Of a DNA stretch of 64,000 bases, positions 1 to 64,000 are shown one piece after another (within the stretch, counting starts at the first letter, position 1; every line of letters starts with the position of its first letter). The DNA comes from Desulfomicrobium macestii (lineage in GTDB: Bacteria > Desulfobacterota > Desulfovibrionia > Desulfovibrionales > Desulfomicrobiaceae). The position numbers and the translations under genes were made by a program. The notes beneath the pieces were generated by a model that did no database searches, was not told the origin of the DNA, and saw only the letters and a list, made by a program, of their open reading frames with translations. Location: the NCBI RefSeq assembly GCF_014873765.1, contig NZ_JADBGG010000013.1, positions 1-64,000 on the forward strand, written 5' to 3'.

Positions 1-1
1 C

Positions 2-808
2 AAACCTAAAGACAAGGCCAAGGTCGAGGTCGCCGTGCAAATCGTGGAGCGCTGGATTCTGGCGAGGTTGCGCAATCGAGTCTTCCTATCCTTGAACGAG
101 GCCAACCGTGCCATCGCCGCCTTGGTGACTGACCTCAACACCCGACCGTTCAAAAAGTTGCCCGGCAACAGGAGAGAGGCTTTCGAAACGCTGGACAAGC
201 CGGCACTCCTGCCGCTGCCGTGCGCCCCTTACGTCTTTGCCGAGTGGAAGCAGGCCACCGTCAACATCGACTACCATGTCGAAGTAGACGGGCATTATTA
301 CTCCGTGCCGTGCAGCCTCATCAAAAAACGTATCGACGTCCGGATCACAGCCACCACCGTTGAATGTTTCCACAAGGGCCAACGTGTGGCTGCTCATCCC
401 CGGTCCATGCAGAAGGGACGGCATACGACCGTCATGGAGCACATGCCCAAAAGTCACCAAGAGTACGCGGGCTGGACCCCGGAGCGCCTCGCACAATGGG
501 CGCTAACGCTCGGCCCTAATGTCTCTGCGTTGACGGAAGCCATCATGGGCTCACGCAAACACCCAGTACAGGGCTACAGATCCTGCCTGGGCGTCATCGG
601 GCTGGCCAAGGAGCACGGTTCCGCACGCCTGGACGCGGCCTGTGAGCGGGCACTGCATCTGGGAGCCCTTTCCCAGAAAAGTCTCAAGTCCATCCTCAAG
701 ACCGGCCTGGACCGTCTGCCGTTGCCGGTCCACAACGCCGACCAGACTCCCATACCCCACGACAACGTGCGTGGTCCGGAATACTACCGCAAGGAGGCCT
801 CATGCTGA
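2..808 (+). CDS. istA: IS21 family transposase IstA, C-terminal part (5' end outside window)
   Basis: The reading frame is open from base 2, upstream of a GTG at 35 that could be mistaken for the start; the extra codons ([12 protein letters not shown]) continue the typical IstA sequence, so this is a window-truncated gene. About 268 residues are visible: the end of the DDE integrase core ([20 protein letters not shown], then [14 protein letters not shown]-like text) and the C-terminal region found in IstA. IstA is the DDE transposase that binds the element ends and catalyses strand transfer. It overlaps istB by 7 nt (802-808), the coupling usual in IS21. No frameshift is seen in the visible part. 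Confidence 0.9.
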
Positions 809-1545
809 GCCATCCAACCTCGCAGACTCTCAATGCCTTGGGCCTTGGCGGCATGGCCAAGGCTCTGGAGGAACAGCGGGCCATGCAGAGCATCGAAGAA
901 CTGTGCTTTGAAGAGCGCCTGGCGCTTCTCATCGACCGCGAAAAACTGCACCGCATGAACCGCCGTCTTACGACCCGGTTAAAGAAAGCAAAACTCAGGC
1001 ACGCAGCCTGCTTCGAGGATATCGACCTTCACTCGCCAAGGGGGCTCGACAAGACCTTGGTCATGAGTCTGGGCTCCTGCTCCTGGGTCGGCAAAGGACA
1101 CAACGTGCTCATCACCGGGGCGACGGGCGTAGGGAAGAGCTTCCTGGCCTGCGCCCTGGCTCACAAGGCCTGTCTGGAAGGCTTCGACGCCTTGTACATG
1201 CGCTTGCCTCGACTCATGGAGGATCTACTGATCGCCAAAGCCGACGGTCGGTACGGAAAGCTCATGCGGTCCTTTGCCAAAACGCCTTTGCTCGTGCTCG
1301 ACGACTGGGGCTTGACCCCGATGACCCCGGCCACATGCAGGGAGCTGCTTGAACTGTTCGAAGACCGCCACGGCAGGCACTCGACCATCGTCACCAGCCA
1401 ACTGCCAGTGGCAGCCTGGCACGAGTACCTCGCTGATGCGACCGTGGCTGACGCTATCCTCGACCGCCTTGTACACAACGCCTACCAGCTCAACCTCAAA
1501 GGAGAATCCATGCGGAAGATGAAATCCATCATTGACCCCAACTGA
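802..1545 (+). CDS. istB: IS21 family helper ATPase IstB
   Basis: This 247-residue AAA+ ATPase of the DnaC/IstB family has a Walker A motif (GATGVGKS, about residues 105-112), a Walker B motif (LLVLDDWG, about 157-164) and the [12 protein letters not shown] region typical of IstB. IstB assists IstA in target selection and transposition. The length is normal for the family (about 245-260). The start ATG lies inside the end of istA, preceded by AAGGAGG, so translation is probably coupled. The gene looks intact, so the element may still be active if its left part is intact. Confidence 0.95.
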
Positions 1546-1592
1546 CCAGTTCCCATAGCGTCCCAAAACCAGCGTCGCTTCGCTCCGATTTC

Positions 1593-1661
1593 CTGGTCAG
1601 TTTCAGCCGGAACAGGTGGGCAGTTTGCAGTGGAATCACTGGTCAGTTTGTCCGGAATGCG
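1593..1661 (+). repeat. Three tandem IS21 end repeats, period 23 bp
   Basis: Imperfect copies start at 1593, 1616 and 1639. Each carries GG-CAGTTT followed about 5 bases later by GGAA. The spacing is exactly 23 bp. IS21 ends carry repeated transposase-binding sites, so these are likely IstA sites at the right end. Confidence 0.7.
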
Positions 1662-1663
1662 CA

Positions 1664-2037
1664 TCGTGGAGGGTGATTATGTTGACACCCTTATCAAGAA
1701 TAGCTGAGAACTGCCTGAAGGCGCGGTAAGCGGATTGCCTGGACAGGCGGTCCAAGCTCTCAACCAGCAGGTATGAACCCGGCTTCACTCTGTCTTGGTC
1801 TACGGCGTCAAGGAATGAGCCCAAAGCCCCGTCCTCTATGTTGCGTCCACGGAAGGCAGATACCCCAAGATCATGGAAAGTAAGTGACTCATCAAGTTCA
1901 AGCCCGTTCTCATCAGCATATCGGCGGCTGGCCTCTGCCTGCCTCCGGAAGCTGTCGCCCTTCATCTGGTCCGGAGTTGAAAAGCGGACGTAGCTGTAAG
2001 CCCTGGCCTTGGGTGTTCCCGTGGTTTGGTTCATCAT
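1664..2037 (-). pseudogene. Serine recombinase (resolvase/integrase) N-terminal fragment, cut by the IS21 element
   Basis: About 124 residues of the serine-recombinase catalytic domain remain. Visible motifs are YSYVRFSTPDQ (nucleophile Ser in the Y-x-R-x-S motif), DSFRRQAE and LVESLDRLSR. The frame runs into the IS end after NIITLHDA, and the remaining residues read from there are IS sequence. The C-terminal DNA-binding part would lie left of the IS, outside the window. The start (2037, or 2034 at the next ATG) follows AAGGAGA on the - strand. The spacing and the DSFRRQ text suggest a large serine recombinase used for island or phage integration, not a small resolvase; this is inference because only the catalytic domain is visible. 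Its start lies only about 70 bp from the comM junction, as expected for an integrase at the edge of its island. Confidence 0.8.
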
Positions 2038-2108
2038 CTTGTGATCTTTCTCCTTCAAAAAAACAGACAGTAAGTAGGCTGTCATCTTGTCAGAAAAAGT
2101 TGGGGTAT

Positions 2109-3005
2109 TCAAGACACAACATGCTTTTCATAGGCCCTCCGGGCAGCGGCAAGACCATGCTCTCAAGCCGCATCCCGACCGTCCTGCCGCCGCTCGGTTT
2201 CGACGAGGCCCTGGAAGTCACCAAGGTCTATTCCGTGGCCGGGAAGCTGCCACCGGATCAGCCGTTGGTGGTGACCCGCCCTTTCAGGTCGCCGCATCAC
2301 ACCATTTCCGACGCGGGGCTTATCGGCGGCGGACAATATCCTCGTCCCGGAGAGCTGTCCCTGGCCCATCGGGGCGTGCTGTTTCTGGACGAACTCCCGG
2401 AGTTCAAGAAGCACGTCCTCGAAGTGCTGCGCCAGCCCCTGGAAGAGGGCCGCGTGACCATCTCACGCGCCGCCGTGTCGCTTGAATACCCCGGCGACGT
2501 CATGCTCGTGGCGGCCATGAACCCTTGCCCGTGCGGCTATCTGGGCGATGAGAAGCACCACTGTTCCTGCACGCCCATACAGATCCAGCGCTACCGTTCC
2601 CGCCTCTCTGGTCCGCTTTTGGATCGCATCGATCTGCACGTCGAGGTCCCGGCCGTTCCATACCGTGACCTGAAGCAGGAACAGGGCAGCATCAGCTCCG
2701 CCGTCATGCAGGAGCGCATCAACGCCGCCCGGCAGGTGCAGCAGGAGCGCTACGCGGGTCTGCATTTCTCCTCGAATTCGGAACTCACGGGCAAATGGCT
2801 GGAGCGGTTTTGCCCTCTGACCGAAAACGAACATGACTTTCTGGAAGGCGCGGTGCAGCGTCTTGGCATGTCGGCGCGGGCCTTTGTGCGCGTGCTGCGC
2901 ATTTCCCGCACCATTGCCGATCTGGCCGGAGACCGGGATCTTTCGATCATACATCTGGCCGAAGCCATCAATTACAGGGGCCTTGATCGCCAGAGCCGGG
3001 AGTGA
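2109..3005 (+). pseudogene. comM: ComM/YifB-type Mg-chelatase-like AAA ATPase, 3' part only
   Basis: Homology to ComM begins at about RHNMLFIGPPGSGKTM (Walker A) and continues to the natural C-terminus: Walker B region GVLFLDELPEF, the MNPCPCGY cysteine motif and LLDRIDLHVEVP. About 297 of the usual ~500 residues are present; the N-terminal LonC-like domain is absent. The DNA upstream reads on the other strand as a serine recombinase. ComM is a helicase-like factor for branch migration in natural transformation. With no N-terminal half the protein is unlikely to work unless an internal ATG (for example 2121) gives a stable fragment. The missing half is expected at the other end of the inserted DNA. 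Confidence 0.8.
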
Positions 3006-3088
3006 GGCCTTGTCCTGGCCGGGCGGGTTGTCAGCGTGCGGGCCATTGGTGTAGGCTTTGCACATGAATTTTATTGAAGGAGTCGAAC

Positions 3089-4426
3089 ATGAGCTCTGTA
3101 TTTGACGATCGTGCCTATCGCGGCACCCTGACCCGCCGGGATTTCATCAAACTTGCCGCCCTGGCCACCATGTCCACGGCCGTGGCGGGCTGCGCGGCCA
3201 ATCCCGTGACCGGCCAAAGCCAGCTCATGCTCATGGGGGAAGGCGAGGAAGTCCAGATCGACAGGGTCAACGCGCCTCATCAGTTTTCAGCCGATTACGG
3301 CATAAGTCAGGACGCGGCCCTGGTCGGCTACGTCAGCGGCGTGGGCGCCCGTCTGGCCAGGGTCACGCATCGCGCGCACATGCCTTACAAGTTCAATGTA
3401 GTGAACGCGACCTATGTCAACGCCTACGCCTTTCCCGGAGGGAGCATCGCCATTACGCGCGGCATCCTGGCCGAGCTGGACAGCGAGGCGGAGCTGGCCG
3501 GCCTGATCGGCCATGAGCTCGGGCACGTCAACGCCAGACACACGGCGGCGCGCATGTCCAAGAGCAAGATTCTTGGCGCGCTGGTCGGCGGCGCTTCGCT
3601 CATCGCGGGTTCGGCCAGCCAGAGTCTTGGCAACCTGGCCGGGACCGTGGGCGGGCTCGGCGCAAGTCTTTTCCTGGCCAAGTACAGCCGCGAGGATGAG
3701 CGTCAGGCCGATGATCTGGGCATGGAGTACATGGTCGGGGCCGGATATTCCCCCCAAGGCATGGTCGGGCTTATGGATGTGCTGCGTTCCATGGGCAGGA
3801 GCCAGCCCAGTGCCATCGAAGCCATGTTCTCCTCTCATCCCATGAGCACCGAGCGCTACGACACCGCCGTGGCCCGTTCGCACACCCGTTTCGGGGGCAG
3901 CCAGAATCTTCCGGTTTACAGGGAACGCTACATGGATTCCACGGCCCGGTTGCGCAAGCTCGCGCCCATGTTCAAGCGTTTTCAGGAAGGGGACAAGGCC
4001 ATGGGCGCCAGGGAATACGCGGTCGCCCAAGGGCTGTACGCCGAAGGTCTCAAGTTTTCTCCAGATGACTATGCAGGGCTGGTCATGATGTCCAAGTGCC
4101 TGATTGCCCAGAAAAAGGCAAAAGCGGCGGCGGATTACGCTGCCAGGGCGAGACGGGTCTATCCCACCGAAGCCCAGGCCCATCACATGCACGGCGTGGC
4201 CTCCATCCTGAACAAGGATTACGCAAGCGCCCTGGCGGATTTTTCATCCTATGAGCGGGTTTTGCCCGGCAATCCGACGACGGTCTTCATGAAGGGTTTT
4301 TCCTATGAGGGCATGAAGAACAAACAAGATGCGGCCCGGGAATACCACCGCTACCTCAAGGTCGTGACCCAGGGCGAAATGGCCCAGCATGCCTATTCCA
4401 GGCTCAAGACCTGGGGATACCTGTAA
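3089..4426 (+). CDS. M48 family metallopeptidase with TPR repeats, probable Tat lipoprotein
   Basis: 445 residues. The start ATG at 3089 follows GAAGGAG; an in-frame TTG at 3074 lies upstream of it. The N-terminus has a twin-arginine motif (TRRDFIKL, 15-22), a hydrophobic stretch and a lipobox (AVAGC, Cys35), so the protein is probably exported by Tat and lipid-anchored. The M48 active site is HELGH (142-146) with a downstream zinc-ligand glutamate in DERQADDLG. The C-terminal third has TPR-like helices (ADYAARARRVYPTEAQAHHM region). Relatives such as BepA and LoiP act in quality control of outer-membrane proteins; that role here is inferred from family. A terminator follows directly. Confidence 0.85.
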   Translation: MSSVFDDRAYRGTLTRRDFIKLAALATMSTAVAGCAANPVTGQSQLMLMGEGEEVQIDRVNAPHQFSADYGISQDAALVGYVSGVGARLARVTHRAHMPYKFNVVNATYVNAYAFPGGSIAITRGILAELDSEAELAGLIGHELGHVNARHTAARMSKSKILGALVGGASLIAGSASQSLGNLAGTVGGLGASLFLAKYSREDERQADDLGMEYMVGAGYSPQGMVGLMDVLRSMGRSQPSAIEAMFSSHPMSTERYDTAVARSHTRFGGSQNLPVYRERYMDSTARLRKLAPMFKRFQEGDKAMGAREYAVAQGLYAEGLKFSPDDYAGLVMMSKCLIAQKKAKAAADYAARARRVYPTEAQAHHMHGVASILNKDYASALADFSSYERVLPGNPTTVFMKGFSYEGMKNKQDAAREYHRYLKVVTQGEMAQHAYSRLKTWGYL

Positions 4427-4447
4427 ACCTGACGGCAGACTGCACAG

Positions 4448-4480
4448 GAGGCCACTTGGGAACGGGTGGCCTCTTTGTTT
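4448..4480 (+). terminator. Rho-independent terminator of the M48 protease gene
   Basis: Perfect 8-bp stem GAGGCCAC/GTGGCCTC with a 10-nt loop, followed by TTTGTTT. It lies just before the start of the downstream channel gene. Confidence 0.8.
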
Positions 4481-4489
4481 GAGGAATCT

Positions 4490-6844
4490 ATGAAATTGAA
4501 GATATTGGTTTTGACGCTTCTGCTTGCGAGCCTTTTATGTTCTGGCACCTCCGGCCGGGCCGAAGAGGAGCCGCCGGTTTCCGAAAGCGTAACGGTGCTC
4601 TCTTCCTTTTTTCAAACCAAGGCCAAGGAAATAGATGGCCTGCAACGGGAAGTGGACCTGTTGCAGCAGGAGCTGGACAGGCAGGAGGCAGGATTCAAGA
4701 CCGCCCTCGAAACAGCCCGGACGCGTTTGCAGACCATTGAAGTTATGGCGCGCATGGTCAAGACGAATCCTTACGACATGCGCGTGGCCCTGGCCGAGGC
4801 CACGTATCTGCAATTGACCCTGGCCAAGGAATCGCAGCCGCTTGAGGCTTTGGTCAGGGAGGTTCGGACCAAGGCGATCACTGTCGACACCCTGCAGGAG
4901 GATCTGGATCGCAAATGGGCGACCGGCCTCGACAAGGCCGTGCGCGATGATGTGCAGGCCATGCGCCGGAATGTCACTGCCGTGGATCGAAAAGTGACGG
5001 ACTTGCAGGACCGGGTGGAGAAATTGCAGACCCAGATGGCTGAAATTCAGACCCGAGCCGCTGAATGGGTAAGTAACTTTCAGACCCAGCTTCCTCTCAT
5101 CTGGAGGGCTGAATTTCTGGATGCCAAGGAATTCCGTCTGTTGCCGGCAACAGGAGTGGACGTCCGCAAGGATCTCGTGGACTGGTTTTCGAACCTCAAG
5201 ATCTTGTTCATCAGCCAATATTCCACCGTGGCGCAGGAGCGTGGGGATTGGATCGGAATGCTTGTGCTGTTCTGGCTGCCCTTCGTCTTTGTCGGTTTTG
5301 CCGCCTACAGATTTCTGGAACGGGTGTTTCAGAATGCCTACGCCGGCGGACGTTTGACTTCGGCTTTCGGCATTCTCTGCCTGTCTCTGGCGCTTTCGCT
5401 GCTTGCAGCGTTCCTGGCCGGGCAGGTCAAGCAGACATCCCTGCTTCTGGCCGCCACGCATGTGCTCATGCTGATGGGTGTGCAGGCCCTGGCCTGGGTT
5501 TTTCGCAACGTGCGCGGAAGGTTGGAAAAGAAGAGCTTGCAGCCGTTGCTGCCGCTGGTCTTTCTGTCCATCAGCGTGGCGGTGCTGGATCTGTTGCGCC
5601 TGCCGCAATGGATGGAGCACCTCGCCTGGGTCGGTCTTGTGGTTTTGAGCAGTCTTTTCTTTGGCATGATTCAGCCCTCGCTACGCTACGAGCGTCTCAT
5701 CCGCAGGGTGCATCCCTACGCAATGGCGATTCTGGTGGCCATGGCCGTGCTCGGTTGGGGCAATCTGGCCGTGTTGGCCAGCACGTTGTGGGGCGTTCTG
5801 GCCTTGGCCGTGCAACTGGGGATCGGAGCGTCGAGCGTGGTGCGGGTGGTGTTCGAAAAACTCGACAAGGGCGGCTTCAGGGCCCTGGTGGCGGATTTGG
5901 CCGTGACCTTCCTGACGCTGCTGGTCTGGCTGGTCGTGGTGCTCGGTATCATGGCCTGGGTCTCGATCAATCTTGGCACCAACGTTGTTTATGAAAAACT
6001 GTCGACACTGGAATTGAACTGGGGGGATTTCTCCTTCAATTTCCTGCGCCTTGGCGTTGTCCTCCTGCTTTTTCAGGTGGTTCGCTCTCTGGCCCTGGCC
6101 TGGAAAACGGTCCTGGACAGCGAGAATCTGCGCTGGAAAAACATCGATCACGGCGCGGCTGCGTCGCTCCAGCGTATAGGCATCTATTGTCTGTGGTTGC
6201 TCTTCGGTCTGGTCAGCGTCAACCTGCTCGGCATCAGCCTGACCAACTTCGCGGTCATCGCCGGTGGTCTTTCGGTGGGCATCGGTTTCGGCATGCAGAC
6301 CATCATCAGCAACTTCATAAGCGGTCTCATTCTCCTCTTTGACCGCGCCATTCAGCCCGGCGACATCATCGAGGTCAACGGGATCTGGGCCAAGGTCATG
6401 AGCGTCAACATCCGCAACACCGAGGTCCAGACCTTCGACAATGCCAAGATCTTTCTGCCCAATTCCACCCTCATCGCCAACCAGGTCACCAACTGGACGC
6501 ATCGCAACGACGTGAGCATCAGGCGGGACGTGCTTGTGGGCGTGGCCTACGGATCCGATGTGCAGCAGGTCAAGAAGATCCTGCTGGAGATTGCCCGAGA
6601 ACACCCGGCTGTCCTTTCAAGCCCCGAGCCGTGGGTCATTTTCAACGACTTCGGAGCCAGTTCCCTGGATTTCATCCTGCGCTTCTGGGTGCGGCACGTT
6701 GATTTTGCTCTTTCCTCGTGCTCGGAGATTCGCGAGACCATCGAAGCCAAGTTTCGTGAACACGGAGTGGAGATTCCCTTCCCGCAGATGGATGTGCACA
6801 TGCGTCCCGGTGACGGGACCATCGAGGTCAAATCCAAGGCTTGA
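4490..6844 (+). CDS. Large MscS-family mechanosensitive channel with periplasmic coiled-coil domain
   Basis: 784 residues from ATG 4490, which follows GAGGAA; an upstream in-frame ATG at 4466 overlaps the preceding terminator. Order of parts: signal peptide (KLKILVLTLLLASLLCSG), a periplasmic coiled-coil region rich in Gln/Leu/Glu (about 30-220), several extra transmembrane helices (about 250-520), then the MscS core. The core shows the pore helix GLSVGIGFGMQTIISNFISG, the beta domain (DRAIQPGDIIEVNG) and a C-terminal alpha/beta domain ending in IPFPQMDVHM. The layout resembles MscK/YbdG-type large channels that open under hypo-osmotic shock. It is monocistronic with terminators on both sides. 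Confidence 0.88.
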   Translation: MKLKILVLTLLLASLLCSGTSGRAEEEPPVSESVTVLSSFFQTKAKEIDGLQREVDLLQQELDRQEAGFKTALETARTRLQTIEVMARMVKTNPYDMRVALAEATYLQLTLAKESQPLEALVREVRTKAITVDTLQEDLDRKWATGLDKAVRDDVQAMRRNVTAVDRKVTDLQDRVEKLQTQMAEIQTRAAEWVSNFQTQLPLIWRAEFLDAKEFRLLPATGVDVRKDLVDWFSNLKILFISQYSTVAQERGDWIGMLVLFWLPFVFVGFAAYRFLERVFQNAYAGGRLTSAFGILCLSLALSLLAAFLAGQVKQTSLLLAATHVLMLMGVQALAWVFRNVRGRLEKKSLQPLLPLVFLSISVAVLDLLRLPQWMEHLAWVGLVVLSSLFFGMIQPSLRYERLIRRVHPYAMAILVAMAVLGWGNLAVLASTLWGVLALAVQLGIGASSVVRVVFEKLDKGGFRALVADLAVTFLTLLVWLVVVLGIMAWVSINLGTNVVYEKLSTLELNWGDFSFNFLRLGVVLLLFQVVRSLALAWKTVLDSENLRWKNIDHGAAASLQRIGIYCLWLLFGLVSVNLLGISLTNFAVIAGGLSVGIGFGMQTIISNFISGLILLFDRAIQPGDIIEVNGIWAKVMSVNIRNTEVQTFDNAKIFLPNSTLIANQVTNWTHRNDVSIRRDVLVGVAYGSDVQQVKKILLEIAREHPAVLSSPEPWVIFNDFGASSLDFILRFWVRHVDFALSSCSEIRETIEAKFREHGVEIPFPQMDVHMRPGDGTIEVKSKA

Positions 6845-6865
6845 GTTCCAGACAATCCAAAATCA

Positions 6866-6900
6866 AGGGCCGTTCTTCCTGCGAAGAGCGGCCCTTTTTT
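6866..6900 (+). terminator. Strong rho-independent terminator after the MscS-like gene
   Basis: 13-bp stem with one G-T pair (arms 6866-6878 and 6883-6895), tetraloop CTGC, then six T. Confidence 0.9.
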
Positions 6901-7443
6901 ACGTTTTTATTCCAGCGTGTGACGTTTGCTGTTCATAATCACGCCTGAGCGTAAAAGAACATGTTCAGAACATGCCCGCGCAATCAGGGACAATTTTTGA
7001 ACACGATACGAACAGGCTTGGTGACAGGAAAAAGGCTGGCCGAAAGCAGCTTGTAGGTTTGTTTGTAATTGAATTAACATTATGAAATTAAACAGAAAGT
7101 TAAGGTAAGGGCGCGGTTTTTCCGTCCGTCGGATCTGCGCAGGTGTTCATAAAAGAAGCCCACTACCGGTGTCACTAGAAGTTTCAAAGTTACGAACAGC
7201 AAGGGAACAGCTTGCAGCACAATGAGAGTCCGGGTGAGGATTCGCGTTGGGGTTGTTGTTTGCAATGTTTGTAATATATCTAATATCCTGAAATAATGGT
7301 ATTAAATATATACAATCCAGAAAAGGTGGCAGTTGGATGGCAACGGTCTGCTTTGAGAGGGGTGATGAGCGGGACGGGTAGTCAGTTTGTTCGTATTATA
7401 GGTAACAATCTAAAATAATGAGCATATTTTACGAACATTCACG
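6901..7443. other. Gene-free, AT-rich interval with four TACGAACA motifs
   Basis: No convincing reading frame is seen in 543 bp; the longest (about 7080-7265, - strand, 61 codons) has no ribosome-binding site and no recognisable family. The 8-mer TACGAACA occurs at 7007, 7191 and 7430 on the + strand and at 7388-7395 on the - strand. A GAACATGTTC palindrome lies near 6958-6967. The interval sits between two converging genes, so it is not an obvious promoter region for either. Confidence 0.5.
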
Positions 7444-7902
7444 TCATTTCCGCCACGTGAAGGTGAATCTGCAGCAGGGTCGGCCTTGCATTATGGTTTC
7501 GGAGCGCTGCATGCTCAGGCAAGGGCTATAGCCCTGGGCGAAAGGCTCGTCCCGGGCGCAGGACAGCATGAAACCCAGTTCAGGCTCAAGGCGCATTTGC
7601 TCATAGACGCGGGCGTAGGCGCAGCCCGTGACGACAAAAGCGAGAGTGTCGTCGCTGAGTTTCACATCTTCAATGACAAGAGCGTTGTCCTCCTGCCATC
7701 GTTCGAGAACGGTTGCGAAGTGTTCAAGGTTTGGCCCTTCGGGAGCCTGACGGGCAAATGCCTGTCCTGCGGCCATGGCGTCGGTCTGGATGGCTTCGGC
7801 CAGAATTTTTTCGGCCAGCGAGGGGTCGAGATGCGCTTTCAGGGACGTGAAGATTCGGGCGGCAAGCCCGGCCTGGGCCGTGCGGGTGGCGATCATGCTC
7901 AT
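7444..7902 (-). CDS. L-2-amino-thiazoline-4-carboxylate (ATC) hydrolase-like protein
   Basis: 152 residues. The C-terminal half carries the pattern of the ATC_hydrolase family: GCAYARVYEQ (93-102), ELGFMLSCARDEPFAQGYSP (108-127), RSETIMQG (133-140) and the terminal CCRFTFTW (143-150). Cys94, Cys115 and Cys143/144 are the candidate functional cysteines. The founding enzyme opens the ATC ring on the way to L-cysteine, but most members of the family are uncharacterised, so substrate assignment is tentative. The start at 7902 follows AAAGAGG on the - strand; a second ATG lies two codons in. It is divergent from the CULT-domain gene with only 45 bp between starts, so the two may share a control region. 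Confidence 0.7.
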   Translation of the reverse strand: MSMIATRTAQAGLAARIFTSLKAHLDPSLAEKILAEAIQTDAMAAGQAFARQAPEGPNLEHFATVLERWQEDNALVIEDVKLSDDTLAFVVTGCAYARVYEQMRLEPELGFMLSCARDEPFAQGYSPCLSMQRSETIMQGRPCCRFTFTWRK

Positions 7903-7947
7903 GGGGCCTCTTTGCTTTCAGTAGAGTCTTGAGGTACTGGGCGGGGC

Positions 7948-8361
7948 ATGCCTGCAATGGATGTTCCCGCGTATTTTCGGGAAAGCGATTTCCCCGCCCA
8001 ATCCCCGGTTTTGGCGGACTTGGATAGCCCCGAGCTGGACGAGTCCGGTCGCGGGGCCCTGCTTTGCCGCACCTGCGGCCAGCCCGTGACCCGGATTCGG
8101 GACCGGATTTCAGTGGGTGGCAAGCATGTGCATGCCTTGTTCAATCCTGCCGGCATCCTCTTCGAAGTCGGCTGCTTCGCCGTTGCGCCGGGATGCCGCT
8201 TTGAAGGTGAGTTCACGCATGATTTCAGCTGGTTCCCGGGTTATGCGTGGCGTTATGCCATGTGCCGTCGGTGCGCCGTCCATCTCGGCTGGGAATATCG
8301 CGGCGCGGGGGACGGGTTTACGGGCCTGATCATGGCCTTCTTGCGCGAGTCCGGTTCATGA
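7948..8361 (+). CDS. CULT-domain protein (cereblon ligand-binding fold), Yippee/CULT zinc fold
   Basis: 137 residues, essentially one CULT domain. Zinc ligands are Cys40 and Cys43 (CRTCG) and Cys106 and Cys109 (CRRCAVHLGW). The family text NPAGILFEVGCF and FSWFPGYAW is clear. The three tryptophans that form the ligand cage are at 95, 101 and 115, spaced 6 and 14, the same spacing as in the structurally studied Magnetospirillum CULT protein (W79, W85, W99). In eukaryotes this fold is the thalidomide-binding part of cereblon; bacterial stand-alone CULT proteins bind uridine-like and imide ligands in vitro but have no known role. No signal peptide, so probably cytoplasmic. The start could also be Met4 at 7957. 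Confidence 0.85.
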   Translation: MPAMDVPAYFRESDFPAQSPVLADLDSPELDESGRGALLCRTCGQPVTRIRDRISVGGKHVHALFNPAGILFEVGCFAVAPGCRFEGEFTHDFSWFPGYAWRYAMCRRCAVHLGWEYRGAGDGFTGLIMAFLRESGS

Positions 8362-8409
8362 CTTGTCTTTGTCCTTGGGCTGCCAACTGCAGCTCTTTGA
8401 TGCCGGTCC

Positions 8410-8499
8410 TCAGCCGTGAATGCCGATTTTGGGGAATACGACCTTGACCAAGACCACCCATATGCCCACCAAGAGCAGCAGGTACAATATGCTTTCCAT
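8410..8499 (-). CDS. Small membrane protein, 29 residues
   Basis: ATG at 8499 on the - strand, preceded by a perfect AAGGAGG (8505-8511) at 5-nt spacing; TGA at 8410. The peptide begins MESILYLLLLVGIWVVLVK and ends in VVFPKIGIHG, giving one transmembrane helix of about 20 residues and a short basic tail. A small hairpin (GAGGTT/AACCTC, 8512-8531) lies just upstream of the ribosome-binding site. Short single-helix proteins with a similar FPKIG/LPRLG ending are, as I recall, common in this order, but I cannot confirm that here. The gene is convergent with the CULT gene and divergent from tatD. Function unknown. Confidence 0.65.
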   Translation of the reverse strand: MESILYLLLLVGIWVVLVKVVFPKIGIHG

Positions 8500-8583
8500 G
8501 TCATCCTCCTTGAGGTTGCACTTCGAACCTCTTTCATGCGCACGCCTGGGGGCGGCGTCAACTCATGTGACACAATTCTCGGC

Positions 8584-9408
8584 ATGAGCAAGGCAAATTC
8601 ATTTCATGTTTCGGATGCGCCCGGGCTGGTCGATGCCCACTGCCACCTGCAGGACGGCTTTTTGCGTCACGCCCTGGAACCGGCCCTGATCCGGGCCCGA
8701 GCAGCCGGGGTGCGCATGATGTGCTGCAACGGCACCCACGAGGGGGATTGGGATTATGTGCTGGGGCTTGGCCGCAGCCATGCGGATATCTGCGTATCTT
8801 TGGGCCTTCACCCCTGGTACGTGGCCGAGCGCGGATCGGGCTGGCTTGCGCGGCTTGAAGGTCTGGTAGCGGACAACCCTGTCGGCGTCGGCGAAATCGG
8901 GCTGGACAACGCCCTGGAGGAACGCAATGACGCCGAACAGGAAGAAGTGTTTCTGGCCCAGATGGAACTGGCGGCGCGGTACGGAAGGCCCGTGACGGTG
9001 CATTGCCGCAAGGCTTTTGGCCGGTTGGCGGATCTGGTCGGAGAGATGCGGAGGCGCCCGCCATTCATGATGCTGCACGCTTATGCCGGGTCGCATGAGA
9101 TGGTTCCGGTTTTTGAAAAACTGGGTTTTCACATCTCCATTTGCGCTTCCATAACGAGGACGGCCAATCGCAAGGCGCGTACCGCCTGTGTAAGGGTTTC
9201 ACCAGAGCGCTTACTGGTGGAGTCCGACAGCCCGGCCATCGCTCCGGTCGGAGTTGATTTTGAGCGCAACGAACCGGCTTACCTGCCCATGGTGATTGAG
9301 GTTCTGGCGGAGTTACGGGGGGAGAGACCGGAGGAGGTGGCGGCACGGACGGCTGCCAATGCGCGGGAGTTTTTTCGGTGCTGCGAAAGTGATGGCGCGG
9401 TGAAGTAA
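8584..9408 (+). CDS. TatD family hydrolase (metal-dependent DNase)
   Basis: 274 residues from ATG 8584. Metal-binding and catalytic motifs of the TatD amidohydrolase fold are all visible: DAHCHLQ (17-23, H-x-H), GLHPWY, VGVGEIGLD, PVTVHCRKA, MLHAYAGS and LLVESDSP. These enzymes cut single-stranded or damaged DNA with 3'-5' polarity, and some act on D-aminoacyl-tRNA. The length is normal. An in-frame extension back to 8416 would overlap the small membrane gene on the other strand and lacks a ribosome-binding site, so the later start is preferred. A weak terminator follows. Confidence 0.85.
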   Translation: MSKANSFHVSDAPGLVDAHCHLQDGFLRHALEPALIRARAAGVRMMCCNGTHEGDWDYVLGLGRSHADICVSLGLHPWYVAERGSGWLARLEGLVADNPVGVGEIGLDNALEERNDAEQEEVFLAQMELAARYGRPVTVHCRKAFGRLADLVGEMRRRPPFMMLHAYAGSHEMVPVFEKLGFHISICASITRTANRKARTACVRVSPERLLVESDSPAIAPVGVDFERNEPAYLPMVIEVLAELRGERPEEVAARTAANAREFFRCCESDGAVK

Positions 9409-9417
9409 TGAAATGTT

Positions 9418-9446
9418 GGGGCAGGCCTGCGTGCCTGCCCTTCTTC
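9418..9446 (+). terminator. Probable terminator after tatD
   Basis: Stem GGGCAGGC/GCCTGCCC (9419-9426 and 9433-9440) followed by TTCTTC. The T tract is imperfect. Confidence 0.55.
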
Positions 9447-9553
9447 GCCCCATGCCGCCCAATATCCGGGTACCGCGCAGGGCGGCGATCCATCTTAAAC
9501 TGATATTTTTGAACACGAAGAGAGACGATGCAATCCGTTATGGAGGATGAACA

Positions 9554-10327
9554 ATGATGCGATTCGCCCGGACCATGCAGCTCATTGGCGAGGATGGCCT
9601 GGCCCGCCTGCAGGGGGGGACGGTGGCCGTGTTCGGGCTGGGGGCCGTGGGGTCCTATGTGGTGGAGGCTCTGGCTCGGGCCGGGGTGGGGAGCCTCGTT
9701 CTCTTTGACCACGATACCGTAGGGCTCTCCAACATCAATCGGCAACTCTTCGCCCTGCACTCGACCGTGGGCAGACACAAGGCGGATGTGGCTCGGGAGC
9801 GGGTGCTGGACATCAACCCGGACTGTCGTGTCGAGGCTAGGGTCCAGTTCGTGGACGGCGACAACGTGGCCGGGCTCATGGAGCCGCGCTTCGACGTGGT
9901 GGTGGACGCCATCGACGGCGTCAACTCCAAGGTCAACCTCATCGTGGCGGCGCGCGAGGCGGGCCTGCCCGTTGTGGTCAGCATGGGCGCGGCGGCCAAG
10001 CTGGATCCCTCCAAGATCCTGGCTGCGGATATTTCAAAATCCTTCATGTGCCCCCTGGCCCAGATAATCCGCAAGCGCCTGCGCCGTCGGGGCGTGACCA
10101 CGGGCGTGCGCTGCGTGTTCTCCACCGAGGCTGCGCTGAACAAGAACGCTCCGATTATCGACGAGGGGCTTGAACAGGGCGTCAGCGGCCGTCCGCGTGC
10201 GCCCATCGGGTCCATTTCGTACCTGACGGGCATGTTCGGGCTCTACGTGGCCAGTGAGGTCGTGCGCGTATTGCTTGGCGGATTCGAACCCGGCAAGGAC
10301 GCTGAAAACACGAAGGGGGAAGAATGA
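9554..10327 (+). CDS. tcdA: tRNA threonylcarbamoyladenosine dehydratase TcdA (ThiF/E1-like)
   Basis: 257 residues of the E1-like superfamily. The nucleotide-binding loop FGLGAVGSYVVEALARAGV (about 27-45) and the following DHDTVGLSNINRQLFAL are typical. The SMGAAAKLDPSKI and GVRCVFSTE segments distinguish TcdA/CsdL from ThiF and MoeB. The enzyme activates t6A37 in tRNA with ATP to form cyclic t6A. The start ATG (9554, or the next codon) is preceded by GGAGG. The stop overlaps the next start by 4 nt (ATGA), so the two genes are probably translationally coupled. Confidence 0.9.
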   Translation: MMRFARTMQLIGEDGLARLQGGTVAVFGLGAVGSYVVEALARAGVGSLVLFDHDTVGLSNINRQLFALHSTVGRHKADVARERVLDINPDCRVEARVQFVDGDNVAGLMEPRFDVVVDAIDGVNSKVNLIVAAREAGLPVVVSMGAAAKLDPSKILAADISKSFMCPLAQIIRKRLRRRGVTTGVRCVFSTEAALNKNAPIIDEGLEQGVSGRPRAPIGSISYLTGMFGLYVASEVVRVLLGGFEPGKDAENTKGEE

Positions 10328-10860
10328 GGATTCGTCTGGCTCTGCTGTGCATGATGGTGTTGCTCTTTTCCTGTTCCTCCAACCAGGATTGGCGCACGGC
10401 CAGCCGCGAACCTGCCGGGATCGCCCCCGACCCGGCCCAAACCCCCGAGGCCGTGCTGCATGTCTACGGAGCCGACGCCTGGGGCTGGCGGGGCTGGTTC
10501 GCCATCCATACCTGGGTCGCGGCCAAACGCACCGGGGAAGATTCCTACACGGTCTACGACGTAGTCGGCTGGAGGGCGCACAGGGGCAACCCGGTCGTGG
10601 GCATTGCCAAGGACGCTCCCGACCGCCACTGGTACGGAGCCCCGCCCCGTCTGCTCGTGGAACACAGGGGGCCAGGTGTGGACGAGATGATCGAGGCCGT
10701 GGACCGCGCCGCCAGAAATTATCCGTGGCCTACGGAATACAAGGCCTTCCCCGGCCCCAACAGCAACACCTTCGTGGCCTGGATCGGCAGACAAGTCCCG
10801 GAACTGGGCCTGGACCTGCCTTTTTCCGCCATAGGCAGTGGGTACGCTGCTTCCAGGTGA
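10324..10860 (+). CDS. DUF3750 family lipoprotein
   Basis: 178 residues. The N-terminus is a lipoprotein signal (RLALLCMMVLLFSCSS, lipobox Cys about residue 17). The rest matches DUF3750: WGWRGWFAIHTWVAAK, VVGWRAHRGNPVVG, DRHWYGAPP, YPWPTEYKAFPGPNSNTF and LPFSAIG. The conserved His/Trp-rich and PGPNSNTF segments suggest an enzyme active site, but no function is known to me. The C-terminus ends soon after the AIG motif, perhaps slightly shorter than relatives. ATGA overlap with tcdA indicates an operon. Confidence 0.75.
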   Translation: MRIRLALLCMMVLLFSCSSNQDWRTASREPAGIAPDPAQTPEAVLHVYGADAWGWRGWFAIHTWVAAKRTGEDSYTVYDVVGWRAHRGNPVVGIAKDAPDRHWYGAPPRLLVEHRGPGVDEMIEAVDRAARNYPWPTEYKAFPGPNSNTFVAWIGRQVPELGLDLPFSAIGSGYAASR

Positions 10861-10949
10861 TCATTGGCTGGCGGGTGGCCGTATCAAGGATAGTTCTTCA
10901 AACTGCTCTTCTTTGCACCGAAACTGCTTCAACTCGGCAGGCTCAGGGG

Positions 10950-10986
10950 AAAAAAAAGACCCCGCGATCAAAAGATGCGCGGGGTC
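10950..10986 (-). terminator. Rho-independent terminator of wrbA
   Basis: Stem GACCCCGCG/CGCGGGGTC (10958-10966 and 10978-10986). The run of A at 10950-10957 becomes a U tract on the - strand. Confidence 0.85.
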
Positions 10987-11007
10987 GGTTCATGCCTGCA
11001 GCGGTTT

Positions 11008-11619
11008 TCAGCCCTTGAGCTTCAAGCCGATTTCGGCCAGGTGCCTGGCCTGGAAGCGTACTCCCTCAAGCTCGTTCTCCGAGGGCTGACGGGAGCCGTC
11101 GCCACCGGCGATGGTGCTGGCTCCGTAGGGTGAGCCGCCGGTGATCTCGTCAATGCGCATCTGACCCTGGAATGCATAGGGCAGACCGACCACCACCATG
11201 CCCTGATGCAGCAGATAGGTGTGAAAGGACAGGATCGTCGATTCCTGCCCGCCGTGCTGGGTCGCGCTGGACGCGAACACTCCGCCGGGCTTGCCGACCA
11301 GGGCACCCTTCATCCACAGCCCCCCGGTCGAGTCCAAAAATTGCCTCATCTGGGCGGTCATGTTGCCAAAGCGTGTCGGGGTGCCGAACAGCACTGCATC
11401 GGCTTCCGCCAATTCCTCGACCGTGACCACCGGCACATCGGCCTGTGCCTTGGCCGCTTCCAGCGCCCCCATTTTGGCCAGGATGTCATCGCTCAACGTT
11501 TCGCTCACGCGGCGCAGGGTCACCTCTACTCCCGGAATTTCAAGGGCCGCAGCAGCGGCTGCTTCTGCCATGGTGCGGATATGACCGTAGGCCGAATAAT
11601 AAATTATCAGCATTTTCAT
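11008..11619 (-). CDS. wrbA: NAD(P)H:quinone oxidoreductase WrbA (flavodoxin-like)
   Basis: 203 residues, normal for WrbA. FMN phosphate-binding loop [14 protein letters not shown] (7-20), the FMN ring region [16 protein letters not shown], and [13 protein letters not shown] are characteristic. WrbA reduces quinones by two electrons, avoiding semiquinone radicals, and is linked to oxidative stress; that fits an anaerobe exposed to air. Start follows GGAGAG on the - strand. A 23-bp inverted repeat sits 17 bp upstream of the start and four GATACG motifs lie further upstream, so the gene is probably regulated. Confidence 0.93.
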
Positions 11620-11635
11620 GATTACTCTCCATATG

Positions 11636-11658
11636 TTGTGACTAGGACTCAGTCACAA
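11636..11658. promoter_or_regulatory. Inverted-repeat operator candidate upstream of wrbA
   Basis: Perfect 8-bp arms TTGTGACT and AGTCACAA separated by 7 bp. The inner TGACT/AGTCA arms resemble operators of TetR-type repressors; the spacing (11 bp between TTGTGA and TCACAA) does not fit Rex or CRP. It lies 17 bp upstream of the wrbA start codon, where it would overlap the promoter or leader. Confidence 0.6.
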
Positions 11659-11699
11659 TGTTGATGGTTTTGATAGGCATTACTATTGGCGAATTTATT

Positions 11700-11788
11700 G
11701 ATACGAGTCAAGGGTACCGGCCGAAATGATACGAAAAGCCCTGCGCTTTTCGAGCCTTGATACGGGATTTTATGGCGCAAGGATACGA
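11700..11788. repeat. Cluster of four GATACG motifs upstream of wrbA
   Basis: GATACGA occurs at 11700, 11728 and 11782, and GATACGG at 11759, within 90 bp and all in the same orientation. An 8-bp hairpin CGAAAAGC/GCTTTTCG (11732-11752) is embedded and could be a weak terminator for the upstream - strand gene. The meaning of the repeats is unknown. Confidence 0.45.
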
Positions 11789-11844
11789 AAAATGAGGGCT
11801 GGAGGCAAAGAATGGGAGATTCGAGGCGGAAAATGTCGAAACGG

Positions 11845-12918
11845 TCAGATTTCGGCCAGCGTTCGCTCCCAAATCTTCTGTTGCGCCCGGGTCTGGGGCC
11901 AGGTCAGATTGTCCTCGAAGCCGTGGGGCCTGTCGGGGCGGACTGAAATGATGCGTTCCGCGCCGTGGCGCTCGATGGAAACTTCCACGGCATCACCGTG
12001 CATTCTGGCCTTGGGGGAAAAGGATGCCAGGCAGGCCGCCGCTTCGGCCAGGATCTCATCGGTCCAGTTCAGTCCGGGAATCGGGACGCCGACGGCGCTG
12101 GGCCCGGGGAAGCTTTTGAGTTCGAAGACGTACTGCTCGGGGCTGACCAGCTTCAGGAGTTTCTGGTTATCCCTGTAGTCCCGGCCCATGACCATCCAGT
12201 GGCCGGTGACCGTGTCGGCTTCCCTGCGCCAGAGTTGGCGTCCGACGTTGGCCAGATCGAAATACGGGGCGAGGGGTTTTGGGAATGTGCGCAGGATGGG
12301 CCAGTAGCGCCGGGCCGATTCCCGCTCTCCGAGGCGGCATCCACCTGCCTGGGTCGGAATCTTGGTCACGCCCAGTTCCTTGGCCAGGGCGTATTGTCCT
12401 TTGCGCCCGCGGCCGACCAGAGAGCGCAGCTTGGCGCGATCGATCAGCCCTGATTCCTCCATAGGCGTGACGGGAAGCAGGCCGGCGCTCAAGGGGCGCA
12501 GCAGCACTTCGCGGACATCGGCGTCGTTGCGGATGATGTTCAGGGTGTCGGCGCGTTGCGACATGGGGCGCTGTCCGAGAACCTCGCCGGAGATTATGTA
12601 TGATGCCTCGTAGACCGGCAGCAGCTTTTTGGCCCGGCGTAGCATCAGGATCTTGCAGTCCACACAGGGGTTCAGGACCTTGCCGAAGCCGTGGGGGGGG
12701 AACGCGGCCATGAGGTCCACGAACTCCTGACCCACGTCGATGGTCGTGATGGGGATGCCGTATTCCCGTTCCCATTCGGGCACCTGCTCCGGCTTGCCGA
12801 AAAAAGGGCTGACGAAATGCAGCCCCAGAACCTTGTGTCCGAGGCTTTGCATCAGCTTGCTGGCCAGGATGCTGTCCAGGCCGCCGGAGAAAAGGGAGAG
12901 CGCGTCAAAGGTGTTCAT
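11845..12918 (-). CDS. ThiI/MnmA-like PP-loop ATPase, probable tRNA thiolation enzyme
   Basis: 357 residues. The N-terminal PP-loop is SGGLDS (11-16), which binds ATP for adenylation of the substrate. Two cysteines in NPCVDCKILMLRRAK (about 84-98) and CRLGE further on resemble the sulfur-handling cysteines of ThiI and MnmA-like enzymes. The C-terminal third resembles an RNA-binding domain. The likely reaction is ATP-dependent thiolation of a tRNA uridine, but the exact nucleotide (s4U8 or s2U34) cannot be decided from sequence. The ATG at 12918 is chosen because the PP-loop then starts at the usual distance; a longer reading frame to 12969 has no ribosome-binding site. Confidence 0.7.
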   Translation of the reverse strand: MNTFDALSLFSGGLDSILASKLMQSLGHKVLGLHFVSPFFGKPEQVPEWEREYGIPITTIDVGQEFVDLMAAFPPHGFGKVLNPCVDCKILMLRRAKKLLPVYEASYIISGEVLGQRPMSQRADTLNIIRNDADVREVLLRPLSAGLLPVTPMEESGLIDRAKLRSLVGRGRKGQYALAKELGVTKIPTQAGGCRLGERESARRYWPILRTFPKPLAPYFDLANVGRQLWRREADTVTGHWMVMGRDYRDNQKLLKLVSPEQYVFELKSFPGPSAVGVPIPGLNWTDEILAEAAACLASFSPKARMHGDAVEVSIERHGAERIISVRPDRPHGFEDNLTWPQTRAQQKIWERTLAEI

Positions 12919-12996
12919 GACCCGTGCTGCTAGCCAAAGCCCGGGGGCGGCGCAAGGATGAAAATACATACGTGCCCCCCATTTTCACGCACTGCG

Positions 12997-13018
12997 CGGG
13001 AATTGTACGAATTTCCCG
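12997..13018. promoter_or_regulatory. Near-palindrome upstream of recA, possible operator
   Basis: Arms CGGGAATT and AATTTCCCG around GTACG, about 90 bp before the recA start. It could be an SOS-type operator, but it does not match the LexA boxes I know well, so only the symmetry is claimed. Confidence 0.35.
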
Positions 13019-13108
13019 GCGACCTGAATAATTGTCTTCCAAAACCATATTTGCTACGAATCACTGCTTGTCCGTTTTTCGGAAACCCCAACTTTCATGG
13101 AGCTGCTC

Positions 13109-14167
13109 ATGGCCCGACCAAAAAACGTTTCTCCCGAAGATGCCCGCCGCGAAGCGCTGGAAACCGCGCTGGCAACAATCGAGCGCCGCTACGGCCTGGG
13201 CTCGGTCATGCGTCTTTCCGATACATCCCATCAGGTGGTCCCGGTCATTCCCACGGGCTCCATCGGTCTTGATCTGGCGCTGGGCGTGGGCGGCATTCCG
13301 CGCGGCAGGGTTACCGAAATTTTCGGGCCTGAATCCTCCGGTAAAACCACCCAGGCCCTGCACATCATCGCCGAAGCCCAGAAGCGCGGCGGCGTGGCGG
13401 CCTTCATCGACGCCGAGCACGCCCTGGATATCAATTACGCCCGCAGGCTCGGGGTCAAGACCGAGGATCTGCTCATTTCACAGCCCGACTACGGCGAGCA
13501 GGCCCTGGAGATCGCGGACATGCTGGTCCGCTCCAGCGCCGTGGACGTGGTCGTGGTCGACTCCGTGGCCGCCCTCATCCCCCAGGCCGAACTGGAAGGG
13601 AGCATGGGCGAGACCCAGGTCGGCGGGCAGGCCCGGCTCATGTCTCATGCCATGCGCAAGCTGACCGGCACGATCCACAAGTCGCGCACATCCATCATCT
13701 TCATCAATCAGCTGCGCATGAAGATCGGCATGACCGGTTACGGCAGCCCCGAGACCACCACAGGCGGCAACGCGCTGAAGTTCTACGCTTCCGTGCGTCT
13801 GGACCTGCGCCGCATCCAGACCCTCAAGGACAAGGAAGAGTCCTACGGCAACCGGGTGCGGGTCAAGGTCGTCAAGAACAAGATGGCTCCGCCCTTCCGC
13901 GAAGCCGAGTACGACGTGCTTTTCGGCACCGGCATCTCGCGTGTCGGAGAACTGCTCGACCTTGGCGTCGAGCAGGGCATCGTCGACAAGAGCGGCGCCT
14001 GGTACGCCTTTGGTTCGGAACGGCTGGGCCAGGGCAAGGAGAATGTCCGCGCCTTTTTGCAGGACAACGACGATTTGCGCATGCAGATCGAACGCGCCCT
14101 GCTCGAACACCTGGGCATGCCCGTTCCGGAGCAGGAAGCGCCGGTTGAGCTTGCGCCCGTCGAATAG
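13109..14167 (+). CDS. recA: Recombinase A
   Basis: 352 residues from ATG 13109, chosen because GGAGC lies at correct spacing; an ATG at 13097 is in frame 12 bases earlier but overlaps that site. Walker A GPESSGKT (73-80), the FIDAEHALD segment, Walker B-like [12 protein letters not shown], and loop L2 region [20 protein letters not shown] are all canonical. RecA forms filaments on single-stranded DNA, drives strand exchange and stimulates LexA self-cleavage. It is followed at 182 bp by alaS, an order common in this group. The Pro/Glu-rich acidic tail is usual. Confidence 0.97.
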
Positions 14168-14211
14168 CTCTTTTCGGCTGAATTTTTCGTTGAACGTAAA
14201 GTGAAAAGCAT

Positions 14212-14237
14212 GGATTTCCGCCTTCGCGGGGATGACG
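14212..14237. repeat. Dispersed palindromic intergenic repeat, copy A
   Basis: A hairpin-forming unit built around CCGCCTTCGCGGGGATGA, also found at 21193-21216, 21280-21308 and, degenerate, at 44223-44247. Here it lies between recA and alaS. Confidence 0.6.
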
Positions 14238-14349
14238 ACAAACTGCCGCGTCAGGGATGCGTCATTTCCGTCAAGGCTTGAGTCTGTGCCTTTTTTTATA
14301 AATATCTAGGCCCTGCAAGGAACAGGCAGGGTGAAACGAGGTGGATAAA

Positions 14350-16989
14350 GTGATCAGTGCCGGCGAAATTCGCAAACGGTTTTTGGAATATTTCCGGGAG
14401 CACGGACACAGCGTGCAGCCCAGCTCATCCCTGGTGCCCCAGGACGACCCGACCCTTCTGTTCACCAACGCGGGCATGGTCCAATTCAAGAAAATCTTCC
14501 TGGGCCAGGAAAAGCGCGACTACACAAGGGCGGCCACATCCCAGAAATGTCTGCGTGTCGGCGGCAAGCACAACGATCTTGAAAACGTGGGACGCACTGC
14601 GCGCCACCACACCTTTTTCGAGATGCTCGGCAATTTTTCCTTTGGCGATTATTTCAAGGAAGACGCCATCCGTCTGGCCTGGAATTTCGTGACCGTGGAG
14701 CTGGGCCTCGATAAGGAAAAGCTCTTTGTGTCCATCTTCCGCGATGACGACGAAGCAGGAGAGCTGTGGCGCAAGGTGGCCGGCGTGCCTGCGGAGCGCA
14801 TCTTCCGCCTGGGCGAGAAGGACAATTTCTGGGCCATGGGCGACACCGGCCCCTGCGGCCCGTGTTCCGAAATCTATGTGGACCAGGGTGCGGACATGGC
14901 CTGCGGCCCGGACTGCGGCATCGGCAAGTGCGACTGCGACAGGTACCTTGAAATCTGGAACCTGGTCTTCATGCAGTTCAATCGTTCCGAGGACGGAACT
15001 CTGACCCCCCTTCCCAAGCCCAGCATCGACACGGGCATGGGTCTTGAGCGCATCACGGCCGTTTGTCAGGGCAAGCGCTCCAACTTCGACACCGACCTTT
15101 TCCAGGGCCTCATCCAGACCATGGCCAAAAAGGCAGGCGTGGCCTACCATCAGGGCGAGGACTCGGACACGGCGCTGCGCGTCATCGCCGACCACAGCCG
15201 TTCCATCGCCTTTCTGCTGGCCGACGGCATGCTGCCATCCAATGAAGGGCGCGGCTACGTGCTGCGCCGTCTGATCCGTCGCGCCTATCGTTTTGGCAAG
15301 CTGCTTGGTTTTGACGAGCCCTTTCTGTGCGACACCGCTGATCAGGTCGTGAGCGAGATGGGCGGCACTTTTCCGGAGCTCGTCGCCAGCAGGGAGTTCA
15401 TGGTCCGCGTCGTGCGCCAGGAAGAAGAGCGTTTCGGCGAAACCCTGGACAAGGGCCTGCGCATTCTGGAGGACGAGATGGCCGGCCTCAAGGCTGACGG
15501 CCTTTCGACCATCAGCGGCGAGACGGCTTTCAAGCTCTATGACACCTACGGTTTCCCGCTCGATATCGTCAACGATATCGCTGAAAAGCAGGGTTTCAGC
15601 GTGGATGAAGCCGGTTTTCGCGAGCACATGGCCGTGCAGAAAAAGAAATCCAAGCAGGCTTGGGCGGGTTCCGGCGACAAGGGATTGGCCGGACAGTTCG
15701 CATCCCTCACGGGAGCGGGGCTGGAGTCGGAATTCATCGGCTACGACTGCCTGGCCGCGACCAGCCGCATTGTCGCATTGCTTGACGCCGAGGGGCAGCC
15801 GGTCGAGCGTTTGAATTCAGGCACGGGCTTCATGGTCACCTTGAAGACTCCTTTCTACGGCGAGTCGGGCGGACAGATGGGAGACACCGGCCGCGTGCAG
15901 GCGCCCACGGGCAGTGCCAGGGTCCTGGACACCCTGAAGCCCGCTGCCGGACTCATCGTGCACAAGATCGAAGTCGGAGGCGGAGAGATTCTGGCCGACC
16001 AGGAAGTGGAACTTTTTGTCGAGGAGGGCGAGCGTATCGCCACGGCGCGCAACCACTCCGCCACTCACCTGCTGCACGCGGCCCTGCGCCGGGTGCTGGG
16101 CGAACATGTCAAGCAGGCCGGGTCCCTGGTCGGGCCTTCACGGCTTCGCTTCGACTTTACGCACATAAGCGGCCTTTCTGCGGAAGAACTGCAAAAGGTC
16201 GAGGACGAGGTCAACCGGGCCATCCTGGCCGATGCGCCCATCGTCACCCAGGTCATGTCCTATGATGCGGCCGTGCAGCAGAAGCAGGCCATGGCCCTTT
16301 TCGGGGAAAAATACGAGGCCGACGTGCGCGTGGTCGAGATGGCGGGCGAATCCGTTGAACTCTGCGGCGGAACCCATTTGTCCTCCACGGGGCAGGCCGG
16401 AACGTTCGTCATTCTTTCCGAGGCGGGCATCGCCGCGGGCGTGCGCCGCATCGAGGCCCTGACCGGCTGGGACGCCCTGCGTCACTGGCAGGCGCAGCGC
16501 GAGGAAGTGCGCTCGGCGGCAGCCGCGCTCAAGGCCGCGCCTCATGAGCTGGGCAAGAAGATCATCGCCCTGCAGGATCAGTCCAAGGCGCTGGCCCGCG
16601 AGCTGCAAACCCTGCAGGCCAAAGTCATGTCCGAGAGCGGCAAGGATCTGGCCTCGGAGGCCAAGGACATCGCCGGAATGAAGGTGCTGGCCAGAAAGAT
16701 CGACGCACCGGACATGAACGCACTCAGGAATCTCATGGACGATCTGCGCTCCAAGCTCTCAAGCGGCATCATCGCCCTGGCCGCCGAGATCGACGGCAAG
16801 GCCATGCTCGTGCTCGCGGTCAGCAAGGATCTGCACGGGCGCTACACGGCCCCGGCGCTCATCAAGGAAGTCTCGGGGGAGATCAAGGGCGGCGGCGGCG
16901 GCCGGCCCGACCTGGCTCAGGCCGGAGGCTCGGAGCCAGAGGGCATAGACCGGGCGCTGGCGAAGCTGGAAGCCTTCCTCGCCAAGTAA
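14350..16989 (+). CDS. alaS: Alanine--tRNA ligase
   Basis: 879 residues from GTG 14350, preferred over GTG 14341 because GAGGTGG lies 7 nt upstream and family members begin at the ISA-EIRKRF segment. Class II catalytic core is at the N-terminus ([39 protein letters not shown]), then the editing domain with zinc ligands [11 protein letters not shown] and [12 protein letters not shown], then the C-Ala domain with the [14 protein letters not shown] glycine-rich stretch. It charges tRNA-Ala and hydrolyses mischarged seryl and glycyl products. Full length, no defects seen. Confidence 0.97.
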
Positions 16990-16996
16990 AAGCAAG

Positions 16997-17026
16997 GAGC
17001 CGCCGAACATGGCGGCTCTTTTTTTT
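16997..17026 (+). terminator. Rho-independent terminator of alaS
   Basis: Stem GAGCCGCC/GGCGGCTC (16997-17004, 17011-17018) with loop GAACAT and eight T. Confidence 0.93.
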
Positions 17027-17130
17027 AGGCAAGCCCGGGGGCGCGAATTTGCCTCGCGGACGCATCGAAGCGCCCCGCGTGGCGGGATTTGTCAGTTTTT
17101 AGAATGCATTGCCGGGTGCGGTCCGAAGGA

Positions 17131-17496
17131 CTACACCGTCACGCTGATCATGGAATTGACGGTGCGGGTCTGAAAGGCTTGTTGGCTGTAGGCTCCTGCG
17201 CGGAGGCGCTGCAGGTTCGCGTTTTGGGAATAGTCTCCGGCGGGTCTGTACGGGGAAACGTGCTGGGTCAGATACTGTAGTTCCAGTTCCTGCGCGAAAT
17301 CCTTGAGGATTTTTGGCGCGGGTTCGTCCAGGGAGATGTTTTGGGTGCTCAGGCTTACGCCGAGCTTGCCGAGCTGCACGGCAACGGTGCGGGTGGATAC
17401 CTTCGCCATGAGCATTTCCCGCGACTGCCCGCCATTCCACTTCGCGTCGGAGCCAAGGCTCTGACTGGAATATGAATTTAGGGGATCGACGGTCAT
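17131..17496 (-). CDS. Hypothetical protein, 121 residues
   Basis: The start at 17496 is supported by AGGAAGGAC on the - strand just upstream. The protein is soluble-looking, with no signal peptide, membrane segment or cysteine motif. It is Gln/Ser/Tyr-rich near its ends (SYSSQSLGSD; AGAYSQQAFQTRTVNSMISV) with a central amphipathic helix (KILKDFAQELELQYL). I do not recognise the family. The sequence style (tail ending in TVNSMISVTV, low-complexity N-terminus) is loosely like small flagellar or secreted proteins, but no such genes are nearby and I assign no function. Confidence 0.6.
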   Translation of the reverse strand: MTVDPLNSYSSQSLGSDAKWNGGQSREMLMAKVSTRTVAVQLGKLGVSLSTQNISLDEPAPKILKDFAQELELQYLTQHVSPYRPAGDYSQNANLQRLRAGAYSQQAFQTRTVNSMISVTV

Positions 17497-17903
17497 GGGG
17501 AAGTCCTTCCTGCACGGGATTTTAGTACTGCTTACGATTGCCGGGGGATTTTGACAAGCACGAGAAAAATGCCGCCTTCCCGGCAACTTGCATGGCAAGC
17601 TGTGCGGCTTGAAGCATGCGGAGTCCGGGAGCGTACGCTACCTGGGGCAGATATCGCCGTCTTTGAGGACGTCATCAACGCGTCTTCGGGCAAAGGCGCA
17701 TAAGCCCTTTGCCATGGGGCGTGGGTGCCACGGCCCCGGAAATCGCGCGAAGGCCGGGACTTCTCCAGCTTGTCACTTTCGTATTCTCCCGATACACAAC
17801 CGGTTCCGGGTATTCGCTCGGAACCGGTTGCTTGCGCCTTTGCGCACCGTGAATCCGTTACCGTTTTTCCGTTGCCGTCGACAGGCAAATTTTAGGATAT
17901 GTT
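17497..17903. other. Intergenic region between divergent genes, with a 12-bp inverted repeat
   Basis: About 400 bp with no supported gene. It must hold promoters for both the small hypothetical gene (- strand; TTGACA near 17551-17556 on the + strand is not in the useful orientation) and the PSP1 gene (+ strand). The only strong structure is the inverted repeat at 17797-17830, listed separately. Confidence 0.4.
17797..17830. promoter_or_regulatory. Perfect 12-bp inverted repeat upstream of the PSP1 gene
   Basis: Arms CAACCGGTTCCG and CGGAACCGGTTG separated by 10 bp (17809-17818). Each arm itself contains the palindrome AACCGGTT. It ends 73 bp before the PSP1 start. No T tract follows, so it looks more like a double operator or leader hairpin than a terminator. 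Confidence 0.55.
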
Positions 17904-19184
17904 ATGGCTCAATACGTTGGTGTTTCTTTCAGACGCCAGGGACAGATATATTATTTTTTGGCCACGCCGTTCGTGCTTTCCCTGCATGACATGGTCCTGG
18001 TCAAAACCGAGGAAGGGATCGGATTCGGGGAGATAGTGGCCTTGCGCGACAGTCTGCCCGAAGGCCTGGACCTGGAGTCGATCAAACCGATCTATCGCCC
18101 GGCCACGGCCGAAGATGTGGAGATTGGCCGCGAAAATGACGAGCTGGCCAAAGACGCCCGCAAGTACTGCCAGAAATCCATGGCGCGGATGAATCTGGAC
18201 ATGAAACTTGTGGACGTTGAGATCTACTTCGACAAAAGCAAGATGATCTTCTACTTCACGGCTCCGGGCCGGGTCGATTTTCGGGAACTGGTCAAGGATC
18301 TGGTGCGAAATTACCGCACCCGCATCGAGTTGCGCCAGATCGGCGTGCGTCATGAAACGCAGATGATCGGGGCGCTCGGCAATTGCGGACAGATGTGCTG
18401 CTGCCGCCGCTACCTGCGGCGCTTCGAGCCGGTGACCATCAAGATGGCCAAGGACCAGAACCTCTTTTTGAATCCGGCGAAGATTTCCGGGGTTTGTGGC
18501 CGCCTGCTGTGCTGCCTGGCCTACGAGAAAGAAAATTATGCGGATTTTCAGCGCCGTGCCCCCAAGCTGGGCCGCCGCTACATGACCACGCAGGGCCCCA
18601 TGAAAACCCTGCGGGCCAACATGTTTCGAGATTCCGTCAGCGTTCTGAACGAGGTCGGGGATGAGCTGGATTTTTCCCTGGCCGACTGGGCGGCCATGGT
18701 CCTGCCGGATCAGCCGCGCATGACCGCCCGTGACGATGCCCCCGAGGACGTCCCTGCCGAGCTGGCCGCGCTCATGGACCCGGAGCTCAGAAACAAGACC
18801 GCGCGCCCGGAGCGCAGGCCCAAACCCCCTCGCAGGGATCAGCGTCCCCGCTCCGGCGGTGAGCGCCCCTCCGGCCCCAAAACGGATCGCCCGGAGCGTT
18901 CCGAACGGACTGATCGTTCCGAACGTTCAGATCGTCCAGATCGTCCAGATCGTTCCGATCGCCCCGCCCGTTCCGATCGGCCAGACCGTCCTGATCGGCC
19001 CGAGCGTGGTCCTTCCCGTCCCAAAAGCGACGATGCGCCGACGCCGCCCGCAGACCGCCCCGAGAGCCGGCCGGAGGGTTCCGATCAGCAGCGAGAACGC
19101 AAGGAATACCGGCCCAGGGACAAGCGGCGAAGGTCAGGTCCCGGGCGCAAGGATCATTCACCCAAGCCCTCCGGGCAGCAATAA
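17904..19184 (+). CDS. PSP1-domain protein (RicT/YaaT-like) with Arg/Asp/Ser/Pro repeat tail
   Basis: 426 residues. The PSP1 core covers about residues 1-265 and has the conserved cysteines C161, C165-C167, C198, C203 and C204, which in the RicAFT complex of Bacillus bind an Fe-S cluster and act with RNase Y in mRNA processing. Residues about 270-426 are a disordered basic/acidic tail; 328-368 is a run of three-residue units of the form D/E-R-S/P. The tail is encoded by near-repetitive DNA (18892-19014), so length may vary between strains. It is followed 24 nt later by metG, probably in the same operon. Role in this organism is inferred only. Confidence 0.85.
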   Translation: MAQYVGVSFRRQGQIYYFLATPFVLSLHDMVLVKTEEGIGFGEIVALRDSLPEGLDLESIKPIYRPATAEDVEIGRENDELAKDARKYCQKSMARMNLDMKLVDVEIYFDKSKMIFYFTAPGRVDFRELVKDLVRNYRTRIELRQIGVRHETQMIGALGNCGQMCCCRRYLRRFEPVTIKMAKDQNLFLNPAKISGVCGRLLCCLAYEKENYADFQRRAPKLGRRYMTTQGPMKTLRANMFRDSVSVLNEVGDELDFSLADWAAMVLPDQPRMTARDDAPEDVPAELAALMDPELRNKTARPERRPKPPRRDQRPRSGGERPSGPKTDRPERSERTDRSERSDRPDRPDRSDRPARSDRPDRPDRPERGPSRPKSDDAPTPPADRPESRPEGSDQQRERKEYRPRDKRRRSGPGRKDHSPKPSGQQ

Positions 19185-19208
19185 ATTCCGGCAGACAAGG
19201 AGAATCGC

Positions 19209-21155
19209 TTGAAACCGTTTTTCATATCCACACCCATATACTACGTGAACGCCCGGCCCCATCTGGGGCACGGATATACGACCATTGTCGCCGACAGCGT
19301 GAGCCGTTTTCATCGCCTCAAGGGCGACGCGACATTTTTTCTGACCGGCACCGACGAGCATGGCGACAAGATCGTGCAGGCCGCCGAGGCGGCCGGGCAG
19401 GATCCCAAGGCCTATTCCGACACCATCAGCCAGCTTTTCAAGGACCTCTGGCCCGTGCTGGAAGTGACCAACGATCAGTTCATCCGGACCACGGACCTGA
19501 AGCATAAGGCGTGCGTGCGTCACGTCTTGCAGACCGTGTACGACAAGGGAGACATCTACTTCGACGAGTACGGCGGGCACTACTGCTTCGGGTGCGAGCG
19601 TTTCTACACGGACAAGGAGCTGGTGGACGGCAAGTGCCCGGACCATCAGACCGTGCCCACGTTCATCAAGGAAAAGAACTACTTTTTCCGCATGAGCAAG
19701 TATCTGGAGCCGCTGCGCGAGCATATCGAGGCCAATCCGGACTTCATCCAGCCCGAGCGCTATCGTAACGAGGTCCTGTCCATGCTCAAGGAGGACCTGG
19801 GCGATCTGTGCATTTCCCGGCCGAAAACGCGGCTGACCTGGGGCATCGAGCTGCCCTTCGATGCCGATTTTGTCACCTATGTGTGGTTCGACGCGCTCAT
19901 CAACTACATTTCGGCTCTTGGCTATCCCGACGGCGAGGATTTCCGCAAATACTGGTCCGGGGCGCATCATCTGGTGGCCAAGGACATCCTGAAGCCGCAC
20001 GCCGTATTCTGGCCGACCATGCTCATGTCGGCGGGGATTCCGCTCTACAAGGGGCTGCGCGTGCATGGGTACTGGACCGTGAACGAGACCAAGATGTCCA
20101 AGAGCATAGGCAACGTCGTCGCCCCGCTGGACATGGCCCAGAAATACGGCCTCAGCGCTTTTCGCTACTTTCTGCTGTCGGAGATGAGCTTCGGCCAGGA
20201 CTCCTCTTTCAGCGAGGACGCCCTGGTTGGACGCTTCAACGCCGACCTGGCCAACGATCTGGGCAATCTCTTTTCGCGCAGCCTGTCCATGACCCACAAG
20301 TATTTCGGAGGGGTGGTGCCTGAATGCGGGGAGCTGCTCGATCTCGATCGGGAGGTGCTTGAACTCGGGCACAATGCCATGGCCAATTATCAGACCCAGT
20401 TCGAACACTTCCAGTTTTCAAGAGCGCTCAAATCCCTGTGGGAGCTGGTCCGCCATCTGAACAAATACATCGATTCTTCGGCTCCCTGGACCCTCTACAA
20501 GAACAAGGACATGAATCGCCTGGGGACGGTACTCTACGTCATCCTCGAAGGCATGCGCAAGGTGGCCGTGCATCTGTGGCCCGTCATGCCGAGCACGAGC
20601 GAGACCATGCTGGCCCAGCTCGGGGTGAAGTTCAGCGTCGAGAGCACGGACCTCGAGTCCGAGACTTCCTCCTGGTTTGGCCTGGCTCCCGGCACGCCCG
20701 TCGCGGAGCGTTCCAACCTTTTCCCCCGCCAGGATCTGGAGCAGCGGGAGGAGAAGGCCGTCGAGCCCAAGAAGGCCAAGCCCGCCAAGGAGCCAAAGCC
20801 CGAACCCAAGATTGCGATGGCCTGCCCGGAATGCATCGAGTTCGAGGATTTTGCCAAGGTCGATCTGCGTGTAGGCACGGTGCTTGAGGCGAATCCTCAT
20901 CCCGAAGCGGACCGCCTGCTGGTGCTCAAGATCGATACCGCCGACGAAACGCCGCGTCAGGTCGTGGCCGGTATCGCCGAGTTCTTCAAGCCTGAGGAAC
21001 TGGTGGGCCGGCAAGTGGTCGTGGTCGCCAATCTGAAACCGCGCAAGCTGCGTGGTCTGGTTTCCCAGGGCATGGTGCTGGCGGTGAAGAAGGAAGGGGG
21101 CCTTGCTTTGCTTGGGCCGAGTTCGGAAGTGGCCAACGGTGGCAAGGTATCCTGA
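19209..21155 (+). CDS. metG: Methionine--tRNA ligase with C-terminal tRNA-binding domain
   Basis: 648 residues, TTG start preceded by AAGGAGA. Class I motifs: HLGH (18-21) and KMSKS (about 297). A zinc-finger-like insert is CFGCERFY...GKCPDHQ; the second cysteine pair is reduced to one Cys plus His. After an acidic/lysine linker (EEKAVEPKKAKPAKEPKPEP) comes a Trbp111/EMAPII-type OB-fold domain starting near EFEDFAKVDLRVGTV, which in other bacteria dimerises the enzyme and increases tRNA affinity. It charges initiator and elongator tRNA-Met. Followed by two dispersed repeats and a terminator. Confidence 0.96.
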   Translation: MKPFFISTPIYYVNARPHLGHGYTTIVADSVSRFHRLKGDATFFLTGTDEHGDKIVQAAEAAGQDPKAYSDTISQLFKDLWPVLEVTNDQFIRTTDLKHKACVRHVLQTVYDKGDIYFDEYGGHYCFGCERFYTDKELVDGKCPDHQTVPTFIKEKNYFFRMSKYLEPLREHIEANPDFIQPERYRNEVLSMLKEDLGDLCISRPKTRLTWGIELPFDADFVTYVWFDALINYISALGYPDGEDFRKYWSGAHHLVAKDILKPHAVFWPTMLMSAGIPLYKGLRVHGYWTVNETKMSKSIGNVVAPLDMAQKYGLSAFRYFLLSEMSFGQDSSFSEDALVGRFNADLANDLGNLFSRSLSMTHKYFGGVVPECGELLDLDREVLELGHNAMANYQTQFEHFQFSRALKSLWELVRHLNKYIDSSAPWTLYKNKDMNRLGTVLYVILEGMRKVAVHLWPVMPSTSETMLAQLGVKFSVESTDLESETSSWFGLAPGTPVAERSNLFPRQDLEQREEKAVEPKKAKPAKEPKPEPKIAMACPECIEFEDFAKVDLRVGTVLEANPHPEADRLLVLKIDTADETPRQVVAGIAEFFKPEELVGRQVVVVANLKPRKLRGLVSQGMVLAVKKEGGLALLGPSSEVANGGKVS

Positions 21156-21192
21156 TCAGGGCCGCAGCCCCGGATTCTTGATTTGAAAAGCA

Positions 21193-21216
21193 GAATCCCC
21201 GCCTTCGCGGGGATGA
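21193..21216. repeat. Dispersed palindromic intergenic repeat, copy B
   Basis: ATCCCCGC-CTTC-GCGGGGAT forms a perfect 8-bp hairpin with a tetraloop, flanked by GA and GA. Copy C lies 64 bp downstream in the opposite orientation. Confidence 0.65.
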
Positions 21217-21279
21217 AATAATGGTGAAGCGAGTGGCCAGGGCGCTGGCCGGAACCCCGACCAGCCGCCTTGCGCCCCG

Positions 21280-21308
21280 CGTCATTCCCGCGAAGGCGGG
21301 AATCCATC
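21280..21308. repeat. Dispersed palindromic intergenic repeat, copy C
   Basis: Carries CGTCATTCCCGCGAAGGCGG followed by GAATCCATC; the stem is TTCCCGC/GCGGGAA. This is the type of short repeat with the GTCATTCCCGCGAAGGCGGG text found dispersed in many proteobacterial genomes. Confidence 0.7.
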
Positions 21309-21324
21309 TTCCAGACTTATCCGA

Positions 21325-21359
21325 CGGGCCCGCGCCATCATTTGGTGCGGGCCCGTTTT
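21325..21359 (+). terminator. Terminator after metG
   Basis: Stem CGGGCCCGC/GCGGGCCCG (21325-21333, 21347-21355), followed by TTTTA. Confidence 0.8.
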
Positions 21360-21371
21360 ATTGCTGGCTTC

Positions 21372-23054
21372 CTAAAAAAGTCCGCTGATCACACCCTTTT
21401 CGTCGATGTCGATTTTTTCCGCCGAGGGCACTTCCGGCAGGCCGGGCATGCGCATCATGTTGCCGGTGATGGGGACCAGAAACCCCGCTCCAGAGGCGAT
21501 CTCGACTTCGCGCACGGTGGCTACGAAATCCCGTGGGCGGCCGCGCAGCCCCGGCTGGTCCGAGAGGGAGCTTTGGGTCTTGGCGATGCACACGGGCAAT
21601 CCCTCAAGGCCCAGTTGCTTGACTTTTTCCAGATCCTTCAGCGCGCCGGGCGCATATTCCACCGAGGCCGCGCCGTAGACGCGGGTGGCGATGATCTCGA
21701 TCTTTTCGCGCACGCTCTGGTTCCAGTCGTACAGCGGCTTGTAGTGCGCGGTGCACTGGTCGGCCGTGGCCGCGACAAGTTCCGCCAGTTCTTCGGCCCC
21801 TTCCCCGCCCTTCTCCCAGGCTTCCATGACGGCGGCCTGCACCCCCATGAACTGACAGTGGTCGAGGATGACCTGATGCTCTTCATCCGTGTCCGTGGCG
21901 AAGCGGTTGATGGCCACGATGGGCGTGAGATGAAAGAGGCGCACGTTCTCGATCTGCTTGGTGAGATTCTCAAGTCCCCGGCTGAGAGCCTTGGCGTTTG
22001 GTACGGACAGGTGCGCAAGCTCGACCCCTCCGTGGTATTTGAGCGCCCGCACCGTGGCCACCAGGACCACTGCGCAGGGATCGAATCCGGCGGACTGGCA
22101 CTTGATGTCCAGGAATTTTTCACCGCCAAGGTCAAAGCCGAAACCCGCCTCCGTGACCACGTAGTCGGCCAGGCAAAGGCCCGTGCGGGTGGCGATGACC
22201 GTGTTGGTGCCCTGGGCGATATTGGCGAATGGACCGCCGTGCATGATGGCCGGGTTGCCTTCCAGAGATTGGATGAGGTTGGGCTTGACGGCTTCCTTGA
22301 GCAGGGCGGCCATGGCACCCTGGGCGTTCAGGTCCCGGGCATGGATGGGTTCGCGGGCAAAGGTGAACCCGAGAAAGATGTCTCCCAGGCGGCGTTTGAG
22401 GTCCGGCAGATCGTCGGCCAGGCAGAGGATGGCCATGATCTCCGAGGCCGCCGTGATGTCGAAGCCGGTCTCGCGGGGCACGCCGTGTGCCAGGCCTCCC
22501 AGACCGCAGACCAGACGCCGAAGCGAGCGGTCGTTCATGTCCATGACCCGCTTCCAGGCCACGGTCCGGCCGTCGAGATTGAGCGAGCGGTTTTTGCTCT
22601 GCAGATTGTTGTCGATGAGGGCGGCCAGCAGGTTGTTGGCTTTTTCGATGGCGGCGAAGTCCCCGGTGAAGTGGAGGTTGATGTCCTCCATGGGCAAAAG
22701 CTGCGAATAGCCGCCGCCGGTGGCGCCGCCCTTGATGCCGAACACCGGGCCGAGCGACGGTTCGCGCAGCACGACCATGGACTTCTTGCCGATGCGGTTC
22801 AGCCCGTCGTTCAACCCTATGGACACGGTGGTCTTGCCCTCACCGGCCGGGGTCGGGGTGATGGCCGAAACGAGGATGAGCTTGCCGTATTTGCACTGGT
22901 CCTTTTCGGCCAGGGCTAGCGGGAGCTTGGCCTTGTATTTGCCATAGGGTTCGAGCTGGTCGTCCCCGAGGCCGAGTTTTGCCGCGATGTCGCGGATGTG
23001 ATGCATCTTGGCTTTTTGGGCGATGTCGATGTCGGACTGCACGGCCTTGGGCAT
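21372..23054 (-). CDS. fhs: Formate--tetrahydrofolate ligase
   Basis: 560 residues from the ATG at 23054, which follows AGGAGAG on the - strand; a longer frame reaches into murB. The ATP-binding loop is TPAGEGKTTVSIGLNDGL (about 68-85), and NMHFTGD-like, GGAFANIAQG-like and PITGNMMRMPGLP segments are present. The enzyme makes 10-formyl-THF from formate, ATP and THF. In a sulfate reducer that can use formate it supplies one-carbon units for purines, formyl-Met and serine; it can also be part of a Wood-Ljungdahl methyl branch, but no other such genes are in the window. 14 nt downstream of murB, probably one operon. Confidence 0.96.
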   Translation of the reverse strand: MPKAVQSDIDIAQKAKMHHIRDIAAKLGLGDDQLEPYGKYKAKLPLALAEKDQCKYGKLILVSAITPTPAGEGKTTVSIGLNDGLNRIGKKSMVVLREPSLGPVFGIKGGATGGGYSQLLPMEDINLHFTGDFAAIEKANNLLAALIDNNLQSKNRSLNLDGRTVAWKRVMDMNDRSLRRLVCGLGGLAHGVPRETGFDITAASEIMAILCLADDLPDLKRRLGDIFLGFTFAREPIHARDLNAQGAMAALLKEAVKPNLIQSLEGNPAIMHGGPFANIAQGTNTVIATRTGLCLADYVVTEAGFGFDLGGEKFLDIKCQSAGFDPCAVVLVATVRALKYHGGVELAHLSVPNAKALSRGLENLTKQIENVRLFHLTPIVAINRFATDTDEEHQVILDHCQFMGVQAAVMEAWEKGGEGAEELAELVAATADQCTAHYKPLYDWNQSVREKIEIIATRVYGAASVEYAPGALKDLEKVKQLGLEGLPVCIAKTQSSLSDQPGLRGRPRDFVATVREVEIASGAGFLVPITGNMMRMPGLPEVPSAEKIDIDEKGVISGLF

Positions 23055-23068
23055 GGGGCTCTCCTGGC

Positions 23069-23941
23069 TTATTTGTGATCGGGGCAGAAGGGGCAGAGGC
23101 ACTGTTCGAGTTCGAGTTCGTAGCCGAAACGCTCCCGCACGGTTTTGCGGCAAATCTCGACCAGGTCGAGCACATCCCGGCATGTGGCGTTGTCGACGTT
23201 GACGATGAATCCTGCGTGTTTTTCCGAAACCTGCGCTCCGCCCACGCGCAGGCCCTTGAGGCCCGCCTGATCGATGAGCTGGGAAGCGTAGGCTCCTGTG
23301 GGACGTTTGAAGACGCTGCCGGCGGATGGAAATTCAAGCGGTTGCTTTTCCTTGCGCCGGGCCAGTATTTCCTTGCGCTTGATCAGCAGGGGGCTAGGGT
23401 CGGATTGCGGTAGATTCCAGGTTCCGGCCAGCACGACCGCTTCGCGCAGGGCCAGGGCCTGGCGGTAGCCGAACCCGCATTCCTCTTTGGGAATGTCGAT
23501 CACGCGTCCGCCTTTGGTCAGGATCGTGACGCAGACGAGGTGGTCCGAGATTTCGTGGCCGTAGGCGCCGGCGTTCATGTACAGCGCCCCGCCGAGAGTT
23601 CCTGGAATGCCCGAGAGACATTCGATTCCTCCCAGACCCTCGCGCAGGCATTCCAGAACCCAGGCGTCCATGGTCTTTCCGGCTTCCGCGCGCACGGTGC
23701 CGCCATCGCGGACGCAGGCCGTCATTTCGCTGGTGGAGATGACGGGCAGGAGGATTTCGTCGTCCGGGAAAAGGGTGTTGGCCCCGCCGCCGTGAATCCA
23801 GAAAGCAGTGTTTTCGGCGCGATGACGGAGCACGATTTCCGCCAATTCCTGCGCGTTTTCCGGGAAAAAGATATCTTTTGCCACGCCTCCGATACGGAAG
23901 GTGCAATAGTTCTTGAGGGGGGCGTTTTGGAGGTGCTTCAT
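23069..23941 (-). CDS. murB: UDP-N-acetylenolpyruvoylglucosamine reductase
   Basis: 290 residues from ATG 23941. FAD-binding PCMH-type fold: LKNYCTFRIGGVA (9-21), HGGGANTLF, GIECLSGIPGTLGGALYMNAGAYG and the catalytic-serine region EFPSAGSVFKRPTG. The length and missing insertion fit type II MurB, typical of many non-enteric bacteria. The enzyme reduces UDP-GlcNAc-enolpyruvate to UDP-MurNAc. It is not in a mur/fts cluster here but paired with fhs. The terminal cysteines (CLCPFCPDHK) form a small unusual C-terminal motif. Confidence 0.93.
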   Translation of the reverse strand: MKHLQNAPLKNYCTFRIGGVAKDIFFPENAQELAEIVLRHRAENTAFWIHGGGANTLFPDDEILLPVISTSEMTACVRDGGTVRAEAGKTMDAWVLECLREGLGGIECLSGIPGTLGGALYMNAGAYGHEISDHLVCVTILTKGGRVIDIPKEECGFGYRQALALREAVVLAGTWNLPQSDPSPLLIKRKEILARRKEKQPLEFPSAGSVFKRPTGAYASQLIDQAGLKGLRVGGAQVSEKHAGFIVNVDNATCRDVLDLVEICRKTVRERFGYELELEQCLCPFCPDHK

Positions 23942-24132
23942 GCTATGCCTAAGTACTCCCGCTGCCTGAAGTGTGCAATATTGCGGTGCGGCCGTTGACC
24001 ATGTAGGGAACACTAAACCATGCCGGTCAAATTGGAATGCGCGGTGTTTGCGAAAGCAGGAACCGGCATGGGTTTGACGCATTCTTGAGTTATCGTCGAT
24101 TCAAAATAAAATTCCAATCATTCGAGATCATT

Positions 24133-24582
24133 ATGAAGCTTTCCGCGAAATCCAGATATGCGTCCCGGATTCTCCTTGACCTGGCCCTGCACAACGAGGG
24201 CGTGCCCCATCGCGTGAACGACATTTCAGAACGCACGGGCATCACAGTGCCGTTCATCGAACAAATCATCAAGCCCCTGAAGCACGCCGGGATGGTCACC
24301 AGCAAGCGCGGCGCATCAGGCGGGCACCAGCTGAGCCGTTCGCCGGAGAATATCTCCCTGGGAGACATCGTGCGCATCATGGAAGGCTCGGTGGAGCTTT
24401 CGGCCTGCTTGAGCGCGCCGGAGCTGTGCGAAAAGACGGACGTCTGTCCTACCCGAGCGGCCTGGCAGCGGGCCACGGATGCCATGCTGCGCGAGCTGGA
24501 CACCATCAGCCTGGCCGAGCTGGCCAAGGGCGCGCCCAATTGTTGCCAGCTGTCCGACGACTATTTCGAGCGCGACAGCTAG
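24133..24582 (+). CDS. Rrf2 family transcriptional regulator
   Basis: 149 residues from ATG 24133. N-terminal winged helix (MKLSAKSRYASRILLDLALH; SKRGASGGHQLSRSPENISL) is typical of Rrf2. Three cysteines in ACLSAPELCEKTDVC match the IscR/NsrR/RsrR arrangement that binds an Fe-S cluster, so it probably senses Fe-S status, NO, or redox state. Divergent from murB with a 190-bp gap, and 85 bp upstream of argJ. Two more cysteines near the C-terminus (NCCQLSDDYF) are notable. Its targets cannot be read from the window. Confidence 0.88.
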   Translation: MKLSAKSRYASRILLDLALHNEGVPHRVNDISERTGITVPFIEQIIKPLKHAGMVTSKRGASGGHQLSRSPENISLGDIVRIMEGSVELSACLSAPELCEKTDVCPTRAAWQRATDAMLRELDTISLAELAKGAPNCCQLSDDYFERDS

Positions 24583-24667
24583 CTCCCTGTTTGACAAAGA
24601 TTTTTCCCCCTGTCAGAATTCGTGGTTCCGCATTTTTGGGTCGGAACTTTCTGCAGCTGGAGGCACA

Positions 24668-25843
24668 ATGAGCATTCCTTCGGGATTTCAATTTTCAACC
24701 GCGCAGTGCGGTTTCAAGCGACCTGGGCGCTCCGATCTGGGGCTGGTGGTCAGCACGGTCCCGGCGGTTGCGGCCGGCGTCTTCACCACCAACCGTTTTC
24801 AGGCCGCTCCCGTGCTCGTGGCCCGGGAGATCCTTGAAAAAGGGCCTTCGGGCATCCGCGCCATCGTGGTCAATTCCGGACAGGCCAACGCCTGTACAGG
24901 GCAGGAAGGCATTGCGAATTGTCGGGCCACCCTTGAAATGCTGTCCGCCCTCGGCCTTGAAGCTACGGCGATTCTGCCGGCATCCACGGGAGTTATCGGC
25001 GACCAGCTCAAGATGGAGCTCTGGGAAAAGGGAATCCCCGCCCTGCGCGACAATCTTGGCCGGATGGGGCTGGTGGACATGGCCCGGGCGATCATGACCA
25101 CGGACACTTTTCCCAAACTCGCCGTGCGCGAGGCCCGGCTTTCCTCCGGCACGGTCCGTCTGGCCGGGTTCTGCAAGGGTGCGGGCATGATCTGCCCGAA
25201 CATGGCCACGATGCTCGGCTTCATCCTGTGCGACGCCGGTGTCGAACAGGAGTGGTGGCAGGCCGCCCTGGCCCGCTGCGTGGACAGGAGCTTCAACGCC
25301 ATCACCGTTGACGGCGATACCAGCACCAATGATTGTGTTCTGGCCTTGGCCAACGGCACTGCAGCCGAGGCGCGGGGAGCGGATCTGGATCTTCTGGAGG
25401 AGGCGCTGCTCGAAATCTGTCAGGATCTGGCCTACATGATCGTGCAGGACGCCGAGGGTGGAACCAAGGTCATGCGTATCAATGTTAGCGGCGCGGCCAG
25501 CATGGCCGACGCGCAGCTTGCCGCGCGGGCGGTGGGCAATTCTCCGCTGGTCAAGACCGCTCTGTATGGCCGCGATCCCAACTGGGGCCGGATTGTGGCC
25601 GCCCTGGGCCGCAGCGGAGCCGCGTTCACGCCCGAAGATGTGGTCGTGCGCATCGCGGGCATGACCATTTTCCGTCAGGGCACTCCGGTCAAGGCGGACT
25701 GGGACAGCCTTCTGGCCTCGGCCCTGCGCCGGGACGTTGTCGATATCGACCTGGAGCTTCATGCCGGAGAGGCCGAGCTTATGCTCATGGCGTCCGATTT
25801 CACCGAGGAGTACATAAAGATCAATGCTGAATACCGAACCTGA
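24668..25843 (+). CDS. argJ: Bifunctional ornithine acetyltransferase/N-acetylglutamate synthase
   Basis: 391 residues from ATG 24668, which follows CTGGAGG. The self-cleavage site region KGAGMICPNMATMLGF is present, with the nucleophile threonine in NMATM, and the conserved DGDTSTNDCVLALANG follows. The precursor splits into alpha and beta chains. It recycles acetyl from N-acetylornithine to glutamate in arginine synthesis. The end overlaps the next gene by 20 nt, so they are likely co-transcribed. Confidence 0.95.
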   Translation: MSIPSGFQFSTAQCGFKRPGRSDLGLVVSTVPAVAAGVFTTNRFQAAPVLVAREILEKGPSGIRAIVVNSGQANACTGQEGIANCRATLEMLSALGLEATAILPASTGVIGDQLKMELWEKGIPALRDNLGRMGLVDMARAIMTTDTFPKLAVREARLSSGTVRLAGFCKGAGMICPNMATMLGFILCDAGVEQEWWQAALARCVDRSFNAITVDGDTSTNDCVLALANGTAAEARGADLDLLEEALLEICQDLAYMIVQDAEGGTKVMRINVSGAASMADAQLAARAVGNSPLVKTALYGRDPNWGRIVAALGRSGAAFTPEDVVVRIAGMTIFRQGTPVKADWDSLLASALRRDVVDIDLELHAGEAELMLMASDFTEEYIKINAEYRT

Positions 25844-26453
25844 AGCCAATACCATGACGGACCAAACCTGGAAGCGTCTGGCCGATTTTGTTTTCGAGCT
25901 TGGCATGTTGCGCAAGACGCCGCGCACCGGATACCAGTTTCTGGGTTCGGGAGCCGAAAACGTGGCCGAGCATTCCTTCCGCACGGCCATGATCGGCTAC
26001 ATGCTGGCGCGCAAGGCCGGTGCGGACGTGGCCAGGACCGTATTCCTGTGCCTCTTCCATGATGTGCACGAGGCCCGTATCGGCGATTTCAATTACGTGA
26101 ATCGCATCTACAACACGAGCAACCCGGTTCTGGCCATCACGCACGCCCTGGAGGGCACCGGCCTGCGGGAGGAGGCGCTCGGACTTTGGCACGAGCTGGA
26201 GGCCGGCGTGACGCTTGAGTCCAGATTGGCGCAAGATGCGGACCAGCTCGATTTCATCGCCAACCTGAAGGAAGAACAGGATTTGGGCAATCCCTATGCG
26301 TCCAAATGGCTGGACCATGCGGTGTTGCGACTCAAAACGGACCCGGCCCTGGAGCTTGCCCGGGCCATACAGACCACGGACCAGTCGGACTGGTGGTTTG
26401 TGCGGCCGGATGAGTCCTGGTGGCGCAAGGGGAACGGCAAGCCCCGCCCCTAG
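25824..26453 (+). CDS. HD-domain hydrolase, YfbR/HDDC2-type (probable 5'-deoxynucleotidase)
   Basis: 209 residues, or 199 if translation starts at ATG 25854. HD-domain metal ligands: AEHSFRTAMIGYML (His about 50), CLFHDVHEARIGDF (HD about 74-75) and AQDADQLDF (Asp about 140). The arrangement fits the YfbR/HDDC2 family, whose members hydrolyse deoxynucleoside 5'-monophosphates. The substrate here is inferred. The C-terminal WWFVRPDESWWRKG segment is unusually tryptophan-rich. Overlaps argJ by 20 nt; the next gene begins 6 nt after the stop. Confidence 0.8.
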   Translation: MLNTEPEANTMTDQTWKRLADFVFELGMLRKTPRTGYQFLGSGAENVAEHSFRTAMIGYMLARKAGADVARTVFLCLFHDVHEARIGDFNYVNRIYNTSNPVLAITHALEGTGLREEALGLWHELEAGVTLESRLAQDADQLDFIANLKEEQDLGNPYASKWLDHAVLRLKTDPALELARAIQTTDQSDWWFVRPDESWWRKGNGKPRP

Positions 26454-26459
26454 CGGATC

Positions 26460-27041
26460 ATGACAGCGCCAGAAGCAAGCAGGTTCCGTCACGGGAGGGC
26501 AGTTTTCAGCTTTTTTCTGGCTCTTTGCCTGCACGTCATTCCTGCCTGGTTTGTCGTTTTCGGACCGATTTACGGTCTGCCAAGCGTCCTTGAACTCAAC
26601 CTCGACACCATCAACATGTACCGCGAACGAATTTTTCGCGAGCAGCAAGCCCGGGCCGTTTCCCCGCTGGATTCGGCGCCATTGCATATCTCCGTGGATG
26701 TGCAGACGCGTCCCGATACGCGCAAGCGGGTCTCGAAGCCTCGCAGCGAAGCGGATCTGAAACGCGCCAGGGCTGTGCAGCGAGCCATCCGGTCCCTGTG
26801 GGAAAACATGTCTCCTGACAGCACCGGCTACGCTTTGGTCAGCCTGAGCATTCTCGAAGACGGCAGGATCGGCGAGTTTGTGGTCAATCGTGTTTCCGGC
26901 GACCAGGAGTTCCAGGCCTTTCTGCTCTTGTTTCTGTCCACGCTCAAATCCACGTATGGCAATTCAGCCGGACCCGGAGAATCTCTGTGGATTGAATGCG
27001 AATTCGTGATTCAACCTTTGGCGCGCAAGGAGGCTTCGTGA
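26460..27041 (+). CDS. TonB-like membrane-anchored protein
   Basis: 193 residues. One N-terminal membrane anchor (AVFSFFLALCLHVIPAWFVVF, about 15-35), then a charged linker with many Arg/Lys/Glu, then a C-terminal domain (YALVSLSILEDGRIGEFVVNRVSG) with the beta-alpha pattern of TonB C-terminal domains. It lacks the usual Pro-rich spacer, so a classical TonB role with outer-membrane receptors is uncertain. Neighbours give no ExbB/ExbD. It sits in a tight cluster: 6 nt after the HD gene and overlapping the phosphoesterase start by 4 nt. Confidence 0.55.
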   Translation: MTAPEASRFRHGRAVFSFFLALCLHVIPAWFVVFGPIYGLPSVLELNLDTINMYRERIFREQQARAVSPLDSAPLHISVDVQTRPDTRKRVSKPRSEADLKRARAVQRAIRSLWENMSPDSTGYALVSLSILEDGRIGEFVVNRVSGDQEFQAFLLLFLSTLKSTYGNSAGPGESLWIECEFVIQPLARKEAS

Positions 27042-27523
27042 TTGTAGCGGTCATGTCCGATACGCACCTGGATCAACCCGATGACCTGCTGGCCGCGATT
27101 TTCGAACGCCACTGCCGTGAAGCCGACGTGCTTCTGCATTGCGGGGACTGCGTGAGCGAGGAAACATGGTCGTTTCTCAATTCCCATCCCAGATTCTATT
27201 CCGTGCAGGGCAACTGCGACCTGTCCCCCCTGAACGGTACCCTGCCCGTGCTGCGCGAGCTTGAGCTGGAAGGATTTCGGCTGGGCATGGGACATGGATG
27301 GGGGCCGCGTTCCAGGGTGGGAGACGTCGTCGCGGGCCGATTTCAGGGCGTGGACATTGTCTGCTACGGACACACGCATATACGTGACTGGCGGCTGTCG
27401 TCCGAAGGCGTGCGCCTGCTCAATCCCGGCTCTCTGTTTTGGCCAAGGTCCGGCGAGGGCGGGATGGCCCGGCTCCATCTCACGTCCGGGCAGGAGCCCG
27501 AAGTGGAGTGGATCACCATCTGA
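27038..27523 (+). CDS. YfcE/MJ0936-type metallophosphoesterase
   Basis: 161 residues from GTG 27038, preceded by AAGGAGG at 4-nt spacing and overlapping the previous stop (GTGA). Metal-binding motifs of the calcineurin-like fold are SDTHLD, LHCGDCVS, VQGNCD, GHGWG and CYGHTHI. Small members of this family are phosphodiesterases with activity on 2',3'-cyclic nucleotides or model substrates; the natural substrate is unknown. Last gene of the argJ cluster, followed by a terminator. Confidence 0.88.
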   Translation: MIVAVMSDTHLDQPDDLLAAIFERHCREADVLLHCGDCVSEETWSFLNSHPRFYSVQGNCDLSPLNGTLPVLRELELEGFRLGMGHGWGPRSRVGDVVAGRFQGVDIVCYGHTHIRDWRLSSEGVRLLNPGSLFWPRSGEGGMARLHLTSGQEPEVEWITI

Positions 27524-27544
27524 AGGAACCTCGCCGACACGCAT

Positions 27545-27586
27545 GAAAAAAGCCCGCCTCAGTCGAGACGGGCTTTCGCATTTTTC
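27545..27586. terminator. Bidirectional terminator between the phosphoesterase and ppiD genes
   Basis: AAAGCCCG/CGGGCTTT stem (27549-27556, 27569-27576), extended inside by CTC/GAG, with A-rich and T-rich flanks that give a U tract in both directions. Confidence 0.85.
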
Positions 27587-27606
27587 AGGGAACGCCAGTG
27601 GCGGCG

Positions 27607-29505
27607 CTAGTTTTCGAGCAGCGCGGGGTTGGTGATGCGCACATCCGCCTTGGCGCGCAGATCCGCGACAAAGGCCTGCACGGTCTGCTCTTCGGCGCGC
27701 TCATTGAGGGAGGTCAGCCATAATTCCTTCTCCGCGGCCCATTCTTCTTCAGCCGGAGGAGTCACCTTGTCGGCCCTGGCCAGAACGTAGCCTTCGGGGA
27801 AGGCGTATGCCTCGGGCAGCCATGAACCGGCTTCAGTTTCAAAGGCCTTGCTGGCCAGCAGCTGATTCATGCCCAGACCGGATATGGATCCTTGCCGCCC
27901 GAAGGGTTCCGTTTCCTTCAGCGTGGCGTCGGCCAGGGACTCACCCTTGAGAAGCGTTTCCAGATCCTTTTCCGCGGCGGTCTTGGCCATTTTCAGGGCT
28001 TCTTCACGAGTGATGGCCGCGACGATCTCAGTCTTGACCGCTTCCAGCGGCTTCACGCTTTCGGCCACCTGCTCAAGCTTGGTGGCAAGCAGGTATCCGT
28101 CGGCAATGGGGAGCGGGGACTGTGTCGTGATGTCCAGGGGCAGGTCGAACAGAGTCTGGGCGTTTTCCGGAGAAAGGCCGGGCAGTTCCTTTGGTCCTTG
28201 ATTCTTGGCGAAGTAGCCCGATTCGCGGACTTCGAGCTTCAGGCCAATGGCCTTGGCCACGGCATCGAGAGGCTCGTCAACGAGCACCATCTCCAGGGCC
28301 TGGTCCAGGCGATCCTGCAGCGTTTCCGCCGCGCGATCCTCGGCGATGATATTTGCGATGTCGGTCGCGACAGATTCAAAGTCCTGATATCCCGCAGGCT
28401 TGACGTCTTCAACGCTTATCAGATGAAAGCCGAACTGGGTGCGGACCGGCTCGCTGACAGCACCCTTTTCAAGGGCGAAGGCGGCGTCTTCGAAGGGCTT
28501 GACCATCCTGCCACGTCCGAACCAGCCAAGTTCACCGCCGGTCTGGGTGCCGGAGGGGTCCTCGGTGTATTTCGCGGCGACCTCGGCAAAGGACTTGCCT
28601 GCCGCGAGGTCCTTCTGGGCGGCCTCGATGGTCTGCATGGCCTTTTTCACAGCCGCGTCATCGGCGTTTTCGTCAACACGCACAAGAAGGTGGCGGGCCC
28701 TGACCTGCTCTTCGATCTTGAACTGTTCCTTGTTCTCGGCGTAGTATTTTTCGGTTTCCTCGGGGGAGACGAGCGAAAGGTCGGCCAAGGTCGCGGGGGT
28801 GAGCAGCAGGTAGGCGATTTTGGCCCGGGCGGGCACGGCATAGTTGGCCTTGCGCGCCTCATAATATTCGTTGATGCGCTCTTCCGTGGCGTTGACCTGA
28901 TCCTGGTAGCGTTCCCACGGGTACATCACATAGGATATCACCGCTGTGCTGCGCCCGTATATATAGAAGTCGCGGGCTTGATCCTCGCCGAGACGTCCGG
29001 GCAGGCCGACGTAGGTCCGCAGCTTGTCCATGGTCATCCCGCGCATGTATTCGGACTCGAATTTGCCGGGAGTGAGGTTGTTGGCACGCAGCACGTTCTG
29101 GTAGGCGCCCGGGTCGAAGACGTTGCTTTCGTTCTGGAAGGCTGGAATGAGATGAATCTCCTTGGCCAGCTCTTCCTTGGAAACGGTCAGGCCGAGCTTT
29201 GCAGCCTGCTGCATCATCAGCTCTTCGATGACCATCTGTTCAAGGATCTGCCTTTTGAATCCCATCTGGGCCAGAATTTCGGCAGTCAGGTTCGGGTTTT
29301 GGCTGCGCGCGAGTTCAAGGCTGCGCTGCACGCGTTCCTGGAAAGGCCGGAAGAGAATGGGGGAATCATTGACCGTGGCAACGACGGTGGTCTGGTCGTT
29401 TTGCACGCGATTCATGCCAAAGGCCAAAACGAAAACGGCAATGATGATGCCGAAGAGGATTTTTATTCCCCAACTTTGGGCGCCCTGGCGCAGGATATCA
29501 AGCAT
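27607..29505 (-). CDS. PpiD-like periplasmic folding factor (SurA N-terminal and parvulin domains)
   Basis: 632 residues. One N-terminal membrane anchor (WGIKILFGIIIAVFVLAFGM, 12-31), a SurA/PpiD N-terminal chaperone domain (about 40-220), a parvulin domain (about 265-365; RARHLLVRVDENADD, GGELGWFGRGRMVKPFEDAAF, GFHLISVEDV) and a long C-terminal helical/second chaperone half. PpiD sits at the Sec translocon and helps newly exported proteins; parvulin activity may be weak in PpiD proteins. The start follows GGAG. Spaced 57 nt after aconitase on the same strand. Confidence 0.88.
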   Translation of the reverse strand: MLDILRQGAQSWGIKILFGIIIAVFVLAFGMNRVQNDQTTVVATVNDSPILFRPFQERVQRSLELARSQNPNLTAEILAQMGFKRQILEQMVIEELMMQQAAKLGLTVSKEELAKEIHLIPAFQNESNVFDPGAYQNVLRANNLTPGKFESEYMRGMTMDKLRTYVGLPGRLGEDQARDFYIYGRSTAVISYVMYPWERYQDQVNATEERINEYYEARKANYAVPARAKIAYLLLTPATLADLSLVSPEETEKYYAENKEQFKIEEQVRARHLLVRVDENADDAAVKKAMQTIEAAQKDLAAGKSFAEVAAKYTEDPSGTQTGGELGWFGRGRMVKPFEDAAFALEKGAVSEPVRTQFGFHLISVEDVKPAGYQDFESVATDIANIIAEDRAAETLQDRLDQALEMVLVDEPLDAVAKAIGLKLEVRESGYFAKNQGPKELPGLSPENAQTLFDLPLDITTQSPLPIADGYLLATKLEQVAESVKPLEAVKTEIVAAITREEALKMAKTAAEKDLETLLKGESLADATLKETEPFGRQGSISGLGMNQLLASKAFETEAGSWLPEAYAFPEGYVLARADKVTPPAEEEWAAEKELWLTSLNERAEEQTVQAFVADLRAKADVRITNPALLEN

Positions 29506-29562
29506 GGAATCTCCGACAAAGTGTCTGAAGTTAAAAATAATGGGAACTTCCCCGAGAGGCTT

Positions 29563-31485
29563 TTATTTTTGCCTGTCGTTGACGTAATTGAGCAAACCGC
29601 CCGCCTTGATAATGGCTATTTCATTACCCGTCAAATCATGGGTCAAAGTGAGCTGTCTGCCTTCCGATGTCGAGGCCAAAAGAGTCGCCCCGGGTGCGAG
29701 AGCGCCAAGCTCGATGCGCAGGACATCGCCCTGGGCCAGCGAGTCGTAGTCGGCCTCGTTGGCGAGCATCAGGGGAAGGATGCCGAAATTGATCAGGTTC
29801 GCCTTGTGAATGCGGGCAAAGGACTTGGTCAGAACTACCCGGACGCCGAGATGACGGGGTGCGAGCGCCGCATGTTCGCGGCTGGAGCCTTGTCCGTAGT
29901 TGTCGCCGCCGAGGATGAGCCCTTGGCCGGCGGCTTCGGCCCGGGTCACGAAATCCTTGTCCACGCGCTCGAAGACGTGTCTGCTGATGGCCGGAATGTT
30001 GGAGCGCAGGGCGGTGATGGCCGCGCCGGCAGGCATGATGTGGTCAGTGGTGATGTTGTCCCCAACCTTGATCACCACGGGCAACTCCAGAACATCCGGC
30101 AGCCTGTCGAAGGGCGACAGAGGCACGATGTTGGGCCCGCGCAGGATTTCAACCTCGCCCCCATCCTCGGGCGGGAAGGCGAAAAGATGGCGGATGGACG
30201 GCGCCGTGGCCGGCAGGGACGGTTTGGAAACGGTCTTGGTCCAGGTTGCCGGGTCGGTGAACTTGCCGTTCAGGGCGCAAAAAGCGGCGGTGATGGGGCT
30301 CACCAGATAAACCTGTCCGTCCTGGGTTCCGCTGCGACCCTCGAAATTGCGGTTGAAGGTCCGGGCGCTGACGCCGCCGCTGGACGGAGAGCCGCCCATG
30401 CCGATGCACGGGCCGCAGGAGCATTCCATGAGCCGCCCGCCGGCGTCGAGGATGAGATCGAGCAGGCCTTCGCTCATGAGCATTTTGAGCACCTGTTTGG
30501 AGCCCGGCGACAGGAGCAGGTCGGTGTTCGGGGCGATGTGTTCATGCTTGAGTATTTGGGCCACGCTCTGCAGGTCCGAGTATGAGGAGTTGGTGCAGGA
30601 GCCGATGGCCACCTGATCGACATTCATTCCGTCGAGTTCGGCCACGGGGACGACCCTGTCTGGCATGTGCGGCTGGGCGGCCAGGGGCGCAAGGCTGCTC
30701 AGGTCGATGACTATTTCACGGTCATAGGCGGCTCCTTCGTCGGCGGCCAGAGGCGTGAAGTCCTTTTCCCTGCCCATGAGCGCAAGAAATGCGCGGGTCT
30801 GCTCGTCGCTCGGAAAGATGGACGCCGTGGCGCCCAGCTCCGCGCCCATGTTGGTGATGGTCGCGCGTTCCGGAACGCTCAAGGTGGCGACGCCCGGACC
30901 GTGGTACTCCATGACCGCGCCCACGCCGCCCTTGACGCTCAGGATGCCGAGCAGGTGCAGGATGACGTCCTTGGCCGAGGCGAATCCTGTCAGTTGCCCT
31001 TCGAGGCGGATCTTGAAGACCTTGGGCATGGTGATGGTGTAGGGTTCTCCGGCCATGGCCAGGGCCACGGAGAGGCCTCCGGCGCCCATGGACAGGCTGC
31101 CGATGCCGCCGGCAGTGGGCGTGTGCGAGTCGGACCCGATGAGCGTCTTGCCCGGAATCGCGAAATTTTCCAGATGCAGCTGGTGACAGATGCCGGTGCC
31201 GGGAGGGGAGAAAACGATGCCGTACTTGGCGGCCACGCTGCGCAGGTAACGGTGGTCATCAGGGTTGCGAAAGCCCATCTGCAGGGTGTTGTGATCGACA
31301 TAGCTGACGGACAGTTCCGTCTTGACCCGGGGCAGGCCGATGGCTTCCCACTGCAGGTAGGCCATGGTCCCGGTGGCGTCCTGGGTCAAAGTTTGGTCTA
31401 TCTTGATGGCCACTTCGTTTCCGGGCTGCATATCGCCTTCAACGAGGTGCGCCGCGATGATTTTCTGGGTGAGGTTCTGGTTCAT
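29563..31485 (-). CDS. Aconitate hydratase
   Basis: 640 residues, start follows GAAGGAGCG. Cluster cysteines: GSCTNSS and ECSCGPCIGMGG. Other active-site text: IGSDSHTPTAGGIG, HIMPAG, NYGQGSSREHAAL and the C-terminal swivel domain. The length is that of the short mitochondrial-type/deltaproteobacterial aconitase, not the ~890-residue AcnA. It isomerises citrate and isocitrate; in sulfate reducers it serves 2-oxoglutarate/glutamate synthesis when the cycle is incomplete. The gene symbol is left blank because acnA/acnB naming does not fit this subfamily. Confidence 0.92.
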   Translation of the reverse strand: MNQNLTQKIIAAHLVEGDMQPGNEVAIKIDQTLTQDATGTMAYLQWEAIGLPRVKTELSVSYVDHNTLQMGFRNPDDHRYLRSVAAKYGIVFSPPGTGICHQLHLENFAIPGKTLIGSDSHTPTAGGIGSLSMGAGGLSVALAMAGEPYTITMPKVFKIRLEGQLTGFASAKDVILHLLGILSVKGGVGAVMEYHGPGVATLSVPERATITNMGAELGATASIFPSDEQTRAFLALMGREKDFTPLAADEGAAYDREIVIDLSSLAPLAAQPHMPDRVVPVAELDGMNVDQVAIGSCTNSSYSDLQSVAQILKHEHIAPNTDLLLSPGSKQVLKMLMSEGLLDLILDAGGRLMECSCGPCIGMGGSPSSGGVSARTFNRNFEGRSGTQDGQVYLVSPITAAFCALNGKFTDPATWTKTVSKPSLPATAPSIRHLFAFPPEDGGEVEILRGPNIVPLSPFDRLPDVLELPVVIKVGDNITTDHIMPAGAAITALRSNIPAISRHVFERVDKDFVTRAEAAGQGLILGGDNYGQGSSREHAALAPRHLGVRVVLTKSFARIHKANLINFGILPLMLANEADYDSLAQGDVLRIELGALAPGATLLASTSEGRQLTLTHDLTGNEIAIIKAGGLLNYVNDRQK

Positions 31486-31520
31486 GCGCGCTCCTTCAAT
31501 TTTGCCGTTGAATATCTTTG

Positions 31521-31550
31521 AAAAAAGGCTCCCAGCCGGAGCTGGGAGCC
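31521..31550 (-). terminator. Terminator after the coiled-coil gene, - strand
   Basis: Perfect 10-bp stem GGCTCCCAGC/GCTGGGAGCC with loop CGGA. The run of A at 31521-31526 is a U tract on the - strand. Confidence 0.9.
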
Positions 31551-31563
31551 TGAATCGTTGGGC

Positions 31564-31812
31564 TTACCAAGTGGATGCAAGCCGCCTGAGCTTGACTTTC
31601 AGAATCTGAATTTCAGTATCCAGGCGCAGGTTGCCCTGCTGCAGCCGGAAAATCTCCTCGTGAAAGGTTATTCCGCGCGCGGGATCTTCGCGCTGCAGCA
31701 ACTCTTTTACCTTGGCCTGGGCTTCGGCCTGCTCGGCCTTGAACCTGCCGATTTCCTTTTCGATGGTCTCAATCTGTTGTGATTCGGATTCGTTTACGCT
31801 TTGGCTTGTCAT
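31564..31812 (-). CDS. Small coiled-coil protein, 82 residues
   Basis: Almost entirely helical with heptads rich in Glu/Gln/Leu/Lys (QIETIEKEIGRFKAEQAEAQ; LQQGNLRLDTEIQILKVKLR). No cysteines, signal or membrane segment. Its start overlaps the end of the CM/EPSPS-like gene by 44 nt in another frame, and a strong terminator follows it, so it ends that operon. I do not recognise a family; it may be a partner or stability factor of the upstream product, which is only inference. Confidence 0.6.
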   Translation of the reverse strand: MTSQSVNESESQQIETIEKEIGRFKAEQAEAQAKVKELLQREDPARGITFHEEIFRLQQGNLRLDTEIQILKVKLRRLASTW

Positions 31813-33409
31813 CTTGAGTTTCGTCTACCTGTTCTTCGATCCGTGAGGAATTTATGAAGTTTTGAGGGCTTGGAAGGTTCATGAAAATTTTCCAGAACCA
31901 GGGCCAGGCCGAGGAGATATTGTCCGCATTGGTCATGCAGACCCCCGGATGCGTGAAGGATATGAGCGATCCAGCCAGCGTCCAGTATGGGCCGGGACTC
32001 TGCCAGGGCGACTCGCTGACTTTCTTGGCGTTGGGCAGTCCCAGCTGCAACAGCCCGGGTTCAATGGCATATCCGGCACCCAGATTCTCGAGCAGGTCCT
32101 GGGCGTAATCGACATCCTCGCGCGTGGTGTCCTGTGTGATGGCGCATTGGCCGCGCAATCCCATGGACATGGCCAGCATCAAAGGCAGGTATTCCTGGCA
32201 GGAGGTTATGTCTATGGATAGTTTCTGGGGTCTGTTGCCCATGACCGAGGTGATCTGGCCGCCCTGCACGCTGATCCGCAATCCGAATTCGTGCAGGATA
32301 TCCATGATGTCTTGGAGGTGGGGCGCGTAGTGAGGCCATTTTCCATGCAGGACGACCTTGCCGTCCGTAAAGAACGGAAGGACCAGCAGATGGAGGCTCA
32401 TCAGCGGATCCACGGGGATATCCACCGCGGAGAGGTCAAGGCTGGTGGACGCCGGAGGTACGATGATGCTCAGGCCCTCGAACTGAAGCTCCGGATTGTG
32501 CTCCTGCAGGAACCCGATCCCCTTGCGCAGCAGCTTGCTGTTTGAAAACGATTCATGAAGCTGGATCGAAAGCCCGGATTTGTAGGTGGTGGCCGCGACA
32601 ACAAGAGCCAGCACGAATTTCTTGGAAACGCCCTTGGGGATGGAGATGGTCTCCGGAAGCTGGCCACTGCTTTCCACCCTGACCGGCAAGCCGTAGCTGT
32701 GCGGTTCAACCACTGTCAGCCGGGCGCCAAGCTGCGGCAGAAGGTCCTGCACTGGCCTGACGTCATGAATCTTGAGCTTGGTGGAGCCGGTGAATTTGGC
32801 CCGGGTCACCTGCCCGAGGGCAAGGCACAGCAGGAGGTAGAAGTGGAATTTGCTCTGTCCGGCATAGATGATCTTGTTGTCCATGGACCAGGAATCGACG
32901 GGCTGGGTTTCGCATTGCCGGTTCTGGAACGTGAGCTTGAACCCGCAGAGGTTGAGGGCGTTGATCAGTTCAAGGGAAATGTCGTTCCCCTGGAATGGTG
33001 CAATGGTCAGCGGCGAGGAATTCGTGGCTCCAAGAAAAAACATCATGCTGCGCAGGATCTGGTCCCGGGGGGCATCGAGGTCTATTTCCACGGGCTTGCG
33101 CCGGGGGAAGAGGCACAGAGGTTTTTCGTTGGAGGAATTGCGCTCGACCCTGGCATAGGACAGGTTGTTCGAGAGGTGAAAGATTTTTTTGAGAATCTGG
33201 GGCTCCAGATTGTCCGCCTTGGATGCGTCGCGCCAGACCTGCCACAGCACTTTTTCCTGGTTGGGATCGGTGATGCCGAGGTTTTTGGAGCGCCTGGTGG
33301 ATGCCGCCCTGGACAAAAGGTTGGTCCGGGACATGAGAAGGGAAACAAGCTTTTCGTCGAGTTGAGCCAGTTCCTGCGTCAGAGATAGAGTATTATGTTT
33401 TTCGGCCAT
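31769..33409 (-). CDS. Chorismate-mutase-like domain fused to a diverged EPSP-synthase-like domain
   Basis: 546 residues. Residues about 8-90 fit an AroQ-type chorismate mutase helix bundle (LAQLDEKLVSLLMSRTNLLS; QEKVLWQVWRDASK). Residues about 105-510 follow the EPSP synthase pattern: VRPVQDLLPQLGA (217-229), GLPVRVES, VSKKFVLALVVAA (261-273) and REDVDYAQDLLENLGA (430-445). Several catalytic motifs are altered: the SKS-x-NR loop appears as APRDQILR (113-120), the SSQ motif as SKK (262-264), and KETDR as REDVD (430-434); the Arg before Pro at 218 is retained. The acidic C-terminal tail ends in KPKRKRIRITTD. It may be an inactive or repurposed EPSPS with a regulatory CM domain. Function not assigned. 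Confidence 0.6.
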   Translation of the reverse strand: MAEKHNTLSLTQELAQLDEKLVSLLMSRTNLLSRAASTRRSKNLGITDPNQEKVLWQVWRDASKADNLEPQILKKIFHLSNNLSYARVERNSSNEKPLCLFPRRKPVEIDLDAPRDQILRSMMFFLGATNSSPLTIAPFQGNDISLELINALNLCGFKLTFQNRQCETQPVDSWSMDNKIIYAGQSKFHFYLLLCLALGQVTRAKFTGSTKLKIHDVRPVQDLLPQLGARLTVVEPHSYGLPVRVESSGQLPETISIPKGVSKKFVLALVVAATTYKSGLSIQLHESFSNSKLLRKGIGFLQEHNPELQFEGLSIIVPPASTSLDLSAVDIPVDPLMSLHLLVLPFFTDGKVVLHGKWPHYAPHLQDIMDILHEFGLRISVQGGQITSVMGNRPQKLSIDITSCQEYLPLMLAMSMGLRGQCAITQDTTREDVDYAQDLLENLGAGYAIEPGLLQLGLPNAKKVSESPWQSPGPYWTLAGSLISFTHPGVCMTNADNISSAWPWFWKIFMNLPSPQNFINSSRIEEQVDETQDDKPKRKRIRITTD

Positions 33410-33759
33410 GCGAATTCTTTCAGGCTAGGGAGGTTGATGTTCATGGGTGCATGAACGCATGATGAAAGCTGATATCAAAGATGTCCATTAACAATAAGAC
33501 TTTGGGGATTGCAAGCGGTTATTGTTCGATCTAAATATAATATGCTAAAATAAAAGAAAAAACTGAAAGAAGGCACCAAGGTGCCGGATGGAGCGCCGTC
33601 AATGCCGAAAATACAGGCAGCTCAGGTTTGGCGGATATTTGCGTGGTTGATAAAAAAATCACAAAACGGTTGACAAGAAGCTCGTTGAGAAGCAAAAAGG
33701 GGTCTCCGTTTTTTTATTTGTGAAAATAAAAACAAACTATATTTAGGAGGATCCACGTT
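33410..33759. other. Intergenic region with the sat promoter
   Basis: 350 bp between the divergent CM/EPSPS-like gene and sat, much more AT-rich than its surroundings (long A runs near 33537-33565). It holds a small palindrome GGCACC-AA-GGTGCC (33572-33585), whose flanking T-rich text on the - strand could stop leftward transcripts, and the sat promoter/operator. No gene is seen. Confidence 0.5.
33628..33664 (+). promoter_or_regulatory. sat promoter with overlapping Rex-like operator
   Basis: TTGGCG (33628-33633), 17 bp, TAAAAA (33651-33656) forms a sigma-70-like promoter. The palindrome TTGATAAAAAAATCACAA (33647-33664) overlaps the -10 and matches the Rex pattern TTGTGA-N6-TCACAA in 10 of 12 defined positions. 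Rex is an NADH-sensing repressor; control of sat by Rex is established in Desulfovibrio vulgaris. The untranslated leader would be about 95 nt. Confidence 0.65.
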
Positions 33760-35028
33760 ATGGCTCTCGTACCCCCGCATGGTGGAAAAGGTTTGGTTTG
33801 CTGTCTGCTTCAGGGTGCCGAACTGGCTGCCGAGCAGAAAAAGGCCGAAGGACTGAAGAAGATCGACATCAGCCCCCGCGCCAAGGGCGACCTGATCATG
33901 ATGGGCATCGGCGGCTTCAGCCCGCTGAGCGGCTTCATGACCAAGGCCGACTGGAAGTCCGTGTGTGAAAATTTCACCCTGGCTGACGGCACCTTCTGGC
34001 CCGTGCCCGTGACCCTGGATGTGGATGAAGAAGTGAAGGTCGGCGAAGAGATCGCTTTGTTCGATCCCAAGAAGGGCGTCTTCATGGCCACCATGAAGGT
34101 CTCCGAAGTTTACGAAATGACCGACGCCGACAAGAAGTGGGAATGCGAGAAGGTCTACAAGGGTCAGGGCGAAGAGTCCGCCGATGACAAGTTCTGGGAA
34201 ATCGCTCCCAAGGATCACCCTGGCGTGCAGATGGTTTTGGCTCAGAAGAAATACAACATTGCCGGTCCTGTCAAAGTCCTTTCCGAAGGCGACTACCGCG
34301 ACAGATTCCCCGGTTGCTACATGTCTCCGGCCGAAGCCCGCGCCACCTTCGAAGAGAAAGGCTGGAGCAAGGTTGCCGCTCTGCAGCTGCGTAACCCCAT
34401 GCACCGCTCTCACGAATATCTGGCCAAGATCGCTGTTGAAGTGTGTGACGGCGTTTTCATTCACTCCCTGGTCGGCAACTTGAAGCCCGGCGACATCCCG
34501 GCCGAAGTCCGCATCAAGTGCATCGACACCCTCATTGACAAATACTTCGTGAAGGCCAACGTGGTTCAGGGCGGCTATCCCCTGGATATGCGTTATGCCG
34601 GTCCCCGTGAAGGCTTGCTGCACGCCACTTTCCGCCAGAACTACGGCGTTTCCGACATGCTGATCGGCCGCGACCATGCCGGCGTCGGTGACTTCTACGG
34701 CCTGTTCGAGGCTCAGGAAATCTTTGATCGCGTTCCCAAGAATCTGGGCGCTGGCAAGGATCTGATCACCCAGCCCATGAAGATCGACTGGACCTTCTAC
34801 TGCTACAAGTGTGACGGCATGGCTTCCCTGCGCACCTGCCCGCACAGCAAGGACGACCGCGTCGTTCTGTCCGGCACCAAGCTGCGCAAGGCTCTGTCCG
34901 AAGGCGCCGAGGTTGTTGACCACTTCGGCCGTGACGAAGTTCTCGTCATCCTGCGCGAATACTACTCCACTCTGACCGAGAAGGTCGAAGTGAAGATGCA
35001 GGGTGCCGCTTCCGGCGCAGCCATGTAG
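33760..35028 (+). CDS. sat: Sulfate adenylyltransferase (ATP sulfurylase)
   Basis: 422 residues, start preceded by TTAGGAGG. PUA-like N-terminal domain, then the catalytic domain with [15 protein letters not shown] (nucleotide-binding QxRNPxHxxHE), [12 protein letters not shown], and a C-terminal zinc-binding segment CYKCDGM...CPHSKDD followed by [10 protein letters not shown]. The enzyme makes APS and pyrophosphate from sulfate and ATP, the first step of dissimilatory sulfate reduction. Codon use is strongly biased toward a few codons, as in highly expressed genes. First gene of the sat-apr-qmo locus but ended by its own terminator, so it is its own unit. Confidence 0.97.
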
Positions 35029-35041
35029 TTTTGATTTCAAC

Positions 35042-35072
35042 CAACAGGGCGGGCTTTTTGTCCGCCCTGTTG
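35042..35072 (+). terminator. Probable terminator after sat
   Basis: 11-bp perfect stem CAACAGGGCGG/CCGCCCTGTTG around GCTTTTTGT. Only a weak T tract follows (ATTTGG), so some read-through to aprB is possible. Confidence 0.7.
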
Positions 35073-35125
35073 ATTTGGTCTTGCGACTTGAAGTCCAGCA
35101 AGGCCTATGATTGTCAATATGCGGC

Positions 35126-35162
35126 TTGACACGGCAAAAGTGCTTTGATAAAAGATTCACAA
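35126..35162 (+). promoter_or_regulatory. aprBA promoter with overlapping Rex-like operator
   Basis: TTGACA (35126-35131), 17 bp, TAAAAG (35149-35154). The palindrome TTGATAAAAGATTCACAA (35145-35162) overlaps the -10 in exactly the register seen at sat: the -10 begins at the fifth base of the palindrome. The leader to the aprB start is about 78 nt. Confidence 0.7.
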
Positions 35163-35239
35163 GCGAAAAGCTTGGGTAAAATTTTTGTTTGTTTCGGGCC
35201 TGTGGCTAAGTTGTTTTAAACTCTTTATTCGGAGGAATT

Positions 35240-35728
35240 ATGCCAACCTTTGTTGATCCAGCAAAGTGTGATGGATGCAAGGGCGGTGAAAAGACTGCCT
35301 GTATGTACATCTGTCCTAACGACCTGATGATCCTGGACCCTGTAGAGATGAAGGCTTACAATCAGGAGCCGGCCGCTTGCTGGGAATGTTACTCCTGTAT
35401 CAAGATTTGTCCCCAGGGCGCGATCACCGCTCGTCCGTATGCTGACTTCGCTCCCATGGGTGGTACCTGCATCCCGCTGCGCGGCGCAGAAGACATCATG
35501 TGGACCGTTCAGTTCCGCAATGGCGAAGTAAAGCGCTTCAAGTTCCCCATCCGCACCACTGTGGAAGGTTCCATCAAGCCCTTCGAAGGCAAGCCTGAGG
35601 CAGGGAACCTGGAAGATGAGCTTCTGTTCACCGAGACTACTTTGGCCACTCCCAAAGAAGCTCTTGGCCAGAAGATTGAAGTCGGTGAAGCAGACCTGAA
35701 GGTCACCTTCAAGTCGGCCGTCGCCTAA
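35240..35728 (+). CDS. aprB: Adenylylsulfate reductase beta subunit
   Basis: 162 residues, start preceded by CGGAGG. Two [4Fe-4S] clusters are bound by CDGCKGGEKTACMYICP (12-28) and CWECYSCIKICPQGAI (about 47-62). The C-terminal tail wraps around AprA in known structures. It passes electrons from the Qmo complex to the FAD of AprA. 38 nt upstream of aprA, same transcript. Confidence 0.97.
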   Translation: MPTFVDPAKCDGCKGGEKTACMYICPNDLMILDPVEMKAYNQEPAACWECYSCIKICPQGAITARPYADFAPMGGTCIPLRGAEDIMWTVQFRNGEVKRFKFPIRTTVEGSIKPFEGKPEAGNLEDELLFTETTLATPKEALGQKIEVGEADLKVTFKSAVA

Positions 35729-35766
35729 TTCGGCGCTTTAAACGAAAGAAATTTCAGGAGGAACAT

Positions 35767-37758
35767 ATGCCTCAGATTCCTGTTAAAGACGTGATCAAGG
35801 GTCTGGCCTGCGCAGAGCCCGAACTCGTTGAGATTGATACCGACATTCTTATGGTCGGCGGTGGTATGGGTAACTGCGGTACTGCTTTCGAAGCAGTGCG
35901 CTGGGCCGACAAGGTTGGCGGCGACATCAAGATTCTCTTGGTTGACAAGGCTGCTGTCGATCGCGGCGGCGCGGTTGCTCAGGGTCTTTCCGCCATCAAT
36001 ACCTACATCGGCGAGAACGATGTTGACGACTATGTCCGCATGGTCCGCACCGACCTCATGGGCATCGTTCGCGAAGACTTGATCTACGACCTTGGCCGCC
36101 ACGTGGATGACTCCGTTCATCTGTTCGAAGAATGGGGCCTGCCTTGCTGGGTTAAGAAAGACGGCAAAAACCTCGACGGCGCCCAGGCCAAGAAAGAGGG
36201 CATGTCCCTGCGCTCCGGTGCAGCTCCTGTCCGCTCCGGCCGCTGGCAGATCATGATCAACGGTGAGTCCTACAAGGTCATCGTTGCTGAAGCTGCAAAG
36301 AACGCCCTTGGCTCCGATCGTTACCTGGAGCGTATTTTTATCGTTAAGCTGTTGCTTGACGCCAAGACGCCCAACCGTATCGCCGGTGCTGTCGGTTTCT
36401 CTGTTCGTGAAAACAAAGTGTACGTCATCAAAGCCAACGCCATGTCCGTTGCTTGCGGTGGCGCTGTCAACGTTTACCGTCCCCGCTCCACTGGTGAAGG
36501 TCTTGGTCGTGCATGGTATCCCGTATGGAACGCCGGCTCCACCTACACCATGTGTGCTCAGGTTGGCGCTGAAATGACCATGATGGAAAACCGCTTCGTA
36601 CCCGCCCGTTTCAAAGACGGTTACGGTCCGGTCGGCGCATGGTTCCTGCTCTTCAAGGCCAAAGCAACCAACGCCAAGGGTGAAGACTATTGTGTCACCA
36701 ACCGCGCCATGTTGAAGCCTTACGAAGATCGCGGTTACGCCAAGGGTCACATCATCCCGACCTGTCTGCGCAACCACATGATGCTTCGCGAAATGCGCGA
36801 AGGTCGCGGTCCCATCTACATGGACACCGCCACCGCTCTGCAGACCACCTTCAAGGACCTGTCAAAGTCCGAGCAGAAGCATCTTGAGTCCGAAGCTTGG
36901 GAAGACTTCCTGGATATGTGCGTTGGTCAGGCCAACCTGTGGGCCGCCATGAACATCAAGCCCGAAGAGCGCGGTTCCGAAATCATGCCCACTGAGCCTT
37001 ACCTGCTCGGTTCGCATTCCGGTTGCTGCGGTATCTGGGTTTCCGGTCCGAACGAGCCTTGGGTTCCCGAAGAGTACAAGGTCAAGGCTGACAACGGCAA
37101 GGTGTACAACCGCATGACCACCGTAAACGGTCTGTGGACATGTGCTGACGGCGTTGGCGCTTCCGGCCACAAGTTCTCCTCCGGTTCTCATGCTGAAGGC
37201 CGCATCGTTGGCAAGCAGATGGTCCGTTGGGTTGTCGATCACAAGGATTTCAAGCCCACCTTGGCTGTTTCCGCTGCTGATCTGAAGAAAGAAATCTACG
37301 ATCCTTGGTACACCTACGAGCAGTTCAAGGGTGCTTCCACTGATCCGGTAGTCAACCCGAACTACATCTCCCCCAACAACTTCATGATGCGCCTCATCAA
37401 GTGCACCGATGAATACGGCGGAGGTTGCGCTACCCTGTATACCACGTCTGACAGACTGCTCGACACGGGCTTTGCCCTCCTCGACATGCTGGAAGAAGAT
37501 TCCAAGAAATTGGCGGCTCGTGACCTGCACGAACTGCTTCGTTGCTGGGAGCAGTATCACAGACTGTGGACCGTTCGCCTGCACATGCAGCACATTCGTT
37601 TCCGTCAGGAAAGCCGCTACCCCGGTTTCTACTATCGCGCAGACTTCATGGGTCTGGACGATGCCAAGTGGAAGTGCTTTGTTAACTCCAAGTTCAACCC
37701 GGCCACTGGTGAAACCGAGATCTTCAAGAAACATTACTACCAGATCATCCCTGTCTAG
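35767..37758 (+). CDS. aprA: Adenylylsulfate reductase alpha subunit
   Basis: 663 residues, start preceded by CAGGAGGAA. FAD-binding fold of the fumarate reductase family at the N-terminus (DILMVGGGMGNCGTAFEAVR; DKAAVDRGGAVAQGLSAINT), with the substrate region SRYPGFYYRADFMGLDD near the C-terminus. It reduces APS to sulfite and AMP through a FAD-sulfite adduct in the cytoplasm. Biased codon use as in aprB and sat. Followed by a strong terminator and then a second hairpin before qmoA. Confidence 0.98.
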   Translation: MPQIPVKDVIKGLACAEPELVEIDTDILMVGGGMGNCGTAFEAVRWADKVGGDIKILLVDKAAVDRGGAVAQGLSAINTYIGENDVDDYVRMVRTDLMGIVREDLIYDLGRHVDDSVHLFEEWGLPCWVKKDGKNLDGAQAKKEGMSLRSGAAPVRSGRWQIMINGESYKVIVAEAAKNALGSDRYLERIFIVKLLLDAKTPNRIAGAVGFSVRENKVYVIKANAMSVACGGAVNVYRPRSTGEGLGRAWYPVWNAGSTYTMCAQVGAEMTMMENRFVPARFKDGYGPVGAWFLLFKAKATNAKGEDYCVTNRAMLKPYEDRGYAKGHIIPTCLRNHMMLREMREGRGPIYMDTATALQTTFKDLSKSEQKHLESEAWEDFLDMCVGQANLWAAMNIKPEERGSEIMPTEPYLLGSHSGCCGIWVSGPNEPWVPEEYKVKADNGKVYNRMTTVNGLWTCADGVGASGHKFSSGSHAEGRIVGKQMVRWVVDHKDFKPTLAVSAADLKKEIYDPWYTYEQFKGASTDPVVNPNYISPNNFMMRLIKCTDEYGGGCATLYTTSDRLLDTGFALLDMLEEDSKKLAARDLHELLRCWEQYHRLWTVRLHMQHIRFRQESRYPGFYYRADFMGLDDAKWKCFVNSKFNPATGETEIFKKHYYQIIPV

Positions 37759-37770
37759 TTTACGGGCCAA

Positions 37771-37801
37771 AAGGCTGCGGGTCCTTCCCGCAGCCTTTTT
37801 T
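37771..37801 (+). terminator. Terminator after aprA
   Basis: 9-bp GC-rich stem GGCTGCGGG/CCCGCAGCC (37773-37781, 37787-37795), loop TCCTT, then six T. Confidence 0.92.
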
Positions 37802-37812
37802 CTCTATCAGGA

Positions 37813-37878
37813 AATAGAATGGTCTATGCATGATCTGTAACCTCTGGTAGTTATAGATTATGCTTGGGCCATTCTATT
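37813..37878 (+). promoter_or_regulatory. 66-nt two-part hairpin in the aprA-qmoA gap
   Basis: Outer stem of 10 perfect pairs: AATAGAATGG (37813-37822) with CCATTCTATT (37869-37878). After a 5x5 internal loop an inner stem of 14 pairs follows: GCATGATCTGTAAC (37828-37841) with GTTATAGATTATGC (37850-37863), in which the two mismatches are G-U pairs in the + strand RNA. It ends 42 nt before qmoA. No T tract follows, so it is unlikely to be a plain terminator. Confidence 0.6.
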
Positions 37879-37920
37879 CATTTTTATGGCCTTCAACTTA
37901 AGTGCTCTGGGAGGAATCGA

Positions 37921-39162
37921 ATGGCTAGCAACAGCATACTTGTCATCGGTGGTGGCTTTGCAGGACTCACCGCCGCCCTCGAGGCCGCTGAGATCGGTCA
38001 TGAGGTCTTCATCATCGAGAAGACCCCATTTCTGGGTGGACGTGTTATGCAGCTGAACAAATATTTCCCGAAGCTGTGTCCACCTTCGTGCGGTTTGGAA
38101 ATTCAGTATCAGCGGATCAAGAACAACCCCAACGTGAAGTTTTTTACCTTGGCCGAAGTGACCAAGGTGGAAGGGTCCGTTGGAAATTATGAAGTTACGG
38201 TACAGATCAAACCACGCTACGCTGGTCCCAGCAGCCCTGATCTTTCCGATTTGTGTGACGATCTTTCCACGGAAGTGGTCAATGAATACGAGTTCGGTTT
38301 GGCTACGCGCAAGCCTGTCTACATGGACGCGCCTTTTGCTTTCCCACAGCGTTATGTCGTGGATAAAGCCAGCCTGAGCGATTCGGACAAGAGCAAGGTC
38401 CAGAAATGCGACTACCTCGATCTGACCGAAGAAGAAAAGACCATCACTTTGAGCGTTGGTTCCATCGTCATCGCTACTGGCTGGAAGCCCTACGATGTGA
38501 CGAATCTGTCCAACCTGGGCGCGGGCGCGGTTAAAAACTGCATTTCCAACATGCAGATGGAGCGCCTTGCATCACCTTATGGTCCGACAAACGGCAAGAT
38601 TCTTCGGCCTTCCGATGGCCGTGTGCCAAAAAAGATCGCTTTTGTGCAGTGCGCCGGCTCTCGTGATGAGAACCATCTGCATTATTGTTCCTACATATGC
38701 TGCATGGCTTCCTTGAAGCAGGCTCAATATGTTCGCGAGCAGTATCCTGACGCTGAAGTGACCATCTATTACATTGATTTGCGGACTCCTGGCCGCTACG
38801 ACAACTTCGCCAAGAAGATTTTGGCGGATGAGAAGATCTTTGCCGTCAAAGGCAAGGTCGCCGCGGTTGAACAGGACAACGCAGGCGATGACGTGTGGGT
38901 CACCGTTGAAGATGCGGTGTCATGCTCCAAGTCTGTCGAACGTTTCGATCTCGTGGTTCTGGCCACAGGAATGCAGCCCAGCCTGGCCGGCGCTTCCCTG
39001 CCAATTGATGTCCCGGTTGATGCCGAAGGGTTCATCGTTGGAGGGGAGGAAAAAGGTATTTTCGCCGCGGGCTGTGCCAAACAACCTCTGGACGTTATGA
39101 AGTCGGCCCAGTCTGCCACCGGGGCAGCGATGAAAGCGATCCAGACGGTGAGAGGGAGGTAG
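37921..39162 (+). CDS. qmoA: Quinone-interacting membrane-bound oxidoreductase subunit QmoA
   Basis: 413 residues from ATG 37921, preceded by GGGAGGAA. HdrA-like flavoprotein: FAD loop ILVIGGGFAGLTAALEAAE (5-23), the PFLGGRVMQLNKYFPKLCPP segment, and CAGSRDENHLHYCSYICC with cysteines. Together with QmoB and QmoC it forms the complex that links the menaquinone pool to AprBA. 3 nt separate it from qmoB. QmoA lacks the extra Fe-S and MvhD-like parts of QmoB. Confidence 0.96.
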   Translation: MASNSILVIGGGFAGLTAALEAAEIGHEVFIIEKTPFLGGRVMQLNKYFPKLCPPSCGLEIQYQRIKNNPNVKFFTLAEVTKVEGSVGNYEVTVQIKPRYAGPSSPDLSDLCDDLSTEVVNEYEFGLATRKPVYMDAPFAFPQRYVVDKASLSDSDKSKVQKCDYLDLTEEEKTITLSVGSIVIATGWKPYDVTNLSNLGAGAVKNCISNMQMERLASPYGPTNGKILRPSDGRVPKKIAFVQCAGSRDENHLHYCSYICCMASLKQAQYVREQYPDAEVTIYYIDLRTPGRYDNFAKKILADEKIFAVKGKVAAVEQDNAGDDVWVTVEDAVSCSKSVERFDLVVLATGMQPSLAGASLPIDVPVDAEGFIVGGEEKGIFAAGCAKQPLDVMKSAQSATGAAMKAIQTVRGR

Positions 39163-39165
39163 GTC

Positions 39166-41457
39166 ATGGCCGACAAGATTGGTGTATATTTTGATGAATC
39201 AAGCCTTGGCGGGGTTCTCGACATCCAGAGACTGTGCGACGGAGTGCAGAAAAAATGGAGTGATTGCTGCCCCGTAGTCAAGGTACATCCGAGGCTGGCT
39301 ACCGACGAAGGACGGGCAATGATCCAGGCGGACATCGATGCCGGACTGATCAATGCTGTCTGCGTTTGCGGTTCTTCGCCTCGCGTGGATTGGGATTTTT
39401 ACAAGTTCGGGCGGGAGATCCTGGTTGACCGGGTCAACCTGCGCGAACTTTGCGTGCTTTGTTACGAAGATCCGAGCAAGGAAAAGGTCCTTCCAGGCAC
39501 CACTCCCGAATTGCTTTTCAAGATGGCCAACGACTATGTGAACATGGGCGTGGTCAAATTGCAGAAAGCAGCGGTTCCGGAAGATGGCGGGATCGATGTG
39601 GTCAACCGGGTGCTGGTCATCGGCGGCGGTTGGGCCGGCATGAGCGCGGCTCTTGATGTCGCAGCTGTCGGATACGACGTGACGCTGGTTGAAAAGAAAG
39701 ACATGCTGGGTGGCGCTGCCGCCGGCATGTACAAGACCATTCCTTTTGCATTCCCCTATGACGCGGCTCATGCCACGGGCGTTGAAAAGAAGATTGCCCA
39801 GGTGCAGGCCGCCGAAAAGATCGATGTACTTCTCGAATCCGAAATCGCCAGCATCGCCGGCGCTCCCGGCAATTACGAAGTGACCGTGAAGGTTGGCAAG
39901 GAAGAGCGCGTCGTGGCGGTCGGGTCCGTGGTTATCGCTACCGGATGGGTGCCGCAGGATACGGCATTCCTGAAGCCGCTCGGCTATGGAACGCTCAAGA
40001 ACGTGGTCACTTCCCGTGAGTTCGAGATGATGGCCAAGGCTGGCTCCGTGGTGCGCAAGAGTGATGGCGCCAAGCCTGCGAAGGTCATGTTCCTGCTCGG
40101 ATTCGGCGACAAGCTCGCCCCCTTCGAGGTCAAGGAAGAGGAAGCTCGCGCCGCCGCACTGGCCGCGGCAGAGGTCAAGGAGGCCGACGACACCCCCAAG
40201 ACCAACTTCGTCAAGCAGGACACCTACAAGCATTTGTCCTACAGCTCCGAACTGACTTCGCTGACAGCCCTGAAGCAGGCGAACTATGTACGCGAATTCA
40301 TTCCCGGCGGCGTGGCCATGGTGGTCTATGAGCACATGATGGTCCCCGGCATGAATGAGCTGTATTACAAGGCCGCGCAGAACGACCCGAGCGTCATGAT
40401 GACCAAGGGCGTGATCCGCGAGGTTCGGGATGGTGGCGATGGCGACATCGTTGTGGTACTTGAGGACACCCTTCTCGGCGCAAAGGTCGAGATCGAAGTG
40501 GACATGCTTGTGCTGCCCACGGCCATGGTGCCCACCACCGCGCTTGATCCGATCCTGAAGCTCCAATATCGGCAGGGCCCGGCCATGCCGGACCTTGAGC
40601 TGTTCAGCGGTTACGCCGATTCCAACTACATATGCTTCCCGTACGAAACTCGCCGCACCGGCATTTATGCCGCTGGCACGGTGCGTCAGCCCATGACCAT
40701 GGCCACGGCCGAGGTCGATGCCTCCGGCGCCGCCCTGAAGGCGATTCAGTGTCTTGAATCAGCGAACAGAGGCATGGCGGTTCACCCGCGTTCGGGCGAT
40801 CTGTCCTTTCCGAAGTTCAACCTCGTGCGCTGCACCCAGTGCAAGCGTTGTACGGAAGAATGTCCTTTCGGCGCCCTGGACGAGGACGAAAAGGGCAATC
40901 CGATGCCCAATACCTCCCGTTGCCGCCGTTGTGGAACGTGCATGGGCGCCTGCCCTGAACGTGTCATCTTCTTCGACAACTACAACGTCGACCAGATCGG
41001 ATCCATGATCAAGCAGGTCGAGGTTCCCGACGATATGGAAGTGGGCGGTCCGCGCATGCTCATTCTCGCCTGCGAGAACGATGCCTATCCTGCCCTCGAC
41101 ATGGCTGCCCTGCGCGGCAAGAAGTGGAGCCCCTATGTGCGCATCGTTCCGGTGCGTTGCCTTGGTTCGGTCAACACCATCTGGATTGCCGACGCCATGT
41201 CCAAGGGCACGGACGGCTGCCTGCTCCTGGGTTGCAAGTACGGTGAAGATTACCAGTGCCATTTCGTCAAGGGTTCGGACCTGTGCAGTCGGCGCATGGC
41301 CAACATCGGTGAGACCCTGGGCAAGCTTGGCATCGAAACCGAACGGGTACAGCAGATGCAGGTCGCCATTGACGAATACGACAAGGTTCCCGGCATGATT
41401 GACGAGTTTGTTGATGCGATCACCAAGCTTGGTCCCAACCCGTTCAAGGGATACTAG
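39166..41457 (+). CDS. qmoB: Quinone-interacting membrane-bound oxidoreductase subunit QmoB
   Basis: 763 residues. HdrA-like FAD domain (VLVIGGGWAGMSAALDVA, about 148-165), two [4Fe-4S] motifs CTQCKRCTEECPFG and CRRCGTCMGACPE (about 557-608), then a C-terminal MvhD-like domain (MLILACENDAYPALD; VRCLGSVNTIWI; LLLGCKYGEDYQCHF). The MvhD-type part in Hdr/Mvh complexes receives electrons, which is one reason Qmo has been discussed in connection with electron confurcation. Soluble, bound to the membrane through QmoC. Start follows GGGAGG with tight spacing to qmoA. Confidence 0.96.
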   Translation: MADKIGVYFDESSLGGVLDIQRLCDGVQKKWSDCCPVVKVHPRLATDEGRAMIQADIDAGLINAVCVCGSSPRVDWDFYKFGREILVDRVNLRELCVLCYEDPSKEKVLPGTTPELLFKMANDYVNMGVVKLQKAAVPEDGGIDVVNRVLVIGGGWAGMSAALDVAAVGYDVTLVEKKDMLGGAAAGMYKTIPFAFPYDAAHATGVEKKIAQVQAAEKIDVLLESEIASIAGAPGNYEVTVKVGKEERVVAVGSVVIATGWVPQDTAFLKPLGYGTLKNVVTSREFEMMAKAGSVVRKSDGAKPAKVMFLLGFGDKLAPFEVKEEEARAAALAAAEVKEADDTPKTNFVKQDTYKHLSYSSELTSLTALKQANYVREFIPGGVAMVVYEHMMVPGMNELYYKAAQNDPSVMMTKGVIREVRDGGDGDIVVVLEDTLLGAKVEIEVDMLVLPTAMVPTTALDPILKLQYRQGPAMPDLELFSGYADSNYICFPYETRRTGIYAAGTVRQPMTMATAEVDASGAALKAIQCLESANRGMAVHPRSGDLSFPKFNLVRCTQCKRCTEECPFGALDEDEKGNPMPNTSRCRRCGTCMGACPERVIFFDNYNVDQIGSMIKQVEVPDDMEVGGPRMLILACENDAYPALDMAALRGKKWSPYVRIVPVRCLGSVNTIWIADAMSKGTDGCLLLGCKYGEDYQCHFVKGSDLCSRRMANIGETLGKLGIETERVQQMQVAIDEYDKVPGMIDEFVDAITKLGPNPFKGY

Positions 41458-41468
41458 GAGGAGCATGT

Positions 41469-42695
41469 ATGTCCAAAACAATTAAGATTGAGCCTAATCT
41501 GCAGTTCGTCAAGGAACTGCAGGAGGTGGGTGGTGCGGATCTCAAGAAGTGCTACCAGTGCGCTACCTGCTCTGTCGCATGCCCCATGTCTCCTGCGGAC
41601 AATCCCTATCCGCGCAAGGAAATGGTCTGGGCCCAGTGGGGTCTCAAAGACAAGCTGGTCAACGACATCGACATCTGGTTGTGTCACAATTGCGGAACCT
41701 GTTCCGAACTGTGTCCTCGCGGAGCAAAACCTGGAGACCTGCTGGCCGCCCTGCGCAACATGACCTACCGCAAGTTGGTGAAGCCTGCCATTATTGGCGA
41801 GTGGATGAGTTCTCCCAAGCACCTGCCCATCCTGGCAGGTATTCCGATGGCTATTTTCGCCTTCATCTGGATGATTCGTGCCGCTCTCGTGGGCACCTTC
41901 TTTCCGCTCACGGAAGACGGCAAAATCGTTTACGGCAACCTCTTCCCCGGTGATTTCACCATTGACCCCCTGTTCGGACTGGTCGCCATCTTCGTGGCCA
42001 TCTGCTTCGGGCTTGGAGTCAAGAACATGATCGACGGGTTCAAGGCCAACGTGACCGAGACGTTTGTCATCGGATACAAGAAGCCGACCTTGAAAGACGC
42101 GATCATCGCGACGATCAAGTACGATGTCCTCCAGCATTCCCGTTTCAAGAACTGCGTGGACAGCCCCGCGGATGAAGAACGGGTCAAGGGCCATCAGATT
42201 CTGTTCTACGGTTTCGTGGCCTGCGCCATTGTCACGTCAATCGTGGCCGTGGCTCACTGGGGCGGCAAGGTCATTCCCCTGCTGGCACCTGTCGGCCATA
42301 CGCCCATGCCTCTTTGGCACCCGGTCAAGATCCTGGCCAACGTGGGCGCTGTGCTGCTGGTAACCGGTCTCACTCTGCTGACTCGTCGGCGCTTGAATTC
42401 GGACACCAAGAAGTCCGTTTCCAACTACTACGACTGGTATCTGCTCGGTGTGATCTGGGTTGTGACCCTGACCGGCATCGGCGCCCAGATCTTCCGTCTG
42501 GCAGGCGTCGCGCCCCTGGCCTTCTTCACGTATTATCTGCATCTGGTCAGCATCTTCATGCTGATTGCGTATCTGCCTTGGTCCAAACTTGGGCATTTGG
42601 TGTACCGCACCACAGCGCTCATTTATGCACGGTATATTGGTCGTTTGCCCATTGACGAAAAACTCATCGAAGATGACAAAATCTTTGTTATTTAA
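41469..42695 (+). CDS. qmoC: Quinone-interacting membrane-bound oxidoreductase subunit QmoC
   Basis: 408 residues, preceded by AGGAGG. The N-terminus is HdrC-like with two [4Fe-4S] sites (CYQCATCSVACPMSP and CHNCGTCSELCPRG, about 28-90). The C-terminal part is HdrE/NarI-like with about six transmembrane helices starting near LPILAGIPMAIFAFIWMI, and histidines suited to haem b ligation. It carries electrons from menaquinol to QmoA/B. Located 11 nt after qmoB and 15 nt before the qmoD-like gene. Confidence 0.96.
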   Translation: MSKTIKIEPNLQFVKELQEVGGADLKKCYQCATCSVACPMSPADNPYPRKEMVWAQWGLKDKLVNDIDIWLCHNCGTCSELCPRGAKPGDLLAALRNMTYRKLVKPAIIGEWMSSPKHLPILAGIPMAIFAFIWMIRAALVGTFFPLTEDGKIVYGNLFPGDFTIDPLFGLVAIFVAICFGLGVKNMIDGFKANVTETFVIGYKKPTLKDAIIATIKYDVLQHSRFKNCVDSPADEERVKGHQILFYGFVACAIVTSIVAVAHWGGKVIPLLAPVGHTPMPLWHPVKILANVGAVLLVTGLTLLTRRRLNSDTKKSVSNYYDWYLLGVIWVVTLTGIGAQIFRLAGVAPLAFFTYYLHLVSIFMLIAYLPWSKLGHLVYRTTALIYARYIGRLPIDEKLIEDDKIFVI

Positions 42696-42710
42696 TTAAA
42701 GGAGGACACC

Positions 42711-43385
42711 ATGTCTGAAGCTCGCAAGATTTTTCCCATGGATACTTTTGTGGCCTACCTGAAGGGTGATGGCAACGCTTCCGTTGCCGAGATGCTGGGC
42801 TACCTGACCCAGAAAGACCTGGATGGCGATTCCACTCCTTTTGCCGCGGCTCTGGCCAAGGCCTGGATTTATGAGCAGCATCCCGAATTGACCAAGATGT
42901 CCAAGGGACAGATGGTCGAGCTGGGACAGTCCGTCTCCGTCGCGCCCATGCCTGTCAAGGCCAAGGCCGAAGTTGACGAAGTCTTCGCCAAGCTGGCCGA
43001 CTACAAGGGCCAGATCAACGCCAAGAGCGCCAAGGTCGACGAACTGACCAAGGCCCTGGCCGCCAAGGACGCGGAGATCGCCGCCCTGAGCGCCAAGGTA
43101 AAGGAATTCGAAGGACAGAAGAAGGGCGAAGCCGAAGCTCTGTTCGTGACCACTGAAGCCCGTATCGTCGAATTCACCGGCAAGCTCGAAGCCCTGCTGA
43201 AGGAAGTCGAAGAAGTGAAGAAGACCGGCGTGGTTGTCGCAGGCGTGGCCGGCGTTGCCGCTGCCGCCGGCGCTGCTGCTCCCGCCGCTGCCGAAGCCGC
43301 TGGCGCTCCTGCCGAAACTGCTGCCGGAACCGATTTCGGTTTCTCCGGCGGATCGCAGGACCCCTTCGCCGATTCCAACTGGTAG
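42711..43385 (+). CDS. qmoD: QmoD-like accessory protein, Ala-rich
   Basis: 224 residues, start preceded by AAGGAGG, 15 nt after qmoC and before the locus terminator. Residues 1-75 are a compact domain (MSEARKIFPMDTFVAYLKGD), about 80-175 a coiled coil of Lys/Ala/Glu heptads, and 176-205 an Ala/Pro/Gly stretch, ending in FGFSGGSQDPFADSNW. The position matches the small gene called qmoD after qmoC in Desulfovibrio, but I name it by position and general likeness. No cofactor motif or membrane helix is present, so it is more likely a structural or assembly factor. Confidence 0.65.
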   Translation: MSEARKIFPMDTFVAYLKGDGNASVAEMLGYLTQKDLDGDSTPFAAALAKAWIYEQHPELTKMSKGQMVELGQSVSVAPMPVKAKAEVDEVFAKLADYKGQINAKSAKVDELTKALAAKDAEIAALSAKVKEFEGQKKGEAEALFVTTEARIVEFTGKLEALLKEVEEVKKTGVVVAGVAGVAAAAGAAAPAAAEAAGAPAETAAGTDFGFSGGSQDPFADSNW

Positions 43386-43409
43386 AAGCGCACTTGCATC
43401 ACTGCCTCA

Positions 43410-43441
43410 AAGGCTCCTCCTCCGGGGGGAGCCTTTTTTTT
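43410..43441 (+). terminator. Terminator of the qmo operon
   Basis: Stem AAGGCTCC/GGAGCCTT (43410-43417, 43428-43435), with at least eight T following. Confidence 0.9.
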
Positions 43442-43523
43442 CAGCCTGACGCGCAGGCTGAAAGCATTGCAAGAAGGGCGTGATTCTGGGAAGTTGCCGG
43501 ATCAATCACGAGAGCAGGAGGCG

Positions 43524-43988
43524 ATGATGAAATACTGGTTGATGAAGACCGAACCGGGGTGCTTTTCCATCGATGACCTGGAGGGCGCCCCAAACCAGAC
43601 CTCAAGTTGGGATGGCGTGCGTAATTTTCAGGCCCGCAATTTCATGCGCGACCAGATGAGCGTTGGCGATCTCATCCTTTTTTATCACAGCGTGAAGAAT
43701 CCTGGCGTGGTTGGTATCGCCAGGGTGACACGTGAAAGCTATCCGGACCATACCGCCCAGGACCCTGGGGATCAGCATTTCGATCCGCGTTCGACGCCTG
43801 AAAATCCGTTGTGGTTCATGGTCGATGTGCAGTTCGTAGAGAAATTTGCGCATCCGGTCCCGCTCGGGTCATTGCGCGGCGTGAAGGGGCTGGAAGGGAT
43901 GGAGCTTTTGAAGAAGGGCTCGCGGCTTTCGGTCATGCCGGTGACGGAAGAAGAGTTCGAGATTGTCACCCGCCTCGGGCGGCAGTGA
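43524..43988 (+). CDS. EVE domain-containing protein
   Basis: 154 residues from ATG 43524 (a second ATG follows directly), preceded by AGCAGGAGG. The sequence KYWLMKTEPGCFSIDDLEG, WDGVRNFQARNFMRD, GDLILFYHS and PGVVGIARVTRESYPD is diagnostic of the EVE/PUA-like fold. EVE domains bind modified bases in nucleic acids and often accompany restriction or RNA-modification systems; here it stands alone between the qmo operon and the liv operon. Target unknown. Confidence 0.92.
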   Translation: MMKYWLMKTEPGCFSIDDLEGAPNQTSSWDGVRNFQARNFMRDQMSVGDLILFYHSVKNPGVVGIARVTRESYPDHTAQDPGDQHFDPRSTPENPLWFMVDVQFVEKFAHPVPLGSLRGVKGLEGMELLKKGSRLSVMPVTEEEFEIVTRLGRQ

Positions 43989-44222
43989 TTTCTTTCCGGA
44001 TCTGCGGCCCATGGGCGTGTCTCTCGCCGTGAGACTGGCGTTTCGATATTGACGCTGGCGCGCCCAGTAGAGCCTGCTTCTTTATTTTTCCTGATTGCCT
44101 TTGTGCCTCAAGGGGGCTTTCCTGAGATAGCGCGCGAGTCCAGACAAAAAAGCTGCGACGTTGTCACGACATGGCTTTGGCTTTAAAAGACGACACTGCA
44201 AAAAGCAGCGAAAGAACCTGAG

Positions 44223-44247
44223 CGTCGTCCCCGCGAGGTGGGAATCC
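44223..44247. repeat. Dispersed palindromic intergenic repeat, copy D (degenerate)
   Basis: CGTCGTCCCCGCGAGGTGGG followed by AATCC; same core as copies B and C with several substitutions. Confidence 0.5.
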
Positions 44248-44264
44248 TTTCTTTTCAGGTAGTT

Positions 44265-44306
44265 AAAAAGGCGTCATCCCCGTTTTCAAGGGGATGACGC
44301 CTTTTT
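44265..44306. terminator. Bidirectional terminator between the EVE gene and livF
   Basis: Perfect 17-bp stem (44265-44281 and 44290-44306), beginning AAAAAGGCGTCATCCCC, loop GTTTTCAA. A5 and T5 at the stem ends give a U tract in both directions. The inner part resembles the dispersed repeat. Confidence 0.9.
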
Positions 44307-44339
44307 GCAGTGACGTCTTTAGAAATGAGGCGTGGGAGA

Positions 44340-45053
44340 CTAGTGCCCCCCACCCAGATATGCCTGCTGCACCTGCTCGTTTTTGAGCAGATTTGCCGCC
44401 GTATCAGCCAGTACGATGTTGCCGACTTCCATGACATAGCCCCTGTGGGCCAGCTTGAGGGCGGCCTTGGCATTCTGTTCGACCAGGATGACGGTCACCC
44501 CGGTTTTGTTGATTTCCTTGACCGTGTCGAAGATGGATTTGACCAGAATCGGGGCCAGGCCAAGGCTTGGCTCGTCAAGGAGCAGGATCTTGGGATTGGC
44601 CATCAGCGCCCGGCCTATGGCCAGCATCTGTTGCTCTCCTCCGCTCAGGGTTCCCGCCATCTGTTTGCGCCGTTCCTGCAGGCGTGGAAAAAGCTCGTAG
44701 ATCCACTTCAGGCTCTTCTGGATGCGCTCTGTGTTGGTGGACGTGAACGCTCCAAGAATGAGGTTCTCCTGAACGGTCAGGGTCGTGAAGACACGGCGAC
44801 CTTCAGGACTCTGGGTGATCTTGTGCTTGACGATTTCATGCGCGGGAAGCTTGTGCAGGGCCGTGTCGCGAAAGAAGATCGTCCCTCCGGTGATGCTTAC
44901 CAGCCCGCTGATGGCGTTGAGGGTTGTCGATTTCCCGGCACCGTTGGCGCCGAGGATAGTAACGATTTCGCCTTCTTCAACTTCGAGGTTGATTCCGTGC
45001 AGGGCTTCGACATTGCCATAGTTCACGCGCAGATTCTCAATTTTAAGCAGCAT
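44340..45053 (-). CDS. livF: Branched-chain amino acid ABC transporter ATP-binding protein LivF
   Basis: 237 residues from the ATG at 45053. Walker A ILGANGAGKSTT (about 35-46), signature LSGGEQQMLAIGRALM, Walker B ILLLDEPSLGLAP. The SLGLAP and IKLL-like text marks LivF rather than LivG. Last gene of the operon, 10 nt after livG; a terminator follows in the intergenic region. Confidence 0.95.
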   Translation of the reverse strand: MLLKIENLRVNYGNVEALHGINLEVEEGEIVTILGANGAGKSTTLNAISGLVSITGGTIFFRDTALHKLPAHEIVKHKITQSPEGRRVFTTLTVQENLILGAFTSTNTERIQKSLKWIYELFPRLQERRKQMAGTLSGGEQQMLAIGRALMANPKILLLDEPSLGLAPILVKSIFDTVKEINKTGVTVILVEQNAKAALKLAHRGYVMEVGNIVLADTAANLLKNEQVQQAYLGGGH

Positions 45054-45063
45054 GTGTGGTCCT

Positions 45064-45831
45064 TTATTCGTCGGAGTCGACACCGAGGTAGGCTTCGATG
45101 ACACGCGGGTTTGCCTGGATCTCGGCGGGCGTGCCGGACGCGATTTTCGCGCCGTGTTCCAGCACGACCAGGGATGAGCAGACACGCATGACCAGACCCA
45201 TGTCGTGTTCGATCAAGAGGACCGTGATGCCTCGATCCTGGATGGCGCGGATCAGGCGGATGAGGTCATGGGTTTCCTGGTCGTTCATGCCTCCGGCCGG
45301 TTCGTCGAGCACGATGAGTTTGGGCTTGGTGGCAAGGGCGCGGGCGATTTCAAGGAGTCTTTGATTGCCGTAGGACAGGTTTTTGGCCTTGTTCTGCCAT
45401 TCATGGGACAGGCCCACGAATTCCAGTTCGGCCATTGCCTGGCGCATGGACTCATGTTCCTCGCGTCGCTGGGTCGGTGTTCGGAACATGGCCGCCAGTG
45501 AGCCCGAGTGCATGCGGCAATGGCCGCCCGCGAGCACATTTTCAAGGACGCTCATGTTCTGAAACAGGCGAATGGTCTGGAAGGTGCGGGCTATGCCCCT
45601 TTCCACGATGGTGTGGGTGGGCAGGCCGACAAGGTTCTGGCCGTCAAAGAGGACCGTGCCCGTGTTGGGCTGGTAGTTGCCGGTGATGAGGTTGAAAACG
45701 GTAGTCTTGCCTGCGCCGTTGGGGCCGATGAGACCGACGATGCTGCCTGCCTCGACATCAAAGGAAACCTCGTTGACAGCCATGAGACCGCCAAAGTTCT
45801 TGCTCAGGTTTTCTATGGAGAGCAGCGTCAT
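45064..45831 (-). CDS. livG: Branched-chain amino acid ABC transporter ATP-binding protein LivG
   Basis: 255 residues. Walker A LIGPNGAGKTTVFN (about 33-46), signature LSYGNQRLLEIARAL, and the longer LivG helical region with Walker B LIVLDEPAGGMN. It pairs with LivF to energise transport through LivH/LivM. Its ATG overlaps the livM stop by 4 nt (ATGA on the - strand). Confidence 0.95.
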   Translation of the reverse strand: MTLLSIENLSKNFGGLMAVNEVSFDVEAGSIVGLIGPNGAGKTTVFNLITGNYQPNTGTVLFDGQNLVGLPTHTIVERGIARTFQTIRLFQNMSVLENVLAGGHCRMHSGSLAAMFRTPTQRREEHESMRQAMAELEFVGLSHEWQNKAKNLSYGNQRLLEIARALATKPKLIVLDEPAGGMNDQETHDLIRLIRAIQDRGITVLLIEHDMGLVMRVCSSLVVLEHGAKIASGTPAEIQANPRVIEAYLGVDSDE

Positions 45832-46787
45832 TTGCGACCTCCGGCGGGAAGAAGGCTGGCGACGTCATACTTCTTGGGACCGGGCGGAAGCAGGCCCTGA
45901 TTCCGGAAGATCATCATGAGCACCATGGCCGCGCCGAAGACCAGCATGCGGTATTCGGCCAGACCTCGAAACAGTTCGGGCAGCCCGACCAGGAGAAACG
46001 CTCCCAGGATTACGCCGGGAATGCTTCCCGCCCCTCCCAGGATGACGATGGTGAAAAGGACCACGGATTCGGCGAAGGAAAACGACTCAGGGGCGATGAT
46101 GGTCATCTTGGATGCGTAGATGGTTCCGCACATGCCGGCCCAGACAGCGCCGATGATGAAAGCCACCAGCTTGTGATGGGCGACGTTTATTCCGCTTCCT
46201 CCGGCGGCCACTTCATCCTCCTTGATGTACATGAGCGCCCGTCCGAAACGGGAATGCTCAAGCCGCAGCAGGAGAAAAATGGTCACGGCCGCGAAACCCC
46301 AGATCAGGTAAAAGAACTGGTCCGGTTTGGATATCTTGTACCCGAAGACCGTCGGGCGGCTGATTCCGAAGATGCCGTTGGCCCCGCCGGTGATGTCGAA
46401 GACGTTGTTGATGAGCGCGATGCGCACGATCTCGACGATTCCGATGGTGACGATCAGCAGATAATCCCCGCGCAGGTGGATGATGGGTCTGGCCACGATC
46501 ATGGCGAAGATCCCGGCCATTATCCCAGCCATAGGCATGCTCCACAGCACGGGAATCCCGAAGGTGGTGTTCAGGATGGCCGTGGTATAGGCGCCGATGG
46601 CGTAGAATGCGGCGTGCCCCATGTGGAAAAGGCCGGCATGGCCGAGGATGACATTGAGGCTCAGGGCCAGAATTGCGTAAAGTCCGACATTGTTGAAGAC
46701 GTCGGTCCAATAGGCGTTCAGAAACAGCGGGCATGAGGCCATGAGCAGGGCAAAAATGAAGTAGTAGAGGACATTACGTGATTTCAT
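45828..46787 (-). CDS. livM: Branched-chain amino acid ABC transporter permease LivM
   Basis: 319 residues with about 8-9 transmembrane helices. LivM family text: NVGLYAILALSLNVILGHAG (early), GDYLLIVTIGIVEIVRI and the C-terminal GGAGSIPGVILGAFLLVGLPELFRG. Forms the membrane pore with LivH. Overlaps livH and livG by 4 nt each, so the three are translationally coupled. Confidence 0.94.
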   Translation of the reverse strand: MKSRNVLYYFIFALLMASCPLFLNAYWTDVFNNVGLYAILALSLNVILGHAGLFHMGHAAFYAIGAYTTAILNTTFGIPVLWSMPMAGIMAGIFAMIVARPIIHLRGDYLLIVTIGIVEIVRIALINNVFDITGGANGIFGISRPTVFGYKISKPDQFFYLIWGFAAVTIFLLLRLEHSRFGRALMYIKEDEVAAGGSGINVAHHKLVAFIIGAVWAGMCGTIYASKMTIIAPESFSFAESVVLFTIVILGGAGSIPGVILGAFLLVGLPELFRGLAEYRMLVFGAAMVLMMIFRNQGLLPPGPKKYDVASLLPAGGRK

Positions 46788-47689
46788 ACTTTTTCAGCCA
46801 CCCTTTCTCCTAGAAGGCCCGTGGGCCTGACAATGAGGATCAGGATCAAGACGCAAAAGGCGATGGCGTCTTTCCAGGCGATGGAAATATACGCCGCGCC
46901 AAGGGCCTCGATGACGCCCAGCAGCAAGCCGCCGACCATGGCCCCGGGAATGTTGCCGATGCCGCCCAGGATGGCCGCGGTGAAGGCCTTGAGGCCGAAC
47001 ATCCAGCCCATGCTGAAATTGATCTGCCCGTAATACAGGCCGACCATGAGACCGGCCGCGCCGCCAAGCGCCGGGCCGATGCAGAAGACCAGCATGATGA
47101 CCCGGTCGACGTTGATGCCCATCAGCTTGGCCGCGCCCTGGTCGATGGCGGCGGCCCGGATGGCCGTGCCGATCTTGGTCTTCTGTATGAAGAAATACAG
47201 CGCCGCCATGAGCACAAGGGACGTCGCGAACATGATGATGCGCATGACCGGGATGTCCAGGCCCATGATGTTCACGGCCGTCTTGGGCAGGATGTTGTGC
47301 GGATAGACCAGGAATTTTGGGCTGTAGATGGCCATGATCGCATTTTGAAAGAAGATGGACGCACCGAGGGCTGAAACCACGGCTGAAAGCCGGGGCGACT
47401 GGCGAAGCGGGCGGTAGGCCACGCGCTCCAGTATCGCGCCGATGATGGCGACCAGGATCATGACCATGATGGCCAGCAGAATCACGGCGGGCAGCGGTCC
47501 GATTTTGTCGAAAAGGCCCATGGAGACGAGCAGGGTAAGGCCAAGGTAGGCGCCGATGGTGAAAAGATCGCCGTGGGCGAAATTGATCAGCTTCAGGACC
47601 CCGTAGACCATGGTGTACCCGAGGGCGATCAGGGCATAGATGCCCCCGACGGCCAGTCCATTGGTCAGTTGTTGAAAAAATTCTTCCAT
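46784..47689 (-). CDS. livH: Branched-chain amino acid ABC transporter permease LivH
   Basis: 301 residues, highly hydrophobic. LivH pattern: GLAVGGIYALIALGYTMVYG, LKLINFAHGDLFTIGAYLGL, and GGIGNIPGAMVGGLLLGVIE near the C-terminus. The start follows GGAAG on the - strand. It is separated from livK by a hairpin-terminator, so it may be made in smaller amounts than the binding protein. Confidence 0.95.
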   Translation of the reverse strand: MEEFFQQLTNGLAVGGIYALIALGYTMVYGVLKLINFAHGDLFTIGAYLGLTLLVSMGLFDKIGPLPAVILLAIMVMILVAIIGAILERVAYRPLRQSPRLSAVVSALGASIFFQNAIMAIYSPKFLVYPHNILPKTAVNIMGLDIPVMRIIMFATSLVLMAALYFFIQKTKIGTAIRAAAIDQGAAKLMGINVDRVIMLVFCIGPALGGAAGLMVGLYYGQINFSMGWMFGLKAFTAAILGGIGNIPGAMVGGLLLGVIEALGAAYISIAWKDAIAFCVLILILIVRPTGLLGERVAEKV

Positions 47690-47713
47690 GATGTGTGTCG
47701 GGGCAAGATGTTG

Positions 47714-47745
47714 AAAAAAAAGGGCTCCTCCCTGAAGAGGAGCCC
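47714..47745 (-). terminator. Terminator between livK and livH (probably leaky)
   Basis: 9-bp stem GGGCTCCTC/GAGGAGCCC (47722-47730, 47737-47745). Eight A at 47714-47721 give a U tract on the - strand. Since livHMGF have no obvious promoter of their own, partial read-through is the likely route to their expression. Confidence 0.8.
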
Positions 47746-47752
47746 TAGCTTT

Positions 47753-48883
47753 TTACGGCTGCAGAACAAAGGCTCCGGCGGCGTCGACCTTGTACACGCG
47801 GTACAGGTCGCCAACGCGGTCACCCTTTTCGTTGAAGGAGATCTTGCCGGTCAGGCCGGAAAAATCCTTCATTTCATTCTTCATGTAGGCGGCCAGCTTT
47901 TCGCTGGAGGTGTCCTTGGTCTGGGCGACGGCTTCGGCGATGACGCGGTAGGCGTCGCCGGCCAGCACTGCCCATACGGAACCCGGGGCGTTGCCGTAGG
48001 CGGCCTTGTAGGCGGTCATGAAATCCTTGGCTTCGGGGGTGTCCAGATCAGCCGGGACAGGGGGGCTCAGGAACATGAAACCCTCGGCGGCCTGGTTGCC
48101 GGCGATCTTGACCAGATCGGGGTTGTTGGTCGCGTCGCCGCCGATCATGGGCACGTTCCAGCCCATTTCCATCTTCTGGCGCAGGAGCATGCCGGCCTCG
48201 GGATAGTAACCGGTGAAGAAGATGACTTCGGGGGCGGCGGATTTGATCTTGGTCAGGATTGCGTTGTAGTCGCGCTCGCCGGGAGTCAGCGCGTCGTAGA
48301 AGGCGATGGTCTTGCCCGAGGCTTCAAGCAGGGACTTGGCTTCGTCGGCCAGACCCTTGGCGTATGAGGTGTTGTCGTGGAGGATGGCGATCTTGCTGAA
48401 ACCGAGTTCGCCCAGGGTCTTGGCGGCAACCATGCCCTGCTCGTCATCGCGGGGGCAGGTGCGGAAGAAAAGAGGCAGGCTCTTTTCGGACAGGCGGATG
48501 GCCGTGGAACCGGTGGCGACCTGGAGGATGCCGGACTCGGCATAGATGTTCTGGGACGCTTCTGTGACGGACGATCCGTAGGTGCCGATAACCGCGGAAA
48601 TTTCCTTGGTGGTCAGGCGGGTTGCGGCCAGGGCTGCCTGACGCGGATCACCGCCGTCGTCCTCGACCACGATCTCGACCTGGTTGCCGTTGATTCCGCC
48701 CGCCTTGTTGGTCTCGGCGGCCAGCAGTTCAACGATCTGTTTCATGTCCTGACCTTCGCTGGCCCAGGAGCCCGTCAGGGGGCACATGAGGCCGATGCGG
48801 ATGGTTTCGGCCCAGGCGGAGCCCAGGGTCAACGCCACGAGGGCCAGGGTCAGGAAACCAAGTGTACACAGTTTTTTCTTCAT
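47753..48883 (-). CDS. livK: Branched-chain amino acid ABC transporter substrate-binding protein
   Basis: 376 residues with a clear signal peptide (KKKLCTLGFLTLALVALTLG, cleavage near SAWA-ET). Mature part is a Peripla_BP_6 receptor: RIGLMCPLTGSWASEGQDMK, INGNQVEIVVEDDGGDPRQA, VIGTYGSSVTEASQNIYAES and the C-terminal KISFNEKGDRVGD. Binds Leu/Ile/Val or related substrates in the periplasm; the exact ligand is not predictable. Start preceded by AAGGAGG. First gene of the operon. Confidence 0.93.
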   Translation of the reverse strand: MKKKLCTLGFLTLALVALTLGSAWAETIRIGLMCPLTGSWASEGQDMKQIVELLAAETNKAGGINGNQVEIVVEDDGGDPRQAALAATRLTTKEISAVIGTYGSSVTEASQNIYAESGILQVATGSTAIRLSEKSLPLFFRTCPRDDEQGMVAAKTLGELGFSKIAILHDNTSYAKGLADEAKSLLEASGKTIAFYDALTPGERDYNAILTKIKSAAPEVIFFTGYYPEAGMLLRQKMEMGWNVPMIGGDATNNPDLVKIAGNQAAEGFMFLSPPVPADLDTPEAKDFMTAYKAAYGNAPGSVWAVLAGDAYRVIAEAVAQTKDTSSEKLAAYMKNEMKDFSGLTGKISFNEKGDRVGDLYRVYKVDAAGAFVLQP

Positions 48884-49299
48884 GAAGTCCTCCTTGAAGG
48901 TTGCAGAGCCCTTGGGTTCGCAGGGTGCGAACCGGTTTTAGGTAAGATATGAAACCGGAGAGTCCGGATAACCCCTTTGAGGGACGCATGAAAAACAAGG
49001 GATGGAAAACGATAAAGCAGGAATTAATTTGTAAAAAATGTAAAATTCGACTACATGAGAAGCGTTGGAAAATCAATTTTTTTCCAAAAAGAGACAAGTG
49101 CTCGCATGAAAAAGTGTCTGCCTGACGATTATTCGATTTAAGCGCTGTCATTTAAAATTTTATTCAAAATGTGTGTGCGGAGCAAGGTTTTTTGCGCATG
49201 TTTGGCTAAATGGCTTTGACTCTGCCGGTCGCGGCATGCGCAAGGTGATTCAATTTAAAAGAGTATCGATCAGGCGAATTCGCGTGCGGGTCCGCCGGA
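48884..49299. other. AT-rich intergenic interval upstream of livK
   Basis: Besides the possible small cysteine gene, no other coding or structured feature is supported. The livK promoter should lie here on the - strand; no convincing -35/-10 pair or sigma-54 site was found by eye. Confidence 0.4.
48988..49125 (+). CDS. Possible small cysteine protein, 45 residues
   Basis: ATG 48988 preceded by GAGGG at 4-nt spacing; 45 codons to TGA. Lys-rich (MKNKGWKTIKQELICKKCKI), with C15-x2-C18, His23, C38 and His40, so a small zinc site is imaginable. The DNA is unusually AT-rich for this window. It lies alone in the 480-bp gap upstream of livK, on the opposite strand. It could be chance; evidence is the ribosome-binding site and the paired cysteines. 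Confidence 0.3.
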   Translation: MKNKGWKTIKQELICKKCKIRLHEKRWKINFFPKRDKCSHEKVSA

Positions 49300-49338
49300 A
49301 AACAAAAAAGGCCCGCCAGGAACGAGTCCTGGCGGGCC
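49300..49338 (-). terminator. Terminator of the proline catabolism gene
   Basis: Perfect 12-bp stem GGCCCGCCAGGA/TCCTGGCGGGCC (49310-49321, 49327-49338). A-rich text before it is a U tract on the - strand. Confidence 0.92.
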
Positions 49339-49365
49339 GCAAAGGCAGGCGCGGGGGAGGGGCGA

Positions 49366-52300
49366 TCAGATGATCCAGTCGTCGTCCTCTTCGATGGGCG
49401 CGAAGCCGCGGCGCATGGTGTTTTCGCAGACGAGTCTCGGGTCCATGAACTGCAGCAGGTAGTCCGGGCCGCCGGCCTTGGAGCCTATGCCGGACATGTT
49501 GAAGCCGCCAAAGGGGTGGCGTTCCACCAGCGCGCCGGTGGAGCCGCGATTGAGGTAGAGGTTGCCGACGTTGAACTGTTCGCGGGCCTTTTCGAGGTGC
49601 TTGGGGCTGCGCGAGAATACGGCTCCGGTCAGGGAGTAGCGCGTGGAATTGGCCCACTCGATGGCCTGGTCGAAGTTCTTGACCTTCATGACCGCAAGGA
49701 CGGGACCGAAGACCTCTTCCTGGGCGATGCGGTGCTCGGGGGTGATGCCCTCGACGATGGTCAGGGGCGCGTAATACCCGCTGTCCGGGACAGGGCTCGA
49801 GTACAGGAGCTTGCCTTCGCTGGTGGCGATGCCGATGTATTTGAGCACGTTCTGCTGGGCCTTGTCGTCCACCACCGGCCCCATGAAGTAGGTCGGGTCC
49901 TCGGCCGGTCCGATGGCCAGGGACTTGGCTCCTTCCACCAGACGTTCGATGAACTTGGCATAGATGGGTTCGACGACGATGACACGGGAACAGGCCGAGC
50001 ATTTCTGACCCTGGAAGGCAAAGGCCGAGTGCAGGACTTCCCTGATGGCCTCGTCCAGATCGGCGTCGTCATCGATGATGATGGCGTTCTTGCCGCCAAG
50101 TTCGGCGATGACCTTCTTGATCTGCTTCTGGCCGGGATGAACCACGGACGCCTTGTTGATGATGCGGTGGCCTACTTCCATGGATCCGGTGAAGGCGATC
50201 AGCGCGACGTCGGGATGTTCGACAAGGTAGTCGCCCATGACCGAGCCCCTGCCCGGCACATAGTTGAACACCCCGGCCGGTAGGCCGGCCTTGCGGAAGA
50301 TTTCGGACAGGGTGAAGCCGACCACGGAGGACGGTCCGGCCGGCTTGTACAGTACGGGATTGCCGGCGACGATGGCGGCCGAGCTCATGCCGCAGCTGAT
50401 GGCCAGCGGGAAGTTCCAGGGGGCGATGACGGCCGCGATGCCCTTGGGCTGGTACATGAGTTGGCTCATCTCGCCCGGGGCCCGGCCCATGCGCTGGGGT
50501 TTGCCGAAACGGATCATCTCGCGGGCGTAGTATTCCATGAAATCAATGGCTTCGGCCACATCGGCCTGGGCCTGATCATACTGTTTGCCCACTTCGAGGG
50601 TCTGCCAGGCGCACAGGGTGAAGATCTCCGTGCGCGCGATTTCGGCAGCCTTGAGCAGATATCCGGCCCGTTCCTCGGGAGACAGTGCTTTCCAGGCCGG
50701 AGCGGCCTTTTTGGCGGCTTCGATGGCCAGATCGATTTCCTTGGTGGAAGCCTGGCAGATGGTGCCGATGACTTCGTTCGGGTTGGCCGGATTGACCGAC
50801 TGCAACGTGTCGGCCGTGCGCACCTCCTGGCCGCCGATGACCAGCGGATATTCCTTGCCCAGCTGCGTGCGCACCACGGCGAGCGCATCCACGAAGGCCC
50901 GGCGTACGGTCTCCTGGGTGAAATCGGCGAAGGGCTCGTTCTCGAAGCGGGTGAGGCCCTTGATCTCCGGATCGGCCCCGGGGCGGCGCTGGGCTTTTTC
51001 CCGTTCGACGGTAGCCACCGGGTTTTCCATCAGGCGCTCCACCTCGGCCTCCTCGGCAAAGGATTGGCGCAGGAAGGATTCGTTGGCCGTGTTTTCAAGC
51101 AGGCGGCGCACCAGATAGGCCATGCCGGGCAACAGATCGCCATAAGGGGCATAGAGGCGCACGCGCTTGGCCACTTTCATTAGCCCTTTGCGCACGGGCT
51201 CGGCCATGCCGTAGAGGACCTGGAACTCGTAGCGCTCATCGGGCACGTTCAGGGCCTTGGCAGTCTCCATGACCGCGGCGATGGTGCGGATATTGTGCGA
51301 GGCGCAACCGAAATGGCAGATGTCGTGGTTTTCCAGGATGACCTTTGCCTGGCGTTCATAGGCGGCGTCGCTCTCGGCCTTGATGGTCCAGACCGGGATG
51401 TCCCAGCCGTTTTGCTTGGCGATGACGGTCTCGGAATCCCAGTAGGCGCCCTTGACCAGGCGGATGGAGATGGGCAGGCCCTGGGCTCTGGACCAGGCCA
51501 GAAGATCGGCCAGATCCTTGTCCGTGTCCTTCAGGTAGGCCTGCAACACGATGCCCAGATGCGGGTAGTCGCGGAATTCCTCGCTGGAGCGCAGACGGCG
51601 GTACACCTCAAGAGTGATGTCCTTGAATTTGTACTGCTCCATGTCGATGCGCATGAAGCCGTTCATTTCCTTAACCTTGCGCAGGATCGTGGCCAGGCGA
51701 TTTTCGATGCCCCGGACCGAGCCCTCGAAGTCCTTGGGCGACGCCTGGGAGAAGAGAGCCGTGGGCTTTACGGAAATGTTGACCTTGGGCGCATGTCCCC
51801 AGTCCAGCTCTCCGCCGCCGAGGGCCGCCCAGGAGGCGTGCTCCTTTTTCAGGGCGTCCAGGAGTTCGATGTATTCGTTCAGATAGGCTTCGGATTCGAT
51901 CTCGCTGACCGACGCTTCGCCAAGGATGTCCACCGTGAAGGCGAAGCCGTCCTTGCGGATTTTCTTGAGGTTCTTCATGGCGTCGGAGGTATTCTCGCCG
52001 ATGATGAACTGCTTGGCCATGCCCTCGATGTTGGAGCGGATGGTCTTGGCCATGAGCCCGGCGGCCAGCTTGCCGCCAAGGCCGGAGCCCATCGCCCCCG
52101 CGCCCCATTTCAGGACTTTGGGCACGTCCTGGTCGTCACCGGCGAAATATTCGTCGATGTGCCGGGTCAGGGAGTCGGAGGTGTTCAGGTAGGGCAGGAC
52201 GTCCACAAAGCGGAACAGCTGCACCTTGAAGTTCTCGTTCTTCATGGACCAGTCCATGACCTTGCCGGTCCACCAGCCCTTGTTGAAAATGGAAGGGGCT

Positions 52301-52371
52301 TCGCCGGAGATGCTGGCAAAAAATTCCTTGCCACGGTCGCTGATCTTTTTGTCCAACACCATACTGTCCAT
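49366..52371 (-). CDS. putA: Bifunctional proline dehydrogenase/L-glutamate gamma-semialdehyde dehydrogenase
   Basis: 1001 residues. The N-terminal half is proline dehydrogenase (FAD barrel; PKVNISVKPTALFSQASP, SIRLVKGAYWDSE, YAPYGDLLPGMAYLVRRLLE). The second half is an aldehyde dehydrogenase: GVFNYVPGRG, FTGSMEVGHRI, ELGGKNAIIIDDDAD and the nucleophile Cys in FQGQKCSACSR. It lacks the long N-terminal DNA-binding domain of enterobacterial PutA, so it should not self-regulate; the adjacent Lrp regulator probably does that. It oxidises proline to glutamate, feeding electrons to quinone and NAD+. Start preceded by AGGAG. Confidence 0.93.
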   Translation of the reverse strand: MDSMVLDKKISDRGKEFFASISGEAPSIFNKGWWTGKVMDWSMKNENFKVQLFRFVDVLPYLNTSDSLTRHIDEYFAGDDQDVPKVLKWGAGAMGSGLGGKLAAGLMAKTIRSNIEGMAKQFIIGENTSDAMKNLKKIRKDGFAFTVDILGEASVSEIESEAYLNEYIELLDALKKEHASWAALGGGELDWGHAPKVNISVKPTALFSQASPKDFEGSVRGIENRLATILRKVKEMNGFMRIDMEQYKFKDITLEVYRRLRSSEEFRDYPHLGIVLQAYLKDTDKDLADLLAWSRAQGLPISIRLVKGAYWDSETVIAKQNGWDIPVWTIKAESDAAYERQAKVILENHDICHFGCASHNIRTIAAVMETAKALNVPDERYEFQVLYGMAEPVRKGLMKVAKRVRLYAPYGDLLPGMAYLVRRLLENTANESFLRQSFAEEAEVERLMENPVATVEREKAQRRPGADPEIKGLTRFENEPFADFTQETVRRAFVDALAVVRTQLGKEYPLVIGGQEVRTADTLQSVNPANPNEVIGTICQASTKEIDLAIEAAKKAAPAWKALSPEERAGYLLKAAEIARTEIFTLCAWQTLEVGKQYDQAQADVAEAIDFMEYYAREMIRFGKPQRMGRAPGEMSQLMYQPKGIAAVIAPWNFPLAISCGMSSAAIVAGNPVLYKPAGPSSVVGFTLSEIFRKAGLPAGVFNYVPGRGSVMGDYLVEHPDVALIAFTGSMEVGHRIINKASVVHPGQKQIKKVIAELGGKNAIIIDDDADLDEAIREVLHSAFAFQGQKCSACSRVIVVEPIYAKFIERLVEGAKSLAIGPAEDPTYFMGPVVDDKAQQNVLKYIGIATSEGKLLYSSPVPDSGYYAPLTIVEGITPEHRIAQEEVFGPVLAVMKVKNFDQAIEWANSTRYSLTGAVFSRSPKHLEKAREQFNVGNLYLNRGSTGALVERHPFGGFNMSGIGSKAGGPDYLLQFMDPRLVCENTMRRGFAPIEEDDDWII

Positions 52372-52398
52372 TTTTGACTCCTGGATTTTAGAACTGGT

Positions 52399-52884
52399 TT
52401 ATTTTGGGGCTTTCCTGGGGTTTTTGCACGCGATGAACTGCAGGGACAGGGCCTGGGTCTCTTTTAGGGTGTCGAGCACCAGGGTGGTCCGGCTGTCACG
52501 AACTCCGGGTATTTCGCCGAACTGCTTCATGAGCTGGGCCAGCGTTTCCGTGCTGCTGACCCGGGCCTTGACCAGATAGTTGTACTCCCCGGCGGTCCAG
52601 TGCACTTCCTGCACCTCGTCGATTTCGGCCAGCTTTCTGCCGATCTCCGAGCTGCCGACCGAATCGGAGGTCTTGATCTGGATGAAGGTGGAAAGGGAAA
52701 TCCCTAAGGCCTTGGGGTTAAGGCGCACTTCGTATTTATCGATGACGCCCTTCTGTTCGAGTTTCTTGACCCGTTCCAGCACGCCGGACGGAGCCATGCC
52801 GATCTGGCGGGCCAGTTCGGCATTGGTGATCTTTCCGTTCTCTTGAAGGATATTCAGGATCTCGATATCTGTGCTGTCTAACAT
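52399..52884 (-). CDS. Lrp/AsnC family transcriptional regulator
   Basis: 161 residues: N-terminal HTH (DIEILNILQENGKITNAELARQIGMAPSGVLERVKKLEQKG) and C-terminal RAM ligand-binding domain (VQEVHWTAGEYNYLVKARV). Directly upstream of putA on the same strand (27-nt gap). By analogy with PutR/BkdR-type regulators it probably senses proline or another amino acid and activates putA. Start preceded by GAGGCG. Confidence 0.92.
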   Translation of the reverse strand: MLDSTDIEILNILQENGKITNAELARQIGMAPSGVLERVKKLEQKGVIDKYEVRLNPKALGISLSTFIQIKTSDSVGSSEIGRKLAEIDEVQEVHWTAGEYNYLVKARVSSTETLAQLMKQFGEIPGVRDSRTTLVLDTLKETQALSLQFIACKNPRKAPK

Positions 52885-53352
52885 TGTTGTTCGCCTCTTG
52901 GTTTGGGAATATAATTCTTGAGAAGATCTTCGTCAATGAAGATTGCCATAATTGGAGAATTGCGTGTGTCTCTTTGCAAAGGGCTTTCCAGGCTCTGCCG
53001 GGCCGGATGTGAGTAAGCGATCAATCTCGAATAATATTCGCAAAGAACATCGAAGAAAAGAATAAAAGCTCAAAAACAATAAATTCAGGATCCGGATCGC
53101 AAATTTTTGGCGGCGAAATGAGTATTACGTATTTGACATGCGCGTTCGGGAACCGGGGGCGGGGTTGGTCCGGGAGTGAATTTTTCCGTGATTTGGCGGT
53201 GATGGATGGGTCTGCGGGGTGTGCATAACCAGTGTTTGACCTTCCAGTGTACTGTGTTTAATGTACCCGGGCCTCATGAGTGTGGGCACGACGGCTGTCA
53301 GGCCGCCTGCGCTTCTGGAGCGATTTCCAACATATAACCCACCCAATCATCC
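52885..53352. other. Divergent control region between the Lrp gene and carB
   Basis: 468 bp without a gene. An AT-rich stretch with the dyad AATAATATT near 53030 could be the Lrp-type control region for the leftward genes. A possible carB promoter is listed separately. No riboswitch or leader peptide was recognised. Confidence 0.4.
53236..53264 (+). promoter_or_regulatory. Possible carB promoter
   Basis: TTGACC (53236-53241), 17-bp spacer, TAATGT (53259-53264). The -35 is good, the -10 poor. Leader to carB about 80 nt. Confidence 0.3.
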
Positions 53353-56601
<3,249 letters not shown>

Positions 56602-56640
56602 CCTCCGGACACCGGAGATCAGGGATTTTGGTGCAAAGCT

Positions 56641-56667
56641 CAGGGCCAATCGTGGCCCTGGGCTTTT
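56641..56667 (+). terminator. Possible weak terminator between carB and purF
   Basis: Stem CAGGGCCA/TGGCCCTG with tetraloop ATCG, followed by GGCTTTTG. The T tract is short, so read-through to purF is likely. Confidence 0.45.
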
Positions 56668-56704
56668 GCGCATTCAAGAACACCTACACGGAACGTGAAG
56701 CAAT

Positions 56705-58096
56705 ATGAAAAAGGAAGCCTGCGGATTATTTGGAATTTATGGCCATCCGGAAGCGGCGCGCATGACCTATTTCGGTCTTTATGCCTTGCAGCATCGCGGT
56801 CAGGAAAGTGCCGGCATCATCACCTGGGACGGGCAGACCATCCGCGAGCAGCGCGGCATGGGACTGGTCGCCGACGTGTTCGAGGAACGTCACCTCGGGC
56901 ACCAGCTCAAAGGGAGCGTGGCCATGGGCCACATCCGCTATTCCACCACCGGGGCCTCGCTCATCCGTAACGCACAGCCCTTCAAGGTCACCTACAAGGG
57001 CATCAATCTGGCCCTGGCCCACAACGGAAATCTGGTCAACACCATCTCGCTGCGTGAAGAGCTGGAGAATCAGGGCACGATCTTCCAGACCACCATGGAC
57101 AGTGAAGTGATCATGCATCTGGTGGCCAAATACATGAACGGCGGCACTCCCGAGGAGGCCATCGCCAAGGCCTGCAGCCGCATCCAGGGCTCCTACAGCC
57201 TGCTCTTCATGGTCGATCAGAAGCTCATCGCCGTGCGTGATCCGTGGGGTTTTCGGCCTCTGTCCCTGGGCCGCGTCGGAGATGCCTACGTACTGGCCTC
57301 CGAGACCTGCGCCTTTGACCTGCTTGAGGCCGAGTACCTGCGCTGTCTGGACCCGGGCGAGATGCTGGTCATCGAGGACGGCCGGATGATGTCGCACCGC
57401 TACATGGAGCCCGCCGAGAAGCAGAGTTCCTGCATTTTCGAGCTCATCTATTTCGCGCGGCCGGATTCCCTGGTTTTCGACCAGGAAGTCTACAACGCCC
57501 GCAAGAGCATGGGCAAGATTCTGGCTCAGGAATGCCCGGTTGAAGGCGATTTCGTCATGCCCTTTCCGGATTCGGGCGTGTATGCGGCCGTGGGCTACGC
57601 CCAGGAGTCGGGCCTGCCGTTCGAGGCCTGCATGATCAGAAACCATTATGTCGGCCGGACTTTCATCCAGCCGACCCAGGGCATGCGTGACTTTTCGGTT
57701 CGAGTGAAGCTCAATCCGGTGAAGTCCATGATCAAGGGCAAGCGCGTGGTTATTGTCGAGGATTCCATCGTGCGCGGCACGACCATCCGCACCCGCGTCA
57801 AGCAGCTCCGCGAACTGGGCGCCAAGGAAATCCACATGCGCGTCAGCTGCCCGCCGATTCGCTATCCCTGCTACTACGGCATCGATTTTTCCTCCAAGGG
57901 CGAGCTCATCGCGGCCAATCATTCCGTGGCCGACATCGGGCGCTATCTGGGCCTCGACAGCCTGCACTACATCACCATCGGCGGACTGCTCAAGGCGGTG
58001 CGCGGGCCCGAAAACTTTTGTCTGGCCTGCTTCAACGGAGCCTATCCGGTTCTGCCCGACGGAGGCATCGGCAAGCTCTCCTTGGAGTGTTGCTAG
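56705..58096 (+). CDS. purF: Amidophosphoribosyltransferase
   Basis: 463 residues. The nucleophile is Cys6 in KKEACGLFGIYGH, exposed after removal of a short propeptide. PRPP-binding loop VVIVEDSIVRGTT (about 345-357). Cysteines in SCPPIRYPCYYGIDF and NFCLACFNGAYP fit the [4Fe-4S] B. subtilis-type enzyme, not the cluster-free E. coli type. It makes phosphoribosylamine from PRPP and glutamine, the first committed purine step. The next gene begins at the base right after its stop. Confidence 0.96.
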   Translation: MKKEACGLFGIYGHPEAARMTYFGLYALQHRGQESAGIITWDGQTIREQRGMGLVADVFEERHLGHQLKGSVAMGHIRYSTTGASLIRNAQPFKVTYKGINLALAHNGNLVNTISLREELENQGTIFQTTMDSEVIMHLVAKYMNGGTPEEAIAKACSRIQGSYSLLFMVDQKLIAVRDPWGFRPLSLGRVGDAYVLASETCAFDLLEAEYLRCLDPGEMLVIEDGRMMSHRYMEPAEKQSSCIFELIYFARPDSLVFDQEVYNARKSMGKILAQECPVEGDFVMPFPDSGVYAAVGYAQESGLPFEACMIRNHYVGRTFIQPTQGMRDFSVRVKLNPVKSMIKGKRVVIVEDSIVRGTTIRTRVKQLRELGAKEIHMRVSCPPIRYPCYYGIDFSSKGELIAANHSVADIGRYLGLDSLHYITIGGLLKAVRGPENFCLACFNGAYPVLPDGGIGKLSLECC

Positions 58097-59092
58097 ATGC
58101 CTAGTGCAAGCACGCAGAAAGACTGGCTGGCCAAGGCCCGGGAGGTGCTCGACATCGAGACTCGCGGCCTGGCCGCTGTTCGTGACCGTCTGGACGACTC
58201 CTTTGTGCGCGCCCTCGGGATCATGGCCGGGTGCTCGGGCCGGGTGGTGATCACGGGGCTTGGCAAGTCCGGCCTGGTCGGGCGCAAGATCGCCGCGACC
58301 CTGAGCAGCACCGGCACTCCGTCCTTTTTTCTGCATCCGGTGGAAGGTGCGCACGGGGATCTGGGCATGATCCGTCACGAAGACGTCATCGTTGCCATCT
58401 CCAATTCCGGTGAGACCGACGAGCTGAACAACATCCTGCCCAGCCTGAGGAGCCTGGCCGGGCATGTCATCTCCCTGACCGGGGGAACGCAATCGACCAT
58501 GGCCCGGCTGTCCGACGTGGTCATCGACACCTCGGTGCCTTGCGAAGCCTGCCCACACGGGCTTGCCCCCACGGCCAGCACCACGGCCACCCTGGCCGTG
58601 GGAGACGCCCTGGCGGTCTGCCTCATCGAGTGGAAGTCCTTTGCCCTGGACGACTTTCGCCGTTTTCATCCCGGGGGGGCCCTGGGTCAGCGCCTGACCC
58701 GAAAGGTCGAAGAGCTGATGCGTTCCTCCCAGCTGCCCGTGGTGCCCAGCGGGGCATCCCTGGGACAGGCCCTTGAGGTGCTCAACGCGGGCCGCCTGGG
58801 CTGCGTGTGCGTGCTGGACGCAGGGGGGCATCTGCTGGGCCTTTTGACCGACGGCGATGTGCGCCGCCTCGTCTGCGCGAACCGGCTGGTTCTGGACGCC
58901 GTGATCGATTCGGTCATGACCGCGTCGCCCCTGCATGCCACCTGCGGACAAAAAGCCGCCGAAGTCCTCGATATCATGGAGTCCCGGGCCATCACCGTGT
59001 TGCCCGTGGTCGCCCCCGACCAGACCCTGGCCGGCATGGTGCACATGCATGACGTGCTGGGGCAGGGCCGGGTCAAGTTTTCGCGTTCCTGA
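58097..59092 (+). CDS. kdsD: KpsF/GutQ-type arabinose-5-phosphate isomerase
   Basis: 331 residues: SIS domain (SGRVVITGLGKSGLVGRKIA; ISNSGETDELNNI) and two CBS motifs (about 205-320). Length and layout match KdsD. It converts ribulose 5-phosphate to arabinose 5-phosphate for KDO in lipopolysaccharide. Adjacent start (0 nt after purF stop) means strong translational coupling to purF, an unusual partner; no other KDO genes are nearby. Confidence 0.9.
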   Translation: MPSASTQKDWLAKAREVLDIETRGLAAVRDRLDDSFVRALGIMAGCSGRVVITGLGKSGLVGRKIAATLSSTGTPSFFLHPVEGAHGDLGMIRHEDVIVAISNSGETDELNNILPSLRSLAGHVISLTGGTQSTMARLSDVVIDTSVPCEACPHGLAPTASTTATLAVGDALAVCLIEWKSFALDDFRRFHPGGALGQRLTRKVEELMRSSQLPVVPSGASLGQALEVLNAGRLGCVCVLDAGGHLLGLLTDGDVRRLVCANRLVLDAVIDSVMTASPLHATCGQKAAEVLDIMESRAITVLPVVAPDQTLAGMVHMHDVLGQGRVKFSRS

Positions 59093-59135
59093 AAAGAGGG
59101 CCGCGTCCTTTCACACACATTTTTTCCAAACAAAT

Positions 59136-59681
59136 ATGAACGATACATCCATTATACATCCAGATGTCTGCGGCCGCTGCGCTGCCAGAGGCCGGACGTG
59201 CTGCACGGTCGCAAGCGGGGACGAGGAATTCTGTTTTCCCATCTCCATCCCTGAAATGAACGCCATCCGTGGCGCCGGGCAGGGCGGGGAAGATTCCTTC
59301 GTCCTGGTCGCCAACACACCCGGCTTTGTCGAACAGCTCGATTTTCTCATGCCGGAGCGCGACATCGCGGCCGCATTTCCCAGGCAGGGCTCGCATTGGC
59401 GATTGGCCACCACCCCGCAAGGCGAATGCACCTTTCTGGGGCGCGACGGATGCGTTCTGGATCGGAGCGTGCGGCCGATCTACTGCCGGCTTTTTCCGCT
59501 GTGGCAATTTCACGGGCAGCTGACCTGGTTCACCGCCGCCGAATGCCTGGCCAATGAGGAATGCCCCTCCCTTGCGACCATGATCGAGGCCATGAATACA
59601 AGCAGCACGGAGGTCAGGGCCCTGTTTGGCGAAATGTGCTCGAAGCTCGGGCTTGAGCCGGACGCAAAGGTGAAGTCATGA
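59136..59681 (+). CDS. YkgJ-type cysteine-cluster protein
   Basis: 181 residues from ATG 59136. Cysteines: CGRCAARGRTCC (near N-terminus, about 10-21), ECTFLGRDGCVLD, RPIYCRLFP and LANEECPS. The pattern is that of the YkgJ/Fe-S or zinc-binding cysteine cluster family of unknown function. No membrane helix. The stop overlaps the PBP start by 4 nt (ATGA), so it is co-translated with a peptidoglycan synthase; functional link unknown. Confidence 0.8.
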   Translation: MNDTSIIHPDVCGRCAARGRTCCTVASGDEEFCFPISIPEMNAIRGAGQGGEDSFVLVANTPGFVEQLDFLMPERDIAAAFPRQGSHWRLATTPQGECTFLGRDGCVLDRSVRPIYCRLFPLWQFHGQLTWFTAAECLANEECPSLATMIEAMNTSSTEVRALFGEMCSKLGLEPDAKVKS

Positions 59682-62014
59682 AAGTTCTGAAGATATTCCT
59701 GGTGCTGATTGTGCTGGGCGTGTTTCTTGCCGCTGGCGCGGGAATTGGCCTCTATTACTGGGCCCAGGAGGATTTGCCCGGATTCACGAAGCTCAGCGAC
59801 TATTCTCCGGCCCTGGCCACGACGGTCCGGGCCCGGGATGGCCGGATTCTCGGATATTTCTACCGCGAAAAGAGATTTCTCATTCCCCTGTCGATGATGA
59901 GCCCGATCACGGTCAAAGCCTTTCTGGCGGCCGAGGATTCCGGATTCTATCAGCACGAAGGCGTGGATCTGCCGGGAATTTTCCGGGCGGCTGTGAAGAA
60001 CTTCATTGCCGGGGGCATCGTCCAGGGTGGCAGCACCATCACCCAGCAGGTCATCAAGTCCATGCTGCTCACGCCCGAACGCAGCTACGAACGCAAGCTC
60101 AAGGAAGTCATCCTGGCCTATCGCCTGGAGAAATATCTGAGCAAGGACGAGATCCTGACAATCTATCTCAATCAGATCTACCTTGGTGCCAAGGCCTACG
60201 GAGTGGAGGCGGCCGCGCGGGAATATTTCGGCGTGAACGCCTCCCAGCTGAGCCTTGCCCAGGCCGCATTGCTGGCCGGCCTGCCCAAGGCTCCGTCGCG
60301 CTATTCGCCCTACGGCAACCCCGAGCGGGCCAGGGAGCGTCAGCTCTATGTCCTCGCCCGGCTGAGGGATCTGGGTTGGATCGACCGCGGCGAATACGAA
60401 GCCGCCGTAAACGAACCCCTCGTTTACGGGGCGCAGGAAGATCCGTCCTGGAAAGTGGGCCCCTACTATCTCGAGGAAGTGCGGCGGCAGCTGGTCGAGA
60501 GCTATGGCGAGGACATGGTTTACGGCGGTGGTCTTCAGGTACGCACCGCCATGGACATGGACCATCAGGTCGTTGCCGATCAGGCCCTTAAGGCTGGCTT
60601 GGTCGAAACCGCCAAGCGTCATGGCTGGCAGGGGCCGGTCAGGCATATTGACGAGGGCGAGTACGAGGAATTTCTTGGCGCCCGCAAGGACATCGAGTCC
60701 AAGCCCGGGGACTGGATGCAGGTCCTGGTCACCGGCGTGGAAAAGGCCGGGGCGAAGGTGCGCTTCGGCACCAAATCGGGCATCGTTCCCGTGGCTTCCA
60801 TGAGCTGGGCCCGGGTGCCCAATCCCAAGCTGGCTCCGGAAGAGGCGGGCAAGGTTGGCGACGCTCGCAAGGTGCTCAAACCCGGAGACGTGATCTGGGT
60901 TTCGGTGGAGGAGGTTGCACAGGACAAGCCCTGGAAGCTCAAGCTCGAACAGGAGCCCAAGGTTGAAGGCGCGCTTGTGTCCATCGATCCCCGTAGCGGG
61001 GAAGTGCTTGCGCTCTGCGGCGGGTACGATTTCTTCCGCAGCCAGTTCAACCGGGCGACCCAGGCGCTGCGCCAGCCCGGCTCGGCCTTCAAGCCCATCG
61101 TCTATTCGGCGGCCCTGGACAACGGATTCACCGCGGCCAGCATCGTCCTGGACGCCCCCATCGTCTATCAGGACGGAAGCGGGGAGATGTGGAAGCCTGA
61201 AAATTTCGAAGGCATCTTCTACGGCCCCACGCTGCTGCGCACGGCCCTGGTCAAATCGCGCAACCTGGTCACCATCCGAGTGGCCCAGCAGGTCGGCATC
61301 CAGAAGATCGTCGAGCGCGGCAAGGCCCTGGGGCTGACCGGAGTCATGGAGCCCAATCTTTCCCTGGCCCTGGGGTCCGGGCAGTTCACGCCGCTCAATC
61401 TTTGCCAGGCCTACACGGCGTTTCCCCGTGGCGGTACAAGCATCAAGCCGCGGCTGATCGAAAGTGTGGTCTCGCCCTGGGGGGAACAGCTCTTTTCGGC
61501 CAAGGAGGAAGTGACCGAGGCCATCTCCCCGGAAACCGCCTATATCATTTCCCATCTGCTGCAGCAGGTCGTGCAGTACGGAACGGGCGCGCGCGCCAAG
61601 GTTCTGGGACGCCCCGTGGCGGGCAAGACCGGCACCACCAACGACGAGCAGGATGCCTGGTTCATGGGTTTCTCCCCCTATCTGCTGACCGGGGTCTGGG
61701 TGGGCTACGATCAGGTCAGGCCCATGGGCAAGTACGAGACCGGCGCACGGGCCGCCCTGCCCATCTGGATCGACTATCGCAGCAAGGTCGAACCCGGCTA
61801 CCCGGTTCAGGACTTCCAGGCTCCTCCCGGTATCGTCATGGCCCGGGTGGACGCACGCACCGGCCGTTTGGCAGGACCGGGCGCGACCGAGGCCTACATG
61901 CTGCCTTTCGCGAACGGCACGGAGCCGTTGCCAAGTGTGGGTCTCGATGAGCTTGACGCCGATCCGGGTTCATCCAATGCCGGCGGGGAGAGCCTGCTCA
62001 AGCAGATCTTCTAG
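59678..62014 (+). CDS. Class A penicillin-binding protein (PBP1A family)
   Basis: 778 residues: N-terminal anchor (LKIFLVLIVLGVFLAAGAGI, 3-22), glycosyltransferase domain with catalytic Glu in FLAAEDSGFYQHEGVD and GGSTITQQVIKS, an OB-like insert (about 320-410), and transpeptidase domain with PGSAFKPIVY (SxxK), SRN (KSRNLVTI) and GKTGTTND (KTG). It polymerises and cross-links peptidoglycan in the periplasm. Overlaps the upstream cysteine-cluster gene by 4 nt. Confidence 0.95.
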   Translation: MKVLKIFLVLIVLGVFLAAGAGIGLYYWAQEDLPGFTKLSDYSPALATTVRARDGRILGYFYREKRFLIPLSMMSPITVKAFLAAEDSGFYQHEGVDLPGIFRAAVKNFIAGGIVQGGSTITQQVIKSMLLTPERSYERKLKEVILAYRLEKYLSKDEILTIYLNQIYLGAKAYGVEAAAREYFGVNASQLSLAQAALLAGLPKAPSRYSPYGNPERARERQLYVLARLRDLGWIDRGEYEAAVNEPLVYGAQEDPSWKVGPYYLEEVRRQLVESYGEDMVYGGGLQVRTAMDMDHQVVADQALKAGLVETAKRHGWQGPVRHIDEGEYEEFLGARKDIESKPGDWMQVLVTGVEKAGAKVRFGTKSGIVPVASMSWARVPNPKLAPEEAGKVGDARKVLKPGDVIWVSVEEVAQDKPWKLKLEQEPKVEGALVSIDPRSGEVLALCGGYDFFRSQFNRATQALRQPGSAFKPIVYSAALDNGFTAASIVLDAPIVYQDGSGEMWKPENFEGIFYGPTLLRTALVKSRNLVTIRVAQQVGIQKIVERGKALGLTGVMEPNLSLALGSGQFTPLNLCQAYTAFPRGGTSIKPRLIESVVSPWGEQLFSAKEEVTEAISPETAYIISHLLQQVVQYGTGARAKVLGRPVAGKTGTTNDEQDAWFMGFSPYLLTGVWVGYDQVRPMGKYETGARAALPIWIDYRSKVEPGYPVQDFQAPPGIVMARVDARTGRLAGPGATEAYMLPFANGTEPLPSVGLDELDADPGSSNAGGESLLKQIF

Positions 62015-62153
62015 AGGTTCTTGTTTGATGTCGCGCTCTTCGTGACCGGCCCTGCAGCACGGGGCCGCAAAAGATGATGCGCCTCGCCCTTGCGGCTTGG
62101 GAGAGGGGACAGGCAGAGCCGTCAACCCGTTTTTATGCACAGTACGGAAATCC

Positions 62154-63167
62154 ATGAACATCCTTCAAGAAACAAAGAGCGTCTTGTGGCGTTCGGGGCG
62201 GATCAGCCTCGAACTCTACAAGATCATGGTCCCCATCATCATTGTGGTCAAAATCCTGCAAGAACTGGGACTTGTGGTCTGGCTCGCCCGGCCACTGGCT
62301 CCGGTCATGCAGATGGTCGGGCTGCCCGGGGAGATGGGGCTCGTCTGGGCCACGGCGCTGGTCAGCAACATCTATGGAAGCATGATCGTTTTCGTTTCCC
62401 TGGCAGGAGAGCATCCTTTGAGCGTGGCGCAGGTCACGGTGCTTGGCGTCATGATCCTGGTCGCCCACGGCCTCCCCGTGGAGTTGCAGATCGTGCGCAA
62501 GTCGGGTCCGCGCATGGGCTTTCAGGCATTGCTGCGCATCGGCGGCGCCCTGATGCTGGGCTGGCTTCTGTCCCGGATCTACGCCTGGGGAGGATGGCTG
62601 CAGGAGACCAACGTCCTGCTCTGGCAACCCCAGCCGGAAAGCAGGGACCTTCTGGTCTGGGGACTTGGGCAGGTGCAGAATCTGGCCATGGTCTTTGTCA
62701 TCATCGTGGCCCTTAGCGCGATCATGCGTGTGTTCACGGCCATCGGACTGACGGGGCTGTGCGTGCGGCTGCTGGCTCCGCTCCTGCGCTTGCTCGGCAT
62801 CGGTTCCGAGGCCGGGACCCTGACCATCGTCGGCATGATCATGGGTCTGGCCTACGGCGGGGGCATGATCATGCACGAGGCGCATTCGGGCAAGGTCGGT
62901 TCCAAGGACATCTTTTCGTCCTTGAGCCTCATGGGCCTGTCCCATTCGGTGTTCGAGGACACCCTGCTCATGGTCGTCATCGGAGGACATGTCTCCGGGC
63001 TGCTCTGGGCGCGGATCATCTTCACCCTTGTCGTCATCGCGCTTCTGGTGCGCGTGGTCGCATGGCTGGGGGACGACTTCTTCCACCGGCATCTGTTCAA
63101 GCCCGTCGAGGTCTATTCCAAGCCCGAGCCCTGCTGTCCGGGCGCCATCGTGCCGGACAGGAAATGA
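62154..63167 (+). CDS. Nucleoside-recognition (Gate) domain membrane protein
   Basis: 337 residues from ATG 62154. Two Gate-like repeats of hydrophobic helices: IMVPIIIVVKILQELGLVVW, GLVWATALVSNIYGSMIVFV in the first half; RLLGIGSEAGTLTIVGMIMG, GLAYGGGMIMHEAHSG and GLSHSVFEDTLLMVVIGGHV in the second. About eight transmembrane helices. The family includes SpmA/SpmB and putative nucleoside or ion transport proteins; substrate unknown. 140 bp after the PBP gene, 43 bp before the peptidase gene. Confidence 0.8.
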   Translation: MNILQETKSVLWRSGRISLELYKIMVPIIIVVKILQELGLVVWLARPLAPVMQMVGLPGEMGLVWATALVSNIYGSMIVFVSLAGEHPLSVAQVTVLGVMILVAHGLPVELQIVRKSGPRMGFQALLRIGGALMLGWLLSRIYAWGGWLQETNVLLWQPQPESRDLLVWGLGQVQNLAMVFVIIVALSAIMRVFTAIGLTGLCVRLLAPLLRLLGIGSEAGTLTIVGMIMGLAYGGGMIMHEAHSGKVGSKDIFSSLSLMGLSHSVFEDTLLMVVIGGHVSGLLWARIIFTLVVIALLVRVVAWLGDDFFHRHLFKPVEVYSKPEPCCPGAIVPDRK

Positions 63168-63210
63168 GCTTGCGGATCTCTTCTTCACAGCAAATCAGGC
63201 CGTATCGACC

Positions 63211-64000
63211 ATGAACCATGCCAAGCGTCTTCAGGGCCTGAAAAATCTCATGCAGAAGCAGGACATCGATGCCCTGCTCGTGGTCCATCCGGCCAACCGT
63301 TTTTATCTGTCGGGCTTTGAGCTGCATGACGGGCAATGCAACGAAAGCTCGGGCTGTTTGCTGATCCGCCTGAACGGACCGGACTGGCTACTGACCGATG
63401 CCCGCTTCACGGAGGAGGCCCGGCGGCACTGGCCAGGCGAACATGTGCACGTTTACGGGGCGCCGCGCGTCGAAAAGATCGCCGAGTTCGTAAAGAGCCT
63501 TGGCGTCAGCGAACTGTGGGTTGAAACCCATGCCATGTGTGCGGGAATGTATCTGGAGCTGGCCGGGATGCTGGCCTTGCGCCAAGCCCCGCGTCTGGTG
63601 GAAGAGCTGCGCACGGTCAAGGATTGTGAGGAACTGGCCCGGCTCAGGGCCTCCTGCGCATTGAACCACCAGGTTTACGAAGCCCTTCGGCCGAAGCTGG
63701 TGCCCGGCGTTACAGAGCGGGAAGTGGCCTGGATGCTGGAGAAGGAATTCCGGGAACGGGGAGCCGAGAGCCTCAGTTTTGCGCCCATTGTCGGATTCGG
63801 TCCCAACGGAGCCTTGCCGCACGCCACGCCTGCAGATGCCCGCCTTTCGGCACAGACTCCGGTTCTGATCGACATGGGCGGACGACTGAACGGGTATTGT
63901 TCGGATCAGACCCGGACATGGTGGATCGGGGACAATCCTACGGACGAATTCAAGCGCACCCTTGCCCTGGTGCAGGAGGCGCAGGCCCTGGCCATCGCCA
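63211..64000 (+). CDS. M24 family Xaa-Pro aminopeptidase-like protein (3' end outside window)
   Basis: Reading frame open from ATG 63211 to the window edge, 263 complete codons. Creatinase-type N-terminal domain (DIDALLVVHPANRFYLSGFE) followed by the start of the pita-bread catalytic domain: SFAPIVGFGPNGALPHATP and the first metal ligands IDMGGRLNGYCSDQTRTW (two Asp). The rest, with the His/Glu ligands, lies outside. These peptidases remove N-terminal residues before proline. Confidence 0.9.
   Translation, partial: MNHAKRLQGLKNLMQKQDIDALLVVHPANRFYLSGFELHDGQCNESSGCLLIRLNGPDWLLTDARFTEEARRHWPGEHVHVYGAPRVEKIAEFVKSLGVSELWVETHAMCAGMYLELAGMLALRQAPRLVEELRTVKDCEELARLRASCALNHQVYEALRPKLVPGVTEREVAWMLEKEFRERGAESLSFAPIVGFGPNGALPHATPADARLSAQTPVLIDMGGRLNGYCSDQTRTWWIGDNPTDEFKRTLALVQEAQALAIA

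Follow-up and report, generated by a model that had tools for sequence, protein, structure and literature searches.

Comparison with known CULT proteins

The closest solved structure to the protein analysed here is that of MsCI4 (MGR_0879, 'cereblon isoform 4'), a stand-alone CULT protein from Magnetospirillum gryphiswaldense. Bacterial stand-alone proteins of this kind have been described as consisting entirely of the CULT domain (PMC4287342), and the domain binds uracil-type and glutarimide ligands, with folding reported on binding (PMC4287342, PMC4449219, PMC8900816). The homologous thalidomide-binding domain of human cereblon (CRBN) reads C-terminal cyclic imides that arise by damage (PMC11974815, PMC13001092); human PCMT1 makes such C-terminal imides, which CRBN reads (PMC11974815). 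In the literature found, no natural role is described for cereblon's bacterial relatives and no paper deals with their function in bacteria, in agreement with the initial annotation, which had left ligand and role unassigned. Many protein-degrader drugs use cereblon as their handle.

The CULT gene of the window, the whole 64-kb stretch of DNA analysed, is an open frame encoding 137 residues (Table 1), and no second copy was found in its genome. In a phmmer search against PDB chains, MsCI4 (4v2y) was the top match (E 1.5e-26, residues 34-133 of the window protein), followed by cereblon chains (E 2e-11 to 8e-10). The AlphaFold model has a pLDDT of at least 90 at 98 of the 137 residues and a low-confidence N-terminal arm. 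Compared with solved structures, the model contains the features of the family, namely the beta-tent fold and the inserted hairpin with its conserved tip, N66-G69. Foldseek placed it on 5amh (TM(target) 0.94, rmsd 1.4 Å). Using VIA-align, Z was about 20 for MsCI4, with rmsd 1.3-1.5 Å over 102-104 residues and 41-44% identity in the five best alignments, and about 18 for CRBN; the model also aligned to GLUL-cN-bound CRBN (9nr3; Z 18.5, rmsd 1.8). In contrast to CRBN, the window protein has no LON domain: it is short and has no LON match in Pfam. Bacteria are not known to possess the DDB1-cullin ubiquitin ligase.

The initial annotation had described a stand-alone CULT protein with an intact three-Trp cage at 6/14 spacing and all four zinc cysteines, and had proposed aligning a predicted structure to the cereblon domain. 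All of the features described were borne out. Trp95, Trp101, and Trp115 have the spacing of MsCI4 Trp79, Trp85, and Trp99 (PMC8900816), and Cys40/Cys43 and Cys106/Cys109 form two CxxC zinc motifs at the correct spacing. In the phmmer alignment, the two proteins further agree at the pocket residues N66, P67, A68, F93, and Tyr117, the last corresponding to MsCI4 Tyr101 at the cage base (roles from PMC8900816). Among the pocket residues that could be compared, the one difference is Asp92 in place of MsCI4 Glu76. The proteins also differ in that Cys83 stands where MsCI4 has Leu, and in that the first zinc cysteine lies approximately 15 residues further along, behind an arm that carries a conserved motif. 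Judged from its sequence and predicted model, the window protein is a bacterial CULT protein, of a family already known from bacteria, with a likeness far beyond chance. Since the cage residues agree, the cage should bind whatever MsCI4 binds.

The best Pfam match of the protein was Yippee-Mis18 (PF03226), which shares a related beta-tent zinc fold, at 18.1 bits against a cut-off of 26.6; a match to this family at E up to 0.01 was obtained for 45 of 55 CULT relatives. The Trp cage distinguishes CULT from Yippee/Mis18. No NCBIfam model matched at E up to 0.1. With no Pfam or NCBIfam model above its cut-off, such CULT genes are easily overlooked.

Table 1. Positions of the CULT gene, its sequence features, and neighbouring genes in the window.
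Feature	Position	Strand	Description and basis
ATC_hydrolase family (PF14196)	7444..7902	-	Divergent neighbour, 45 bases from CULT, outside the CULT unit; Pfam
CULT protein, 137 aa	7948..8361	+	Disordered arm (residues 1-36) and CULT domain (37-137); ORF, phmmer, AlphaFold, Foldseek, VIA-align
P-A-Y-F-R (residues 7-11)	7966..7980	+	Hydrophobic-[F/L]-[R/K] motif; AYFR starts 32 residues ahead of Cys40
First zinc CxxC (Cys40, Cys43)	8065..8076	+	Sequence, domain comparison
NPxG hairpin tip (N66 P67 A68 G69)	8143..8154	+	Domain comparison
Cage Trp95	8230..8232	+	MsCI4 Trp79, human Trp380; sequence, PMC8900816
Cage Trp101	8248..8250	+	MsCI4 Trp85, human Trp386; sequence, PMC8900816
Second zinc CxxC (Cys106, Cys109)	8263..8274	+	Sequence, domain comparison
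Cage Trp115	8290..8292	+	MsCI4 Trp99, human Trp400; sequence, PMC8900816
Small ORF, 29 aa, hydrophobic	8410..8499	-	Convergent, between CULT and tatD; strong Shine-Dalgarno (AAGGAGG)
TcdA-like gene	9554-10327		1.2 kb downstream of CULT; scores under the cut-off of the NCBIfam model for TcdA

Conservation, selection, and distribution

None of the 100 bacterial CULT domains compared has lost a cage Trp, a zinc cysteine, N66, or P67, although 80 loci had been fetched from GTDB with the required pattern [EDR][FWH][ST]WFxG[YF]xW, which fixes W95, F96, G98, and W101 by construction. The same residues (three cage Trp, N66, P67, four Cys) are retained in 19/19 held-out Pseudomonadota domains, obtained from a profile search without a fixed motif. 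The GTDB loci are the best 80 of 448 relatives and are mostly of Desulfobacterota type, with some from Nitrospirota, Acidobacteriota, and Spirochaetota. One locus, L125, was excluded from the held-out and 100-domain sets because its first CxxC pair is misplaced, and L111-L118 were excluded because their genomes are already represented in the 80-locus set.

Four further residues, H60, H62, C76, and C83 (window 8125-8199), lie beyond the known zinc site and might form an extra metal or thiol site. All four occur together in 83 of the 100 domains, with C76 in 97 and C83 in 96, a frequency that would suit a redox or second-metal protein in which they constitute a working site. We consider such a role improbable: 12 of the 17 departing domains lose a single residue and retain the other three, and MsCI4 has Leu at the position of C83 in the phmmer alignment yet folds and binds ligands.

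Within the window's genus, CULT was found in 13 of 16 genomes. One of these copies is degenerate (L163, on the single contig of genome G715), being without a stretch that includes the first CxxC and ends just before C83. The dN/dS of CULT was 0.13-0.34 in 10 within-genus comparisons, in all of which dN was lower in the CULT domain than in the arm. These comparisons used 10 of the 12 other genus copies; L162 (frame misread) and L163 were left out, and L156 was represented by L031. By these ratios, the gene is under purifying selection. Across the phylum Desulfobacterota, CULT occurs in 40 of the 395 sampled genomes, one match being weak, and in 21 of 299 genomes of the phylum of G396, here taken as Pseudomonadota.

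Genomic neighbourhood and co-occurrence

The gene had initially been placed in an accessory-looking patch whose genes might point to its pathway. Neither part of this description held up. At about 35-2112, an IS21-type transposase with its IstB partner and a fragment of a resolvase abut comM, and CULT lies 5.8 kb further on; these mobile-element remains may be the source of the accessory look. The comM (Mg chelatase) ORF itself looks truncated and, with the mobile pieces lying against its start, the region 35-3005 resembles an insertion of an element into this gene. CULT itself sits on a backbone that is largely syntenic within the genus. Of the 12 other genus loci, compared within 1.5 kb flanks, 11 have a close TatD (over 80% identity) beside CULT and 9 have the ATC hydrolase there. 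The 29-aa ORF, which has no Pfam or PADLOC match, is likewise matched in 11 of 12 (tblastn, 52-97% identity). Defence or mobile-element cargo, the reading suggested by the element remains, is hardly credible: the backbone is largely syntenic, no PADLOC or PHROGs family matches the CULT protein, and it was found neither in IMG/VR (motif-seeded scan) nor in phage or plasmid collections (tblastn).

Downstream of CULT, the convergent 29-aa ORF is followed by the TatD and TcdA-like genes. With a divergent neighbour upstream and a convergent one downstream, the CULT gene appears monocistronic. The ATC hydrolase is not part of its unit, as genome G705 has an intact CULT gene and no ATC hydrolase match. 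Rfam, at gathering scores, gave no match anywhere in the window.

A survey of the neighbours of CULT genes, also proposed initially, was performed on the best 80 of 448 relatives with flanks reaching at most 10 kb; 46 of the 80 loci exceed 15 kb, and the others end at contig edges. Relatives of the ATC hydrolase, TatD, and TcdA were near CULT in only three of these 80, each of them from the genus of the window DNA, and loci outside it do not show this arrangement. The three loci give the same matches as the genus loci L156, L157, and L159, and are thus probably from the same genomes. A cobA/hemD-like gene, named by eye, is at -1 of CULT in 15 loci among the best 80 of 448, mostly of Desulfobulbaceae type (cobA/hemD-like then CULT in L034, L036, L037, L040, L042, L043, L044, L048, L062, L063, L069, L085, L088, L092, and L109). 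Outside these loci, the neighbours vary. We read the recurring neighbours as lineage synteny and reject the neighbourhood as a pointer to CULT function.

Co-occurrence was evaluated in 39 CULT-positive genomes, G049 (E 8.4e-4) having been excluded, and 39 hand-picked CULT-negative genomes from the same families, a sampling that is unbalanced (one family contributes 13 genomes and another 8). The ATC hydrolase family was present in 21/39 CULT-positive and 13/39 CULT-negative genomes, and we do not find this link convincing. Among the 16 genomes of the genus, 10 have both CULT and the ATC hydrolase, three have CULT only (one of them degenerate), one has the ATC hydrolase only (a 63% complete genome), and two have neither.

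The TcdA-like gene downstream raised a further explanation. The tRNA nucleoside ct6A is a hydantoin, and CULT could be its reader, with the TcdA-like enzyme as its source. We give this explanation almost no credence: the convergent conserved ORF stands between the two genes, TcdA relatives (E ≤ 1e-30) occur in 3/39 CULT-positive and 1/39 CULT-negative genomes, and they are near CULT in just the three congeneric loci among the best 80 of 448. As a general role, the link to a tRNA ct6A synthase is refuted. In the distant genome G305, an ATC_hydrolase gene is directly next to a TcdA relative (contig C249, 7411-8606). The CULT gene of this genome is on another contig, so the pair may be linked independently of CULT.

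Matches to D-hydantoinase-like proteins (E ≤ 1e-60) were equally frequent in the two sets, 4/39 and 4/39, with none above the family cut-off, and no link to hydantoin catabolism was seen. This count bears on whether CULT is a small-molecule sensor or buffer, whose cage would bind uridine, uracil, dihydrouracil, or hydantoin in free form and in which folding brought on by the ligand would alter contacts via the arm. The binding of uracil-type ligands by MsCI4, with folding reported on binding (PMC4287342, PMC4449219), is consistent with such a sensor, as is the conservation of the cage in 100/100 domains. Nevertheless, we regard it as rather unlikely, given the D-hydantoinase counts and given that no recurring pyrimidine gene was recognised beside CULT in neighbour clusters read by eye or searched.

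A strong PCMT-family match (E below 1e-50, read by eye) was present in 38 of the 39 CULT-positive genomes. At the same threshold, also read by eye, PIMT (the protein isoaspartyl methyltransferase) is near universal in the phylum (377/395 genomes), and its presence in CULT-positive genomes therefore discriminates nothing. Overall, co-occurrence with TcdA, the ATC hydrolase, and D-hydantoinase is weak or absent, and no pathway partner emerges from these families or PCMT (39 vs 39 genomes; 395 for PCMT). These negative results on neighbours and co-occurrence spare others an operon hunt.

The N-terminal arm and a candidate function

The model of the window protein contains no second folded domain; the N-terminal arm nonetheless carries a conserved motif. 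Many bacterial CULT proteins have a hydrophobic-[F/L]-[R/K] motif, typically 30-36 residues ahead of the zinc domain. Over the first 40-odd columns of the consensus from an alignment of 55 CULT proteins, only F and R, besides the start Met, reach a majority. Using a regular expression chosen after the pattern had been seen by eye in the same data, Phi-[FLYM]-[RK] was found at -42 to -24 from the first zinc Cys in 54 of 100 proteins, as compared with 16.7 ± 3.5 in 2000 within-segment shuffles (maximum 30), which treat related proteins as independent. The reversed motif occurred in 9/100, and the FR dipeptide in 30 arm segments against 7.5 expected from the shuffles. The strict motif is absent from 46/100 proteins, and the uncertainty of CULT start codons bears on all these counts.

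A position-specific form of the motif, trained on 81 proteins, was also scored on held-out sequences. For the 19 held-out Pseudomonadota, z was 3.1 and 2/1000 shuffles reached the score. The second held-out set consisted of 22 Desulfobacterota, 8 of the 30 first-batch loci having been dropped (L001, which is the locus of the window, and seven others with a 20-mer in common with sequences used for training); here, z was 3.7 and 1/1000 shuffles reached the score. The best-scoring arm site was within the expected -40 to -26 zone in 9/19 and 14/22 proteins, respectively. The simple pattern was weaker in the 19 Pseudomonadota: 8 occurrences vs 3.3 expected, with 13/2000 shuffles reaching 8.

Copies in the genus mostly keep the F-R pair (PAYFRE, PARFRE, PTCFRE, SACFRE, SLLFRD, PACFRS, LCFRS, and FLFRE), departures being LCLRS and ISCRR. 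The arm is unstructured in the models of both the window protein and the ortholog L084, and in neither does it dock onto the CULT domain; in L084, residues 11-20 only rise to a mean pLDDT of 66. No mention of the motif was found in the accessible literature on bacterial CULT proteins, of which few subscription journals were covered. New here, the putative motif is an addition to the known CULT family.

As a tentative proposal, possible rather than probable, the CULT protein may be a stand-alone cyclic-imide reader whose arm docks a housekeeping partner; ligand, partner, and output are our conjecture. Specifically, the cage would hold an imide or uracil ring, as in MsCI4 and cereblon. The natural ligand would be the cyclic imide that a cyclised Asn or Gln forms at the C terminus, whether on damaged proteins or as a PIMT product, for which human PCMT1 and CRBN are the precedent, and the arm of about 36 residues would dock the protein to its partner, most simply an AAA+ protease or chaperone. 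Imide-ended proteins would thereby be removed without ubiquitin. A conserved arm motif together with the lack of a conserved gene partner would fit an adaptor that serves some widely conserved machine. The arm motif may resemble the SspB tail. The analogy to SspB-type tethered ClpXP adaptors, which combine a substrate-reading domain, a flexible leash, and a short docking peptide (PMC3983244), is one of working principle only: they have no homology to the window protein, whose arm is known only as conserved sequence.

The fuller form of this proposal, a ubiquitin-free bacterial counterpart of the cereblon pathway in which CULT would recognise damaged or PIMT-processed proteins by their cyclic-imide C-termini and the arm motif would deliver them to a protease or chaperone, strikes us as doubtful. 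The distribution of CULT, patchy at 40/395 genomes in the phylum, would be odd for general damage control. MsCI4 binds uridine and deoxyuridine (PMC4287342, PMC4449219), which makes a nucleoside ligand possible. The conserved docking-type motif hints that imides might be read without ubiquitin, and it turns the function of bacterial CULT proteins into a concrete two-residue question (F10/R11).

Mimicry of the FtsZ tail by the arm was considered and, although a borderline case, rejected as a family property: across 100 arms, the score with a position matrix of FtsZ tail and linker motifs was reached by 27/500 shuffles (z 1.8), and CULT arms have the aromatic residue where the FtsZ motif has the aliphatic one, and vice versa. 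The arm of the window protein, VPAYFR, is strikingly like VPAYIR in the FtsZ linker of its own genome. FtsZ proteins of this order (L139-L150) have such a second, tail-like linker motif besides their C-terminal IPSFIR-type tail.
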